Positions 1 through 53,254 of a stretch of 53,254 bases of DNA are shown piece after piece (position 1 is the first letter of the stretch; each line of letters starts with the position of its first letter). The DNA comes from Promethearchaeota archaeon (GTDB lineage: Archaea > Asgardarchaeota > Thorarchaeia > Thorarchaeales > Thorarchaeaceae), in the NCBI GenBank assembly GCA_027031765.1, contig JALVPN010000040.1:1-53254 (forward strand), given 5' to 3'. The notes below the pieces were generated by a model. The model searched no databases. It was not told the origin of the DNA and was given only the letters and a program-made list of their open reading frames with translations. The translations under genes and the position numbers were made by a program.

Positions 1-2
1 TG

Positions 3-686
3 CGTGACGGGAGGACACCCCGGGTCTCGTCATATTGCAATGGGTGGGCACTCACGTTCCTGGAATACACACAGCCAAATGAAACAGCTCACGACTATCC
101 CGTCTTCCTGGAGCACTTCCTGAAGGATATATCGATAGACAAGGCATACATCATTGGCACATACAACAACCCAAAGGGGTTCGGGGTGTACGATATTCTT
201 GGCACCCTGTTCACAATGGCGCTCGCCAAGCAGAGAGGGGACTACAGTACACTCGCCCGACTCAAGGCGTTCATGTTCGACGGGTTCAACAGGGTCTGGT
301 CGCCAAATGGGCGGGAAATGCACTATGACACCCTTGCGGTGGAACCGTTCTTTCAAGTGCCACTCTCCTTTGCCCGGGTCTGGGCAGGCACACCAGTGAC
401 CATCAGAGACCTGACAACACCGTACGAGGACGGGTTCTGGGACTACCCGTATATTGGCTCTGCAGACGACGACAGAATCTGGGTGTACCAAGCACAGTGG
501 GATCCCGCCAAGGAGGGGTTCATCCTGAACATCCGTGTCGACCAAGAGGCCACATTGACATTCAGTAACTTTGACCACACGCCAGAGGCATTCTCTGGAG
601 GCGCCTCACTCGGGGAGCTGACCGGAGTGGACGGTGACTTTGAGCTGGTCCTTGAGCCGGGGGTATACAATATTGTGATTGTTTGA
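3..686 (+). CDS. Hypothetical protein, C-terminal part (5' end outside window); possible alpha/alpha-barrel enzyme
   Basis: The frame is open from the first bases of the window to the TGA at 684-686, so this is the last 227 residues of a longer protein. The first 130 residues look helical and aromatic-rich (YCNGWAL, FTMALAKQRGDY, DGFNRVW), as in alpha/alpha-toroid enzymes; a linalool dehydratase/isomerase-type barrel is a tentative thought only. The last 80 residues are beta-rich (FILNIRVDQEATLTF, GDFELVLEPGVYNIVIV) like a C-terminal beta-sandwich. The next gene follows after 14 nt on the same strand, so the two may be co-transcribed. No catalytic motif is recognised and the function is unknown. 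Confidence 0.6.
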   Translation, partial: RDGRTPRVSSYCNGWALTFLEYTQPNETAHDYPVFLEHFLKDISIDKAYIIGTYNNPKGFGVYDILGTLFTMALAKQRGDYSTLARLKAFMFDGFNRVWSPNGREMHYDTLAVEPFFQVPLSFARVWAGTPVTIRDLTTPYEDGFWDYPYIGSADDDRIWVYQAQWDPAKEGFILNIRVDQEATLTFSNFDHTPEAFSGGASLGELTGVDGDFELVLEPGVYNIVIV

Positions 687-700
687 GGGGGTGAGAAAGG

Positions 701-1312
701 GTGGAGAGCAGCGCAAATGGGACACAGGTACAGAGTGCGAGGGCAGAAGTACTGAGACGTCTACACTGTCAGGGCACAGGGGAGGCAGCATGGACCATGT
801 CAGCTGCTGTTGTCGGGGCCATACTGTATGTTGCAATATCAATGGTCGAAATGCCATACCAGGTCGTGTTCCTCTTCAAGTTAGAGTGGCTCCCAGCCCT
901 GGCCCTCATCGCTGGCCTGGGTGCGATAAGAGGATCTGCTGCGGGCTTCTTTGCAGGGTATGCAGGGTCGCTTGCACATGGCATGATTGCCTATGGACAC
1001 GTAGCGCCATGGACACTGCCGAGCGCTGCAATCGGCGCAATTGGTCTGGTGACAGGGGCTGCAGAATACGATTTCTCGTCTAGCATGTCCCGCGTCAAGC
1101 TATCGCTGGTCGCACTTACAGGCCTCATGTTTGCAGTGCTCCTCACGACGGCAGTCGATCTGTTTGTCTATGAAACGTCAGCAATTGCAGTGCTTGGGTT
1201 CTACACAGTCCCTACACTGTCAGCAGGGATACCATCGGTAACAGTCCTTACACCTCTAGTTGCTGGGGTGTGGCAGGTGGCGTATGACAGATGGTACGCA
1301 GCCCACTTGTAA
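701..1312 (+). CDS. Membrane protein, possible ECF transporter substrate-binding (S) component
   Basis: A 203-residue protein starting at GTG, with a purine-rich GAGGGGGTGAG stretch ending about 10 nt upstream. After a polar N-terminus of about 30 residues there are five or six hydrophobic segments (for example AAVVGAILYVAISM, LPALALIAGLGAIRGSAAGF, LVALTGLMFAVLLTTAVDLF). The size, the topology and the Gly/Ala-rich middle helices resemble S components of energy-coupling-factor vitamin importers. That is inference: no substrate motif is visible and no EcfA or EcfT gene lies in the window. It sits 14 nt after the upstream truncated gene. Confidence 0.5.
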   Translation: MESSANGTQVQSARAEVLRRLHCQGTGEAAWTMSAAVVGAILYVAISMVEMPYQVVFLFKLEWLPALALIAGLGAIRGSAAGFFAGYAGSLAHGMIAYGHVAPWTLPSAAIGAIGLVTGAAEYDFSSSMSRVKLSLVALTGLMFAVLLTTAVDLFVYETSAIAVLGFYTVPTLSAGIPSVTVLTPLVAGVWQVAYDRWYAAHL

Positions 1313-1335
1313 GAGAGCAGGTACGGCCCCATACG

Positions 1336-2400
1336 ATGGGTGCAGCACCGACCATGCCAGCAGTGCTACGTGACCGGGATGTGTTCCAAGATGCAGTGGG
1401 TGGCATCTACGTGGCCATTGGGCACATCCAGCCGACTGCACGGACAGTTTCGTATCTGAAGTATGTGCCAGACCCACATGGCAGATGGCAGGTACAAGGC
1501 AGGAGGTATCGACGCGTCTTCAGCAACAGTGCAAAGTCAGTCGCTGATGCAATGCACTTGGTACCGGGGGCATATCTTGTCGAGGATAGGCATTTCAATA
1601 CGGTAATGGTGGAAGTGCCACACAGTTGCGTTGTGGAGTACTACTCTCCAGAGGCTAGGCTCGCAGAAATCATTGACAGTGGGCCAGGGGACAGGTTGGA
1701 AGGGATTGCAGCCACCATTGCAATGACTATCCACGACCTGCTTGGAGTCCCGTTCAGTGCAATGGGAGTCACAGGGAGCATAGCATGGAGAGCACACGAC
1801 CCCAGCCGGTCTGACGTCAACTTCAATGTATATGGGTATGATGTGGCACACCAGCTGGTCTCGCAACGCGGACTTGTCGTATCAGAAGACCACAGGATAC
1901 GGCTCCGGCGTGGAAAGGACTGGACCGGCTCAGTCCAGCACATTGTCGACCGCGTGGACGGCATGTCAGTTTCCGACATACAGGCACTCTATGCCCGGAA
2001 GACCGAGTTCGTCTGTGATGGGCAGTATGTCACAGTGATGCCGGTGCTGCGACCCCATGAGTCGCCAGTCCAGTATGGTATGGAGTCCTACCATAGACTT
2101 GTGGATGGCACAGTGCGGGTGACACTTCAGGTTGAAGACGACAGGTACGGGATATTCATGCCTGCGATATACACGACATCCTCACGGCCACTAGACATAA
2201 CGGGCGGGAACAGGATAACGCGTCTGATGATATATGATGGCAGCTTCAGGGACACGCTACGCACGGGTGACGTAGTCCAGGTGCAGGGCACGTTGCAACG
2301 CGTCGTACACAGTACCGGAAGTGTGTCATTTCAGATGATGGTCGGGACTATGCAGGGCTGTGGGCACGAGTACATCAGACTCACAGGTCATGGTCGGTAG
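1336..2400 (+). CDS. Predicted nucleotidyltransferase (COG1665-like archaeal family)
   Basis: About 354 residues. The ATG at 1336 is preferred because an in-frame GTG at 1291 would overlap the previous gene; the ATG at 1354 is also possible. Around residues 145-165 it has a GVTGSIAW...SDVNFNVYG stretch that fits the GS...DxN/D metal-binding signature of pol-beta-fold nucleotidyltransferases, as in the uncharacterised archaeal COG1665 family. The C-terminal part is beta-rich with an OB-like GDVVQVQGTLQRVV segment, which could bind nucleic acid. It lies just before trm5 on the same strand, so an RNA-related role is possible. The substrate is unknown. Confidence 0.6.
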   Translation: MGAAPTMPAVLRDRDVFQDAVGGIYVAIGHIQPTARTVSYLKYVPDPHGRWQVQGRRYRRVFSNSAKSVADAMHLVPGAYLVEDRHFNTVMVEVPHSCVVEYYSPEARLAEIIDSGPGDRLEGIAATIAMTIHDLLGVPFSAMGVTGSIAWRAHDPSRSDVNFNVYGYDVAHQLVSQRGLVVSEDHRIRLRRGKDWTGSVQHIVDRVDGMSVSDIQALYARKTEFVCDGQYVTVMPVLRPHESPVQYGMESYHRLVDGTVRVTLQVEDDRYGIFMPAIYTTSSRPLDITGGNRITRLMIYDGSFRDTLRTGDVVQVQGTLQRVVHSTGSVSFQMMVGTMQGCGHEYIRLTGHGR

Positions 2401-2442
2401 TGCAGGAAATGGAACTTGGGATGTCGGATAAAGGAGGCGCAG

Positions 2443-3504
2443 ATGATGCCAACTGTTGAGCGCCACTATGTGCAAGTACCTGCTCACCGGGGTGAGGAGG
2501 CCAGACGGGCCCTACTCAATGCCGGCGGACTTGACAACAGCTGCAAAATCGTCAAGACTGACAGTGCCCTGCGGCTCCCACTTGTGAGGGACTTTGATAG
2601 GAGAGAAATTGCGACCATCCTTGGCGAGGAGGGCTTCGATATGGGGGTGGGGGAGTTTGTGAAGAAGCCGACAAAGCCGACGGTGCAAGACCTGCTCAGG
2701 GGTGTGATGGACGACGAGGAAATCCAGCTGCTGCCCCGGGCATTTGACTCGATAGGGGATATTGCAGTCCTTGAGATACCGGATGCCCTGAGCAAGTATG
2801 AACGGCAGATAGGCGAGGCATTCTTGACCGTTCACTCCAGGTTCTCAACAGTACTGGCAAAGGCAAGTGCAATTTCCGGAACGAAACGAGTCCGGGAGTA
2901 CAGACACGTTGCAGGCGTGTGCAAGACACGTACGGTGCACCGGGAGTACGGGTGCCGCCTAGTTGTTGACCTAGCAAAGGCATACTTTAGTCCGCGACTA
3001 CTGGAAGAACATCATAGGGTCGCCACACAGGTGCAGCCGGGAGAAACCGTACTGGACATGTTCACAGGCGTCGGCCCTTTTGCAATACACATTGCGAGTA
3101 GACAGCGTGCGTATGTGATTGCAGTTGATATCAACCCCGACGCAATAGACCTGCTCAGACAGAGCATGGCCCTGAACAGACTCCGGGGGACGATTGAGCC
3201 TGTTGTGGCCGATGCACACGCATACTGTGGACTCATGACCCCCCACTCGGTGGATCGGGTGATAATGAACCACCCGACAGGTGCTGCTGACTTCGTCCAC
3301 GACGCATGTAGGGTGTTGCGGGAGGGTGGAGTCATGCACTACTACGACTTTGCTGCCGAACCAGACCCAGAGGAAAGAGTATTGGGCAGGCTCAGGGAGC
3401 GCGTCGGACAGTGTAGAAGGCGCACAGAAACCCTCGCAACCCGCCGGGTCAGGAACAGTGCACCCCACGAGTATCAGGTGGCCGTCGACATCAGGATCCT
3501 TTGA
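2443..3504 (+). CDS. trm5: tRNA (guanine(37)-N1)-methyltransferase Trm5
   Basis: A 353-residue class I SAM-dependent methyltransferase that makes m1G37 in tRNA, the first step toward wyosine in tRNA-Phe. The start is fixed by AAGGAGG at 2431-2437, about 5 nt before ATGATG at 2443. The N-terminal half carries the D1/D2-type recognition region. The SAM site is GETVLDMFTGVGPFAIHIA (about residues 200-218) followed by AVDINPDAI. The substrate-base motif reads NHP (about residue 275) where many Trm5 proteins have NLP or NPP. The window also encodes Taw1, which uses the m1G37 product. Family assignment is confident. Confidence 0.88.
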   Translation: MMPTVERHYVQVPAHRGEEARRALLNAGGLDNSCKIVKTDSALRLPLVRDFDRREIATILGEEGFDMGVGEFVKKPTKPTVQDLLRGVMDDEEIQLLPRAFDSIGDIAVLEIPDALSKYERQIGEAFLTVHSRFSTVLAKASAISGTKRVREYRHVAGVCKTRTVHREYGCRLVVDLAKAYFSPRLLEEHHRVATQVQPGETVLDMFTGVGPFAIHIASRQRAYVIAVDINPDAIDLLRQSMALNRLRGTIEPVVADAHAYCGLMTPHSVDRVIMNHPTGAADFVHDACRVLREGGVMHYYDFAAEPDPEERVLGRLRERVGQCRRRTETLATRRVRNSAPHEYQVAVDIRIL

Positions 3505-3928
3505 AAAAAGCGACCTCGCAGTGAATGGTGGTCTCAGGGTTGCGGAGCTCGACTACGAACTGGCGGTCAAGGTCGCATGCAGCCTTATCAGCATGAATCA
3601 TGAGGGTGCGTCCGCACTGAAAGTCACTCCTCCGTACTACCATGCTCACTGGGCTCTGGTAGGACAGCCCACTGCCACCCCAGCCCCAGACCACCTCTGA
3701 AACACCGTTCGCAGTCATGGACAGCCGGATCCGTGTGTCAGGAGACAACACCAGCCGGCGTGTGGCAGCATCAAAGTCACATAGCGCCTTCGTGGCACGT
3801 ACCGCGATGATGCATGTGCCACGAGGGGTGAGTACCTCCTCCGTGGTGATCTCGAACGTCGTCCTGTGCTCTGCAATGACATTGACATGACCATATGCTG
3901 TGAAACGTACAGTCCGGACTGCTGCCAT
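3491..3928 (-). CDS. DUF371 family protein
   Basis: A 145-residue archaeal protein. The N-terminal pattern FTAYGHVNVIAEHRTTFEIT then LTPRGTCIIAV matches the conserved core of DUF371 (COG2090): an F-x-A-x-GH-x-NV start and a Gly-x-Cys-Ile-Ile strand. The rest alternates beta strands with a possible ligand cleft. The function of the family is unknown. The gene is convergent with trm5 and overlaps its 3' end by 14 nt. It is divergent from the isoaspartate methyltransferase gene, with only about 50 nt between the two starts. Confidence 0.7.
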   Translation of the reverse strand: MAAVRTVRFTAYGHVNVIAEHRTTFEITTEEVLTPRGTCIIAVRATKALCDFDAATRRLVLSPDTRIRLSMTANGVSEVVWGWGGSGLSYQSPVSMVVRRSDFQCGRTLMIHADKAACDLDRQFVVELRNPETTIHCEVAFFKGS

Positions 3929-3940
3929 GTCAACCTCAAC

Positions 3941-3948
3941 CTTTTATC
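3941..3948 (+). promoter_or_regulatory. TATA-like box for pcm
   Basis: CTTTTATC lies about 30 nt before the ATG at 3978, in the 49-nt space between divergent starts. It predicts a near-leaderless transcript. Confidence 0.5.
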
Positions 3949-3977
3949 GCTGGTCATACACAAGGGATTCGATTCAC

Positions 3978-4649
3978 ATGCCCGGTCATGAGAGTGACCT
4001 TGAGCGGCTGATCAACCGCCTGAGGAAACAGGGCTACCTGAACAACAGCAGGTTGGAACATGCACTCCGGGTCGTCCCAAGGCATGAGTTTGTCCCAGCA
4101 GGTGTGAGGAGTGCTGCATATCATGACACTCCGCTCCCAATTGGTTCGGGTCAGACGATATCGGCACCACATATGTGTGTTATAATGTGTGAGGCCCTAA
4201 AGCTATCGGAGGGGCACACCGTACTGGAGGTGGGCACGGGCTCGGGATACCACGCTGCACTGTGTGCCGAACTGGTCGCGCCAGCAGGTACAGAACATCC
4301 CGGCCATGTCTATACAGTGGAGATAATCCAGCAGCTGGCGGACTTTGCTCGGGAAAACCTAGAGCGTATTGGCTACTCGGACAGGGTGACGGTCGTGCAT
4401 GGGGACGGGGGACTTGGGCTGCCGGACTATGCACCATATGACAGAATCCTTGTCGCTGCTGCCGCACCACGCATTCCAGACCCCCTCATCGAGCAGCTCG
4501 CAGAGGGGGGCATAATGGTGATACCAGTTGGGCGCCATGGGTTCTATCAAGAGTTAATGTTGATAGAGAAGGGAACCGGCGACGAAATCCGCACGAGACG
4601 GTGGGGCGGAGTCGCATTTGTCCCCCTGACTGGAAAGTATGGACGCTAG
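3978..4649 (+). CDS. pcm: Protein-L-isoaspartate O-methyltransferase
   Basis: A 223-residue protein that methylates L-isoaspartyl residues in damaged proteins so they can revert to aspartate. Recognised by VVPRHEFVPAGVRSAAYHDT, the GSGQTISAPHM motif that binds the isoaspartate, and the SAM motif TVLEVGTGSGYHAA. It ends with the family-typical RWGGVAFVPLTGKYG. The ATG at 3978 is chosen because a TATA-like box at 3941-3948 puts the transcription start about 5-10 nt upstream, making the mRNA nearly leaderless. Its 3' end overlaps that of the opposing ribK gene by 4 nt. Confidence 0.92.
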   Translation: MPGHESDLERLINRLRKQGYLNNSRLEHALRVVPRHEFVPAGVRSAAYHDTPLPIGSGQTISAPHMCVIMCEALKLSEGHTVLEVGTGSGYHAALCAELVAPAGTEHPGHVYTVEIIQQLADFARENLERIGYSDRVTVVHGDGGLGLPDYAPYDRILVAAAAPRIPDPLIEQLAEGGIMVIPVGRHGFYQELMLIEKGTGDEIRTRRWGGVAFVPLTGKYGR

Positions 4650-5326
4650 GCGGCCTTGTGAAGCGGCACGAGTGTCAACTTGATGACGCTGTTGTCATTC
4701 AGGCCGAGGTGCTCCCGGAGGTTGACTGGAGCAATCACCTCCAAGATGTCCTCGCTGTGATGCGTCCTCTGCGCAACGACCACGGCACCGTTGATTGCGT
4801 CGTTCACACAGACGCGGTAGCAGAGTACGTCACCGAAGGTGCGCCCCTCATGGGCGAACCCCTGCACTACGAGAGGGGGGCCCTGACGCATCCTAGCAAC
4901 TGAACGGAGCGACTCACTATCATCCACTTTGACGTTCAGGGTGCCGGGAAATGGTCTGAACCCCAAGGCCTGATGGAACCGTGAGGAATAGATCTCCACA
5001 TAGTATGCCCCTTCACCCAGTCCAGTGACAAGACGGCCCCAGATGATGGTCTCCTCTTCAGGGTGCATGAGGGCAAACTCCAGGCCGTGGAACACATCTG
5101 ATAACTCGTTCAGACCACGGTCAGAAATCCGCACAATCATACCCGAAGACGTATGTGTACGGATCACGAGGCCTTCCTGCGCGCACCTTGCAAGTCGACG
5201 TGACGCGGTCTGCTGGCTGACGCTCATCAACTGGCCGAGTTCATTTGTAGTCATGGGAACAGGCCTCTGGACTGCACCCCTAGTTGCGAGTACATACAGT
5301 GTGAACCAGAGGTCAGGGTCAATCAT
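4646..5326 (-). CDS. ribK: CTP-dependent riboflavin kinase with N-terminal winged helix
   Basis: A 226-residue protein. Residues 1-85 form a helix-turn-helix domain (MTTNELGQLMSVSQQTASRRL), as in archaeal riboflavin kinases fused to a MarR/TrmB-like domain. Residues 95-226 are the DUF120/RibK kinase, with GRLVTGLGEGAYYVEIY, GFRPFPGTLNVKV and the C-terminal VINLREHLGL-type region (here APVNLREHLGLNDNSVIKL). It converts riboflavin to FMN using CTP. The HTH may allow flavin-responsive self-control, which is inference. The start overlaps the translin stop as ATGA (5323-5326), indicating translational coupling in the taw1-translin-ribK operon. Confidence 0.9.
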   Translation of the reverse strand: MIDPDLWFTLYVLATRGAVQRPVPMTTNELGQLMSVSQQTASRRLARCAQEGLVIRTHTSSGMIVRISDRGLNELSDVFHGLEFALMHPEEETIIWGRLVTGLGEGAYYVEIYSSRFHQALGFRPFPGTLNVKVDDSESLRSVARMRQGPPLVVQGFAHEGRTFGDVLCYRVCVNDAINGAVVVAQRTHHSEDILEVIAPVNLREHLGLNDNSVIKLTLVPLHKAA

Positions 5327-5976
5327 GGTCCATCCGTCCTCCTCAGACCACTGTCAACAGGACCTTTCGTAGCCCTGAGCCTGCTCATGAGCCGCATGCT
5401 GAGGACAGCATTGGTCACATCACCGCGGGTACGTTCCACCAGCAGACGTGCAACATCGCACTTACGGCGCAGATCTGGGAGCAGCGAGTTGGGATAATCG
5501 AAGGTCACCAGCTCGTCCAGTATCTGTTCCATGTAGGACAACAGCCGCTCGGCCTCTTCAGTGGCCTCCCGTCGGACGGCGTCGAGTGCGGCGCGACGTA
5601 GCTCGCCCACGACATCTGCGAGGCCGGTCAGATATGCGCGTGACGGGACGTTATACTTTGATGGTGGCACCAGAACCCCCTCAAGAAGGAGGGAGATGAG
5701 GTTTGCAGCCTCTGTCAGCTCCTGATATGCTGTATTGAGGAGCCTTGAACGTGACAGGAAGTCGCTCCGCTCCATCTCGGCCTGCGCACGGGAGGTGGCC
5801 TGATACGCCTCCTCAAGGAGAGCGAGTGCACTCTCAAAGTCGCGTCGGTGCGCGTTCTTGATTGAACGACCACATGCGCGCACGGCCTGCCGGACAAGTG
5901 GCAGCACGGCCTCACGCACCTGTTCGTCACTTTCTAGCTCTGCACGGATTGGCTGAAGAACCTCAGATAGCTGCAT
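5323..5976 (-). CDS. Archaeal translin family protein
   Basis: A 217-residue, almost wholly helical protein of the translin family (COG2178). The signature is the YLTGLADVVGELRRAALDAV segment about two-thirds along, preceded by acidic and arginine-rich helices (RDFESALALLEEAYQA). Eukaryotic translin binds single-stranded nucleic acid, and translin/TRAX complexes degrade RNA. Archaeal members form octamers, and their cellular targets are unclear. The gene starts 18 nt after taw1 and overlaps ribK by ATGA. This position suggests a link to tRNA processing, but that is only contextual. Confidence 0.85.
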   Translation of the reverse strand: MQLSEVLQPIRAELESDEQVREAVLPLVRQAVRACGRSIKNAHRRDFESALALLEEAYQATSRAQAEMERSDFLSRSRLLNTAYQELTEAANLISLLLEGVLVPPSKYNVPSRAYLTGLADVVGELRRAALDAVRREATEEAERLLSYMEQILDELVTFDYPNSLLPDLRRKCDVARLLVERTRGDVTNAVLSMRLMSRLRATKGPVDSGLRRTDGP

Positions 5977-5994
5977 CCAAACACCACCCGATGT

Positions 5995-6960
5995 TCAGTC
6001 CAGTCGCCTTATGTGTTTGTCCCGTGATAGCAGCACAACCCGACTCGCGACCAGTTCGTCCAGTAGATAGTACCCAGTCAGGGCCGCGAGCTTCTCAGAG
6101 AATGCACGGATGTCAGCATGAGAGGGGGAGTTGTCTGCACTGAGGCGCCCCCTTGAGGCCCCAAGGAACATATATCCCTTGACCTCCACAAAGTCCGGCT
6201 CCCCCAGCAATACAAGGTCGGCGTAACCGCGGGGGTCGGACATATTGTACTTGGAGACCAAGGTGAGCCGGTTGGCGCGCCGGCATGTCAGGGACTGGAG
6301 GAGTTCTTGTGTGACAAGTAGGCGTGACCACAGCCCGCGTCTGAGGGGGCGGCATACCCGTCGGTATGTGTCCTCGTCCGGCGCCGCCAGTGTGACATAT
6401 AGCTGCGTTGGTTGCTGGATGTCCGCAACAACATTGGGGCGCGTGCCGTTGGTGACAAGGAAGGAGGTCATTCCCCGTCGGCCAATCAGCTCGATAAACT
6501 CACTGAGAAAGGGGTACAAGGTCGGCTCGCCCGCAAGCGATATTGCCACATGACGGGGGTCGCGTGCTTCCTCGTACTTCCGCGGCTCCACGGAGGGGTT
6601 TGTCGACGGGTTGTATCCACCGAGAGAGCGCAGGTTTGCAGCTAGGGTGGCCTTGAGCAAGTCCTCTGGTGGCAGCACATCGCTCCAATCCACAGTTGTC
6701 TGATCCCATCGCACACCCACATCCTGAGGGGTAACACGCCAACAGAAGACACAGCTCTGAGTGCACTTGTCGACCACCGGCGTCATCTGTACACAGCGGT
6801 GGGACTCAATCCCATAGAACCGCTGTTTGTAACACACATCACCGGTGACCAGACTCTTTCGTTGCCACTGGCAGGCCTTGAAGGCACCCCGCACACCGAG
6901 CAGGTGATACCCCTGTTGTCTTAACCGTGTTTCGAGTTTGGGGGGCATCTCGGATGACAT
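5995..6960 (-). CDS. taw1: tRNA 4-demethylwyosine synthase (TYW1/Taw1)
   Basis: A 321-residue radical SAM enzyme that condenses m1G37 of tRNA-Phe with pyruvate to form the tricyclic imG-14 base. The radical SAM cluster is CTQSCVFC (C66, C70, C73), followed by WR. A second [4Fe-4S] cluster is predicted from C30, C43 and C56, with the 13-residue spacing of characterised archaeal Taw1. SLAGEPTLYP and FLVTNGTRPNV are typical of the TYW1 core. It heads the operon with translin and ribK. Its substrate modification is made by Trm5 at 2443. Confidence 0.94.
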   Translation of the reverse strand: MSSEMPPKLETRLRQQGYHLLGVRGAFKACQWQRKSLVTGDVCYKQRFYGIESHRCVQMTPVVDKCTQSCVFCWRVTPQDVGVRWDQTTVDWSDVLPPEDLLKATLAANLRSLGGYNPSTNPSVEPRKYEEARDPRHVAISLAGEPTLYPFLSEFIELIGRRGMTSFLVTNGTRPNVVADIQQPTQLYVTLAAPDEDTYRRVCRPLRRGLWSRLLVTQELLQSLTCRRANRLTLVSKYNMSDPRGYADLVLLGEPDFVEVKGYMFLGASRGRLSADNSPSHADIRAFSEKLAALTGYYLLDELVASRVVLLSRDKHIRRLD

Positions 6961-7091
6961 TGGCCTTGCAGCAGGTCGCAGTGCTACTTATCAGGGTTTT
7001 CAGGGTGTCATCAACCAGGATGGGACACACCACGCACACGAGGCCTACACATGGCGTTGTCAGGCATGACGGCACAGCCGGGAACCACAGG

Positions 7092-8348
7092 TCACTGCGG
7101 GGATGCAACACGCCGTGCCAGGTCTTCTTGGACGCCCCAAGAACCCGTAAGGACGCCACGTCGTGCGAGGTCTCCAAGGACTTCACGACACCTGCGGTCC
7201 AGGTGGCCGGGGGGCATGTTCTCGAATGCGCTGCCGGGGAGCGGCATAAACACATGGGCGTGGATCATGGCACCCATCTCGACGAGGTCGTAGCAGAGTT
7301 CCAAGCTCGCACTGACATCGGCCTGCGACTCGCCAGGCAGTCCGAAGATCATGTCAACGTGCGGTACAAAACCACAGTCCAGGGCGATACGCACTGCATC
7401 AACACCCTGTGCAACCGTATGGTTGCGGCCAGCCAGCTGGAGCACTCGGTCGCTCCCAGACTGTACCCCAATCTGCACTGTCTTGTTCGCTACGTACTGT
7501 CTCATCATGTCCAACAACTGTCGGGTCACAAAGTCTGGCCGGACTTCAGAGGGGAAAGACCCGAAGTAGAGCTCCTCAAAGAGAGGGACTGAGGTCACAC
7601 GGCGCAAGAGGCGTTCCATCTTCTCAGGACTGGGGCGCCGGCCATGCCCCCCGTAGCTAAGCGCATTTGGTGACAGGAACCAAGTCCTCTTGAAGCCCCA
7701 CTTGTCGACAGCAAGAGAGAGCCAGTGGACTATAGAGTCAATACTCCGGTGTCTGACACGTCCACCAGTGATGAATGGCGTTGCACAGAACTTGCACCGG
7801 AACGGGCATCCACGTGTCACCTCGATTGGGCCACCAACATTGGTCTTGATTGCGAAAGGCGGGAAGTCATCAAGCCGGACTGTTGGGAGGTCCTTGGGAC
7901 TCGGGTAGCTCTCGTCCTGCTGAGTGACCACACCGGGAATGCCAGCGGGCTCCCGCTCATTGATGACTGCATCGACAAGATCCCTCACGGCCTGCTCGCC
8001 CTCGCCAACAACGACATAGTCGAACCCGTGTGACAGGAGTTCGGACGGCCTTGCCGTCGCGTGAGCGCCCCCACCCACCAAGACAATACTGTCCCCAAAC
8101 TCCTTGCGGATGTACTGCGCCTCTTTGAGGAGCTCCTGACGGGATGTGCTCATGATTGAGTACCCTATGATGAGACGCCGTCGGGCTGCAATCTGGCGTA
8201 CAAGTCCTAGAGAGAAACGGTGTGGTGCTACAATTTCCAGGTCTTGCAGACGCGGGTCTGTTTCGAGTGCACCGATGATGGCGGCCATACTGTACCTGGC
8301 AGTGTTGTGTGTGCGGAACACAAACGTGACATCGCCACTAGCGGTCAA
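7092..8348 (-). CDS. B12-binding/radical SAM protein, MJ_1487-like family
   Basis: A 418-residue protein. An N-terminal cobalamin-binding-like Rossmann domain spans about residues 1-150 (LIIGYSIMSTSRQEL, VLVGGGAHATARPSELL, YVVVGEGEQAVRDLV). A radical SAM domain follows, with CPFRCKFC (C181, C185, C188), then VQIGVQSGSDRVL and FGLPGES. The closest family I recognise is the archaeal MJ_1487 group, whose reaction is not known. The start is uncertain: TTG at 8348 lies 20 nt after the proteasome gene's stop, and that gene's 3' GAGGAG is upstream of it. The ATG at residue 21 is an alternative. It is probably co-transcribed with the proteasome subunit gene. Confidence 0.8.
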   Translation of the reverse strand: MTASGDVTFVFRTHNTARYSMAAIIGALETDPRLQDLEIVAPHRFSLGLVRQIAARRRLIIGYSIMSTSRQELLKEAQYIRKEFGDSIVLVGGGAHATARPSELLSHGFDYVVVGEGEQAVRDLVDAVINEREPAGIPGVVTQQDESYPSPKDLPTVRLDDFPPFAIKTNVGGPIEVTRGCPFRCKFCATPFITGGRVRHRSIDSIVHWLSLAVDKWGFKRTWFLSPNALSYGGHGRRPSPEKMERLLRRVTSVPLFEELYFGSFPSEVRPDFVTRQLLDMMRQYVANKTVQIGVQSGSDRVLQLAGRNHTVAQGVDAVRIALDCGFVPHVDMIFGLPGESQADVSASLELCYDLVEMGAMIHAHVFMPLPGSAFENMPPGHLDRRCREVLGDLARRGVLTGSWGVQEDLARRVASPQ

Positions 8349-8368
8349 AGCGAGCCCGCCACGGTATA

Positions 8369-8962
8369 CTACTCCTCTATGGTCCGCTCGGACACTCCGG
8401 TGTCTGTCACGCTCATGACGTGGATTGTACCACCCGACTGGATGTCACGGGCAATCCCGGCACGTACTGCACGGATAGCGATTTCCTCCGCTTCGGCCAC
8501 TGTCAGGTCGTCCCGGTACTCCGACTCAAGGACTCCGAAGGCTGTACGGGTGCCGGAACCAGCCGCAGTGAAGTCGTCGGGAATCAGGGAGCCCCCCATG
8601 TCCAAGGTGAACAGTGCTGGCCCCTCCTCATCCACACCGACAACAATCGTCTGCACAAATAGGGGCATCAACCTGCGTGCATAGAGTGTGTTAGCAATCA
8701 TCTTTGAAAGGGCCCGCACCGAAATAGGCTTCTTGCGGTTCAATTCGTATAACTTGATCCGGGCCTTCAGCTCGTTGACAAGCATCTGGTAGTCCGAGGT
8801 CAGTCCTGCCGATGCGAGCACAATGGTGTCTGTGAGTTTGAAAGCCTTGACCCCCTTGGTCGACAAGACCATCGTACCCCAACTTATCAGGGAGTCTGTA
8901 GCAACGACCACGCCATCTGTGCACTTGATGCCAACAACTGTTGCACCAGTCGGTAATGCCAT
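8369..8962 (-). CDS. psmB: Proteasome beta-type subunit, probably lacking the catalytic Thr1
   Basis: A 197-residue N-terminal-nucleophile hydrolase fold protein. The start ATG at 8962 has GAGGT 5-10 nt upstream and a TATA-like box near 9010. Active archaeal subunits have the pro-peptide junction G|TTTVGI; here the aligned residues are TGATVVGIK, so Thr1 is Ala7. The other active-site residues remain in register: Asp17 (ATDS), Lys33 (KGVKAF), Ser129 (AGSGTR), and Asp166/Ser169 (RDIQSGG). It is therefore likely a structural, non-catalytic beta subunit, with another active beta elsewhere in the genome. The upstream frame extends to 9280 but does not look coding. Confidence 0.88.
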   Translation of the reverse strand: MALPTGATVVGIKCTDGVVVATDSLISWGTMVLSTKGVKAFKLTDTIVLASAGLTSDYQMLVNELKARIKLYELNRKKPISVRALSKMIANTLYARRLMPLFVQTIVVGVDEEGPALFTLDMGGSLIPDDFTAAGSGTRTAFGVLESEYRDDLTVAEAEEIAIRAVRAGIARDIQSGGTIHVMSVTDTGVSERTIEE

Positions 8963-9004
8963 TAGTAGACCTCTAGAGGCTGATTCGGTAGGACTCTCGG
9001 CCAA

Positions 9005-9017
9005 TCCTCTTATAATC
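9005..9017 (-). promoter_or_regulatory. TATA-like box for the proteasome beta gene
   Basis: On the minus strand AGATTATAAGAGG lies about 45-55 nt before the ATG at 8962. The leader would be about 20 nt and contains the GAGGT ribosome site. Confidence 0.45.
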
Positions 9018-9019
9018 TT

Positions 9020-9413
9020 GCCTACTTGTGAACTGCACGCACCGACCCAACGGGTGGCCAGAAACGACCGTGACTCTAGGGCCAAGTGCAGTCCTCCAGC
9101 CAGGACGACCACGGCACGGCCATCAGAAGTGCGACTCAGGTGTTCCGTCCTCGGCCCATGGGAGGCAGATTGCGGCAGGCCATGGAAGACACAACCCGAC
9201 CACAGGCCCGGGTTCCAAACACTATGACTGTGCTGAAACATTGTTTCACAGGCCCTCCTGTACGGCCCCATACCACACATCCAGCTGCAACTCGACTCGA
9301 CCCTCTCTGTTCAGGTGCGCACAGCCCCATACGGAAACATGGACACGAGAGGAAGTGAGGTTTCGTAACTCTTTTCACACATTCTACAAAGACCCCGGTG
9401 ATGTGAACATACA
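9020..9413. other. Non-coding stretch between divergent psmB and NOG1 genes
   Basis: About 394 nt without a convincing gene. It contains a near-perfect palindrome at 9234-9248 (TGAAACA-T-TGTTTCA). I saw no tRNA T-arm, SRP or RNase P signature. The GGTGATG at 9398-9404 is a possible ribosome site for the downstream gene. Nothing else is recognised. Confidence 0.4.
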
Positions 9414-10487
9414 ATGCGGAGTTTCAACCCGTTCTCGGGCATCCCTACAATAATGACCGCAGAAGAAATCCTGAAGTTTGCGCACGAGAGGTCTGTACGG
9501 GCGAGAATGAAGAGCTCGCTCCGGATAAGCCGCGTGGAACGGACACGGATGCGAGAGATAACGCGGCTCAAGGAATTCGTGAGGAGCGTGAAGTCGAAAC
9601 TCCGTACCACAGTCGAGTCGTTCCCCTCAATGGAACACCTCCACCCGTTCTATCTTGAGCTTGCGGAGATACTTGTAGGCATCGACAGAATTAGGAGGGC
9701 TCTTGGCGCCATCTACAACTCGATTCCGGTAGTAGATGAGATTGCGAACAGACACATTGAAGCCTTGAAGCTTGCCAGCGACTATCGGCAGATGAAACGT
9801 TCACGCAGTGCTGCAAAGGGTCGTATAGCCTCGGTCATCCGAAGAACCGCAGCCAACCTCCAGACACTCATAGAGGCCCGACAGGTGCTGGCCAAGCTCC
9901 CAAGTGTGACACCCGATAGCCCGACTGTTGTGTGTGCAGGCTTTCCAAATGTGGGAAAGTCGACGCTGGTCAGGGCGGTATCGACAGCGGAGCCCACCAT
10001 TGCATACTATCCGTTCACGACGCGCGAAGTAATCGTGGGACACCTCATGGTCGGGGACACAATGGTGCAGGTCGTGGACACACCTGGAATCCTAGACAGA
10101 CCCATGTCCGAACGCAACGACATAGAACGGGCTGCGATTGCGGCCCTCAAGTATCTGGCCCATGTGATCATATTCATGGTAGACCCATCAGAGACCTGTG
10201 GGTGGCCACTGGACGAACAGTTCAACCTATACGATGAGATTGGACGGATGTTCCCACTGGTACCAATCTGTGGAGTCATCAACAAAGTTGACATTGCGCC
10301 ACCACACCATCTAGCGTCTGCAAGGGAACGAATGCCGGATGCGCACGAGATTGTCGCAAAGGATGGGCAGGGCGTGATAGAACTGATGACAGAGGTTGTT
10401 GAGGAAGCGGATGTCGACTCCAACAGAGAGCAGATAGTTGGCACACTGTCATTCCTTGACAGAGAGACCGACGCCACGGACAGTTAG
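9414..10487 (+). CDS. NOG1-family GTPase
   Basis: A 357-residue TRAFAC GTPase of the NOG1/Nog1p type (COG1084), implicated in large ribosomal subunit assembly in eukaryotes. An N-terminal helical bundle (residues 1-165) precedes the G domain: G1 GFPNVGKST (176-184), a Tyr-Tyr-Pro-Phe-Thr-Thr switch I (YYPFTTREV), G3 DTPGILDRP (222 on) and G4 NKVD. The ATG at 9414 follows GGTGATG. The last 39 nt overlap the 3' end of the convergent rtcA gene. A role in ribosome assembly is inferred from family membership. Confidence 0.9.
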   Translation: MRSFNPFSGIPTIMTAEEILKFAHERSVRARMKSSLRISRVERTRMREITRLKEFVRSVKSKLRTTVESFPSMEHLHPFYLELAEILVGIDRIRRALGAIYNSIPVVDEIANRHIEALKLASDYRQMKRSRSAAKGRIASVIRRTAANLQTLIEARQVLAKLPSVTPDSPTVVCAGFPNVGKSTLVRAVSTAEPTIAYYPFTTREVIVGHLMVGDTMVQVVDTPGILDRPMSERNDIERAAIAALKYLAHVIIFMVDPSETCGWPLDEQFNLYDEIGRMFPLVPICGVINKVDIAPPHHLASARERMPDAHEIVAKDGQGVIELMTEVVEEADVDSNREQIVGTLSFLDRETDATDS

Positions 10488-11522
10488 CAGGCCAGGCGTA
10501 CCAGTTGAGCCCTCAAGAGACAGGTCGGCATCAAGGAACCTGCTGGTGACCCAAAGGTTGGTCTTGAGATGTGATGTCACCCTAGTGATGCCAATCCTGC
10601 TCACGCCAGAGGCCATAGCAACATATGGCACCAACATGTCACAGAGATGCGAGTCCACAGCCAGACCTGTTGACAACTCACTGAGCAGAGAGGTGGCAGC
10701 CTCACGTCCGACCTGTTCGGCGGGCTTGCCCCGAGTCCCCAAGGAGTCAGAACCGATGCGCATCCCACTGCCCGACTCGGCCCACAGTACGATGCCGCTC
10801 CCGGGGCCGAGATGTGGGTCGCTCTTGCGGTCATAACTCTCAGTCTCAATCTGTACTGGGCATGATAGCGTCCCTTGGAGTACCTCCGCAGCTGCTTGTG
10901 CCTGACGGACTGCAACGTGTCTAGGCAGTCTGACACAGTGTGAGAGACCATAGATTGACTGGAGGTTGCCAAACCCATCAAAGTGGACAGGATGAATGGA
11001 TTCAGTTGGCCACACCCTGCACCGCACTGTCCCACCACCACGGGGATAGTGGCCACGTCGAATGACCTTGGTGTCGACTGTTACACCAAGATGGCGGATC
11101 GTGTGGCCGAACACGTGGACCATGTAGTCGATTGGTGGGCTCCAGGCAACATCAGTACCACCGGTCAGTGTCAACTCTGAGGGTTCAGGGCAAAGGGCCA
11201 GTGCCGGGAAGACTGCTTGCAGGACGAGGGAGATGGAACCGGCGGTGCCAATGTCGTATGAGAATGTACCACCGTGCCGGCTGCAGGGTATGAACTCAAG
11301 CCGGGTACTCCCCACCTCTAGGCCGCTCACCTCCGCATCAACAACCCGGGCAATCAGCTCGACGCCTGCAATGTGTTGCCTCCTCAGACCCGGGTTCGAC
11401 CGGCCAGACCGGATGTTGATAATCCGGACTGGGCGCATGGTGACGGCAGAGAGACTGACTGAAGTCCGGACAATCTGCCCGCCACCTTCCCCATATGAAC
11501 CGTCGATTATTGTGAAATTCAT
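10449..11522 (-). CDS. rtcA: RNA 3'-terminal phosphate cyclase
   Basis: A 357-residue enzyme that uses ATP to convert RNA 3'-phosphates to 2',3'-cyclic phosphates. It starts with the family hallmark IDGSYGEGGGQIVRTSVSLS and NPGLRRQHIAGVEL, has HYPRGGGTVRCRV mid-protein, and keeps the adenylylated histidine in the S-H-x-x-T-N motif (SHLKTNLWV, about residue 317). The start at 11522 lies about 27 nt after a minus-strand TATA-like box (11545-11555), so the mRNA is predicted to be leaderless. It is divergent from the NMN adenylyltransferase gene and its 3' end overlaps the NOG1 gene by 39 nt. Confidence 0.93.
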   Translation of the reverse strand: MNFTIIDGSYGEGGGQIVRTSVSLSAVTMRPVRIINIRSGRSNPGLRRQHIAGVELIARVVDAEVSGLEVGSTRLEFIPCSRHGGTFSYDIGTAGSISLVLQAVFPALALCPEPSELTLTGGTDVAWSPPIDYMVHVFGHTIRHLGVTVDTKVIRRGHYPRGGGTVRCRVWPTESIHPVHFDGFGNLQSIYGLSHCVRLPRHVAVRQAQAAAEVLQGTLSCPVQIETESYDRKSDPHLGPGSGIVLWAESGSGMRIGSDSLGTRGKPAEQVGREAATSLLSELSTGLAVDSHLCDMLVPYVAMASGVSRIGITRVTSHLKTNLWVTSRFLDADLSLEGSTGTPGLLTVRGVGLSVKE

Positions 11523-11544
11523 CGTCCTGACAACGCGGTGACAG

Positions 11545-11555
11545 TACAATTAAGG
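11545..11555 (-). promoter_or_regulatory. TATA-like box for rtcA
   Basis: CCTTAATTGTA on the minus strand ends about 23 nt before the ATG at 11522, giving a leaderless transcript. Confidence 0.5.
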
Positions 11556-11587
11556 CCTTTTGATTGGACTGGACACCATGCCAAACC

Positions 11588-11594
11588 CTTTATT
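11588..11594 (+). promoter_or_regulatory. TATA-like box for nicotinamide-nucleotide adenylyltransferase gene
   Basis: CTTTATT, preceded by AAACC, lies about 31-37 nt before the ATG at 11625. A leader shorter than 10 nt is expected. Confidence 0.5.
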
Positions 11595-11624
11595 GTCGGG
11601 GGCAACAGTGGGGGACGAGGCAGC

Positions 11625-12146
11625 ATGGTAGCAGTGTTCATTGGCCGGTTCCAGCCAGTCCACCGGGGGCACATCCACACAATAAGGCAGATACTATCGG
11701 AAGAGGGCGAGTTGATAATTGCAATAGGCAGCGCACAGTATTCTCACACACCTGACAACCCGTTCAGTGGAGGCGAGCGTGTCATGTTCCTCCACCATGC
11801 ACTGATAGAGGAGGGCATCGACATGAGCAGGGTATACATAGTCCCGGTACCAGATATCCACATCCACCCGTTGTGGGTCGCACATCTCAAGTCGCTGACC
11901 CCGTATTTTGACAGGGCATATACGCACAATCCACTCGTACGCCGATTGCTTGAAGATGCCGGGGTAGAAGTTTGTGAGACCAAGTTGTTAGAGAGGAGCA
12001 GGTTCAGCGCAGAACATGTACGAGAGCTCTTGCGGCAAGGTGGCAACTGGGAGGCGCTTGTCCCCCCGAGTGTGGCAGCCCTGATCAAGAAACACAAGAT
12101 GGACGAACGTGTGAGAGCAATTGGCGATACTAGACTGAAACGATAA
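11625..12146 (+). CDS. nadM: Nicotinamide-nucleotide adenylyltransferase (archaeal type)
   Basis: A 173-residue nucleotidyltransferase of the HxGH superfamily that makes NAD from NMN and ATP. It opens with AVFIGRFQPVHRGHIHTI (the HRGH site), has GSAQYSHTPDNPFSGGERV, which binds the adenine and phosphates, and ends in RSRFSAEHVRELL, the equivalent of the ISxTxxR phosphate motif. Its length fits the archaeal family. The ATG at 11625 is chosen because it is just downstream of the predicted transcription start and begins the first beta strand. Confidence 0.93.
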   Translation: MVAVFIGRFQPVHRGHIHTIRQILSEEGELIIAIGSAQYSHTPDNPFSGGERVMFLHHALIEEGIDMSRVYIVPVPDIHIHPLWVAHLKSLTPYFDRAYTHNPLVRRLLEDAGVEVCETKLLERSRFSAEHVRELLRQGGNWEALVPPSVAALIKKHKMDERVRAIGDTRLKR

Positions 12147-12223
12147 CCAACTGGCTAAGATATGTCACATCACACGGGACGGGGGCACAGGACTGGTCGT
12201 GGTGGGAGTGGGACAGGGGAGGG

Positions 12224-12232
12224 TTTAAATAA
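12224..12232 (+). promoter_or_regulatory. TATA-like box for proS
   Basis: TTTAAATAA is one of the best TATA matches in the window. It predicts a transcription start near 12255 and a leader of about 100 nt. Confidence 0.6.
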
Positions 12233-12250
12233 GAAGTAGAAGGGACGGGA

Positions 12251-12326
12251 TGGTGGTGAACGAGTGTGCCAGGTGAACGTGTTCCGGACTCCTACTGAAA
12301 CGCTGTTTTTCTCCACCAGCTCGTTC
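12251..12326 (+). promoter_or_regulatory. Structured 5' leader of proS with two competing pairings
   Basis: TGGTGG (12251-12256) can pair with CCACCA (12313-12318), and the adjacent GAACGAG (12258-12264) can pair with CTCGTTC (12320-12326). The two helices interlock, so they are either alternatives or a pseudoknot enclosing about 48 nt. They sit 35 nt before the start codon. A regulatory role is inference. Confidence 0.35.
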
Positions 12327-12360
12327 TCCGTTGTCAAGTTTCTTTGCAGGAGGTCATGTG

Positions 12361-13845
12361 ATGTCAGGCACTGATGGACAGAAACAAGGCAGCCGGGTTA
12401 TCTTCAATATAAGCAAGGAGAAGAACTTCCCTGACTGGTTCGGTGAGATTGTCAAGGTTGCCGAACTTGCTGATATCCGCTATGGTGTGAAGGGCTTCAC
12501 GCCGTTCATGCCATGGAGCGTCATCAGCATGGAAATCATGTACGACCTCTACGAGGCGGCACTGCAACGGAAGGGACATCTCCCAATGATATTTCCCACA
12601 CTCATTCCAGAGAGCAATCTCCGGAGGGAGGCACAGCACGTAGAGGGGTTTACACCCCAAGTGTTCTGGATTCGCGAGATAGGTGACGGGGAAGAGCTGG
12701 AGGAACGGCTGGCACTCAGACCGACCAGCGAGACCGCAATATACCCCATGTATGCGCTCTGGGTCAGGAGCTGGCGTGACCTGCCCATGAAGAGGTACCA
12801 GCGGGCCTCTGTCTTTCGCTCGGAGGTCAAGAGTACAAGGCCATTCCTACGCGGCCGCGAGTTCCTATGGATAGAGAGCCACAATGTGTATGCCACTCAT
12901 GAGGAGGCCAAGGCCCAGGTACGAGAAGACCTTGAAACAACAAAAGAGGTAGTAACAGGCGAACTCGGCATCCCGGTGATGGTGTTCCGGAGGACACAGT
13001 GGGACAAGTTCCCAGGAGGCGTCGACACCTATGCGGCTGACACGCTGATGCCCGACGGCAAGCTAATCCAGTTGCCGTCCACACATGACCTTGGGGACAA
13101 CTTCGCGCGTGCGTTTGACATCAAGTACCTGAACAAGGACAACGAGATGGTGTACGCGTACCAGACATGCTATGGCCCTGCCATCTCCCGTATCTATGGG
13201 GCAATGATTGCAGTACACGGGGACGACAGGGGCCTGAGGCTGCCATTCAAGGTCGCACCATATCAGGTGGTCATAGTGCCAATAGTCAAGTCATCGACCG
13301 TCGAACAGGTCATGAACTACGCCCGACAGATTGAGGATTGCCTGAAGGAATCAGGGCTCCGCGTGCACCTAGACGACCGGGAGCAGACGCCCGGGTGGAA
13401 GTACAACTTCTGGGAGATGAAGGGAGTGCCAGTGCGAGTACAGGTCGGGCCACGTGAGGTGAAAGACAGGACGGCCACGGTGTTCAGACGCGACCTGCTC
13501 ACAAAGGAAACCATAGCACTGGACAAGCTGGAGGAGTACATCTGGGAACTCGGCGCAGACATGGACAGGACGCTCAGAGAACAGGCAGAGGCTAGGTTCG
13601 AAGGGCTGATTGTCGACGCGTGGTCGTTGGAAGAGATTGACAAGGCATTGGACGAAGGCAAGGTGGCACGGGTGCCGTTCTGCACTACCGAAATGGCTGG
13701 GCGTGAGTGTGCTGAGATCATAAAGGAGGAAACAGGCGGCGATGTCCGGGGGACGCGTATAGATGTTGAAGAGAGGGCGGAGGGCACATGTGTTGCATGT
13801 GGCAAGTCGGCAGGCGCAGTAGTGTACATAGCAAGGTCGTACTGA
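12361..13845 (+). CDS. proS: Prolyl-tRNA synthetase, archaeal/eukaryotic type
   Basis: A 494-residue class II aminoacyl-tRNA synthetase. The start ATG at 12361 has AGGAGGT about 6 nt upstream; an earlier TTG-type start is less likely. Class II motifs visible: motif 2 (YQRASVFRSEVKSTRPFLRGREF) and the Pro-binding TPGWKYNFWEMKGVPVRVQVG region of the anticodon-binding domain (about residues 290-400). The C-terminal zinc domain has PFC, GREC and CVACGK cysteines and ends in the conserved ...ARSY tyrosine. It charges tRNA-Pro; a tRNA-Pro(CGG) gene is also in this window. Confidence 0.95.
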   Translation: MSGTDGQKQGSRVIFNISKEKNFPDWFGEIVKVAELADIRYGVKGFTPFMPWSVISMEIMYDLYEAALQRKGHLPMIFPTLIPESNLRREAQHVEGFTPQVFWIREIGDGEELEERLALRPTSETAIYPMYALWVRSWRDLPMKRYQRASVFRSEVKSTRPFLRGREFLWIESHNVYATHEEAKAQVREDLETTKEVVTGELGIPVMVFRRTQWDKFPGGVDTYAADTLMPDGKLIQLPSTHDLGDNFARAFDIKYLNKDNEMVYAYQTCYGPAISRIYGAMIAVHGDDRGLRLPFKVAPYQVVIVPIVKSSTVEQVMNYARQIEDCLKESGLRVHLDDREQTPGWKYNFWEMKGVPVRVQVGPREVKDRTATVFRRDLLTKETIALDKLEEYIWELGADMDRTLREQAEARFEGLIVDAWSLEEIDKALDEGKVARVPFCTTEMAGRECAEIIKEETGGDVRGTRIDVEERAEGTCVACGKSAGAVVYIARSY

Positions 13846-13872
13846 ACCCAAGCACATGGAGCAGCATTGGTC

Positions 13873-14974
13873 ATGACACAGGACGTGGTGCTAGTCCCGC
13901 AGCCACACGGAGTGGTGGAAGAGTTCCGTAAGATCATAGGTGGGGCGGCCGGGGTTGTCGAGTCGGCACGCGATGTCGAGTCGAGGGTGGCCAACGGGGC
14001 AGATGCGACCTTTGTTGCGTCTGGTCGCAGTGCCAGGCGAATACATAAGGCGCGCTCCGAGGCTGCGGCTGATCCAGACATTCAGCGCTGGCGTGGATGG
14101 CATAGACCGTGCAGCTGTACTTGAGCGTGGTGACATCATCGTCTGCAATTCGCACCTGAACGCCTCCGAGGTCGCAGAATATGCGGTCGCGCTCCTACTC
14201 TGCGCTGCCAAGCGGACTGTGCCGAGGAACCGTGACTTCCGGACTGGGAGCTGGAAGCACGGGTGAGGAGGACCGTTCAAGAACATCGGGATACAGGGAA
14301 AGACCGCTCTCGTCGTGGGATCAGGGCATGTGGGCATGGAGATTGCAAGTCGCCCCCGGTGTTTAGGTATGAGAATAATAGTGGTCACGCGTACCGGTCG
14401 GGCATCACACCCCGAATCTGCAGACCGTGTACTCTCACTGAGCGACCTAGCCACAGCAGTCCCTGAGGCCGACTTTGTCGTCCTGCCCCCACCACTAACG
14501 GAGGAGGACCGCGGCCTTGTTGACGAAGAGTTCATAGCGCTGATGAAGCCGTCGGCAATACTGGTGAACGTATCGAGGAGCGCTGTTGTCGATGAGGGAG
14601 CACTCTACGAGGCCCTCAGGACGAGAAGGACTGCCGAGGCCGCGCTGGACGCATGGTGGGACTATCCAAAGGACAGGGGAAGGAGCAGACAGTTCCCATC
14701 GGTGCACTTCGACTTTCACAGCCTTGACAATGCCGTGCTCACACCACACAGAGCCGCATACTCCGAACAGGCAAGCAGTGAGCAGGAGAGGTTTGCAGTG
14801 GAGAACGTCCTGCGGTTCCTACGCGGCGAGACCCCCCTCGACATCATGGACATACACAAGGTACTAGCACTGGCAGGGCTCCCCCGGTCCAGAGGCAACA
14901 TTCATCTGTCAGTGATAACGAACCGGGCTGCAGTCATCCCGATAGCGGTATGCAACAGCGAACGCTATAAGTGA
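13873..14974 (+). pseudogene. D-2-hydroxyacid dehydrogenase, disrupted by a frameshift and an in-frame TGA
   Basis: Three pieces form one NAD-dependent 2-hydroxyacid dehydrogenase of about 365 residues. Residues from 13873 read TQDVVLVPQPHG...DATFVAS. Near 14010-14035 the frame changes by one base and continues VPGEYIRRAPRLRLIQTFSAGVDG. A TGA at 14264-14266 interrupts TGSWKHG[stop]GGPF, after which the same frame gives GKTALVVGSGHVGMEIA (NAD site), NVSRSAVVDEGAL (catalytic Arg) and LTPHRAAYS (catalytic His). TGA may be a mutated TGG (Trp). The remaining code is intact, so this is either a recent pseudogene or contains sequencing errors. Confidence 0.8.
14963..14973 (+). promoter_or_regulatory. 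TATA-like box for the HhH-MutS gene
   Basis: CGCTATAAGTG lies about 50 nt before the GTG start at 15021, overlapping the end of the pseudogene. Confidence 0.4.
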
Positions 14975-15020
14975 AGATGAGTCCACTGAGCGCTGAACGG
15001 CAAGTACAGAGGTTGGAGCA

Positions 15021-17207
15021 GTGAGCATCACGAGCCTATCGGATGTCCCGGGCGTTGGTGAGAAGGTGCGTAAGGCACTCGTCGAGCATTTTGGAAGTGA
15101 GGAGATAGCGCTCAAGGTCATCAAGGACACGCGGGTCGACCTCGTGGCGGCGGTCCCCGGTATTGGCACCCGGCAGGCCATCAACATCGTCAAGGGTGCC
15201 TTCGAACAGGAGTTTGGTGCAAGTGCCAACATGATCCTGCGTACACCGGACATAAGGAAGATATACGAGGCGAGTCTAGACATCATCCGTGAATATGCAA
15301 ACACAACATATGCCAAGGACAGACTGCTCCTCTACTTCCCACTCCCACCCGAGAAGATTGATGTCATAATGGAACGACAGACATACTTTGCTGATGCATC
15401 GGACTTCGCCAAACAACTCGACAATGAGATGAGGACACAGATACGGGAACTGTTGAAACGCATGAGAGGACTCTACAGGAGGGCGCGGCCGAAGCGGACA
15501 GAGGGGAGGGTGCTCCTGACCAACGACGCCCAGACATTCGACCGGCTGATAGAGGCGGGTGTGGACCGGTGGTGTCCGGTCTACGTCCTGTCCGAGGGGG
15601 AGAACTGCATCGACTATGCCAAGGGATACGACTTTGTGCTGTTCATCAGCCCACGGGGTGACTATGATGAGTCACTAGACATGATTGACAATGTCGAAGT
15701 CCTCGGAAAAGACTGGACAATAGATGATGTGCTCCCCGAGCGGACCATCGGGTTCTACTCACGGAACTACCGCGTGATTGATGCTGCATGCCAGTTGGCT
15801 GCGATACTCCAGCACCTACCGACCAACAGGTCGATGGAGAGGTTCGTGGAAGGGATTGACTTTGACAGCCTGAAACGCGTCGGAGAGGTGCTCCAGCAGC
15901 TTGATGAGGACGGTGAGATTGCAGCCGGGATGGATCCCGAGCTCGACAGGTACCGACAGGCTGTGAAGGCCTTCCCGACTGCCATAGCTGAAGTCGAAGC
16001 ATGGCTGAACGAAGAGATCCGGTCCCGGATTTCCAAGAGCAAAGTGACCCTTGGCGGCCAGCAGATTATCAGCATTCTGCAGTCAGCAGACTTCGAGGGG
16101 GCTGAAACATCAGCGCTGAGGAACATGTTGCCGGCCGAGATAGTAGAAACGTTCTCAGAGACCATCCAGCAGGCAGAAGACAGGCTTGTCGAGATGCTGG
16201 GACTCACCGTACGCGAGGCCGACTGGGTGTCGGGTATTGTGAGTGAGGAGATTGCGCTGCCTGTGCGAATGATCCCTGCGGGGATTAATGATCTTGAGGA
16301 CCGACTCAGACGTCTCTACGCTGAGAAACGCTTCAGACTGTTGAAGAAGGTGGCCTCAGAACTGAACAAGCTCAGGGACTCTGTCACACGGGCAGTCCAG
16401 AGCCTGCTTGAGTTTGACCTGTTCCTTGCAGTGGGACTGTTCTCAGTTGACTACGACCTCCGGACACCAAACATCTCCATGGAGTACAGGGGTGTTGGAG
16501 TCAGGGGTGCTAGGAACCTGTTCCTCGTGCAGAGCATGTTGAAAGGAAAACACGGGCCAGTCCAGCCCATAGACTACAGCATTGGCGCCACACCATTCCG
16601 CCCCGAGGGGACCGCTCAGGAGAACTGTGCGATACTGTCGGGGGCCAACAGCGGTGGAAAGACCACGACCATTCAGACCCTTGCACAGATAGTGACCCTT
16701 GCACAGGCAGGGTTTCCGGTGCCAGCAGAAACCGCCCATCTGTGCGTATTTGAAGAGGTCTATTTCTTCTACAAGAGCAGGGGCATGGTGAGTGCGGGGG
16801 CATTTGAAACCACCCTGAAGCAGTTTGCGGACATAGTCGTGTCCGAAAAGTCGAAACTTGCACTGTTCGACGAGGTGGAGGCCATCACGGAACCGGGCAG
16901 CGCGGCGAACGTGATTGCAGGACTCGTTGAGATACTCCAGAAGGACTCCCGGAGCTGTACAGTGATTTGCAGTCACCTCGCAAGGGAGATAAGAGAGGCC
17001 ACTGATGTCCCACTCCGTATTGATGGTATCGAGGCCCGTGGCCTTGACGAGAACCTGGACCTCATTGTTGACCGGACGCCAAGGTTCGGCTACCTTGCAC
17101 GTAGTACACCCGAACTCATAGTGGAGCGGCTCGCGAAGCTGGCCAAGGAACCAAAGAAGACAGTATACATGAAGATACTTGAGAACTTGCAACGGGTACG
17201 ACAATAG
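15021..17207 (+). CDS. MutS-like ATPase with N-terminal helix-hairpin-helix domain
   Basis: A 728-residue protein starting at GTG, with GGAG 5 nt upstream. Residues 1-65 hold two helix-hairpin-helix motifs (SDVPGVGEKVRKALVEHFG and AAVPGIGTRQAINIV) for DNA binding. The middle is a MutS-type lever/clamp helical region. The C-terminal MutS ATPase has Walker A SGANSGGKTTTIQTL (about residues 540-555), Walker B KLALFDEVEA and the TVICSHLAREI switch. No Smr nuclease or mismatch-recognition N-domain is seen, so this is a MutS2/MutS5-like protein rather than a classical mismatch sensor. A phosphoesterase gene follows after 10 nt. Confidence 0.85.
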   Translation: MSITSLSDVPGVGEKVRKALVEHFGSEEIALKVIKDTRVDLVAAVPGIGTRQAINIVKGAFEQEFGASANMILRTPDIRKIYEASLDIIREYANTTYAKDRLLLYFPLPPEKIDVIMERQTYFADASDFAKQLDNEMRTQIRELLKRMRGLYRRARPKRTEGRVLLTNDAQTFDRLIEAGVDRWCPVYVLSEGENCIDYAKGYDFVLFISPRGDYDESLDMIDNVEVLGKDWTIDDVLPERTIGFYSRNYRVIDAACQLAAILQHLPTNRSMERFVEGIDFDSLKRVGEVLQQLDEDGEIAAGMDPELDRYRQAVKAFPTAIAEVEAWLNEEIRSRISKSKVTLGGQQIISILQSADFEGAETSALRNMLPAEIVETFSETIQQAEDRLVEMLGLTVREADWVSGIVSEEIALPVRMIPAGINDLEDRLRRLYAEKRFRLLKKVASELNKLRDSVTRAVQSLLEFDLFLAVGLFSVDYDLRTPNISMEYRGVGVRGARNLFLVQSMLKGKHGPVQPIDYSIGATPFRPEGTAQENCAILSGANSGGKTTTIQTLAQIVTLAQAGFPVPAETAHLCVFEEVYFFYKSRGMVSAGAFETTLKQFADIVVSEKSKLALFDEVEAITEPGSAANVIAGLVEILQKDSRSCTVICSHLAREIREATDVPLRIDGIEARGLDENLDLIVDRTPRFGYLARSTPELIVERLAKLAKEPKKTVYMKILENLQRVRQ

Positions 17208-17217
17208 GTGAGCAGGA

Positions 17218-17793
17218 ATGATACGTGTGCTGGTCTTTGGGGACACGCACATACCAACACGGCGCGACGGAATACCCACCGACTTCCATGAGCACATCGA
17301 ACAGACACAGTATGACATCGCACTGGTCACTGGTGACCTTGTCGATGAGGCTGCGATGCGCCATGCAATGCCCCCACTCCCACCGTGTCGAATAGTGCGC
17401 GGAAACATGGACTACACCAACGACTACCCACTATACGATGTCCTTGAGGCAGAAGGCCAACGCATTCTGCTCCTGCATGGGACACAACTCAGACCACGCG
17501 GCAACATCCGGGAGCTATGGGAGATTGCAGTGAACATTGGTGCGACCATTGCAGTACACGGCCACACGCACAAGGCAGATGTGACACTCCACAGACGAAA
17601 GTTGTTCCTCAACCCCGGGACAATCAGCGGGGCGACCGGCGGATGGCCTGGAAAGAGCGACGCGAGTTTCATAGAGCTGATCCTGGATGGCGAGGAGATT
17701 GATGTGACGCTGTACCATACGGACTGGAAGAGGACGCGGGTCTCAGAGGTGTCGTTCAGGAGAGATGGTGACGGGATTGTCCGGGGCAGATAG
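17218..17793 (+). CDS. YfcE/MJ0936-type metallophosphodiesterase
   Basis: A 191-residue calcineurin-like phosphoesterase. The metal-binding motifs appear in order: FGDTHIP (D-x-H), TGDLVD, VRGNMD (GN-x-D), LLHG and HGHTH. These match the small Vps29-like fold of MJ0936 and YfcE, which cleave phosphodiesters in vitro; the natural substrate is unknown. It starts 10 nt after the MutS-like gene, with AGGTGAGCAGGA upstream, so it is probably in the same operon. Confidence 0.9.
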   Translation: MIRVLVFGDTHIPTRRDGIPTDFHEHIEQTQYDIALVTGDLVDEAAMRHAMPPLPPCRIVRGNMDYTNDYPLYDVLEAEGQRILLLHGTQLRPRGNIRELWEIAVNIGATIAVHGHTHKADVTLHRRKLFLNPGTISGATGGWPGKSDASFIELILDGEEIDVTLYHTDWKRTRVSEVSFRRDGDGIVRGR

Positions 17794-17879
17794 GAGTGGA
17801 TGGCAAGAGAGGAGAGGACAGCTGTACTGAGAGCACCGACTGTATGTGCCTAGAGCACCCAAGCAGCGGTGGCAAAAGG

Positions 17880-17887
17880 ATTAAAAG
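17880..17887 (+). promoter_or_regulatory. TATA-like box for the Sec61beta gene
   Basis: ATTAAAAG lies about 45 nt before the ATG at 17931, leaving a short leader that contains GGAGATG. Confidence 0.5.
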
Positions 17888-17930
17888 TTCAACAAATGGG
17901 TAGGACAGTCAGTCCCGGAGATGCGAGACC

Positions 17931-18128
17931 ATGCCTAAGACTGCAAAGAAGCGGAAGAAGAAGAAAGGTGAGGGGCCGATGCCCTCTGGAGGAGCAGGAC
18001 TGATCCGGTTCTTCGAGGACGAGACCCCAGGCATCAAGGTGGGACCGACAATGGTTGTGGTATTTGCAACGTTGTTGGTCGTTGCCACAGTGGTCGCTCA
18101 CCTTGCCGCACAGCTGGGCTGGTTCTAG
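17931..18128 (+). CDS. secG: Sec61beta (SecG-like) preprotein translocase subunit
   Basis: A 65-residue tail-anchored protein of the Sec61/SecY channel. A lysine-rich cytosolic N-terminus (KTAKKRKKKKGEG) is followed by the conserved PSGGAGLIRFFEDETPGIKV segment and one C-terminal membrane helix (GPTMVVVFATLLVVATVVAHL). Its length and layout match archaeal Sec61beta. It has its own promoter, and the eL44 gene follows after a separate promoter. It fits with the SRP RNA and STT3/OSTC-like genes in this window, all serving protein export. Confidence 0.92.
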   Translation: MPKTAKKRKKKKGEGPMPSGGAGLIRFFEDETPGIKVGPTMVVVFATLLVVATVVAHLAAQLGWF

Positions 18129-18177
18129 CTCGGCCAGACACCTTGGTCATGCATGTAGAATGTGCTATGCCTCAAGG

Positions 18178-18186
18178 ATTATAAAC
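18178..18186 (+). promoter_or_regulatory. TATA-like box for the eL44-eS27-aIF2alpha-Nop10 operon
   Basis: ATTATAAAC lies about 45-50 nt before the ATG at 18230. The following four genes are closely spaced on the same strand. Confidence 0.5.
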
Positions 18187-18229
18187 GGCCCAATGACGGA
18201 CTCGGACGCCAGAGATTGGTGGTTGCACC

Positions 18230-18511
18230 ATGAAGGTAAAGAACACGATGAACAAGTACTGTCCCAAGTGCCGTAGACATACTCAGCACACGGTCTCGAC
18301 ATACAAGAGGGGCAAGGACCGATCAATGGCACAGGGCAAGCGGAGGATGACCCGAAAGGTCAGAGGTTATGGGTCGTTCCCAAAACCAATCCAAAAGAGG
18401 TTCTCAAAGACCACAAAGAAGGTGGTACTCCGCTACCGTTGCAATGAGTGCGGACATGTCATGCAGTCAAAGGGCATGCGACTGAAGAAGGTCGAGATAG
18501 TCAGAGTATGA
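18230..18511 (+). CDS. rpl44e: Ribosomal protein eL44 (L44e)
   Basis: A 93-residue large-subunit ribosomal protein near the E site. The zinc ribbon is built from KYCPKCRRHTQH and RYRCNECGH, and the central basic stretch GKRRMTRKVRGYGSFPKP is the family hallmark. First gene of the conserved archaeal string eL44-eS27-aIF2alpha-Nop10. Its stop is 12 nt before the eS27 start. Confidence 0.95.
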   Translation: MKVKNTMNKYCPKCRRHTQHTVSTYKRGKDRSMAQGKRRMTRKVRGYGSFPKPIQKRFSKTTKKVVLRYRCNECGHVMQSKGMRLKKVEIVRV

Positions 18512-18523
18512 GGTGGGTGGGAG

Positions 18524-18724
18524 ATGACCAAGGGAGAGATAGTTCAACAACCGAGGTCAAGGTTCATCCGTGTGAAGTGTCTGGACTGCGAGAATGAACA
18601 GGTCATCTTCAGTCATGCCAGCACAGAGGTACGGTGCCTCAAGTGTGACCGGGTTCTTGCCAGGCCGAGTGGCGGGAAGGCGAGGCTGGACCCCAATGCA
18701 CGAGAGATAAAAATCCTGCCTTGA
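18524..18724 (+). CDS. rps27e: Ribosomal protein eS27 (S27e)
   Basis: A 66-residue small-subunit ribosomal protein with a four-cysteine zinc finger ([10 protein letters not shown] and [18 protein letters not shown]). Start at 18524 after GGTGGGAG. Second gene of the operon with eL44 and aIF2alpha, the standard archaeal order. Confidence 0.95.
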
Positions 18725-18794
18725 GGGGCAGGGACACGAGTCTGTCTGAAGACTGACCTGTCCACCCGCCGAGCCAATAGGAGGTCAATAGTCG

Positions 18795-19592
18795 ATGGTC
18801 CGGAAACGTGCAGAGTGGCCACAGCCAGACGAGTACGTTGTCGCAATTGCTACCAAGGTCGCGTCCTACGGCGCCTACGTAGTACTCCCAGAGTACGGCA
18901 ACAAGGAGGGCTTCATCCACATATCCGAGATCAGCACTACTTGGGTCCGCAATATCAGGAACCACATTAGTGAGAACCAGAGAGTAATAGTCAAGGTGCT
19001 GAGTGTCGACCCACAGAAAGGACATATCGACTGTTCCCTGAGACGGGTGTCAAATGAGGCGAGGCGGGCCAAGAACAATGAGTGGAAGCGGGCCCAGAAG
19101 GCCGAGAAACTTTTGGAGCTCGTGGCGCGAGAGAATGGCATGACGCTTGATGAGGTGTACGAAGCAATCGGTTGGCCAATTGAGGACATGTACGGTGAGA
19201 TATACCGCGGGCTGGAACGGGCAGCAGATATTGGGGTGGAGGCATTTGCACAGGTCGATGCACCAAAGGAGCTCAAGCAACAGGTTGCGGAACTGGCACA
19301 GCAGCGGATTGAAATACCCTCTGTGGAGATAGACGGCGAGCTCTCGGTGCAGGTGCCCGGCCCTGACGGCATCGAGGTCATAAAGAAGGCATTAGTCGCG
19401 GGACTCGAACAGGGAAAGAAGCATGATAAGTCAACGGTCGAAATATACACTCTAGGTGCGCCGCGTTACAAGCTACGGATTATGAGCCCGGACTACAGAG
19501 AGGCAGAAACAATACTTTTAGAGGTCGTCGGCACCGTCACAAAGACCATAGAGAAGAGGGGCGGCACGGTCACGTTTGACCGCACAAAGTAG
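18795..19592 (+). CDS. eif2a: Translation initiation factor aIF2 alpha subunit
   Basis: A 265-residue subunit of the aIF2 trimer that brings initiator tRNA to the ribosome. Residues 1-85 are an S1/OB domain (YVVAIATKVASYGAYVVLPEYG, EGFIHISEIS). A helical domain follows, and then a C-terminal alpha-beta domain ending VTKTIEKRGGTVTF. The start is ATG, preceded by AGGAGGT at 18780. A 70-nt gap separates it from eS27. The Nop10 gene begins 4 nt after its stop. Confidence 0.95.
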   Translation: MVRKRAEWPQPDEYVVAIATKVASYGAYVVLPEYGNKEGFIHISEISTTWVRNIRNHISENQRVIVKVLSVDPQKGHIDCSLRRVSNEARRAKNNEWKRAQKAEKLLELVARENGMTLDEVYEAIGWPIEDMYGEIYRGLERAADIGVEAFAQVDAPKELKQQVAELAQQRIEIPSVEIDGELSVQVPGPDGIEVIKKALVAGLEQGKKHDKSTVEIYTLGAPRYKLRIMSPDYREAETILLEVVGTVTKTIEKRGGTVTFDRTK

Positions 19593-19596
19593 TGGG

Positions 19597-19773
19597 ATGC
19601 GGATGACCCAGTTACACAGATGTGTCAGGTGTCGGAGGTATACTCTGAAGGAGAAGGCGTGTCCTGTATGCGGGGCTCGTGTTGGCAGCCCAAGGCCCCC
19701 ACGCTTCTCCCTAGAGGACAAATATGGGGAGTATAGGAGGCGGGCAAAACGGAGGGCAGTGACGAACGCATAG
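19597..19773 (+). CDS. nop10: H/ACA ribonucleoprotein protein Nop10
   Basis: A 58-residue protein of the H/ACA guide RNP that makes pseudouridine with Cbf5, Gar1 and L7Ae. The zinc ribbon is HRCVRCRRYTLKEKACPVCG, followed by the conserved PRPPRFSLEDKYGEYRRR tail. ATG at 19597 or 19603 are both possible. It is the last gene of the eL44 operon. An H/ACA RNP partner, L7Ae, is encoded at 41319. Confidence 0.93.
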   Translation: MRMTQLHRCVRCRRYTLKEKACPVCGARVGSPRPPRFSLEDKYGEYRRRAKRRAVTNA

Positions 19774-19973
19774 ACAGACCGGGGACACTATGATGCGCAC
19801 CTGCCCTCTTGCGCTACTGCTCTTGCCAGGCAGTCAGTCCGACCCGTAGGCAGTCGGGAAAGCCCTGTAGAGAGTAGTGCGTACGCTTGCTCCAAGAGAG
19901 TTGTCCCCAGCAATGGCATTAGACTGAACACCCTCATAGCTGAGGCTGCGTGACACGGCATATGTGGCCATAT

Positions 19974-20001
19974 GGGTGGCCGGGGCGCACCCAGGCCACC
20001 C
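19974..20001. terminator. Inverted repeat between convergent nop10 and stt3 genes
   Basis: GGGTGGCC and GGCCACCC form a perfect 8-bp stem around a 12-nt loop, just beyond the stt3 stop on the minus strand. No T-run follows, so a terminator role is only possible. The rest of the 245-nt gap shows nothing recognisable. Confidence 0.3.
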
Positions 20002-20018
20002 GGGAAACCACAGACGGG

Positions 20019-22772
20019 CTAGTGCAGTTCGACTGGGATCCAGAAGGTTATCCACGAGCTAGCAAGTGTGGGCTCGCCAGAGTTGACATTGTTCCAGAAC
20101 AGGAAACGGACTTCATAGTTCATGCCCGGAATTATGGGGATGTCCTGTGGGTCTTGAGAGTCGAGCCGGATGACAAACTCAATCACGTTCTGGCCTGTTG
20201 CAAACTCCGTTGAGTTGAAACCGGACGAGTCGCTTGCCCATTCGCCATCATGCTTGAGATGACCATCGAAGAACTGCTGTCCGCCATAGTTCACGGCCCG
20301 AATGTCAGCCGGGTACGTCGAACCAATGGGCCGAATCTCAAGCCCGAAGGCATCCTCACCGACTGTGTAGTTAGCCATCGAGATGCCATAGTAAAGGTGC
20401 GTACCATTTGCACGAGTGTAGACCGTCGCCTGATATCCACCACCAAAGATGATCCCGAATTTAGAGAATGACTTCTCAGTCGAGGACAGTGACCCATCCA
20501 TCTTGATGTCATCGAGAGAGCCAATCTCAGGGGTCCAGTCGGCAGTGGTCTTGTTCAGGTACTGCTCGTACATCGTATAGTCAATCTTGTAGATCTTCAC
20601 AGTACCGTACTCAGCACTCGTAAAGACCAAGTCGAATGCGCCATACAGCGAGTCAGGGATGTGGTCGACCCAGTCCTGATAGTTGAAGTACACCTTGTCG
20701 AGCTGGAGACGCTGATCGGAGAGGCCCATCTGCTGTGCCTCCGTTGCATCATGGGGTTCCTTGTACAGCATCAGTTTGTACAGGGTCGATGAGAAGAAGG
20801 CCGGGAGTGTGGCATCGTCCTCGACCTGGGGGGTAGATGGGTCATCACCGAGATACGTCGCATCGTCGATGACATCACTCCCAAGGTGGTCCTCCGCAAT
20901 GCGGACCATCCACGGCCACTTTCCATCGTCACCCCCAATCTGTGGGTGCCTGTGTCCCCAGTAGACCAGGACATGCGTGGTATTCCACTGCTTGAACACC
21001 CGCAGTGACTCCGTAAGGTTGAGGGACATGAGAGCATACCCCATGAGAGCAATCTGTGTGCTGTTGAATGTGGCATTGTCAACGATTGTCTTTCCGCCGC
21101 CAGCCCCATTAATCCAGTAGCCATAGTCCCACCAACTTGCAACCACAGCGGAGTCTGGTAGTACATTCCTGATGAACGTCATAGCGGTCTGCCAGTCCGT
21201 CATGGATGCGCCATCAGATAGATTTCCGGCTGCAAAGTCAGGGTTGCCGACCTGTGAAGTCCCGTAGCTGACACCGAGGCCCACATTGAACAGGAGTATA
21301 AGGGCGATGAAAGCGTATGCTGCAACCGCATGCTCTGATGTCAAGGACTCGCTGATGCGATACCTGCGCCTGTCAAATACAGTCTTCTGAGAAACCACCT
21401 TTGCAAACGGTGAGAGAATGTTGTTTACCGCCACAGCCGCAAGGAGGGAAACACCGGGAGCGAGGATAAGGCTCAACCGTATCATGCTGCCAGCAAAGTA
21501 GACGGATGTCACACCATATAGGAATGCCAGCCAGTCCTCATCGCGGCCACGTTTATACATGAAGTACAGGCCCAGTGGGAACAGGAACATGAGTACGTTC
21601 AGTGTATGATAGAAGCTGCTCCATGGACTTGGTAGGTGCTCGGCCACAGACGCGAAAATCCGTCTGTCAAGACGATAGAACGGGTTTATCACGGTCAAGA
21701 ACTTACCGCCGATAGTCACAATGGGGTTGGAGTTGTAGATGGAAATCTTCAGGTCCGAACTCCCTGCTACAACAAAGTAGGTCGCAACACCCACGACGGA
21801 TGTGAACAGGCCAAGCAGGAGAGGACGCATGTGAGGAGCAAGGGCGGCAGCTGTTGCCTCGCGATAGCCACCGATACGCACCCAGACCTCATACCCCGCA
21901 AGGAGCGCACCGACGCCTATTGGGACCAGGAGTGAGAAGGAGGTGAGGTTGGTGAACCCGTTGCGTGGTACCAAGCAGCCAATGAACATCCCGAGGGAAA
22001 CCGTTGTGAGGTAGGTGTTCAATAGGCTCCTGCTGTAGCGCCCGAACAGGAGCATGAAGAAGGCATACATTGCGAACAGGTCTATTAGAAAGTCCGATGC
22101 ACCCCATGAGCCCATGAGGTATGCCAGTGAGAGGCCGGACAGGACCGCAGACGGTATCGAGTTCCGTTTCAGTGCGCGCGTAAAGAAGTACAGCGTCAGG
22201 ACGATGGCGAACACTCCTATACATTCATTGTCGTAGAACCCGGCGACCGTCCTCTGGATGAAAGCGGGGATGAATGCCATGAAGAGGGCGGTGAGCATGC
22301 CGACAGTGTTGTTTGATAGCTCACGGCCTAGGAAAAAGGAAACTATGACGGTGAGGGCACCCATGAAAGCAGGCATCACGACTGACACGGATACAACATC
22401 GACATGGATCCCAAGACCATTCAGAATGAAGTAGAAGAAGGCGCTCGTGAATGGGACCCCCACGTAGCTTGTCTTGGTCATGTCGCGACCAAAGGGCACC
22501 CATGTCGTGTCATCATACCAGTTGAAAAAGGCCGCATACCCGTGCTCAGTGATGCGCGTGGTGACCTTGAGCTGGAACCACGGGTCGAATGCACGGACAA
22601 TCGGTTGGGCATCGAGGAGCGGCGCTATACGTAGGAGGAGGGCTGCAAAGAAGAGCAGACAGAGGGTCACTGCGATCATAATTGTACCACGTGACACCTT
22701 CGCCTTTGGCTTGTGGAACACCTGCTTCAAGAACCGTCGTGCGGATCGCATGTAACGTCCGAGTCGTGACAT
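20019..22772 (-). CDS. stt3: Oligosaccharyltransferase catalytic subunit STT3/AglB
   Basis: A 917-residue membrane enzyme that transfers a lipid-linked glycan to Asn in secreted proteins. An N-terminal basic region leads into about 13 membrane helices (residues 25-515). The catalytic DxD-type loop is visible as PIVRAFDPWFQLKVT near the start. The WWDYG signature (ASWWDYGYWINGAGG, about residue 544) opens the outer globular domain. The last 250 residues are a beta-rich domain. A TATA-like box lies at 22821-22832. An OSTC-like partner is encoded at 26662. Its length matches archaeal and eukaryotic STT3. Confidence 0.95.
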   Translation of the reverse strand: MSRLGRYMRSARRFLKQVFHKPKAKVSRGTIMIAVTLCLLFFAALLLRIAPLLDAQPIVRAFDPWFQLKVTTRITEHGYAAFFNWYDDTTWVPFGRDMTKTSYVGVPFTSAFFYFILNGLGIHVDVVSVSVVMPAFMGALTVIVSFFLGRELSNNTVGMLTALFMAFIPAFIQRTVAGFYDNECIGVFAIVLTLYFFTRALKRNSIPSAVLSGLSLAYLMGSWGASDFLIDLFAMYAFFMLLFGRYSRSLLNTYLTTVSLGMFIGCLVPRNGFTNLTSFSLLVPIGVGALLAGYEVWVRIGGYREATAAALAPHMRPLLLGLFTSVVGVATYFVVAGSSDLKISIYNSNPIVTIGGKFLTVINPFYRLDRRIFASVAEHLPSPWSSFYHTLNVLMFLFPLGLYFMYKRGRDEDWLAFLYGVTSVYFAGSMIRLSLILAPGVSLLAAVAVNNILSPFAKVVSQKTVFDRRRYRISESLTSEHAVAAYAFIALILLFNVGLGVSYGTSQVGNPDFAAGNLSDGASMTDWQTAMTFIRNVLPDSAVVASWWDYGYWINGAGGGKTIVDNATFNSTQIALMGYALMSLNLTESLRVFKQWNTTHVLVYWGHRHPQIGGDDGKWPWMVRIAEDHLGSDVIDDATYLGDDPSTPQVEDDATLPAFFSSTLYKLMLYKEPHDATEAQQMGLSDQRLQLDKVYFNYQDWVDHIPDSLYGAFDLVFTSAEYGTVKIYKIDYTMYEQYLNKTTADWTPEIGSLDDIKMDGSLSSTEKSFSKFGIIFGGGYQATVYTRANGTHLYYGISMANYTVGEDAFGLEIRPIGSTYPADIRAVNYGGQQFFDGHLKHDGEWASDSSGFNSTEFATGQNVIEFVIRLDSQDPQDIPIIPGMNYEVRFLFWNNVNSGEPTLASSWITFWIPVELH

Positions 22773-22820
22773 AGGGAGCGCTCTCCGTCGTTACTAAGGC
22801 AACCGTGACAACCTTTGGTT

Positions 22821-22832
22821 GCGCTAAAAAGG
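22821..22832 (-). promoter_or_regulatory. TATA-like box for stt3, within GGTTGC repeats
   Basis: CCTTTTTAGCGC on the minus strand lies about 50 nt before the ATG at 22772. GGTTGC/GCAACC copies flank it at 22799, 22817 and 22831; a regulator site is possible but unproven. Confidence 0.4.
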
Positions 22833-22969
22833 TTGCTGTTGGTTTGACAGCTGTACCCCTCTCACACACTATAGCAGGCAATAGTTCGAGCAGCAGGTGA
22901 AGGGGGACATGAAACAGGCAGGCAGTGTACGACAGGCATATTGGCATGACACTGATATGCACTGTGCTC

Positions 22970-23368
22970 CTACAGGGAGTCAATGTAGTCGCGGTACTCC
23001 TCGGCACTCATGAGAGAGTCCAACTCAGCATCCAAGTTGGACGGCCTGACCTTGAACATCCAACCATCATCGTACGGCGACTCATTGACAGCCTCCGGAC
23101 TCGACTCGAGATCCGTGTTCACTTCAATGACAGTCCCCGACACAGGTGAGAATACCTCTGAGGAGGCCTTCATCGACTCGATCAGCCCGCACTCGTCACC
23201 AGCGGTGATGTCGGAGCCCACCTCGGGTAGCTCAACATAGGTTATCTCATGAAGCGAGTGTTGGGCATAGTCGGTGATTCCCACAACCACAAGGCCCCCC
23301 TCGATACGGGCCCACTCGTGCTCCTTGCTGTAGAACAGACCGTCGCGGACTTCAGTGTCATCGGTCAT
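22970..23368 (-). CDS. gcvH: Glycine cleavage system H protein
   Basis: A 132-residue lipoyl carrier that shuttles the aminomethyl group between glycine decarboxylase and GcvT. The lipoylated lysine is K67 in GLIESMKASSEVFSPVSG. EHEWARIEGG at the start and NESPYDDGWMFKV at the end are typical. The ATG at 23368 has its own TATA-like box in the 52-nt gap to gcvT. No gcvP or lipoate ligase gene is in the window. Confidence 0.94.
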   Translation of the reverse strand: MTDDTEVRDGLFYSKEHEWARIEGGLVVVGITDYAQHSLHEITYVELPEVGSDITAGDECGLIESMKASSEVFSPVSGTVIEVNTDLESSPEAVNESPYDDGWMFKVRPSNLDAELDSLMSAEEYRDYIDSL

Positions 23369-23403
23369 ATGGGTTCACCATCACAGAGCACAGGTGCTGT
23401 GTT

Positions 23404-23412
23404 GCTTAAATC
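23404..23412 (-). promoter_or_regulatory. TATA-like box for gcvH
   Basis: GATTTAAGC on the minus strand lies between the gcvT stop and the gcvH start, about 36-44 nt before the ATG. Confidence 0.4.
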
Positions 23413-23420
23413 AGTTGCTC

Positions 23421-24569
23421 CTACTCGGAGCTACGGGTCGCGCCATATCGCGATGTGTCGTAAAATGGCCACTCGGTCACCTCTGCCTTCCGGTGCCGCC
23501 CACGGATGTCCACCTCAACTATGTCCCCCACATCAACAGTATTCGGTGGGACGTACCCGAGGGCAATGCCCTTCTTGAGGAGTGGCGACATGCCACCACT
23601 GGTCACCACGCCAATCTTCTCGCCACCAAGTATGATTGGATAGTCCGGACGCGGGACCCCCCGGTCTATCATGACCAGACCAATGCGTGTTTTCTTGACC
23701 CCTTCCTTCTTGTGCCGACGCACAACATCGTATCCAATATAGTGGGGCTCGACCTTGAACTTGACAGCATATGGGATACGGGCCTCGATTGGCGATGTGT
23801 CCTCATCAAGCTCGTGTCCATAGAGTACGAAACCGGCCTCAAGGCGTGTTGAGTCCCTTGCACCAAGGCCGCAGGGCTTGACACCAAACTCGGCGCCCTG
23901 CTCAAGTATGGCCTCCCAGAAACGGACAGCCTTCTTGATCCCGGTCGGGTCGTATGGGGTATCAAGCAGGAGAATCTCGCCACCGTCCTCACCAGTGTAC
24001 CCCGTCCGGCACAGGAAACAGTCCTCACCTGCCAAGGTGAGGGGGTTGCATGTGAAACGGGGCAGTGCGCTGACATCCTCGCCAGCCAGTTTGGAGAGCA
24101 ATGCGAGCGCCTTCGGGCCTTGGACTGCAATCATGACAATCTCGCGCGACTTGTCTTCGACCTTGACGTCGAACCGCGCGGCATGTTCCTGTATGTGCGC
24201 CCAGATCTTGGGCCCATTTGCTGCATTTGTGACCCAGATGAACTCGTCGTCGCCAACGCGGTACAACATCAGGTCGTCCTTTGTACCACCCCTCTCATTG
24301 AGACACGTAGAGTAGTGCCCACCATTTGGCTTCAACTTACGGACATTGTTTGTGGTGAGGGTCTGTAGAAAGTCCACCGCATCGTGGCCCGAAATCCTGA
24401 AGCGGGACATATGAGTGGTATCGAAGACCCCGACAGCCTCCCGGACAGCCATGTGTTCCTCGCGGATGTCCGAATACCTGACGGGCATCTCCCACCCGGC
24501 GAACGGGACTACATCTCCGTGGCTCTTGTGCCACTCAAAGAGGTGGGTGCGGTTCAGGGTGTCAACCAT
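23421..24569 (-). CDS. gcvT: Glycine cleavage system T protein (aminomethyltransferase)
   Basis: A 382-residue enzyme that moves the methylene group from the H protein to a tetrahydropterin and releases ammonia. The start at 24569 follows GGTGAGGTACTCT. Motifs: THLFEWHKSHGDVVPFAGWEMPV near the N-terminus, VGVFDTTHMSRFRISG, the pterin-site region GYTGEDGGEILL and LGARDSTRLEAGFVLYG. The divergent neighbour operon makes pterin (dihydropteroate-synthase-like plus MptE), suggesting that the C1 carrier here is a methanopterin or folate analogue. Confidence 0.95.
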   Translation of the reverse strand: MVDTLNRTHLFEWHKSHGDVVPFAGWEMPVRYSDIREEHMAVREAVGVFDTTHMSRFRISGHDAVDFLQTLTTNNVRKLKPNGGHYSTCLNERGGTKDDLMLYRVGDDEFIWVTNAANGPKIWAHIQEHAARFDVKVEDKSREIVMIAVQGPKALALLSKLAGEDVSALPRFTCNPLTLAGEDCFLCRTGYTGEDGGEILLLDTPYDPTGIKKAVRFWEAILEQGAEFGVKPCGLGARDSTRLEAGFVLYGHELDEDTSPIEARIPYAVKFKVEPHYIGYDVVRRHKKEGVKKTRIGLVMIDRGVPRPDYPIILGGEKIGVVTSGGMSPLLKKGIALGYVPPNTVDVGDIVEVDIRGRHRKAEVTEWPFYDTSRYGATRSSE

Positions 24570-24614
24570 AGAGTACCTCACCTTCAATAGCCGAGCCGCG
24601 TTCGGTATGCACGA

Positions 24615-24623
24615 GGTTTTATT
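24615..24623. promoter_or_regulatory. Shared AT-rich promoter between gcvT and the pterin operon
   Basis: GGTTTTATT on the plus strand (AATAAAACC on the minus) lies 46 nt before gcvT and 37 nt before the ATG at 24660. It may act in both directions. Confidence 0.4.
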
Positions 24624-24659
24624 TTCTTCCATATGCCGGCCGGAGTAGAGGCGGAATAC

Positions 24660-25883
24660 ATGCAGCACAATGTATACATCGACGGGCTTGCAGTAGGGCC
24701 AGACCAGCCGGTCAGGGTAATGGGCGTTATCAACCTGTCACCGGAGTCGTTCTATCAGGAGTCAGTCGTGACAGAAGAGGACAGGCTGAGGGATGTTGTA
24801 AGGGAGATGGAACAGGCAGGGGCATCAGTAATAGACGTTGGGGCCGCATCATCCGCACCAAGTAGGGTCTACGGGACAGTCCATGTTTCGGTGGACGAGG
24901 AGCTCGAACGTGTGAAGACCTATCTCCCAACAATAGTTGAGGCAGCCTCGGTACCCGTATCAATAGACACGGTCCACTTCACTGTTGCAGAGGTGGCCCT
25001 CGACATCGGGGCGTCTCTTGTGAACGACATATCTGGGCTCAATCGGGAGAGGAAGATGGCAGGGTTGGTGGCGGCCCGTGGGGTACCGGTGGTGTTGATG
25101 GCGGACTGTGATGGCCCATGCATGAGTATTGACGAGGCCATAAGGGCGTTGAAGGGGTCAATACGGACTGCACTGGGGGCGGGCATTGCCAGGGAGAGCC
25201 TGATCACAGACCCCGGTATCGGGTTTGGAAAACCATGCGAGGCCGACCTGGCACTTATCAGAGGACTCCACAGGTTCACTCTGCTGGGACACCCGGTCCT
25301 CGTGGGTATTTCACGGAAGGCCTTTCTTGGGGAGTTACTAGGGGCACCAAGGCCTGAAGACCGACTGACAGGCACGATTGCGGCAACTGCCATTGCAGTT
25401 GCAAGAGGTGCAGACATGGTCAGGGCCCACGATGTCCAGGAGGCAGCAATTGCTTCGAGAGTGGGAAGGGCACTACGGGACGCCCTCCCATGTAGTAGGG
25501 GTCATGAGGTCGAACTGATAGGCTCATGTAGCCAGGAGGATGCGGCAATAGTACTCGAACACATCGGTGTGGACGCCGAGGCCATAGGACGACTTGCCAA
25601 GAAGGCTACGGGCCTGAACATACTGCTCAGGGGGCTCAGTGCTCCAGCAGCGCTGGTGCTGAAACAGGAGATGTTGGCACTGGGAGGCGATGCAGCCTAC
25701 CACAGGGACGTCATCGACTTCCAGACCAAGACGACCGATGTGCTGCTCATGGGGAACGTCCAGCAGGTCGAGAGGCTCTGTAGAGTGTTGCGACGGGCCA
25801 GTTACTTCGGCCTGCAAGAGGTGGGTGAGTCTGTGTCAAGCGTGCTGTCATGCTGGAGAGAATATCATAGCAAGAAGGAATAG
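24660..25883 (+). CDS. Dihydropteroate-synthase-like protein (tetrahydromethanopterin-pathway type)
   Basis: A 407-residue two-domain protein. Residues 1-270 are a dihydropteroate synthase TIM barrel: VRVMGVINLSPESFY, ASVIDVGAASSAPS, VPVSIDT, INDISG-like VNDISGLN, DPGIGFGKP and LVGISRKAFLG. Residues 280-407 are an extra domain seen in archaeal DHPS-like proteins. The ATG at 24660 is favoured, because GAGGCGG precedes it and the upstream ATG at 24633 lies too near the TATA box. Directly followed by mptE. It probably joins the pterin to an arylamine; the exact substrate is not shown by sequence. Confidence 0.85.
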   Translation: MQHNVYIDGLAVGPDQPVRVMGVINLSPESFYQESVVTEEDRLRDVVREMEQAGASVIDVGAASSAPSRVYGTVHVSVDEELERVKTYLPTIVEAASVPVSIDTVHFTVAEVALDIGASLVNDISGLNRERKMAGLVAARGVPVVLMADCDGPCMSIDEAIRALKGSIRTALGAGIARESLITDPGIGFGKPCEADLALIRGLHRFTLLGHPVLVGISRKAFLGELLGAPRPEDRLTGTIAATAIAVARGADMVRAHDVQEAAIASRVGRALRDALPCSRGHEVELIGSCSQEDAAIVLEHIGVDAEAIGRLAKKATGLNILLRGLSAPAALVLKQEMLALGGDAAYHRDVIDFQTKTTDVLLMGNVQQVERLCRVLRRASYFGLQEVGESVSSVLSCWREYHSKKE

Positions 25884-25885
25884 AG

Positions 25886-26605
25886 ATGGAATGGAGCGAG
25901 TGGAAGCCGACGTATGACTGGATTTGCGGGCTACTCCACATAGACCCTGCTGACGACGCCCGAACCACAGCCCTGCTGACAGAACTCCTCCGGGACGTTA
26001 GGCCGGAGCCCCTGCTGCACCAGCTCCAAGGCCTGATAACCGGGAGGACTGTTGTGGTGTGTGGGGCAGGGCCGTCACTGGAAAGACACCTCAACACTGT
26101 AGCTGACTGGACTGCACACGATGACATCACATTCATTGCTGCGGACGGGGCGACCTCGGCATTCGAAGAGATGGGGCTGCACTGCGATATAGTCGTCACT
26201 GATCTGGACGGCAACGTCGATGACATTGCGGCAGCGAAGAGTAAGGGGGCTGTAGTGGTGGTGCATGCACATGGGGACAACATGCCGACAGTCCAAAGAG
26301 AGCTGCCCCGGCTTGGCCATGTCCTAGGGAGCACACAGACCAAGCCAACAGGACGGGCTCATCTTTGGGGTGGCTTCACAGACGGGGACCGCGCATGCTA
26401 CATGGCCGCACACTACAGTCCGCGCCAGATGGTACTTGCAGGGATGGACTTTGGCAGTCTAGTCGGCCGCTGGTCGAAACCTGGATACAGAGAACACTTC
26501 GTTGCAGGAGCAAGAAAACGCATCAAACTCGAAATAGCACGCAGGCTCATCGAGGAGCTGATACACAGGACGGCACCTGGAATTGACTACTCTACTCTGC
26601 AGTGA
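25886..26605 (+). CDS. mptE: 6-hydroxymethyl-7,8-dihydropterin pyrophosphokinase MptE (DUF115)
   Basis: A 239-residue archaeal enzyme that activates hydroxymethyl-dihydropterin with ATP, replacing bacterial FolK. The DUF115/COG1634 core is evident: VVVCGAGPSLERHL, FIAADGATSAFEEMGLHCDIVVTDLDG (metal site), VVVHAHGDN and FGGFTDGDRA-like WGGFTDGDRAC. The start is 2 nt after the stop of the DHPS-like gene, indicating an operon. Together these two genes cover adjacent steps of methanopterin or folate-like cofactor synthesis. Confidence 0.92.
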   Translation: MEWSEWKPTYDWICGLLHIDPADDARTTALLTELLRDVRPEPLLHQLQGLITGRTVVVCGAGPSLERHLNTVADWTAHDDITFIAADGATSAFEEMGLHCDIVVTDLDGNVDDIAAAKSKGAVVVVHAHGDNMPTVQRELPRLGHVLGSTQTKPTGRAHLWGGFTDGDRACYMAAHYSPRQMVLAGMDFGSLVGRWSKPGYREHFVAGARKRIKLEIARRLIEELIHRTAPGIDYSTLQ

Positions 26606-26661
26606 ACGGATGGCGGTACCCTGCAGGGGGAAGACCCCGGACGCCACAATGTTGGCAAGCC

Positions 26662-27090
26662 CTATGATGAGATGGCCCCCATCTTGTACGCGAACAGGTA
26701 GCTGAATATGAGCAGGGCAACACCGGCAAGCAGCATCCCGAGGAACATGAGACGCATCGCATAGTTTGGCTGGAACACGTACTTGGAACTGTAGTAGAGG
26801 AGTCCAAAGCCGAGTGTACCCATGAGGACTACAACTGAAGCAACAATGCCCTCCATGCCGAGCTGCATGTCAATGCGTGGCGCAATCAGGATGGGGGCAC
26901 CCTGTGACCCGCCCGCGATGGCAGGGGGTGTCCTGACAAGTGTGTATATGTTGCCACCAAGGATGAACAGTACAGCCAGAAATATTGCCCCAAAAACGAC
27001 TATGTCCGGTGGACGCGCAGGCATACCGAACCTTGGTCTCTTCAGTCTGAGCTGGGGCTTGACAATAATACTCGGCCACCAAGGTTTCAC
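26662..27090 (-). CDS. OSTC / OST3-OST6-like oligosaccharyltransferase accessory subunit
   Basis: A 142-residue protein with three membrane helices (about residues 28-50, 79-101, 110-135). By eye it lines up along its length with eukaryotic OSTC: a PxLxLKxP N-terminus (PQLRLKRPRFGMP), then GGNIYTLVRTPP before the first lumenal loop, MEGIVASVVVLMGTLGFGLL in helix 2, and a third helix ending in a basic tail (YKMGAISS). Eukaryotic OSTC and the membrane parts of OST3/OST6 bind STT3 in the glycosyltransferase complex. STT3 is encoded 4 kb away. The mRNA is near-leaderless from its own TATA box. Homology looks strong but needs profile confirmation. Confidence 0.75.
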   Translation of the reverse strand: MKPWWPSIIVKPQLRLKRPRFGMPARPPDIVVFGAIFLAVLFILGGNIYTLVRTPPAIAGGSQGAPILIAPRIDMQLGMEGIVASVVVLMGTLGFGLLYYSSKYVFQPNYAMRLMFLGMLLAGVALLIFSYLFAYKMGAISS

Positions 27091-27284
27091 ATTCCTGACC
27101 TCGGTGGAGGGGTCGGGCGGTTCGCTTTTAAGAGTATCGTGAGATGAACAGCCGTACCAGTCATGGGACAGCAGGCAGGGTGCATCCGGGGCTCGACGCT
27201 ACCATGTAGAATCCACGCCACACCCGCCATACCCAGCAGCCCCATGGTCACCATAAGTACAGCTAGGCCGAGGATGGTCATCAA
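27087..27284 (-). CDS. Possible small membrane protein, unrecognised
   Basis: A 65-codon frame ends as ATGTGA overlapping the OSTC-like start. Its first 30 residues form one hydrophobic helix (TILGLAVLMVTMGLLGMAGV) and a Cys-Cys pair follows. No ribosome site is evident, and the frame runs through the TATA box of the next gene, so it may be non-coding. I do not recognise it. Confidence 0.22.
   Translation of the reverse strand: MMTILGLAVLMVTMGLLGMAGVAWILHGSVEPRMHPACCPMTGTAVHLTILLKANRPTPPPRSGM
27123..27132 (-). promoter_or_regulatory. TATA-like box for the OSTC-like gene
   Basis: CTTAAAAGCG on the minus strand ends 33 nt before the ATG at 27090, giving a leader of about 10 nt or less. Confidence 0.5.
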
Positions 27285-27314
27285 CAGGCCCGGATTGCGA
27301 GAAGAGGGAGAAGC

Positions 27315-29426
27315 GTGTCAACAGTACTTGTAATCTGTGAGAAGCCCAGTGCCGCAAAGCGCATAGCGCACGCGCTTGACGATAATGGGGCACCCACCGA
27401 GGTGAAGAGGCGGGGCGCCTCGTACTTTCAGTGCAGGAACGGAGAGGACACCTTGCTTGTGGCATACGCAAAGGGGCACCTCTACGAACTCCGACAGGTA
27501 GAGAAGGGGTGGACATATCCACGTCTTGACGTGGAGTGGGCACCAAAGTACGAGGTCGTAAAGAAGGCAACAGATACGAAGGCCATCATTGCGCTAATCC
27601 GCAGCCTTGCGAAGAGAGCGGATCAGTTCATAGTGGCGACTGACTATGACATAGAGGGAAGCCTGATTGGATACCTGGTCGTAAAGTACGCATGTGGTGC
27701 TGACCCATCAATAGCACAACGGATGATATTCTCAGCCCTCACGGACAAGGAGCTACGAGCAGCATATGCTAGCCGAGCACAGGAACTCGACTTCCAGCTG
27801 GTCGAAGCAGGACATCTCCGCCATGAGATTGACTGGCTATACGGTATCAACCTCACACGGGCCCTCACACTGGCCATAAAGCGGACGGCTGGGTGGTTCA
27901 AGATAGTCTCGACAGGGCGCGTGCAGGGCCCAACACTTGCAATGGTTGCTGCACGCGACCAAGAGGTCAACCAGTTCGTCCCGCACCCGTTCTGGAGCAT
28001 AGATGCGCAGGGTGAGTGGGACGGACGTGAGTTGCACCTCAAGTATTCAAAGGACAGGATAGACACTGTACACGCAGCAGAGGAGGTTGTGCGTGCAACA
28101 CATGGCCAAGTCGGACATGTCGCATCTGTCCGGACACGGGTGATGACCCAGAAGCCGCCGGTGCCGTTCAACCTCGGTGGACTACAGACCGAGGCATACC
28201 GCCACTTTGGGTTCAAACCGAGCCGTACCCTTGCGCTCGCACAGCGTCTGTATCTCGACGCCTTGATCTCATACCCAAGGACGAACAACCAGCAGATCCC
28301 AGAGTCAATCGATGTCAGGTCAGTCCTCCATGGGCTCAGCAGTATGAGGGCATACAAGGGACATGCAAGTGCACTCCTCAGCCGCAGAGTCCTGCAGCCC
28401 ACCCAAGGCAAGAAGACCGACCCGGCGCACCCAGCCATCCACCCCACAGGAGAGACGCCTTCAAGAAGACTGACACCGAGCGAAAAGAGACTCTTCGACC
28501 TGATAGTGAAGCGGTTCTTCGCCCTGTTCGGGCCACCCGCGAAGAAGAAGAGTGTGCGTGCCGACATTGTGTGCAACGACCACACGTTCTACTTGCGTGG
28601 AAGAGAGGTGCTCGAACCCGGGTGGATTGAGTTCTACAGGCCTTATGTGACCAGCGAGGAGGTGGAAGTCCCCGGGCTGACCGAAGGGGACGAGGTCAGG
28701 CTCACCCGTGTCAGGGCCGTTGAGAAGTACACGTCCCCACCGCTCCGTTTCAACCCGGCGAGTCTGTTGAAGAGTCTTGAGAAGGAGAACCTTGGTACAA
28801 AGGCTACTAGGGCGGGGATTGTCGATTCACTGAGGTCACGTGGGTATACGCTGAATGACCGTTTTGAGCTGTCAACTCTAGGATATGCAGTCTTCGAGAC
28901 GCTACAGCGCCATGTGCCAAGACTGCTCTCTGTTGAGTTTACAAGGAGCCTAGAGGAGGAGATGAATATGATCCAGGAGGGGAAACGGACGAGAGAGGAA
29001 GTACTTGTGCGGGCCAAGGAGGACCTGCGTGAGATACTCTCCAAGTTCAAGTCGCTTGAGAGTGAGATAGGCAACGAACTGGTCGAGGGACTACAGAGGT
29101 TCTGGAGAGAGAAGGAGGAGGTAGGCCCCTGCCCTAAGTGTGATGATGGTACGTTGATGATAGTGCGGTCACCCAAGTCCGGGAAGCGGTTCATAGGCTG
29201 CAGCAACTACAGGACTGGAAAGTGCGACAAGACGTTCCCACTCCCACAGAAGGGGAACATAGTGGTGCTCGACAAGGAGTGCCCATATTGTGGACACAGG
29301 ATGCTGAGAATAACGTCAAAGAGACGCACTTGGGAGACCTGCATCAACTGGGCCGAGTGCCCAGGGAGAGCTGAGGAACTCAGGGCACTTGAAGAACGGC
29401 GGGCGACAAGGGGGGCAAAGGGTTGA
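27315..29426 (+). CDS. topA: DNA topoisomerase I (type IA)
   Basis: A 703-residue enzyme that relaxes negative supercoils by cutting one DNA strand. The TOPRIM domain has E9 (CEKPSAAKRI) and D110-x-D112-x-E114 (ATDYDIEG). The catalytic tyrosine is Y319 in ALISYPRTNNQ. HPAIHPTG is the conserved domain III/I motif. Two C-terminal zinc fingers follow (CPKCDDGTLM...CSNYRTGKC and CPYCGHRM...CINWAECPG). The GTG start at 27315 has GAGGGAG upstream. The small zinc protein gene is coupled by a TTGA overlap. Confidence 0.95.
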   Translation: MSTVLVICEKPSAAKRIAHALDDNGAPTEVKRRGASYFQCRNGEDTLLVAYAKGHLYELRQVEKGWTYPRLDVEWAPKYEVVKKATDTKAIIALIRSLAKRADQFIVATDYDIEGSLIGYLVVKYACGADPSIAQRMIFSALTDKELRAAYASRAQELDFQLVEAGHLRHEIDWLYGINLTRALTLAIKRTAGWFKIVSTGRVQGPTLAMVAARDQEVNQFVPHPFWSIDAQGEWDGRELHLKYSKDRIDTVHAAEEVVRATHGQVGHVASVRTRVMTQKPPVPFNLGGLQTEAYRHFGFKPSRTLALAQRLYLDALISYPRTNNQQIPESIDVRSVLHGLSSMRAYKGHASALLSRRVLQPTQGKKTDPAHPAIHPTGETPSRRLTPSEKRLFDLIVKRFFALFGPPAKKKSVRADIVCNDHTFYLRGREVLEPGWIEFYRPYVTSEEVEVPGLTEGDEVRLTRVRAVEKYTSPPLRFNPASLLKSLEKENLGTKATRAGIVDSLRSRGYTLNDRFELSTLGYAVFETLQRHVPRLLSVEFTRSLEEEMNMIQEGKRTREEVLVRAKEDLREILSKFKSLESEIGNELVEGLQRFWREKEEVGPCPKCDDGTLMIVRSPKSGKRFIGCSNYRTGKCDKTFPLPQKGNIVVLDKECPYCGHRMLRITSKRRTWETCINWAECPGRAEELRALEERRATRGAKG

Positions 29427-29683
29427 GCCGCGAGTGTAGCATATGCGGCCGGCGGTGCGAGGATGAGGACGAGCTGTGCCCGTATCACAGTGGGGCACTG
29501 GAAAACCTCAAAGAGGCGTTCGTAAAGTGGAAGCACAGCCTTGGAGTCAGCTGGGACGAGTATCTCGAACGCCTAGAGCAGCTGGACACGGTAGGACGCT
29601 GGGTCAAAGAGGTGATTGTGTACCTCAAAGACCGAGAGCAGAACGTAGACCCGACAGCAGCTCGAGTAGGAACTCACGACTGA
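29423..29683 (+). CDS. Small zinc-finger protein, translationally coupled to topA
   Basis: An 86-residue protein starting at TTG, which overlaps the topA stop (TTGA, 29423-29426). The N-terminus has a probable zinc site (CSICGRRCEDEDELCPYH), and the rest is a helical acidic/aromatic region (LKEAFVKWKHSLGVSWDEYLERLEQL). The family is not recognised. The tight coupling suggests production together with topoisomerase I. Its 3' end overlaps that of the convergent PAC3-like gene by 59 nt. Confidence 0.6.
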   Translation: MSRECSICGRRCEDEDELCPYHSGALENLKEAFVKWKHSLGVSWDEYLERLEQLDTVGRWVKEVIVYLKDREQNVDPTAARVGTHD

Positions 29684-29972
29684 TACTGCGGAGGCCGGCG
29701 ACTACCAGCCACGCGTTTCCACTCCATAACGACAGCCTCTCTGCAATGATACGGACAAGTGCAGAGTCCTCCGGGCTCGCGAACATCTCGGCTGAGACCG
29801 GCAAAGACATGCGGCTACGAGGGGGCACACCGATAGCAACAGGGCCGAGGCGGAAACCCTCAGAGTCTGTTAGGAGCAGCAACCGCCCGTTCTCAAGAGT
29901 GACAATCCGGGCGCGTACGGTCACACTAGACGTGTCAAGTTCAATGTCCTGTGTGTCTTCTGGTGGGGCCAT
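29625..29972 (-). CDS. Possible proteasome assembly chaperone 3-like (PAC3/PSMG3-like) protein
   Basis: A 115-residue alpha/beta protein. Strands VTVRARIVTLENGRLLLLTD and GPVAIGVPP precede SAEMFASPEDSALVRIIAERL and WLVVAGLRSISREFLLELL. The order and spacing resemble eukaryotic PAC3 (beta strands, a turn before the VLLGQDEPLIHVFAKNL-type helix, then a final strand-helix). This is a by-eye match and weak at residue level. ATG at 29972 is chosen because a minus-strand TATA-like box at 30001-30010 would make it leaderless; a GTG at 30020 is upstream of the box. A proteasome beta gene is in the window but not adjacent. Confidence 0.45.
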   Translation of the reverse strand: MAPPEDTQDIELDTSSVTVRARIVTLENGRLLLLTDSEGFRLGPVAIGVPPRSRMSLPVSAEMFASPEDSALVRIIAERLSLWSGNAWLVVAGLRSISREFLLELLSGLRSALGL

Positions 29973-30000
29973 CAGCACCACGTCTTGTGACGTCGAGGCC

Positions 30001-30010
30001 TCAAATAAAG
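30001..30010 (-). promoter_or_regulatory. TATA-like box for the PAC3-like gene
   Basis: CTTTATTTGA on the minus strand lies 29 nt before the ATG at 29972. A separate plus-strand box (GTAAATATC, 30038-30046) serves the helicase gene. Confidence 0.45.
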
Positions 30011-30068
30011 GATGGGGCACTACGGGGACGGATGAGAGTAAATATCAGAGGATGTGTTGCAGGGGCGG

Positions 30069-32033
30069 ATGATGCACATGACTGGGCGGATTGCACACAT
30101 GGACCTGTTCCCCTATACCACTCCTCGGAGGGGGCAGGAGGAGATGATGGTACAGATTGAAGACGCGGTCAGGAGAGGACAGCACATGTGTGCGGAGGCG
30201 CCAAATGGCTTCGGAAAGACATGTGTGACGCTCTGTGGAGTACTACCATGGGTGCTTGAGAACGATGGGGCAGTGCTGTACTGTGCGAGGACGCACCGAC
30301 AACTGGACAGGGTGATGGAAGAACTCAGGGCAATATCGAAGGGGGCCGAGACCACAGTAACAGGGGTCTCCTTTCGGGGCCGCAGGCACATGTGCCTGAA
30401 CGAGTTTGTACTGGAGAACGCTGGGGTGGTAGCCTCGATGAGCGAGGTCTGTGGGCAGCTAAAGAGTAGTAAGAGGTGTGCATTCTATGAGAACTTGAAG
30501 AAGACTGATGTCGAGGAGGTGCTCTACAGTTCAGAGACCGGCGTGCTGACTGCACCTGAAGTGGTTACCATTGCAAAGGAGAGAAGAACCTGTCCCTACG
30601 AGTTGGCAAAGAGGATTGCAGGACACGTACATGTAGTGGCACTGTCGTATCTGTATGTCCTCGACCCATGGATAATGGAGGCTTTCATTCCAGAACTCGG
30701 CACCCCACTCTCTAGGACTGTTCTGGTACAGGATGAGGCACACAATGTACCGGGAACGGCACTTGAGTCGGCAAGTGACTCCTTGGGGCTAGGCACCATA
30801 AGACAGGCTATGCGTGAGGCTACAACGTACAAGGATGAGGTTTCACGGGATCTATGCAGGGGTCTTGCAAGGGCCGTGCTCGACCTCGCGGCAAACATGG
30901 AGGACAACGATGAACAGGAGGCCGACCCGCATGCCATCTATCATATGGCAACCGACCTTGCTGGGGTGGACGAGGACATAGACCCCCTATCACACCTGAT
31001 GAACTTGGGAAAAGCCATACGACGCGGTCTCCTCCGTGCAGGGAAGTTCCCGCGCTCCTTCGTCTTCAGGGTGGCAGACTTTCTGACAAAGTGGCTCTCG
31101 TTGAGCGCACGTGACGACTTCACTTTCATATTGACATCGGCACGTCCTAGTGGGGGGACAAGACGAATCTCACTTGACCTGGTGGCGCTTGACCCGACGA
31201 CAGTCACACAACCAGTACTGGGAGCTGTCCATAGTGTGGTGGCCGTTTCGGGCACAATGTCCCCACTCAAGGCCTATAGCGAGATGATTGGGCTGCGCGA
31301 GGACTGCGTGATGTCCGTCTTTGAGAGCCCCTTTGCCAGGAAGAACCGGCTGTGCCTGATAGTTGAGGGAGTCGACACATCCTATGATGCAAGGACAAGC
31401 CAACTCTTCAGGCGGATGGCTGAGCACTGCGCGGCCGTGGCCAATGCGACACCCGGGAACACAGGGGTCTTTGCGACCAGCTACTTTGTCGCAAAGTCAC
31501 TGGTCAGAGCGGGACTTGAGAAGCTTGTTTCAAAGAAGGTGTTCATGGAGCGGCAGGGCATGAAGACACACGAGAACGATGTGATGATTGAAGAGTTCAA
31601 GTCGAGGGGGCAGCATGGAGGTGCAGTGCTCCTTGGTGTCCAAGGCGGGCGCAACTCGGAAGGGGGTGACTTTCCAGGTGCAACGATGGAAAGCGTTGTA
31701 GTCGTCGGCGTACCATATGCAAGGCCAACAGTCAGGACAAACGCGTTGATACAGTACTACAATCATCGGTTCCACGGGCGCGGCCGCGACTACGCATACG
31801 TACTACCAGCAATGACCCGCGCAGTGCAGGCTGCAGGCAGGCCCGTGAGGAAACTCGATGACAGGGCAGTGATTGTCCTGCTTGACCAGAGGTTTGCATC
31901 ACCGTACTTGAGGCGGTTCATCCCAAGATGGTTGGACGAGGTCACACATGTTGTGCCAGACGACCCGGATGAGGTGGGCCAGCTGGTCGCAGGGTTCCTA
32001 TCACAGACATCCACCAATGAGAGCGTCGATTGA
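30069..32033 (+). CDS. xpd: XPD/Rad3-type superfamily 2 DNA helicase
   Basis: A 654-residue 5'-3' helicase with an iron-sulfur domain. Walker A is AEAPNGFGKT (42-51). Four cysteines suited to a [4Fe-4S] cluster are C109, C128, C137 and C175. Walker B/DEAH is LVQDEAHN. VAVSGTMSP, GVFATSYFV, GGRNSEGGDFPG and QAAGRPVR are helicase motifs III-VI. ATG at 30069 is near the predicted transcription start. The family works in nucleotide excision repair in eukaryotes; the archaeal role is less settled. The 3' end overlaps the next, convergent gene by 33 nt. Confidence 0.92.
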   Translation: MMHMTGRIAHMDLFPYTTPRRGQEEMMVQIEDAVRRGQHMCAEAPNGFGKTCVTLCGVLPWVLENDGAVLYCARTHRQLDRVMEELRAISKGAETTVTGVSFRGRRHMCLNEFVLENAGVVASMSEVCGQLKSSKRCAFYENLKKTDVEEVLYSSETGVLTAPEVVTIAKERRTCPYELAKRIAGHVHVVALSYLYVLDPWIMEAFIPELGTPLSRTVLVQDEAHNVPGTALESASDSLGLGTIRQAMREATTYKDEVSRDLCRGLARAVLDLAANMEDNDEQEADPHAIYHMATDLAGVDEDIDPLSHLMNLGKAIRRGLLRAGKFPRSFVFRVADFLTKWLSLSARDDFTFILTSARPSGGTRRISLDLVALDPTTVTQPVLGAVHSVVAVSGTMSPLKAYSEMIGLREDCVMSVFESPFARKNRLCLIVEGVDTSYDARTSQLFRRMAEHCAAVANATPGNTGVFATSYFVAKSLVRAGLEKLVSKKVFMERQGMKTHENDVMIEEFKSRGQHGGAVLLGVQGGRNSEGGDFPGATMESVVVVGVPYARPTVRTNALIQYYNHRFHGRGRDYAYVLPAMTRAVQAAGRPVRKLDDRAVIVLLDQRFASPYLRRFIPRWLDEVTHVVPDDPDEVGQLVAGFLSQTSTNESVD

Positions 32034-32762
32034 GAGGTCACCGTGGATAATATGCTGCGCCTCGTCGGTCGTCAGGACTCGCCGCCCCTCAGTAAGGTGG
32101 GCCACAAGCTGTTTCAGAGACTTGATATAGCCCGACTTTGAGTCCAAGTGGAGGTCATCTTCACATAGTGGCCGTCCATCACGCCCGGCAATTGCAATGG
32201 CCGAGGACTGATCAGATAGGCCCACGACCGTAGTATGGTGCTCGTCTACAAGCAGCACACATACATCATTACCAGCGCTTACTGCACGGAGGAAAAGGAC
32301 AGAGTAGAGCTTGGAGCCAGTGCCAACATGAACTGCAATCTCTGCGCTGGGGAACAGGGAATGGAGAGTGCTCAGCCACCGGTGAGCAAGACTGGCGGCG
32401 CCAGTGGGAGTGGATGCTGTGGCACTGTGAACGGAAACGCCGTCAATGACAACTGCGAGACCAAAACGCATTCCGGGGTCGACCCCAATCACAATGAGCC
32501 TCGGTGTGTGGACTCGGTGTTTCAATACCATGACACGGAGAGCAACATCTTCATTGTCCAATGGGTCACTGACCAAGACGAGGTTGTCAGGTGACAGCCC
32601 ACGGGCCTCTGACTCGGTGACCAGGACACAGTGGGCCGAAGTGACCACGGAATCGTCAGGAGCGCACAGCATGTATGGGACTCCCAAGCGCTTGAGCAGG
32701 ACGACACACTGATAGCGGATGCGGGAATTGCGTGTGGCCACGACGATATCATATCTGCTCAT
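32001..32762 (-). CDS. Predicted RNase H/RuvC-fold protein, function unknown
   Basis: A 253-residue protein. The N-terminal 85 residues form a small alpha/beta domain (DIVVATRNSRIRYQCVVLLK). From residue 90 the pattern VIGVDPGMRFGLAVV carries the first Asp (D95) typical of RuvC-like and RNase H-like nucleases. Later VCVLLVDEHHTT and the C-terminal DLSIDALIGG could supply further acidic residues. I do not recognise a named family. It sits convergent with the helicase and divergent from radB, so a role in recombination or repair is a contextual inference. Confidence 0.6.
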   Translation of the reverse strand: MSRYDIVVATRNSRIRYQCVVLLKRLGVPYMLCAPDDSVVTSAHCVLVTESEARGLSPDNLVLVSDPLDNEDVALRVMVLKHRVHTPRLIVIGVDPGMRFGLAVVIDGVSVHSATASTPTGAASLAHRWLSTLHSLFPSAEIAVHVGTGSKLYSVLFLRAVSAGNDVCVLLVDEHHTTVVGLSDQSSAIAIAGRDGRPLCEDDLHLDSKSGYIKSLKQLVAHLTEGRRVLTTDEAQHIIHGDLSIDALIGGCL

Positions 32763-32780
32763 ATCAGCCCGTGCCTCTAG

Positions 32781-32790
32781 TTATGCTTAT
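32781..32790. promoter_or_regulatory. Symmetric bidirectional TATA-like box
   Basis: TTATGCTTAT reads ATAAGCATAA on the other strand. It is 18 nt from the minus-strand ATG at 32762 and 24 nt from the plus-strand ATG at 32815, so both divergent genes may be leaderless from one element. Confidence 0.4.
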
Positions 32791-32814
32791 CACGCCGTTT
32801 CTGCAGGCAAGTAC

Positions 32815-33513
32815 ATGGTGAAGCTGCATTTGATTCTTCCTTCAGGGATACTCGGGTTGGATGCAATCCTTGACGGAGGACTTCATGGGGGGGAGTTCAC
32901 ACAGGTGTATGGCGTCGCGGCATCGGGAAAGACAACACTGGCACTGATGTTTGTTAGGAGCGCATACAGGGCAGGGCTCTCCACCATATATGTGAACACA
33001 GAGACCACACTGCCATTTGCCAGACTGGAACAAATCACAGGGGTAGAGTTCAGGGCCATGTCCGACGGGGTCAGGGTGCTTGCCCCAAGTAGCTTTGAGG
33101 AGCAGGGAATGCTAATTGACGACCTAGAAGTGATGCTGTTGCCAAGAACGGGGCTGGTTGTGGTCGACACACTCACAGGACTGTACCGGCTCGTCCTGCG
33201 TGACCGCGAAACCAACTACCTTGCCCACCGCGAGTTGAACCGACAAGCAGGCGTCCTGAAAGGACTTGCAGTACAATACAACATAGCAGTCCTTGTCCTC
33301 AACCAAGTGAGGTCGGTTCCTGATAGCCGTGAGGAGTTCGAGCCGGTCGCAAGGAACATAATGGAGTACTGGGCCGACTACACCCTCCGTTTCCGGACAG
33401 GACGTACGCCTGGTGAGAGAGTGGTGGGACTCGACCCACCGCGGCGAGGTGAGGTGCACCTTGTCCTCTCACATGAAGGCTTCATTCCAATGACTCCACT
33501 AGAGAAAGAATGA
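32815..33513 (+). CDS. radB: DNA repair and recombination protein RadB
   Basis: A 232-residue RecA/RadA paralogue without the N-terminal domain, as in archaeal RadB. Walker A is GVAASGKTT (33-41), Walker B LVVVDTLTG, and the C-terminal ATPase strand has LVLNQVRSV. It is thought to assist RadA in homologous recombination. The start at 32815 is just downstream of the TATA-like element. A CDP-archaeol synthase gene follows closely. Confidence 0.92.
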   Translation: MVKLHLILPSGILGLDAILDGGLHGGEFTQVYGVAASGKTTLALMFVRSAYRAGLSTIYVNTETTLPFARLEQITGVEFRAMSDGVRVLAPSSFEEQGMLIDDLEVMLLPRTGLVVVDTLTGLYRLVLRDRETNYLAHRELNRQAGVLKGLAVQYNIAVLVLNQVRSVPDSREEFEPVARNIMEYWADYTLRFRTGRTPGERVVGLDPPRRGEVHLVLSHEGFIPMTPLEKE

Positions 33514-33550
33514 AATGGGTAATGGACGCGGAGAGCTTGGAGCACGACCG

Positions 33551-34138
33551 ATGTACGAGGGACTCGTGATAGTTGGGCTCTCGCTGTGGCTCGGACTACC
33601 AGCATGGATTGCCAACTCGACCCCGGTAGTATTTGGAGGCGGGGCCCCAATTGATGGTGGCCGGCGCTTCTATGATGGACACCGAATCCTAGGCGACAGC
33701 AAGACGATAAGAGGGTTTGTTGCGGGCATTGTCTGTGGGACACTCGTTGGACTGGTGCAGGTCATGGCCGCACCGACTGTCAGGGAATGGCTGACAGGGT
33801 ATATAACCATGACCAAGAGCGTCAGGGACATCATTGAACTCGGCTCGAGTGGGGGCAACATTGCCATGGCACTGTGTACATCCCTCCTGCTCTCGACCGG
33901 GACACTAGTCGGCGACATGCTCGGTTCATTTGTCAAACGACGAGTGGGTGTTGAGAGTGGGGGGCCATCCCCGGTACTGGACCAGATAGGCTTCATACTC
34001 ATGGCACTCGTGTTTGCCTCGCCAATACTGAAACCAGACCCACTCTATCCTGCAGTACTGATAGTGCTGACGCTTATTGCCCACTGGCTCAGCAATGCAG
34101 GGAGCTATCTACTTGGGCTCAAGGAACACCCTTGGTAA
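33551..34138 (+). CDS. carS: CDP-archaeol synthase
   Basis: A 195-residue membrane enzyme that activates unsaturated archaetidic acid with CTP, giving CDP-archaeol for archaeal phospholipids. The conserved start LGLPAWIANSTPVVFGGGAP then DGHRILGDSKTIRG matches CarS. SGGPSPVLDQIGF near the C-terminus is the CDP-alcohol site. Five or so membrane helices are visible. The ATG at 33551 is favoured over 33515 (MGNGRGELG), which would begin 1 nt after the radB stop. With glycerol-1-phosphate dehydrogenase at 41890 it shows an archaeal membrane. Confidence 0.92.
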   Translation: MYEGLVIVGLSLWLGLPAWIANSTPVVFGGGAPIDGGRRFYDGHRILGDSKTIRGFVAGIVCGTLVGLVQVMAAPTVREWLTGYITMTKSVRDIIELGSSGGNIAMALCTSLLLSTGTLVGDMLGSFVKRRVGVESGGPSPVLDQIGFILMALVFASPILKPDPLYPAVLIVLTLIAHWLSNAGSYLLGLKEHPW

Positions 34139-34476
34139 GAGGGGGGACAGCTGGGGCACATCCCGACAGACATAACCACCGTCCTGACCCCCACATCCAC
34201 ACGAGGGACAACGGCAACGAGCACACAACAGGACTCCGGCCCAACGCCAAGCAGGGTTCCATTGTGGATGCGCGGACACCGATGTGCCGGTCATATTGGA
34301 TAGTGGATGTAACTAGGGACATGCCACGAGCCTTCTACATAGAGTCGGTTGGCAAGTCCGATGCCCACATCGAAGCGGCACACCCGGTCGACCAGAACAC
34401 AAGCACCCCGCCATTGCAATGGAGTGTTGGCCACTACAAGACTCATTCTGGGACCGCATTACCCCTGCAATAAGAT
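34139..34476. other. Non-coding stretch upstream of the CBS-domain gene
   Basis: About 340 nt without a convincing gene. An open plus-strand frame reaches 34473 but is rich in His, Thr and Pro, lacks any family pattern and overlaps the end of carS. No RNA signature was seen. Confidence 0.4.
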
Positions 34477-34477
34477 A

Positions 34478-34486
34478 GAAATAAAA
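34478..34486 (+). promoter_or_regulatory. TATA-like box for the CBS-domain gene
   Basis: GAAATAAAA lies about 110 nt before the ATG at 34597. A small hairpin (GGGCA-GGAAA-TGCCC) follows immediately at 34487-34501. Confidence 0.4.
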
Positions 34487-34596
34487 GGGCAGGAAATGCC
34501 CTACTCATGTTCTGCTGCACTATAGTGACAACACATAGTACGCTGGTCGGTTAGAGGGACAGATCTCCTTTCGAAAGAGTACCGGAGTTGCACACA

Positions 34597-35445
34597 ATGA
34601 TGGTCAAAGACTGCATGCATGAAGACCCCGCATATGTTTCGGTACCGGGGACACGAGAGGACGTCCTCCAAGTCATGGCAGAGAAACAGGTCAACGGACT
34701 GCCTGTTGTGAAGAAGGGGACAATGGCTCTGGTCGGCATTGTGACTCGGAGTGACCTCCTCCGGAAGGCAGATGAGAACCAGCTTGCATTGCTGATGGTA
34801 CGCGACCCGCTCACGGTAGACCCTACGACTCCAGTTGAGAGGGCAGCGCAGCTGATGATTGACCATGGCTACAGGCGGCTCCCAGTGGTCGAGGGCGACC
34901 GACTTGTTGGGATGTTGACCGTTGCGGACATCCTCGGCGCCGTCCTTGAGAACAGTGAGGACTACAAGGATACAACCATCGAGGAGTACGTGACGAGGAG
35001 TGTGATTGCGGTATGGGAAGAAACGCCGCTCCCACTCACCTACATGATTATGGACATGGCAGGGGCAAATGCACTGGTCGTAATCAACGAGAGCGGTGGG
35101 GTCACAGGGATGATCTCGGCAAGCGACTATATCCGGCTCTCAGAGGTGGCAATTGAGGACAGCATATCAAAGACTCATAGCGGTACTGAGTCTGCTGTCG
35201 AGTGGGGATGGTCATCAAAGGACTTCCTCGTTGTGACAAAGAAGGTACTGAAACTCCCCAACGTCAGTGTCAAGGAAGTCATGACAAAGAAGATAATCAG
35301 TGTGAGTGAGGTCACCACGGTTCCTGAGTGTGTGAAAATACTGCGGAAGAACGACATCGACCAGGCGCCGGTGCTGTCTGTGACGAACAACCTGATTGGC
35401 ATGATCGAGGATCGCACGCTGCTGCGGCTGGCAGTGAAGCCGTAG
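34597..35445 (+). CDS. Four-CBS-domain protein
   Basis: A 282-residue cytosolic protein made only of four CBS domains (two Bateman pairs). Each starts with a conserved stretch: MVKDCMHEDPAYVSV, MVRDPLTVDPTTPVE, VTRSVIAVWEETPL and MTKKIISVSEVTTV. CBS pairs usually bind adenosyl nucleotides and sense energy state; no catalytic domain is attached. The ATG at 34597 has GGAG 9 nt upstream. Targets are unknown. The gene stands alone before the EF-1alpha promoter. Confidence 0.88.
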   Translation: MMVKDCMHEDPAYVSVPGTREDVLQVMAEKQVNGLPVVKKGTMALVGIVTRSDLLRKADENQLALLMVRDPLTVDPTTPVERAAQLMIDHGYRRLPVVEGDRLVGMLTVADILGAVLENSEDYKDTTIEEYVTRSVIAVWEETPLPLTYMIMDMAGANALVVINESGGVTGMISASDYIRLSEVAIEDSISKTHSGTESAVEWGWSSKDFLVVTKKVLKLPNVSVKEVMTKKIISVSEVTTVPECVKILRKNDIDQAPVLSVTNNLIGMIEDRTLLRLAVKP

Positions 35446-35605
35446 CCACAGACAACTCTTGAAGGACGGGCCTGGGAACTGGAAACAAGACGCACCTACC
35501 ACCAACATCACCGATTGTCACTCATTCCCAAGGTGACAGGGGCGTCAGACGCACTGCAGCAGGCGGTCGGGGTCGGCATTTTGGTCAAACATGCTTGTCC
35601 GCAAA

Positions 35606-35613
35606 CTTTAAAG
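35606..35613 (+). promoter_or_regulatory. TATA-like box for EF-1alpha
   Basis: CTTTAAAG predicts transcription from about 35637, just before the leader hairpin at 35641-35660. Confidence 0.55.
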
Positions 35614-35640
35614 AAGAACCGACAGCCATGCCTGTGAGTC

Positions 35641-35660
35641 CCCCTAGACATTACTAGGGG
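35641..35660 (+). promoter_or_regulatory. Perfect hairpin in the EF-1alpha 5' leader
   Basis: CCCCTAG (35641-35647) and CTAGGGG (35654-35660) form a 7-bp stem around ACATTA, at or near the 5' end of the mRNA and 26 nt before the TTG start. It could stabilise the transcript or act in autoregulation. Confidence 0.5.
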
Positions 35661-35685
35661 AGAAACTACACGTGGTGTTTAGGAA

Positions 35686-36990
35686 TTGAGCAAGAAGGAA
35701 AAAGAACACCTCAACCTCGTAGTCATCGGGCATGTCGACCACGGAAAGAGCACGATGACTGGGAGGTTGCTGTACGAGACAGGTGCCGTTGACGAGAGGA
35801 CATTCCAGCAACACAGGGCTGAAGCGGAGCGACTTGGGAGACCATCGTGGGCTTGGGCCTTTGCCCTGGACCGGCTGAAGGAAGAGCGCGAACGAGGGCT
35901 GACAATTGACATTGCCTTCTTCAAGTTCGAGACCAAGCGGTACTACTACACAATCATCGACGCTCCCGGTCACAAGGACTTCATCAAGAACATGATTACG
36001 GGCGCCTCTCAAGCAGATGTGGGACTGCTCGTAGTCAGTGCAAAGAGGGGCGAGTTTGAGGCAGGCATTGGCCCTGGTGGCCAGACGAAGGAGCACGCAT
36101 ATCTCGCAATGACCCTCGGCGTCCCATCACTAATCGTCTGCATCAACAAGATGGACGATGAGAGTGTCAAGTACAGTGAGGAACGCTACAAGGAAGTGAA
36201 GGAAGAGGTCGAGTCGTTCCTCAAGAGCATCGGGTACAAGACCGACAAGATCCCATTCATCCCAACATCGGCACTCGATGCTGCCAACCTGAAGGAGCGG
36301 ACACCTGACCTGACCCCCTTCTATGACGGGCCGTGTCTGCTCGAGGCGCTCGACATGGTGGAGCCCCCGCCAAAGCCAATCGACAAGCCACTCAGGGTGC
36401 CAATCAACGACGTGTACTCAATCAAGGGTGTTGGCACCGTGCCCGTCGGACGTGTTGAAACCGGGATCATGAAGCCGGGTATGAAGGTCACATTCATGCC
36501 ACCCAACAAGACGGGTGAGGTCAAGTCGATTGAGATGCACCACGAACAGCTTGACCAGGCAATCCCAGGTGACAACATCGGGTTCAACGTGCGGGGCATC
36601 GAGCGGAAAGACCTTGGCCGAGGGGATGTTGCTGGCCCGGCGGACGCACCGCCAACAGTGGCTGCAGACTTCACGGGTCAGATAATGGTAATCCAACACC
36701 CAACGGCAATCACAGTGGGGTACACCCCTGTTGTCCACGCACACACTGCGCAGGTCGCTTGCAGGTTCGAACAGATCCTCCAGAAACTCGACCAGCGTAC
36801 AGGACAGGTCATCCAGGAGAACCCGGACTTTGTCAAGAGGGGCGAGTCCATGATTGCAAAACTTGTCCCACTCAAACCGATGTGCGTCGAGCCGTACAAG
36901 AAAATCCCACAGCTTGGCAGGTTCGCAGTCCGGGACATGGGGATGACTGTTGCAGTTGGGATAGTCCAGAAGGTAACCCCAAAGAAGTAG
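35686..36990 (+). CDS. tuf: Translation elongation factor EF-1alpha (aEF1A)
   Basis: A 434-residue GTPase that delivers aminoacyl-tRNA to the ribosome. G1 GHVDHGKST (15-23), G3 DAPGHKDF (92-99), G4 NKMD (154-157). Between strands it has the [17 protein letters not shown] insertion (about 122-138) that eukaryotes share with TACK/Asgard archaea and that euryarchaeal forms lack. The start is TTG, since a stop codon (TAG, 35680-35682) lies just upstream in frame and no earlier ATG exists; this is unusual for so highly expressed a gene. A strong terminator follows at 37006. Confidence 0.97.
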
Positions 36991-37005
36991 GACATGAAGG
37001 AGGTA

Positions 37006-37048
37006 CCGGGCCGCAGAGCGGGCCCGGGCCCAACTCTTTCTTTTTCGC
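37006..37048 (+). terminator. GC-rich hairpin and T-rich tract after EF-1alpha
   Basis: CCGGGCC (37006-37012) pairs with GGCCCGG (37021-37027), then CTCTTTCTTTTTC. It is the clearest terminator in the window, 16 nt after the stop. Confidence 0.65.
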
Positions 37049-37129
37049 ATACTGAAGGCATGACATGGCCAAGAACTGCTGTGCAGCCCAACTGGAAACT
37101 GGGCCGGCGTCGCAGTGGGAGGCACACCA

Positions 37130-37603
37130 ATGGAACATGACATCATGACGGATGGGCGACAGAGAGCAGTGCGCGTCCTGAAGACAATAGTCGTAGGGCT
37201 GGGAGTGGCCGGAGCCGGTGTGTTGATGTTGATTGAGGCAGCCAGCATGGAGGGGCCACTGAGTGCACTGGGACTCATTGACCTCTCAGTCTATGTTTCA
37301 GTGCTGGCGCTTGGCATGTACTATGTGTTGACCACTGGCTGCAGTAGGGATGATCCTAGGATAGGAGATGTAGCCGCACCCACCAGCACAGCACCAGGTC
37401 ACGGAAACATGGCAGCCGACAGGGATGAGGCGGTCCTATCAGCCATGTCACGACATGCCCTGCGTGCAGAGAGGGGCGTGCAGGACGGTACGTACCTGTG
37501 CCCAGAGTGTGAAATGTTGTTCAACCTGTCAGGCGCCCAGCCAGTTGAGGAGTATGTCGTACTGTGCCCATTCTGTGGAGTGAGGCTGTACGTAGAGAAG
37601 TGA
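37130..37603 (+). CDS. Two-helix membrane protein with C-terminal zinc ribbon
   Basis: A 157-residue protein with GGGAGG just upstream of ATG 37130. Two hydrophobic helices (TIVVGLGVAGAGVLMLIEAA and LIDLSVYVSVLALGMYYVL) are followed by a polar linker and a zinc ribbon (YLCPECEMLFNLSG...VVLCPFCGVRLYVE). No family is recognised. The zinc ribbon most likely lies in the cytosol. It is convergent with the tRNA-Ser gene, ending 17 nt from its encoded CCA. Confidence 0.65.
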   Translation: MEHDIMTDGRQRAVRVLKTIVVGLGVAGAGVLMLIEAASMEGPLSALGLIDLSVYVSVLALGMYYVLTTGCSRDDPRIGDVAAPTSTAPGHGNMAADRDEAVLSAMSRHALRAERGVQDGTYLCPECEMLFNLSGAQPVEEYVVLCPFCGVRLYVEK

Positions 37604-37619
37604 CAGGAAAAGGAGTGGG

Positions 37620-37735
37620 TGGCGCCGGGAGAGGGAACCCCAGACCCCATGGACATCATAGGGTCTTTTGAACCCTCGCGTGCTAAGCACACCAACTTAG
37701 CAGGCTGGCTCCCTACCAGGCTAGGACATCCCGGC
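37620..37735 (-). tRNA. tRNA-Ser(GCT) with a 30-nt intron in the T loop
   Basis: The minus strand folds as acceptor GCCGGGA/TCCCGGC, anticodon arm CCAGC-CTGCTAA-GTTGG (anticodon GCT), a long variable arm GTGC-TTA-GCAC, and T stem GAGGG/CCCTC. Discriminator G and an encoded CCA follow. The T loop is split: removing 37637-37666 gives the standard loop TTCAAAT. The junction fits a bulge-helix-bulge: T stem, 4 bp TTCA/TGGG, 3-nt bulges AAA and GTT, and a 9-bp inner stem GACCCTATG/CATGGGGTC. A TATA-like TGTTTAAG lies at 37762-37769. Intron position is 59/60. Confidence 0.9.
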
Positions 37736-37789
37736 ATCAACGGCTGCCTGCGGCCATCTTCACTTAAACATTGTTGTCCATCTGACCGT

Positions 37790-38152
37790 GGTACTGAGCA
37801 ACAGCAGCCTAGGGTCACATACGTGGATGGAGTGCAACGGCCCCGCCGCTTCGAACGTCCCTTCCCACTGTGCGGTCCACCGCCTTTCTCAAGGCAGCGC
37901 CCTCCGGGGCTCCACCGCCCCGCCTTAGGGCTGCTCCCGCCAGGGCCTGGCCCGGTTCGGCGGCCTAGTCCACTCACACCAGTCCTTCGACTGGTGCTGT
38001 GACTGCGGCAGACTCCGGAGACTGCCTCTCACAGTCCAGCGGCAGGGCACATGTGAGTCGGGGTTCGTCCTCAGCTTTGGTTACTGGTCCCGGCTATTGC
38101 CATACCGGTTACAGGTCGCGGCAAACGACCCGACCCTACCCGTTGCAAGACC
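37790..38152 (-). ncRNA. Signal recognition particle 7S RNA, enlarged
   Basis: Minus-strand RNA of about 363 nt; ends are estimated from pairing GGT/ACC and GCAAC/GTTGC. It has the helix 3-4 CTGTAACC and GCTGAGG elements and a helix 6-like CACCAGTC-GAAG-GACTGGTG hairpin. The helix 8 signature is GGGCCAGGCCC-TGGC-GGGAGCAGCCC, with the symmetric CAGG/AGCA loop that binds SRP54. The tetraloop is TGGC, not the usual GGAA type. Extra hairpins (CTGTGA/TCACAG with GGCAG/CTGCC; GCCTT-GAGA-AAGGC) make it about 60 nt longer than typical. A TATA-like box is at 38168-38177. Confidence 0.85.
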
Positions 38153-38167
38153 GACTCCGGATGACTT

Positions 38168-38177
38168 GAATTAAAGC
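38168..38177 (-). promoter_or_regulatory. TATA-like box for SRP RNA
   Basis: GCTTTAATTC on the minus strand places the transcription start near 38148-38152, agreeing with the 5' end inferred from helix 1. Confidence 0.5.
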
Positions 38178-38208
38178 TTGCGTTGGGCGGGTGCCAGGCC
38201 CACATCCA

Positions 38209-40005
38209 CTATACGAATGCTCCGGCAGCCCGCTTAATCTCGACAATCTCCTCAAGGACGTCGAGCTCGGCTTGGGACAAATCGTCGGCGAACTTCGTGC
38301 GTATAGCAATGACGTGCTTGTCGGGCATATCCGTATAGAGGACATCGTCCTCTTTCACTTGACGACCGATTGTCGGCCCCCGGATTGAGATTGCAACCTC
38401 CATGCCTTCGGTCGCCTCGTCAATAGGCACATTTCTGTCCTGGATTTGGAGGATGGTGCCAATGCGGCGCCCCTCCCGGTTGATCAGGCCGACCTTGGGA
38501 CGGATCACACCATGCACACGGACTCCGACGACAGCAGGATTGTTCCTCCGAAAGATATACTCCCGCAATATCTCGACCTTGCCCGGTCGGATGATAGAGG
38601 CAAGGGACTCTGCCTTTGCCTGCTCCCGCTTCACAATCAACCAAGCGTAGTAGTCGTCATAGAGGCGATAGATGACATCATTGAGGAATATCTCGACACC
38701 ATATTCGGCTGCTAGGTCTTCAATCTCTGGTGCAACCTTGACGTTGAAGCCGAGTACTACTGCATTCAAGGGGTCTGTGTCGCCGGCGGCCTTTGCTTCG
38801 AGGATGTCACGCCTTACAATCGGGCCGACATCAGCTACACGGACAGGGACATTCCGGTCGCGGAGGAACTGCGTCACCGCTTCGAGCGAGCCGAGCGTAT
38901 CGGTCTTCAGGACTATGCCCGATGAGTCTCGCTGAATCCGGATTTCACCCACTTCCTGACGTACCTTGGCCTTTATTTCATCGAGCTGTGACATGTCACT
39001 CACTGCATATACAGGGGCACCAGCCACAACACCGGTAACATCGGGGGCAACTATCTTCACGCCAGCCGCAGCATGCACTTCGGGGACTGGGACGAACTTC
39101 TCGCGGGGGTCGCGGATTTCATCCAGCGCCTTTGGTAATAGCAACGCACGAATTTTGGCAACGATTACGTCGTCCAGCCCACCGACCACAATTGTGTCCG
39201 ACTTGCGCAGCACCCCCTCGTATATGATTGTGTCCAGCGTAATCCCGAGACCGGTTTCTTCCCGGACTTCAAGGACTGCACCACATGCCGGCCCGTCGGA
39301 AACACGTAGGCGTTCCTTCATGTACTGTTGTGTCAGACCCGTCAGCACCATCAACAGTTCGGGAATCCCCTCACCGGTCTTGGCGCTGGTAGGGACAATT
39401 GCGACCTCTCTTGTAAAGTCGCGTACGCGGTCAAAACGTTCTGACTGAATTCCGTTGGCAGAGAGAGCACCGACAATCTCATAGATTCTCCTGTCCAGTT
39501 CGGCCTGTGTACTGGTGCCCTGACTGCGGAGTGCCTGTGCAAGTGGGATTCCAGGCTTCGGCCTCCAACCAGGCACCTTGTCGAGCTTGTTGGCAGCCAC
39601 TAGGAACGGTGTCCGTCCTGACCGGAGAATCTTCAGGGACTCGTAGGTCTGAGTCAGCGGCCCCTCATTGATATCGACGACTAGGATTGCAATGTCAGCA
39701 ATGGCACCCCCCCGTTTCCGTAGGTTGAGGTATGCCTCATGGCCTGGTGTGTCAATGAAGAGGAGGCCATCAATTGTGAGGCCAGCACGGACATCATCGA
39801 GTAGTGAGCCACAGATGTTGCGGATGGTTTCAGTGGGGAAAAAGGACGCGCCGATATGCTGAGTAATGCCAGCAGCCTCGCGCGCTTGAACAGCGGTGCC
39901 GCGCATCTTGTCTAGGAGGGATGTCTTACCATGGTCAATGTGGCCCAACACAGTGACGATTGGAGAACGTAGCCGGACTTTCTTCCCATTACCAGACCCG
40001 GTCAT
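38209..40005 (-). CDS. infB: Translation initiation factor aIF5B (IF-2 type)
   Basis: A 598-residue GTPase that helps join ribosomal subunits. G1 GHIDHGKTSL (21-30), G3 DTPGHEAY and G4 NKLD are in place. The archaeal/eukaryotic layout follows: G domain, domain II, the long helix and domain IV (about residues 440-598). It starts with only about 15 residues before the G domain, as in archaea. In many archaea it follows ndk in one operon; here ndk is divergent and an AT-rich element (40101-40110) lies between the two. Confidence 0.95.
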   Translation of the reverse strand: MTGSGNGKKVRLRSPIVTVLGHIDHGKTSLLDKMRGTAVQAREAAGITQHIGASFFPTETIRNICGSLLDDVRAGLTIDGLLFIDTPGHEAYLNLRKRGGAIADIAILVVDINEGPLTQTYESLKILRSGRTPFLVAANKLDKVPGWRPKPGIPLAQALRSQGTSTQAELDRRIYEIVGALSANGIQSERFDRVRDFTREVAIVPTSAKTGEGIPELLMVLTGLTQQYMKERLRVSDGPACGAVLEVREETGLGITLDTIIYEGVLRKSDTIVVGGLDDVIVAKIRALLLPKALDEIRDPREKFVPVPEVHAAAGVKIVAPDVTGVVAGAPVYAVSDMSQLDEIKAKVRQEVGEIRIQRDSSGIVLKTDTLGSLEAVTQFLRDRNVPVRVADVGPIVRRDILEAKAAGDTDPLNAVVLGFNVKVAPEIEDLAAEYGVEIFLNDVIYRLYDDYYAWLIVKREQAKAESLASIIRPGKVEILREYIFRRNNPAVVGVRVHGVIRPKVGLINREGRRIGTILQIQDRNVPIDEATEGMEVAISIRGPTIGRQVKEDDVLYTDMPDKHVIAIRTKFADDLSQAELDVLEEIVEIKRAAGAFV

Positions 40006-40100
40006 TCGAGTGGCACCACCGACAGGCAGTTCTGGTGCCAGACGCCTGGTCGGCCATAAGAAACTGTCGTTCTGAACGAAGAGGTGCCAGTGCGCACAAC

Positions 40101-40110
40101 GCTAATATGC
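40101..40110. promoter_or_regulatory. Shared TATA-like element between infB and ndk
   Basis: GCTAATATGC (GCATATTAGC on the minus strand) lies midway between the divergent starts at 40005 and 40159. Confidence 0.35.
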
Positions 40111-40158
40111 GGGACCGTGTCCGGAGGCGCACCCAAACTCTGGCCTTGGTGATAGTAG

Positions 40159-40821
40159 TTGGAACAGTCACTCGTCATAATAAAGCCCGACGGCGTTGTG
40201 AGAAGAAGAGTCGGTGCACTCGTGATTGATGCCCTGCTCAAGAGAGGATATTCTGTCAAGGCGTTCAAGGAGATGGTGGTGTCGGACGCACTTGCCAAGA
40301 TGCACTATGCAGTACATAAGGACAAGCCGTTCTTTCCTTGGCTCGTGGAGTTCATAACCTCTGCGCCCGTGGTCGCGATAATCCTTGAAGGGGAAGGTGT
40401 CATTGAAGGGGTACGGGAGGCATTGGGAGCAACCTTTGTGCAGAAGGCTGCACCAGAGAGCCTGCGCGGGCGGTACGGGATATGGGCGGGTGTGAACATA
40501 GCACACGCCTCGGACGGCCCAGACACAGCTGCCGAAGAGATTGCACTATGGAAGAGGGAGGCCGGACTCGAAGAGGAGGCCGGTGCTGAGGAGAAGGCAA
40601 GAGAGTACATCGGACGGTACATACATGGAGAGACCGACTACACAGGCGAAATCCGGGCCATCGTTAGAGATGCCATCGCGAAAAAGGACACTTCAGAGGG
40701 TGTCCTCAAGAAACTTGAAGAGCTACTCTCGAAGGACGCGGATGACATTCCTCAAGACAGTGTGAGGAGACTGGCAAGGGTAATCTTTGACTTCATACAC
40801 GAGGAGGTCGAAAAGGCCTGA
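40159..40821 (+). CDS. ndk: Nucleoside diphosphate kinase with C-terminal extension
   Basis: A 220-residue protein. Residues 1-150 are a complete NDP kinase: VIIKPDGVVRR at the start and the phospho-histidine H116 in NIAHASD (usually HGSD). Residues 150-220 are an extra helical, charged tail (EKAREYIGRYIHGETDYTG...) not found in standard 150-residue NDP kinases. The start is TTG after GGTGAT. It equilibrates NTP pools. The gene is reversed relative to its usual archaeal neighbours (L7Ae-eS28-eL24 and aIF5B) and converges on eL24. Confidence 0.93.
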   Translation: MEQSLVIIKPDGVVRRRVGALVIDALLKRGYSVKAFKEMVVSDALAKMHYAVHKDKPFFPWLVEFITSAPVVAIILEGEGVIEGVREALGATFVQKAAPESLRGRYGIWAGVNIAHASDGPDTAAEEIALWKREAGLEEEAGAEEKAREYIGRYIHGETDYTGEIRAIVRDAIAKKDTSEGVLKKLEELLSKDADDIPQDSVRRLARVIFDFIHEEVEKA

Positions 40822-40869
40822 GCACGGGCATAGATGGTCGGAATAGATGAGAGAGCTCAGTCGGCCCTC

Positions 40870-41067
40870 TCATCGCGGTTTCCCGCCCTTCTGGAAGTGG
40901 GCACTCCACTTCGTCCGACGGGGCTTCATCTTCCTCCTGAGCAATGCGGCCTTGCATTTGTTGGAGCAGAACCATAGCACAGCCCCGTCCTTCGTGCGCA
41001 CGAAGGCAGAACCGGTGCCGGGCTCGATGTCCCGCCCACAAAAGACACACTTATGGATGCCGACCAA
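40870..41067 (-). CDS. rpl24e: Ribosomal protein eL24 (L24e)
   Basis: A 65-residue zinc ribosomal protein: HKCVFCGRDIEPGTG and WFCSNKCKAALLRRK supply the four cysteines. The start is TTG, 2 nt after the eS28 stop, with GGAGG inside the end of that gene. Last gene of the L7Ae-eS28-eL24 operon. Confidence 0.94.
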   Translation of the reverse strand: MVGIHKCVFCGRDIEPGTGSAFVRTKDGAVLWFCSNKCKAALLRRKMKPRRTKWSAHFQKGGKPR

Positions 41068-41069
41068 TG

Positions 41070-41300
41070 CTAACGCCTCCTCATCTTCCGGGCCTCACGC
41101 TCGGTCTCGCGGAGTATCAGTATGTCACCCAGTCGCACAGGGCCCTTCACATTGCGTGTGAGGACGCGACCCTTGTCCCGGCCCTCCAGTATCTTCACCC
41201 GCACCTGAGTGATCTCCCCGGTGACGCCGGTGCGACCGAGGAGTTGGATGACTTCGGCCGGGATGGCGGGGGTCCGTGACTCCTCATCTCGCTTGCTCAT
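41070..41300 (-). CDS. rps28e: Ribosomal protein eS28 (S28e)
   Basis: A 76-residue OB-fold small-subunit protein. [19 protein letters not shown] and [13 protein letters not shown], with the [12 protein letters not shown] end, are the family signature. It sits between L7Ae (18 nt upstream) and eL24 (2-nt gap), a widely conserved archaeal order. Confidence 0.95.
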
Positions 41301-41318
41301 AGAAACACCCTCATTTCA

Positions 41319-41690
41319 CTATGCGCGGAGAGCCGCAATCTTCTCAACTATGTCGGCTACAAGGTCTTTGGCCTTGCCCTCGACGACTATTGCAGCTGCA
41401 GCAGTGGGACGACTGATGCCTGCTGCTGCACCGAGATCCTTCTTACTGGGCACGAATATGTAGGGCGTTTTCCGGTCGTCACACAGACCTGGCAGATACA
41501 TAATAATCTCGGACGGGTCGACATCCTCGGCAACGAGGACAAGACGGGCAATACCACGCTCAATGGACTTTGTAGCCTCATTGATGCCCTTCTTAATCCG
41601 GCCCGTTTCGCGCGCGATTTCCAGTGCCTCAAGTGCTTTCTTCTGGAGTTCCTCTGTGGGCTCCCAGTCGATGAATGGTGGTCTTGGCAT
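41319..41690 (-). CDS. rpl7ae: Ribosomal protein L7Ae
   Basis: A 123-residue kink-turn-binding protein of the large ribosomal subunit, also a core part of box C/D and H/ACA RNPs and of RNase P. The RNA-contacting core is GINEATKSIERGIARLVLVAEDVDP (shown here in two parts: GINEATKSIERG, then RLVLVAEDVDP). A TTTTAAAA box lies about 80 nt upstream. Its partner Nop10 is encoded at 19597. Confidence 0.96.
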   Translation of the reverse strand: MPRPPFIDWEPTEELQKKALEALEIARETGRIKKGINEATKSIERGIARLVLVAEDVDPSEIIMYLPGLCDDRKTPYIFVPSKKDLGAAAGISRPTAAAAIVVEGKAKDLVADIVEKIAALRA

Positions 41691-41770
41691 GTGTTTCTAC
41701 CTCTGTTTGCACTTCATTGGTATGGAACTACCGCTACAGCAGTGTTCCCCATGCGCGACTGGGTAGCCTC

Positions 41771-41778
41771 TTTTAAAA
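41771..41778 (-). promoter_or_regulatory. TATA-like box for the L7Ae-eS28-eL24 operon
   Basis: TTTTAAAA lies about 80 nt before the L7Ae ATG, predicting a leader of about 55 nt. Confidence 0.5.
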
Positions 41779-41889
41779 CTGTCGAAGTGCCGGTTTCAGG
41801 AGTCTGCTGTGCAGTCCGCGTCTGAAACGCTGCCCAGTTCGCACGGACTCACCCATCAGGTCGAACGGATGTGCATGTGCTGGCAGTGC

Positions 41890-42888
41890 CTAGTCGAGAT
41901 AACCGAGCATGGCGAGTGCCTTTTGGACTTGGGAGTCAGTAACAGGCAGGTGTTCAAGGATCGAGTAACGCCCACGTCGTTTCATAAGGGCAAGTGCATG
42001 GTGTATGTCGTCTAGGAATGTGGATTCAGACAGTGATAGGTCCTCCAAGGTAGTAGGGAGACCGTGCGCCCGCATGGCCTCACGCACGGGCTGTGGGCCA
42101 TAGAGATGGTACCCGGACTCGGAGAGAAAGTAGGTGCATAGGGGAGTGGCAAAGGCAACCTGAATGCCGTGCAGCTCTACACCCCGGCGATCCATTGCGT
42201 GGGAGATTGCATGTTCAGTACCCGAACATGGCCGTGAACTCCCGAACATCTGCATGGCAATTCCAGCGTGAACCTCTGCACGGACGAGAGTTTCCAGACT
42301 GGAGTCATTGAGCACACTGTCAAGTGCAGAGAGGACGAGGTCGTAGACATGCTGGTCGAAAGGTTCGCCATGGTGCTCATGGGCCAGCTGCCACTCTGCA
42401 AGGCTCGACGCCTTGGACAAGATGTCACCCATACCAGCAAGGCGTAGCTTCTTGGGGGCGGAGGCAATCATTTTGAGGTCTGCAACAACAACTATCGGGC
42501 CCTTACAACGTGCGGAGTACCTGTAGCCGTTGTGCTGGACGGAGGCAACATCACTCGCAATACCATCATGGGACGCAGCAGTGGGGACGGATATCCAGTC
42601 GAGTCCCGAGTTTCTTGCCATGAGTTTGGCAGCATCAATGCTCCGTCCACCACCGAGGCCAAGGATTATATCGGCACCAGAGGGGAGTGTCTGGTTCACA
42701 TCGACCCCCTCGGGAACAAGAACCCACTGAGTGGTAGCATCAATAATGGACTCGATTGTGGATCCATAAAGAGACCTGACCACGGGGTCGGTGACGATGA
42801 TTACACTTCGATAGTCAGCAAGGATTCCCTGTAGTTCTGATAACACACCATCTCCAATCAAGACCCTTGGGAGGTGTGCACCAGTCAT
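41890..42888 (-). CDS. egsA: sn-glycerol-1-phosphate dehydrogenase
   Basis: A 332-residue NAD(P)-dependent enzyme making the sn-glycerol-1-phosphate backbone of archaeal lipids. GLGGGRSIDAAKLMA is the nucleotide-binding motif, and PTAASHDGIASDVAS and CSGTEHAISHAMD carry metal ligands. The start ATG at 42888 is preceded by GGAGTTGAAG; an upstream TTG at 42921 is less likely. Together with CarS and the mevalonate operon it shows a complete archaeal-type lipid supply. Confidence 0.94.
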   Translation of the reverse strand: MTGAHLPRVLIGDGVLSELQGILADYRSVIIVTDPVVRSLYGSTIESIIDATTQWVLVPEGVDVNQTLPSGADIILGLGGGRSIDAAKLMARNSGLDWISVPTAASHDGIASDVASVQHNGYRYSARCKGPIVVVADLKMIASAPKKLRLAGMGDILSKASSLAEWQLAHEHHGEPFDQHVYDLVLSALDSVLNDSSLETLVRAEVHAGIAMQMFGSSRPCSGTEHAISHAMDRRGVELHGIQVAFATPLCTYFLSESGYHLYGPQPVREAMRAHGLPTTLEDLSLSESTFLDDIHHALALMKRRGRYSILEHLPVTDSQVQKALAMLGYLD

Positions 42889-43034
42889 GACTTCAACTCC
42901 TACCTGAACCGGCCGGAGCAACGGGCTTCTAAACCCTTCGACACAGCACCTAGCAGTAAGACGCCTGTGATACTCCAGCTATTATGCGGTACGAGAGATG
43001 CATTGCCCAAACACTCATGTTGGAGCCAGCTGAG

Positions 43035-43532
43035 ATGACCCAGTACGTAAAGGTTGCACTAATGGGTGCGGGCTATGCAGGCAAGTCCACACTGATCAAA
43101 CTCCTCACAGACAACGTCACGAAGCTGAAATGCAACTACTCGCCGACTGTGGGGATGGACTGTGGTACGATAACACTGGACGACGACACCAAGATATCGC
43201 TAGTCGAAATGGGCGGACAAGAACACTTCGAGTTCATGTGGCCCGATCTGATTAGGGGGAGCAGGATGGTCGTCGTTGTCACTGAGAGTACTCCAAAGGC
43301 AGTCCTGAAGACGAGACAGCTCCTTGAGAAGTATAGGGAGTACCTGACAGGCATGCAGGTGATTGCAATTGCCAACAAACAGGACCTGCCAGGCTCCATG
43401 AAGCCAGAGTCGGTCCAGGATTTGCTTGGGGTACCTACATACGGGATGGTCGCAATAGACCCGAAGCAGAGAGTCAACGGGTACCGCCTGATAGTGAGTG
43501 GTCTGAGGGACATGGTAAAGGTGGCCTCATAG
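43035..43532 (+). CDS. Arf/Ras-like small GTPase
   Basis: A 165-residue small GTPase. G1 GAGYAGKST (11-19), a switch I Thr in NYSPTVGMDCG, G3 EMGGQEHF (58-65) with the catalytic Gln retained, and G4 NKQD (114-117). The WDxGGQE-like G3 and the lack of a C-terminal Cys motif put it nearer Arf/Rag-type than Ras/Rab-type. GGAG sits 10 nt before the ATG; starts at 42984 and 43017 are possible, but the region is not conserved in character. Asgard archaea carry many such GTPases; the partner is unknown. Confidence 0.88.
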   Translation: MTQYVKVALMGAGYAGKSTLIKLLTDNVTKLKCNYSPTVGMDCGTITLDDDTKISLVEMGGQEHFEFMWPDLIRGSRMVVVVTESTPKAVLKTRQLLEKYREYLTGMQVIAIANKQDLPGSMKPESVQDLLGVPTYGMVAIDPKQRVNGYRLIVSGLRDMVKVAS

Positions 43533-43907
43533 CAGAAACAAGACATCGACTGGAACGGGAACGACCGTTGCGGGGCAGGTACGACACCACAGCGACAGCG
43601 ACTGCCGGGTAGGACTGCAGTCAGGCCACGCATGGTTGTGGCGCGCTCCGGACACAGGGCCGCTCCTTAGTATAACAGGTGCTACTGGTGCGGTAGCGAG
43701 TGGCAGCTACGCCCATAGAAAAGGGGTGGCACGGGGCACGGGCTGACAGGGGGCTATGGACGGACACAGTAGGAGCCGAAGGGACTCGCGAAACAGGCGT
43801 ATCCGGGTCAGGTAGGAGGGATGTAGCCATAGGAACAACTTCTGTGCATCATAGTAGGAGGGCTGGCGACCGGTGAAAGGGCCACTCAAGGGCCACATAA
43901 CCAAACC
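43533..43907. other. Long non-coding stretch before the rpoD operon
   Basis: About 375 nt with no gene. A GTATAAC (43668-43674) could be a promoter element for an unrecognised small RNA. I found no tRNA T-arm, RNase P or box C/D pattern. Confidence 0.35.
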
Positions 43908-43916
43908 CTTTTATGC
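43908..43916 (+). promoter_or_regulatory. TATA-like box for the rpoD operon
   Basis: CTTTTATGC predicts transcription from about 43940 and a leader of about 100 nt before rpoD. Confidence 0.5.
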
Positions 43917-44040
43917 GGTCTGGATTGATACTGGGCCAACCCAAGACACGGGCGAGTGAGTCAGGTCTGGCTGCCTGGCGAGTCCGTTCGGGAAACGTGT
44001 CTTTTGGGTAAGGGCCTTCGTCCGCAGGACAGGTGATGTG

Positions 44041-44841
44041 ATGGAAGTCAGAATCGTCCATAAGACCGAGAACGAAGTCCACTTCTTGGTCGAGGGGATT
44101 AATGCCGCCTTTGCAAATGCACTACGGAGAACCATGCTCACAAGACTTCCCACGATGGTTATAGATGAAGTACTGATTCTCGAGAACACGAGCGTCATGT
44201 ATGATGAGGTGCTAGCCCACAGACTTGGACTCGTCCCACTGGTCACCGACCTCACCTCATACAACCTACCGGACGAGTGCGACTGCGAGGGGAAAGGGTG
44301 CAGCCTCTGTCAGTGCACCCTGACACTGGAAGTTGAGGCAGGAGACGAGGAACGAGTGGTGTACTCACGGGACCTCAACTCCCAGAACCCGAAGATAGTG
44401 CCGGCGGCTGACAACATCCCGCTCGTGAAACTCGCCCCTCATCAATGTCTAATCATTGAGGCGTATGCACGACTGGGGACGGGACGAGAGAACGCAAAGT
44501 TCCAACCAGTAGCAACAGTAGCATACAAGAACGTCCCGATTGTGAGCGTGGACAAGTCAAAATGTGACATGTGCGGTGCCTGCATAGATGTATGTCCCAA
44601 GAGAATCCTCTGGAACGATGGGGGGACACTTGCCACACAGAACACACTTGACTGCAGTCTATGTGAGATATGCGTCAAGTCCTGCGAGGTGGGGGCCATT
44701 ACGATTGACTACAAAAAGGACACATTTCTGTTCAAGGTCGAGTCCACGGGTGCGCTGCCGCCGGTGGAGATTGTGGAGCGAGCAGCAGAGATCCTGAAGG
44801 AGCGGATTCAGATAGCACTTGACTTTGCAAACTCGCTTTGA
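44041..44841 (+). CDS. rpoD: RNA polymerase subunit D with ferredoxin-like domain
   Basis: A 266-residue homologue of Rpb3/alpha that nucleates RNA polymerase assembly with subunits L, N and P. The N-terminal assembly domain has INAAFANALRRTMLTRLP. A cysteine cluster lies at DECDCEGKGCSLCQC (about residues 80-94). The inserted ferredoxin-like domain (about 172-225) has CDMCGACIDVCP and CSLCEICVKSC, enough for two [4Fe-4S] clusters; some archaea keep only one or none. GGTGAT precedes ATG 44041. First gene of the operon with uL18e, uL13, uS9, RpoN and uS2. Confidence 0.95.
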   Translation: MEVRIVHKTENEVHFLVEGINAAFANALRRTMLTRLPTMVIDEVLILENTSVMYDEVLAHRLGLVPLVTDLTSYNLPDECDCEGKGCSLCQCTLTLEVEAGDEERVVYSRDLNSQNPKIVPAADNIPLVKLAPHQCLIIEAYARLGTGRENAKFQPVATVAYKNVPIVSVDKSKCDMCGACIDVCPKRILWNDGGTLATQNTLDCSLCEICVKSCEVGAITIDYKKDTFLFKVESTGALPPVEIVERAAEILKERIQIALDFANSL

Positions 44842-44851
44842 GGTGGCAACA

Positions 44852-45214
44852 ATGGTTAGAGCAGGTTCAACGAATCCCAACACGCGAGCGCTAGTAAATG
44901 CACTCAGACGGGCCTCTGTGAAACACAACGCCCGTATCTGGCGAAGAGTAGCAGAGCTGATTGAGCGCCCTGCACGAAAGCGTGCGACAGTGAATGTCGG
45001 AAAGATAGGACGCCACACTCGTGCAGGGGATGTAGTAGTAGTGCCAGGAAAAGTGTTGGGTGCCGGGACAATCCCACACAGTGTCACCGTCGCTGCCCTC
45101 AACGCATCAGCAACGGCAAGGTCACTGATAGTTGGCGCAGGTGGCTCACTGATTTCGATAGGAGAACTGTTGGACAAGCACCCAAAGGGGACTGGGGTTA
45201 CGATTATCATATGA
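44852..45214 (+). CDS. rpl18e: Ribosomal protein eL18 (L18e)
   Basis: A 120-residue large-subunit protein, homologous to bacterial L15 at its core. VVPGKVLGAGTIPHSVTVAA and the KTNPNTR-like TNPNTRALVNAL start are typical. GAGGTG lies 6 nt before ATG 44852, 10 nt after the rpoD stop. Confidence 0.94.
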   Translation: MVRAGSTNPNTRALVNALRRASVKHNARIWRRVAELIERPARKRATVNVGKIGRHTRAGDVVVVPGKVLGAGTIPHSVTVAALNASATARSLIVGAGGSLISIGELLDKHPKGTGVTIII

Positions 45215-45224
45215 GGTGTAGTGG

Positions 45225-45677
45225 ATGGACGATAGCACGGTGAAAGTGTTTGATGCGACAGGAATGGTAGTAGGACGACTGGCGTCGAAGGTGGCAAAGG
45301 CTGCGCTAATGGGGGCCCACGTGGTCATTGTCAACTGCGAGAAGGCGGTCATTACCGGTCGTCGTCGGACAGTCATCGATGCGTTCAAAGAGAAACGCAA
45401 TATCCGTACATCATACAACCCACGGAGGGGGCCGTTCCATCAGCGCAGGCCGGACAGGCTCGTGCGCAGAATGATTAGAGGGATGTTGCCGTGGCCAACC
45501 CCGCGTGGCAAGGCCGCATACCGGCGCATAAGGGTGTACATAGGCGTCCCCGACGAGTACAAGGATGCAGACATGATTGTACTGGAGGGGGCAAGGTACC
45601 GGAGCCTCAAGCAGAAGTTCATCACGGTTGAAGACCTCAGTCATGAACTGGGATGGCGGAGTCCGGAGGTGGCGTGA
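45225..45677 (+). CDS. rpl13: Ribosomal protein uL13
   Basis: A 150-residue large-subunit protein. FDATGMVVGRLASKVAKAAL, VNCEKAVITG and RMIRGMLPWPTPRG are the conserved blocks. It lies 10 nt after the eL18 stop, with GAGGTG upstream; uS9 follows in the same operon. Confidence 0.95.
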   Translation: MDDSTVKVFDATGMVVGRLASKVAKAALMGAHVVIVNCEKAVITGRRRTVIDAFKEKRNIRTSYNPRRGPFHQRRPDRLVRRMIRGMLPWPTPRGKAAYRRIRVYIGVPDEYKDADMIVLEGARYRSLKQKFITVEDLSHELGWRSPEVA

Positions 45678-45678
45678 C

Positions 45679-46077
45679 ATGCGAGTGGTGGTGAGTGTTG
45701 GGAAGAGAAAGACGAGCATAGCAAAGGCCACAATAAAGGAGGGGCGTGGGCGTGTGCGGATCAATGGGCACCCGCTTGAGATACACGAGCCAGAAGTCGC
45801 ACGCCTGCGGATTATGGAGGCACTGCTCCTGTTTGGAGAGGGATGGAAGAAGTATGACATCCGTGTCCGTGTCCGTGGCGGCGGGTTCATGAGCCAGGCC
45901 GACGCGGTGAGGATGGCCATTGCAACGGGGCTCATCCGGATCAGTCAGGACTATGAGGTGCGGTCACGGATGCTTGAGCATGACAGGACAATGTTGGTTG
46001 GCGACCCGCGTCGTACCGAACCGAAGAAGTTCGGAGGGCCGTCGGCACGCTCCCGGTATCAGAAGTCATACAGGTGA
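45679..46077 (+). CDS. rps9: Ribosomal protein uS9
   Basis: A 132-residue small-subunit protein whose C-terminal tail ([11 protein letters not shown]) reaches the P-site t[18 protein letters not shown] at the start and [20 protein letters not shown] mid-protein are typical. The ATG overlaps the end of uL13 by 1-2 nt spacing, so translation is coupled. Confidence 0.95.
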
Positions 46078-46084
46078 GTCCAAG

Positions 46085-46300
46085 ATGATAATCCCAGTGC
46101 GCTGTTTCACATGTGGAAAGGTCGTTGCCGACAAATACGAGGAGTTCAACAGGCGCGTACAACACGGGGAAGACCCGGCCGAGGTGCTCGACGACCTAGG
46201 CCTGAAACGCTACTGTTGCCGTAGAATGCTGTTGTCACACATAGACATCATTGATAGCTTCATGGCTTTCGCAACCGTAGAGCCTACGGAGGGCAGTTGA
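46085..46300 (+). CDS. rpoN: RNA polymerase subunit N (Rpb10 homologue)
   Basis: A 71-residue zinc-bundle subunit: [18 protein letters not shown] at the N-terminus and [11 protein letters not shown] form the four-cysteine zinc site. It binds subunit D, encoded by the same operon. ATG 46085 is 7 nt after the uS9 stop. Confidence 0.95.
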
Positions 46301-46302
46301 TA

Positions 46303-46938
46303 ATGAGCGAAGGAGAGATTGCAGAAGTCGACCTGCTGACACCAATGGACAAGTATCTGGCCGCAGGGTGCCACATCGGGACACAGGTGAAGACGCAAGA
46401 CATGAGCCCATTCGTCTACCGCCAGAGACCGATTGGGCTGTATGTGCTCGATGTGAGGAAGACTGACGAGCGGATCCGGATTGCGGGCCGCTTCATTGCA
46501 AGGTTCGACCCGGACAAGGTCGTTGTGGTGTCAGGGCGGGTGTATGGCAAGCGCCCCGTAATGTCGTTTGCACGGTACACTGGGGCCCATGCTTTTACTG
46601 ACAGGTTCATCCCAGGAACCTTGACGAACCCAAACATCGCCGGGCCCCGGGACTACGTTGAACCCGAACTGGTAATACTGACAGATCCACGGACTGACCA
46701 GCAGGCACTGAACGAGGCATCAAGGATTGGTGTGCCGGTTATTGCACTGTGTGACACGGACAACGTTACGACCAACGTTGACCTCGTAATCCCGTCCAAC
46801 AACCGGGGCAGGAAGGCACTGGCACTAGTGTATTTCCTCCTCACTCAACAGGTTTTGAGGGAGAGAGGTGAAATCCCAATGGACGGGACCGTGCCGTTCA
46901 CCCCAGAGGACTTCGAGCCCCAGATCCAGAGGTTCTAA
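46303..46938 (+). CDS. rps2: Ribosomal protein uS2
   Basis: A 211-residue small-subunit protein. [16 protein letters not shown] and [10 protein letters not shown] are diagnostic, along with [19 protein letters not shown]. The ATG at 46303 is preceded by GGAGG at the end of rpoN. In many archaea rpoK and enolase lie between rpoN and uS2; both are absent here. Confidence 0.95.
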
Positions 46939-47016
46939 TGGGCATGATCCTACATGATGTGCGGGCATGCCGGACAACAGCCCAGTCGCACTACCGGCGA
47001 CAACCCACTCGGGGCC

Positions 47017-47409
47017 CTACTCTAGGATTGAAACGACACCGTTGTCAGCGTCTACTTCGACATTCTGACCGGTACGGATTTTCTCGACGGGTACCGAGTC
47101 CACGGTGGGGATTTCGCTGATGATGCTCCCCACCGCGACCACAGGGTCGGTCTCGCGGTTCACAATAGCAAGGGGAGCGCGTCCTGCCTTCTTCAGGGCA
47201 TATAGGACGTAGGAACCCACTGTCGACCCCTTGCCCGTGGGAAACACCAAGACCTTTCCGGCCACCGACTTCCCTTCAAGCTCGTGGCCCTTCTCAACAA
47301 TCACTCCGGTCTCGGGGTCACACCCACCATAGAACGAGATGTCGTGGGAGGTGACAAGCGCCTCACCGACAACCTTCCCCTTGCAGATCTTGCGTCCTCT
47401 GAACCTCAT
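47017..47409 (-). CDS. Phosphomevalonate dehydratase small subunit (aconitase X, DUF126)
   Basis: A 130-residue swivelling-domain subunit that pairs with the large subunit to dehydrate mevalonate 5-phosphate to trans-anhydromevalonate 5-phosphate in the archaeal mevalonate pathway. FRGRKICKGKVVGEALVTSH, FYGGCDPETG and FPTGKGSTVGSYVLYAL match DUF126. It starts with ATG overlapping the stop of the large subunit by 4 nt. Last gene of the four-gene operon. Confidence 0.93.
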   Translation of the reverse strand: MRFRGRKICKGKVVGEALVTSHDISFYGGCDPETGVIVEKGHELEGKSVAGKVLVFPTGKGSTVGSYVLYALKKAGRAPLAIVNRETDPVVAVGSIISEIPTVDSVPVEKIRTGQNVEVDADNGVVSILE

Positions 47410-48593
47410 GATGTTGCCTCCCGTAGACATTCCTCCACATCCCTAATGATGGTCTTGAAGGCGTTCTTTCCTCGGGCATAGAAACATGCCTTTGCAGAGT
47501 CGGTCATCAGCCCATGAAAACGGCCCTTCAGTGGGGCCACCGCACAGCACGCATCACTGACAAGAAACGCACCTGCTCGTTCAATCGTTTCGTAGTAGCC
47601 CATCTTGATTGCAAGGTCTTTCGTAGGCCGGGCAGTGGTAATCCAGACGGTCTTGCCCTCAGCCACCTGCTTGCCATCGAGGAGCTCAGCAATCCGTGCA
47701 ATCTCTTTGATGCTCGCGTGCGGACAGCCAATGCTTATGAAGTCAATCTCAGCGCCCTCATCGTCAAGCTCTTCCCGCGCACGATCCATGTCGTCTTGAG
47801 CAACGGTCCCCACATCGTCTGGGACTGGTGTCCTGTTCGGAGTTATGCCCTCCATATGGAACAGGGCCACGCCACCGTACGTGGCCACGGAGGCACAGAA
47901 TGCTTTCAGTTCTTCAGTTGTGGCGTGCAGGATGCCGCGGATATAGGGAATCTTCTTGCGGGTCCGCGCGCCTATGACCTGCCCTAAGAGACCAAAGTCA
48001 TCAGTGCCGTTGAGCTCGGCCTCCACCTCGTAGGTGACCTGAGCGAGGCGGTTCTTGTCCAGATGAAGGCCGTATTCAGCAGTCCGGCCGGTCAGTGCGG
48101 CTGCCAGCGCACTCGGCCCACCCTCACGGTTGGTCCTGGCCCCAATCACAGAGTTTGCAAAGCACACGGCAGACGACTCGGCCCACGCGATGTGTTCACC
48201 ATAGTGGGGGAGGTTACCAATCAAGTAGGGAGTGCATGTACAGGTTGTGATTACACCCATTGCAGCAAACGCATCAATCACGCGTTGCTGGTTCCTTGCA
48301 AACTCCTCACTGATGCCGTGTTTCTTCCACTCCTCCAGGTCCATTCCGGCGGGGTTCAGGGTCGTGAGAACACGCACTCTCCCATCTTGCGCCATCTCGG
48401 CGAGGTACTCCAGGCCGGCCTCGCCAAGGTTGTGATAGGACACGCCAGCAATCTGAACACTGGACACAGGGATGAGGCGTTCTGCACCGTAGATCTCTCC
48501 GAGGGCGGTTATTATTTCCATGGCCTTCTGTGTAGCACGTCCCTGCTTCCCGTCAAGCATCTCCTGTTCTTCACGTGTGAGTTCCAGCACCAT
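47406..48593 (-). CDS. Phosphomevalonate dehydratase large subunit (aconitase X, DUF521)
   Basis: A 395-residue aconitase X large subunit with an Fe-S cluster. TCTCTPYLIGNLPHYGEHIAW, SSAVCFANSVIGARTNREGG and FISIGCPHASIKEI carry the cluster and substrate residues; the Cys at VSDACCAVAPL is also conserved. It begins 1 nt after the UbiD-like stop (TGAG-ATG). Catalyses the dehydration step with the small subunit. Confidence 0.94.
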   Translation of the reverse strand: MVLELTREEQEMLDGKQGRATQKAMEIITALGEIYGAERLIPVSSVQIAGVSYHNLGEAGLEYLAEMAQDGRVRVLTTLNPAGMDLEEWKKHGISEEFARNQQRVIDAFAAMGVITTCTCTPYLIGNLPHYGEHIAWAESSAVCFANSVIGARTNREGGPSALAAALTGRTAEYGLHLDKNRLAQVTYEVEAELNGTDDFGLLGQVIGARTRKKIPYIRGILHATTEELKAFCASVATYGGVALFHMEGITPNRTPVPDDVGTVAQDDMDRAREELDDEGAEIDFISIGCPHASIKEIARIAELLDGKQVAEGKTVWITTARPTKDLAIKMGYYETIERAGAFLVSDACCAVAPLKGRFHGLMTDSAKACFYARGKNAFKTIIRDVEECLREATS

Positions 48594-48594
48594 C

Positions 48595-49902
48595 TCAATC
48601 ACCAAGGAACTTGCTCAGGTCAACCTTGGGGAACGATGCACGGTCAAAGCTCTTGCCCCTTGTAACAAGGGGCTTGGTGACATCGAAACCAATCTTCGTG
48701 GTCATCTTCGTGCCCGGTTCTGCACTCGGGTCAAGGGAACTGCCCGGCTCTTTGTCTTTTATTAGCATGTCCACATCTCCCTGAAACCTGGTCGCCATCG
48801 CCCACTCACGGTCCTGTTCGTCATAGATGTCAATGTCTTCATCGTACACCCAGACATGCTTGGCACTCTTGTGTCCCTCAAATGCCCCCTGGATTGCCTT
48901 CAGACCATCATCGTCGCTCCGCTTGCGGATCTTGACAGCAACATGGAGCCAGCTTGCGCCACCAGGTGTAATGTAGACATCCAAGACATCAACCCCCTTT
49001 TCAGCTATCTTGCGGAACACTGTGGGCTCCCGTGGCAGCCCCATCAGGAGTTTGTGCTCGAAACGGCCGGGGAGCAGGGCCTGCCAGACAGCATCCCGTC
49101 GATGTGTTATCCGTTTCACCTCGAACACAGGCTCTTGGCGGACAACATCCACCGTTTCTGTCAGGTCAATGAAGGGGCCCTCGTCGTGGGTCTCGGCCTG
49201 GATAACACGTCCCTCAAGGACGAACTCACAGTCTGCGGGGATGAGCAGGTCGGAGGACTTTGCATGGGTCACCCGGATGGGACGCAGTGCATTTGCAATC
49301 TCAAGCTCGTTGATGCCAGTGTCCACCGATGTTGCAGCGGCAATCAGGACTTCGGGAGTGTTGCCGACACATAGTGCTATGTCCACTTCGCCATTGCGTT
49401 CAAGGAACTTGTGAAAGTCCCGACCACGGACCACACGCATTACCATCCGGTCCTTGCCAATCTGCATGGCCCGGTGAAAGTCAAGGTTCTGTCCGAGCTC
49501 GGGGTCACTCGACACAACAACACCAGCAGAAACATAGGGGCCCCCGTCCACCCGGTTGTGCGTCAGGATTGGGAGCCGGTCAAGGTCCACCTGCGACTCG
49601 ACGACCTCTTGGCATGGTGCATCGTCGACAGTTTCGGGGACGCTCCGGTTCTCGATTGCACGGGTCAACGTTGGGATGAGTTCCTGAGTTGAGATCCCGA
49701 AGTACTCAGCGACCTGCGCCTTCGTGCAGAACAGGTTGCCCGCCACACGGAACTCGGACTCAGCAATGTGCTCGAACAGGACAGGAGTCGGTTCCAGCGC
49801 CTTGAGGACACCAGCCGCTTCCAGCACCTTCGATGCGGCCCTTGTAATCCGACGGCCCTTCCCATCACGGATTAGGCCTTCAATGTAGTCAGCCAGTATC
49901 AT
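48595..49902 (-). CDS. UbiD-family anhydromevalonate phosphate decarboxylase
   Basis: A 435-residue prenylated-FMN-dependent decarboxylase of the UbiD family. Its place between mevalonate kinase and aconitase X genes identifies it as the enzyme that turns trans-anhydromevalonate 5-phosphate into isopentenyl phosphate. Motifs: FCTKAQVAEYFGI, the LPILTHNRVDGGPYVSAGVV block, HDEGPFIDLTE and LDVYITPGGASWLHVAV. ATG 49902 is preferred over 49911, because GAGGTG abuts the latter directly. It needs prFMN made by UbiX, not encoded here. Confidence 0.9.
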   Translation of the reverse strand: MILADYIEGLIRDGKGRRITRAASKVLEAAGVLKALEPTPVLFEHIAESEFRVAGNLFCTKAQVAEYFGISTQELIPTLTRAIENRSVPETVDDAPCQEVVESQVDLDRLPILTHNRVDGGPYVSAGVVVSSDPELGQNLDFHRAMQIGKDRMVMRVVRGRDFHKFLERNGEVDIALCVGNTPEVLIAAATSVDTGINELEIANALRPIRVTHAKSSDLLIPADCEFVLEGRVIQAETHDEGPFIDLTETVDVVRQEPVFEVKRITHRRDAVWQALLPGRFEHKLLMGLPREPTVFRKIAEKGVDVLDVYITPGGASWLHVAVKIRKRSDDDGLKAIQGAFEGHKSAKHVWVYDEDIDIYDEQDREWAMATRFQGDVDMLIKDKEPGSSLDPSAEPGTKMTTKIGFDVTKPLVTRGKSFDRASFPKVDLSKFLGD

Positions 49903-49916
49903 ATCACGCATCACCT

Positions 49917-50858
49917 CTACGTCCCAAACGATGTCAACCATACGGCTGCCGCACCAGCATCTGTGAGTGCTTCGGCCACACGTTGTTTGACCCTTTCATC
50001 CGGGACCAAGGCAATCATATTTCCACCACGGCCGGTCCCTGTGAGCTTGGCACCCAGAGCGCCATGGGCGCGGGCGGTCGTGACGAGGCTGTCCAGTTCT
50101 TCGCACGACACTGTGAGCTGCTGGAGCAGCGTGTGGTTCCGGTCCATGAGTTTGCCGACACGATCCAGGTCAAGTGCCAGGAGCGCATCACGGGCACTGT
50201 GAACCAGCGACTTGTACTCATCCACAATGCCGTCGAACCACTCAGGGTTGGCCTCCTTCTTTGCACGGACATCGCCCACCACTTCCTTCGTGCTTGCAGT
50301 AATCCCGGTGGATGCAATCACAATGTGCACGGGCCTTGCGAGCTTCAGACGCTCAAATGTGGGTGGGCCCCCACTCAGGTCACGGACATACCAGACGAGG
50401 CCGCCGAAGGTAGAGGCGGTATTGTCAATCCCAGAGGGTGTCCCATGATACCCACGTTCGCCCTCATAGGCCGCCTCATTGACCTTCTCATCGTCTAGGC
50501 CTAACGAGAACTCGTCACTGAGCGCACGAGCAAGAGCAACGCAGTTTGCAGCACTCGCACCAATGCCGGAGGCACAGACGAGGTCACCACCGAACTCGAT
50601 GTGAATGCCGGTTTCGGAGAGGTCAATACCAAGGTGGCGGATGACATTCTCGATTGACACCCGCTGTTCGTCCAGTTTCTTTTCCTTGTAGCCGGGCATC
50701 TCGGGCCTGTTGTCGGTCAACGTCCATCCCGGGGAGTCCGTCCTCGTCACGCGTGCAGTGGTCGTGGATGAAATGCCGGCGGCCAGTGCAGGCAGACCGT
50801 ACACCACAAAATGTTCGCCAAACAGAATGGTCTTTCCGCGTCCTGATCCGACACCCAT
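49917..50858 (-). CDS. mvk: Mevalonate kinase
   Basis: A 313-residue GHMP kinase that makes mevalonate 5-phosphate. KTILFGEHFVVYGLPALAAG at the N-terminus, the ATP loop ASGIGASAANCVAL (usually GSGLGSSAA), the DNTASTFGG segment and KLTGTGRGGNMIAL near the C-terminus are the family motifs. First gene of the four-gene operon, from a promoter at 50930-50939. It overlaps the ribosome site of the UbiD-like gene. Confidence 0.95.
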   Translation of the reverse strand: MGVGSGRGKTILFGEHFVVYGLPALAAGISSTTTARVTRTDSPGWTLTDNRPEMPGYKEKKLDEQRVSIENVIRHLGIDLSETGIHIEFGGDLVCASGIGASAANCVALARALSDEFSLGLDDEKVNEAAYEGERGYHGTPSGIDNTASTFGGLVWYVRDLSGGPPTFERLKLARPVHIVIASTGITASTKEVVGDVRAKKEANPEWFDGIVDEYKSLVHSARDALLALDLDRVGKLMDRNHTLLQQLTVSCEELDSLVTTARAHGALGAKLTGTGRGGNMIALVPDERVKQRVAEALTDAGAAAVWLTSFGT

Positions 50859-50929
50859 TCGTCCTCACTCTTCTTTCTTGTCTCACAGACAGAGCGGAGC
50901 AGGGCCGAGTCGACACTTGACTCAGACCG

Positions 50930-50939
50930 CTTATTTAAG
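50930..50939 (-). promoter_or_regulatory. TATA-like palindrome for the mevalonate operon
   Basis: CTTAAATAAG lies about 72-80 nt before the mvk ATG. On the plus strand the same CTTATTTAAG could serve the methyltransferase gene at 51051. Confidence 0.5.
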
Positions 50940-50996
50940 AGTGTGGGGTCATGTCACTTTTGAAAGTATTGCTAGACCGGTGTGGTGATGTGAGTG

Positions 50997-51047
50997 ATGC
51001 CGGAGAATGGAACGCAGGCAAAGTTGCCCAGAGGAGGTGTTGACTGA
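50997..51047 (+). CDS. Possible 16-codon leader ORF before the cytosine methyltransferase
   Basis: ATG at 50997, preceded by GGTGATGTGAG, gives a 16-residue peptide (MPENGTQAKLPRGGVD) ending with TGA 4 nt before the methyltransferase ATG; its last codons contain that gene's AGAGGAGGTG ribosome site. It may be chance. Confidence 0.22.
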   Translation: MPENGTQAKLPRGGVD

Positions 51048-51050
51048 AGG

Positions 51051-52013
51051 ATGACAAGAGTGCTCGACCTGTTCTGCGGTGCGGGTGGGTTCACCTCCGG
51101 TTTCGTCCGGGTGGTCAGCGGAGAACACCTTGCAGTCGATATTGATGAGACTGCACTGGGCACACTGTCACAGAACTACCCACACATCAGGACCATGTGT
51201 AAGGACATCAGTACGCTCCACGCCATGGAGGTGGAGAGGGCACTTGGACGACCGGACATCATTATTGCATCACCGCCGTGCGAAGAGTTCAGTCGTGCAA
51301 ACCCGGTGAGCGACACGACAGCCGCAGAGAGGATTTATGGGAGCGGGACTGCCCGTCTACTGCTTGAAACAATAAGGCTCATTGGAGACCTAAGGCCGAG
51401 CGTGTTCGTGATTGAGAATGTCGCAGCCATCCTTGACAAAGGGGGTGGCCCAATCATCCAGTCTGAGTTCCACCGTGTTGGTATAGAGGAGGTGCACTTC
51501 AACATGATCCGGGCACACCAGCATGGCAACCCCTCAAAACGTCTACGAGTGTTCATCAGCAACATCAAGATGTCCCTTCCACGGAGAACCCCACCACGGG
51601 TCTTTGAGGTAATAGGGGACCTCCCACCACTGGGGCTTGAGGCCATATTCTGTCCGGGGCGCGAGGTGCCAAACCATGTGCTGAAACCGCTGAGTGAAAC
51701 AACACTGCGGATGGTACAGAAGACGCGGGGGAGGCGGGGAATGAAACGGTTCCGCGCGTCTGGCGACAAGATGCTCCCAAACTGGGTACGTCTGAGACCG
51801 GATCAGATTGCCACATCGATAATCGGTCACTCCCGGTATATCCACCCCTTCGAGAACCGCCTGCTGACTGTGAGAGAACACGCGAGGCTGATGTCGTATC
51901 CCGATAGCTTCATTTTCACAGGCCCGATGGAACACCAGTACAACCAAGTCGGAGAGAGTGTGCCACCACTGATATCGCGACTGATTGCAGAGGAGGTCGT
52001 ATCAGAACTTTGA
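51051..52013 (+). CDS. Cytosine-C5 methyltransferase
   Basis: A 320-residue Dnmt-type methyltransferase. Motif I is LDLFCGAGGFTSGF, motif IV ASPPCEEFSRAN with catalytic Cys at residue 77, motif VI VIENVAA, motif X region GESVPPLISRLIAEEV. The target-recognition region is short. No restriction endonuclease gene is nearby. Its stop overlaps the TTG start of a DUF2122 protein (TTGA), which hints at a coupled role, perhaps in RNA modification; Dnmt-fold enzymes can act on DNA or tRNA. The sequence does not settle the substrate. Confidence 0.85.
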   Translation: MTRVLDLFCGAGGFTSGFVRVVSGEHLAVDIDETALGTLSQNYPHIRTMCKDISTLHAMEVERALGRPDIIIASPPCEEFSRANPVSDTTAAERIYGSGTARLLLETIRLIGDLRPSVFVIENVAAILDKGGGPIIQSEFHRVGIEEVHFNMIRAHQHGNPSKRLRVFISNIKMSLPRRTPPRVFEVIGDLPPLGLEAIFCPGREVPNHVLKPLSETTLRMVQKTRGRRGMKRFRASGDKMLPNWVRLRPDQIATSIIGHSRYIHPFENRLLTVREHARLMSYPDSFIFTGPMEHQYNQVGESVPPLISRLIAEEVVSEL

Positions 52014-52480
52014 CGACAACAAGAAACGTGTTTGTTGTGTTGACAAATGTCCACTCCCCAACCAAGGTCGTAGAGACCGCCCAAGTGGTCTATGGTTTGG
52101 GGTTCCAGAACTATGTTGTTTCGAAGGCCGAAGGCGCCGCAGCACAGGCTGGAGTCCCGGAGGCAAACAAGCTCGCCCTGCGGATGAAGCGGAACTTCAT
52201 GGTACTACCAGACTTGCCTGATGTCCTCGAGGTGCTTGGTGTCAGTACACCCATACTTGTGGTCTCACCCGTGCTCACAAAGGAGCGACTGGACCTGCAA
52301 GACTTGGCAGAGAGGGTAAAGTCAGGAGAACGTGTTGCAGTAGTCCTATCTGGCAGCACGAGCTCGTTCTCGCGTCGCGAGATGGACTTGGGAGAGTGCA
52401 AGAGTCTTGAGGCCGAGGTGGACATTGGGCCAGCAGGGACAGCAGCCGTCGTCCTGTATGGCGTCCTGAGGAGGCTGTAA
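52010..52480 (+). CDS. DUF2122 family protein (archaeal, SPOUT-like or RecB-like annotation)
   Basis: A 156-residue protein starting at TTG and overlapping the methyltransferase stop by 4 nt. NVHSPTKVVETAQVVYGLGF, the SKAEGAAAQAGVPEANKLAL block and the FMVLPDLPDVLEVL segment match the archaeal DUF2122/COG4080 family. That family has been annotated both as a SpoU-like methyltransferase and as a RecB-family nuclease; its activity is not known to me. The fusion-like coupling with a C5-cytosine methyltransferase favours a role in nucleic acid modification. Confidence 0.75.
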   Translation: MTTTRNVFVVLTNVHSPTKVVETAQVVYGLGFQNYVVSKAEGAAAQAGVPEANKLALRMKRNFMVLPDLPDVLEVLGVSTPILVVSPVLTKERLDLQDLAERVKSGERVAVVLSGSTSSFSRREMDLGECKSLEAEVDIGPAGTAAVVLYGVLRRL

Positions 52481-52607
52481 ACAGGACATCATAGGACTGG
52501 CATGTGCAGGAAGGAAGTCCAGTCAGAGAGGGGTATGGGGGTTGGCTTGCCATCGACAGGCAGTGCTAACATTGGGTTGCTGTTTGTTGGGAGGAAAAGG
52601 GGAGGAA

Positions 52608-52716
52608 TGGTGGGCCGGACGAGATTTGAACTCGCGACCCCTTGGTCCCGAACCAAGGATCAGTGTGGTGAGGCCAAGCACACTGTGGCCTCAATACCAA
52701 GCTAGACCACCGACCC
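52608..52716 (-). tRNA. tRNA-Pro(CGG) with a 32-nt D-arm intron
   Basis: The minus strand folds as acceptor GGGTCGG/CCGGCCC, anticodon arm CTTGG-TTCGGGA-CCAAG (anticodon CGG), T arm GCGAG-TTCAAAT-CTCGT, discriminator A and an encoded CCA. Removing 52663-52694 joins TTGGTA to TGATCC, the standard D loop with A21. The intron folds as an 8-bp hairpin TGAGGCCA/TGGCCTCA; the exact cut is ambiguous by one T. H helix TTGG/CCAC has one mismatch, so this is a relaxed bulge-helix-bulge. A TATA-like element is at 52754-52762. Confidence 0.88.
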
Positions 52717-52755
52717 ACGTTTGAACTGCACTATGAGTTGCTCCACAGTGCGGAT

Positions 52756-53254
52756 TTAATCATTTCGTTGCTGCGCCTGCTGTAACTCGGAAACTGTGCC
52801 GATATGCGTGCCATTTGTACTCAGGACACGTGTCGCACCTATGTCAACACACCCGCTATTGAACAGTGGCCCTATGAGGCGAGATGGGGGTGACCGGTTT
52901 ACAGGAGTGCCAGGAATGAGCGGGTTGATGCTGGGAAGAGTCACGAGCGTGGACCTCCCAACAGAACGGTCGGACATGGAGAGCACGCGACGGACGCAAC
53001 CGGTGTCCAGTGGGGACAGCAGTATGACCGGGGACGGGACGGCCCTACGTGACATCTTGGGCCGGCCAATCCCAGGCGCACTGACAATCCTGTGCCGTTG
53101 TACCGCTGGATGCACATGACCTCCGACAACAATCTCGCAGTCAAGGACTTCAGGTGATGGCCACGCATGGCCATGGACAAGTCCGACAGAGGGCATTGAC
53201 CCAGAAGAGGGGATGACCATACCACGGACACTGGCAAAACGAACGGATCTGGGC
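52756..53254 (-). CDS. Metallophosphoesterase (COG1407-like), 5' end outside window
   Basis: The minus-strand frame is open to the window edge; about 166 C-terminal residues are present. GLVHGHAWPS and VVGGHVHPAVQ supply the GHxH-type metal ligands of calcineurin-like phosphoesterases, and the layout fits archaeal COG1407 (ICC-like) proteins. The N-terminal D-x-H and GDxxD motifs lie outside. The stop is 40 nt from the tRNA-Pro 5' end. Substrate unknown. Confidence 0.75.
   Translation of the reverse strand, partial: PRSVRFASVRGMVIPSSGSMPSVGLVHGHAWPSPEVLDCEIVVGGHVHPAVQRHRIVSAPGIGRPKMSRRAVPSPVILLSPLDTGCVRRVLSMSDRSVGRSTLVTLPSINPLIPGTPVNRSPPSRLIGPLFNSGCVDIGATRVLSTNGTHIGTVSELQQAQQRND

Follow-up and report, generated by a model that had tools for sequence, protein, structure and literature searches.

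An OSTC-type, thioredoxin-free membrane protein of Asgard archaea, encoded near STT3 in a Thorarchaeal locus

Introduction

What is the small membrane protein encoded a few kilobases from the gene of the catalytic oligosaccharyltransferase (OST) subunit STT3 in a Thorarchaeal genome, and how does it relate to the accessory OST subunits of eukaryotes? Two kinds of relative come into question. OSTC (DC2; TC 1.A.76.2; PDB 6s7o, 8b6l and 9n9j) is the subunit of the OST-A complex of animals through which the glycosylation machinery docks to the protein-export channel, and the N-terminus of human OSTC binds KCP2. Ost3/Ost6 of yeast and MAGT1/TUSC3 of animals (PF04756, TC 1.A.76.1) carry in addition a thioredoxin domain, on the luminal side, and a further helix. 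In humans, STT3A is bound by OSTC, whose luminal hairpin is in contact with both Sec61gamma and the Sec61 plug (PMC9892003, PMC12804085, PMC7226087). An earlier note on this DNA, made by reading the letters, had proposed that the protein resembles OSTC along its full length and would represent an accessory OST subunit before eukaryotes.

Results

An OSTC-type gene on the minus strand

The window, by which we mean the whole stretch of 53,254 nucleotides that was analysed, comes from an assembly that is 95% complete and contains the following features around the gene in question:

17931–18128, plus strand: Sec61 beta subunit, 65 aa (PF03911, E 4.4e-13)
20019–22772, minus strand: STT3/AglB catalytic subunit, 917 aa (PF02516, E 3.3e-53; WWDYGYW motif read directly)
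22970–24668, minus strand: gcvH and gcvT (glycine cleavage), between STT3 and the OSTC-type gene (Pfam, synteny)
24633–26605, plus strand: pterin-binding (DHPS-like) protein and MptE-like 6-hydroxymethylpterin diphosphokinase, between gcvT and the OSTC-type gene (Pfam)
26662–27090, minus strand: putative OSTC-type OST subunit, 142 aa, three membrane helices (PF04756, phmmer, AlphaFold model, Foldseek)
27315–29426, plus strand: DNA topoisomerase I, divergent neighbour of the OSTC-type gene, conserved in Thorarchaeota (Pfam, synteny)
37834–38146, minus strand: archaeal SRP RNA (Rfam RF01857, 111.7 bits)

The interval 26662–27090 on the minus strand is a genuine gene, and its product is a small membrane protein with three helices that is related to OSTC. 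The reading frame runs from a GTG at 27090 to a stop at 26662 (142 codons), in agreement with the 142-residue protein of the earlier note, which had left the strand unstated; on the plus strand the same frame is interrupted by stops. The GTG start is supported by many Thorarchaeal relatives that start there too (M-K-x-W-W-P). The protein is 61–74% identical across Thorarchaeota, and comparison of the gene with relatives that are 71–75% identical gives a dN of ∼0.2 against a dS that is 2.3 or saturated, indicating strong purifying selection. STT3, Sec61 beta and the SRP RNA are all present in the window, as the earlier note had said, and the motifs that it quoted can be read in the protein: PxLxLKxP as PQLRLKRP, GGxIYxxxxxPP as GGNIYTLVRTPP, and MEGxxxSxxxxMGxLGF as MEGIVASVVVLMGTLGF.

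Family membership by sequence

A profile match to OSTC, OST3 or OST6 had been named in advance as the decisive check, and it was passed: PF04756 (OST3_OST6) is matched with an E value of 3.4e-9 and 37 bits against a cut-off of 27, over the membrane half of the profile only (positions 184–283 of 294). We aligned 29 Asgard relatives of the protein (alignment A1), all of which match PF04756 at E ≤ 0.01. In a phmmer search of all PDB sequences, OSTC was the sole match to the window's protein (E 7.7e-8). The profile made from A1 matches human OSTC with an E value of 5.7e-20, against 2.8e-5 for MAGT1 and 0.016 for yeast Ost3; hhalign gives 98.4% for OSTC, 58% for MAGT1 and 50% for Ost3. The full-length likeness to eukaryotic OSTC claimed by the earlier note proved, for human OSTC, to be nearly end to end, and 109 of 110 distinct Asgard proteins score best with OSTC and not with MAGT1 or Ost3, a closeness that may be due in part to faster change in Ost3 and MAGT1.

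Like OSTC (149 aa), the 142-residue protein has three helices and no thioredoxin domain, and the two share the N-terminal PxLxLKxP before helix 1, GGxIY, PP, MEG and a C-terminal lysine. They differ in that identity is only ∼24–29%, the Asgard loop between helices 1 and 2 is about five residues shorter, and the Asgard protein would sit in the cell membrane of an archaeon and OSTC in that of the ER. With Ost3/Ost6 and MAGT1/TUSC3 the Asgard proteins share a homologous membrane domain; unlike them, they lack the extra helix.

Fold, topology and conserved residues

The AlphaFold model (pLDDT 81) contains helices at residues 29–51, 73–103 and 108–136, and three hydrophobic segments are predicted, which accords with the three membrane helices that had been claimed. 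In a Foldseek search of the PDB the first four places went to human OSTC chains, with Ost6, Ost3 and MAGT1 in sixth to eighth place; because Foldseek also takes residues into account, this result overlaps in part with the sequence match. The OSTC matches have a TM score of about 0.53 with an rmsd of 5.6–10.7, so that the packing of the helices is only roughly predicted. From the hydrophobicity, the basic stretch at the N-terminus (PQLRLKRPRF) and what is known of OSTC topology, we suggest that the N-terminus lies inside, that helix 1 leads to an outside loop (residues 52–72, probably extracellular), helix 2 to a short loop inside, and helix 3 to a C-terminus outside. G46, E80 and K136 show no variation among the Asgard OSTC-type proteins. 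Of these, E80 and K136, which are also common to OSTC, MAGT1 and Ost3, sit where helices 2 and 3 end on the outer side, and they may pair.

Distribution among archaea

The family profile matches 207 of 228 genomes of the Asgard phylum at E ≤ 0.01; in a scan of named genomes with a separate alignment of Thorarchaeota (A2), the closest relatives lay in 40 loci, nearly all of them from Candidatus Thorarchaeota. The gene, usually in single copy, was found in 28 of 29 Asgard families, the exception (f28) being represented by one genome that is 80% complete. Among ∼165 genomes of other archaeal groups, the profile search yielded no convincing homologue; the best matches there were partial, lay in APC-type transporters of ∼440 aa, and were rejected as homologues. 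This absence conflicts with the statement that OST3/6 occurs in TACK archaea (PMC11417166), and sampling or sensitivity may be the cause.

In addition to the gene of the conserved block, some Thorarchaeota assemblies contain a divergent second OSTC-type gene that lies outside it (L088, isolate YT5_051; and G213, contig C84, 12191–12610). The second gene of L088 is 59% identical and has none of the window's neighbours within 10 kb; these copies represent either a paralogue or a binning mixture. The sequence WJMJ01000059.1 (L090), titled Candidatus Lokiarchaeota, has an OSTC-type gene and a 20-kb gene order like those of Thorarchaeota and close to L087, and is probably a mislabelled genome.

Absence of a thioredoxin domain

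No recognisable thioredoxin domain was detected in the 110 distinct Asgard OSTC-type proteins, and no frame among these sequences carries both halves of PF04756, as a fusion of thioredoxin and membrane domains would. A CxxC motif is likewise absent from the 110 sequences, save for one spurious upstream extension. A 276-aa frame in locus L035 proved to be an upstream extension with no domain that could be recognised. Matches to PF04756 at profile positions 5–105 belong to separate small proteins, which we take to be thioredoxins.

Relation to OSTC and to Ost3/Ost6

We calculated a tree from 58 Asgard rows and one row each of OSTC, MAGT1 and Ost3. In it, a split (support 99/97) places OSTC on the side of the Asgard rows, apart from MAGT1 plus Ost3; the branches are long, that of OSTC very long, and an AU test on these single representatives does not reject holding the three eukaryotic rows as one clade (p = 0.465). 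The safe statement is that the Asgard protein is a co-orthologue, derived either from a thioredoxin-free ancestor that OSTC shares with the membrane domain of Ost3/Ost6 or from the OSTC side of an older split. By default we prefer a co-orthologue predating the split between OSTC and Ost3 over a strict OSTC orthologue. The protein is best read as a form without thioredoxin that dates from about the time of the split of OSTC from Ost3/Ost6 or earlier, and the thioredoxin domain as an addition on the Ost3/Ost6 side.

Linkage to STT3

The STT3 at 20019–22772 is the sole STT3 found in the window's genome and has a double sequon (NATFNST) just after WWDYGYW, a feature described for eukaryotic, Asgard and TACK STT3 enzymes (PMC8993221). 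Most Thorarchaeota loci keep the order topA, OSTC-type gene, MptE-like, DHPS-like, gcvT, gcvH, STT3, and the same conserved block continues past STT3 with eIF2alpha, ribosomal protein L44e and Sec61 beta; gcvH and gcvT are conserved neighbours without a known link to glycosylation. The distance from the OSTC-type gene to STT3 is ∼4 kb in Thorarchaeota, and STT3 lies nearby in 21 of the 23 named loci longer than 19 kb. The nearness recurs in families f26 (∼4 kb) and f29 (0.3 kb, divergent). Beside the OSTC-type gene of six further Asgard families that we inspected, no STT3 was found. An operon was rejected, as four genes lie between the two and two of them are on the opposite strand. The linkage is suggestive, but inherited gene order could be its cause.

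In three further Asgard families (L045, L047 and L051), less than 2 kb separates the gene for RadB from the OSTC-type gene, in two of them with CDP-archaeol synthase alongside; in the window, both genes are 6–7 kb from the OSTC-type gene.

Other OST components

Elsewhere in the window's genome there are Ost1-, Ost5- and TRAP-beta-like genes, with the Ost1 and Ost5 matches near the cut-offs; the Ost5-like protein (83 aa; L129, contig C196, 1495–1746, minus strand) is at the edge of the PF05251 cut-off. By far the strongest match to ribophorin I (Ost1) among 59 genomes (141 bits, positions 15–414 of 437, uninterrupted frame) is in the single genome of family f28 (L092, 1294–2637; G180, contig C290), the same genome in which the OSTC-type gene was not found. 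In a search of 393 archaeal genomes, KCP2 (PF09775) gave no match over the cut-off, a result that could miss a short divergent protein.

Discussion

A probable subunit of an STT3 complex

We consider it quite probable that the OSTC-type protein is a structural subunit of an STT3-containing, OST-like complex. This reading draws directly on homology, fold, the lack of a thioredoxin domain, the spread among Asgard archaea, purifying selection and the linkage to STT3 in Thorarchaeota, from which we infer membership in the complex. The protein would be small and structural, lacking an enzyme domain, and would represent in Asgard archaea the family of OSTC and the Ost3 membrane domain, packed against STT3 in the cell membrane. 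If human OST-A is a guide, the loop that the protein exposes outside the cell between helices 1 and 2 may contact the SecY/Sec61 channel, and an STT3 docked in this way could glycosylate chains while they emerge from the channel. The strongest form of this model, a strict Asgard orthologue of OSTC that physically couples STT3 to SecY/Sec61, with translocon-docked glycosylation being pre-eukaryotic and Ost3/Ost6 arising later, appears rather unlikely to us.

A more modest role for the subunit has a somewhat less than even chance of being the whole story. The protein would then do no more than stabilise STT3, or else the site of the lipid-linked donor, which is the structural part played by Ost3/Ost6 in free OST, and coupling to Sec61 would have been gained in eukaryotes together with KCP2. 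This is consistent with the failure to find KCP2 in the 393 archaeal genomes and with yeast OST, which works with Ost3/Ost6 and without OSTC and KCP2 (PMC7226087). Against it, the loop by which human OSTC contacts the Sec61 plug (PMC9892003) is kept in the Asgard protein, shorter but with its PP motif aligned; because a comparable loop exists in MAGT1, however, its retention does not discriminate between the two models and does not prove docking to Sec61. The Asgard protein possesses what a role on the side of STT3 requires; a role as a subunit is likely, and a link to the translocon is a possibility that OSTC suggests.

Two further readings would remove the protein from glycosylation altogether. 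Membership of the MagT1 family (TC 1.A.76) could make it a magnesium channel or transporter, as the TCDB class implies and as a 2021 survey of Asgard archaea, which lists the family as possibly transporting magnesium, would allow (PMC7997004). The protein has only three helices, however, the structure of human MAGT1 was reported without a pore or substrate site (PMC9333335), and transport by the MagT1 family is contested, all of which make this reading highly improbable. Alternatively, it could be an unrelated three-helix membrane protein whose likeness to OSTC is due to hydrophobic convergence, a view to which some colour is lent by weak profile matches, one (0.023) to an amino-acid transporter of the APC type and others to comparable transporters of 440 aa from other archaea. 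Those matches span only part of the profile, whereas that of OSTC runs from nearly one end to the other. Moreover, human OSTC scores 73.8 bits with the family profile, compared with 21.3 bits for the best of 2000 OSTC sequences shuffled locally by blocks of ten so that the hydrophobic pattern is preserved; judged in this way, the MAGT1 match (26.8 bits) hardly rises above noise. With OSTC also the top fold match, convergence is refuted on sequence and fold and retains next to no probability.

Significance of the Asgard form

Asgard homologues have been published under the names "Ost3 (Tusc3)" and "OST3/6" (PMC10307638, PMC11417166, PMC8813620), and the 2021 survey assigned MagT1-family members from all Asgard proteomes to TC subfamily 1.A.76.2 (PMC7997004), under which human OSTC is listed, MAGT1/TUSC3 being listed under 1.A.76.1 (PMC9333335). 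Thus, the OSTC type has in effect already been assigned to Asgard archaea, and the published Ost3/Tusc3 proteins are almost certainly the same family, since the sampled Asgard genomes held only the thioredoxin-free form. The idea of an accessory OST subunit before eukaryotes is therefore right for the family, although not new, having been published before (PMC10307638, PMC11417166, PMC7997004). Among the open-licence full texts searched, we found none that describes the Asgard proteins in words as OSTC-type and thioredoxin-free. Our result sharpens the reading of an ancestral part that was already known; it does not add a new system, and its novelty is modest.

This reading fixes the form that the subunit takes in the lineage closest to eukaryotes, namely a bare three-helix protein, pan-Asgard and without an oxidoreductase domain; annotation labels such as "OST3/6" or "magnesium transporter" imply functions that the sequence does not support. 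It also makes testable the question of whether the docking of OST to the export channel arose in archaea or only with the ER.
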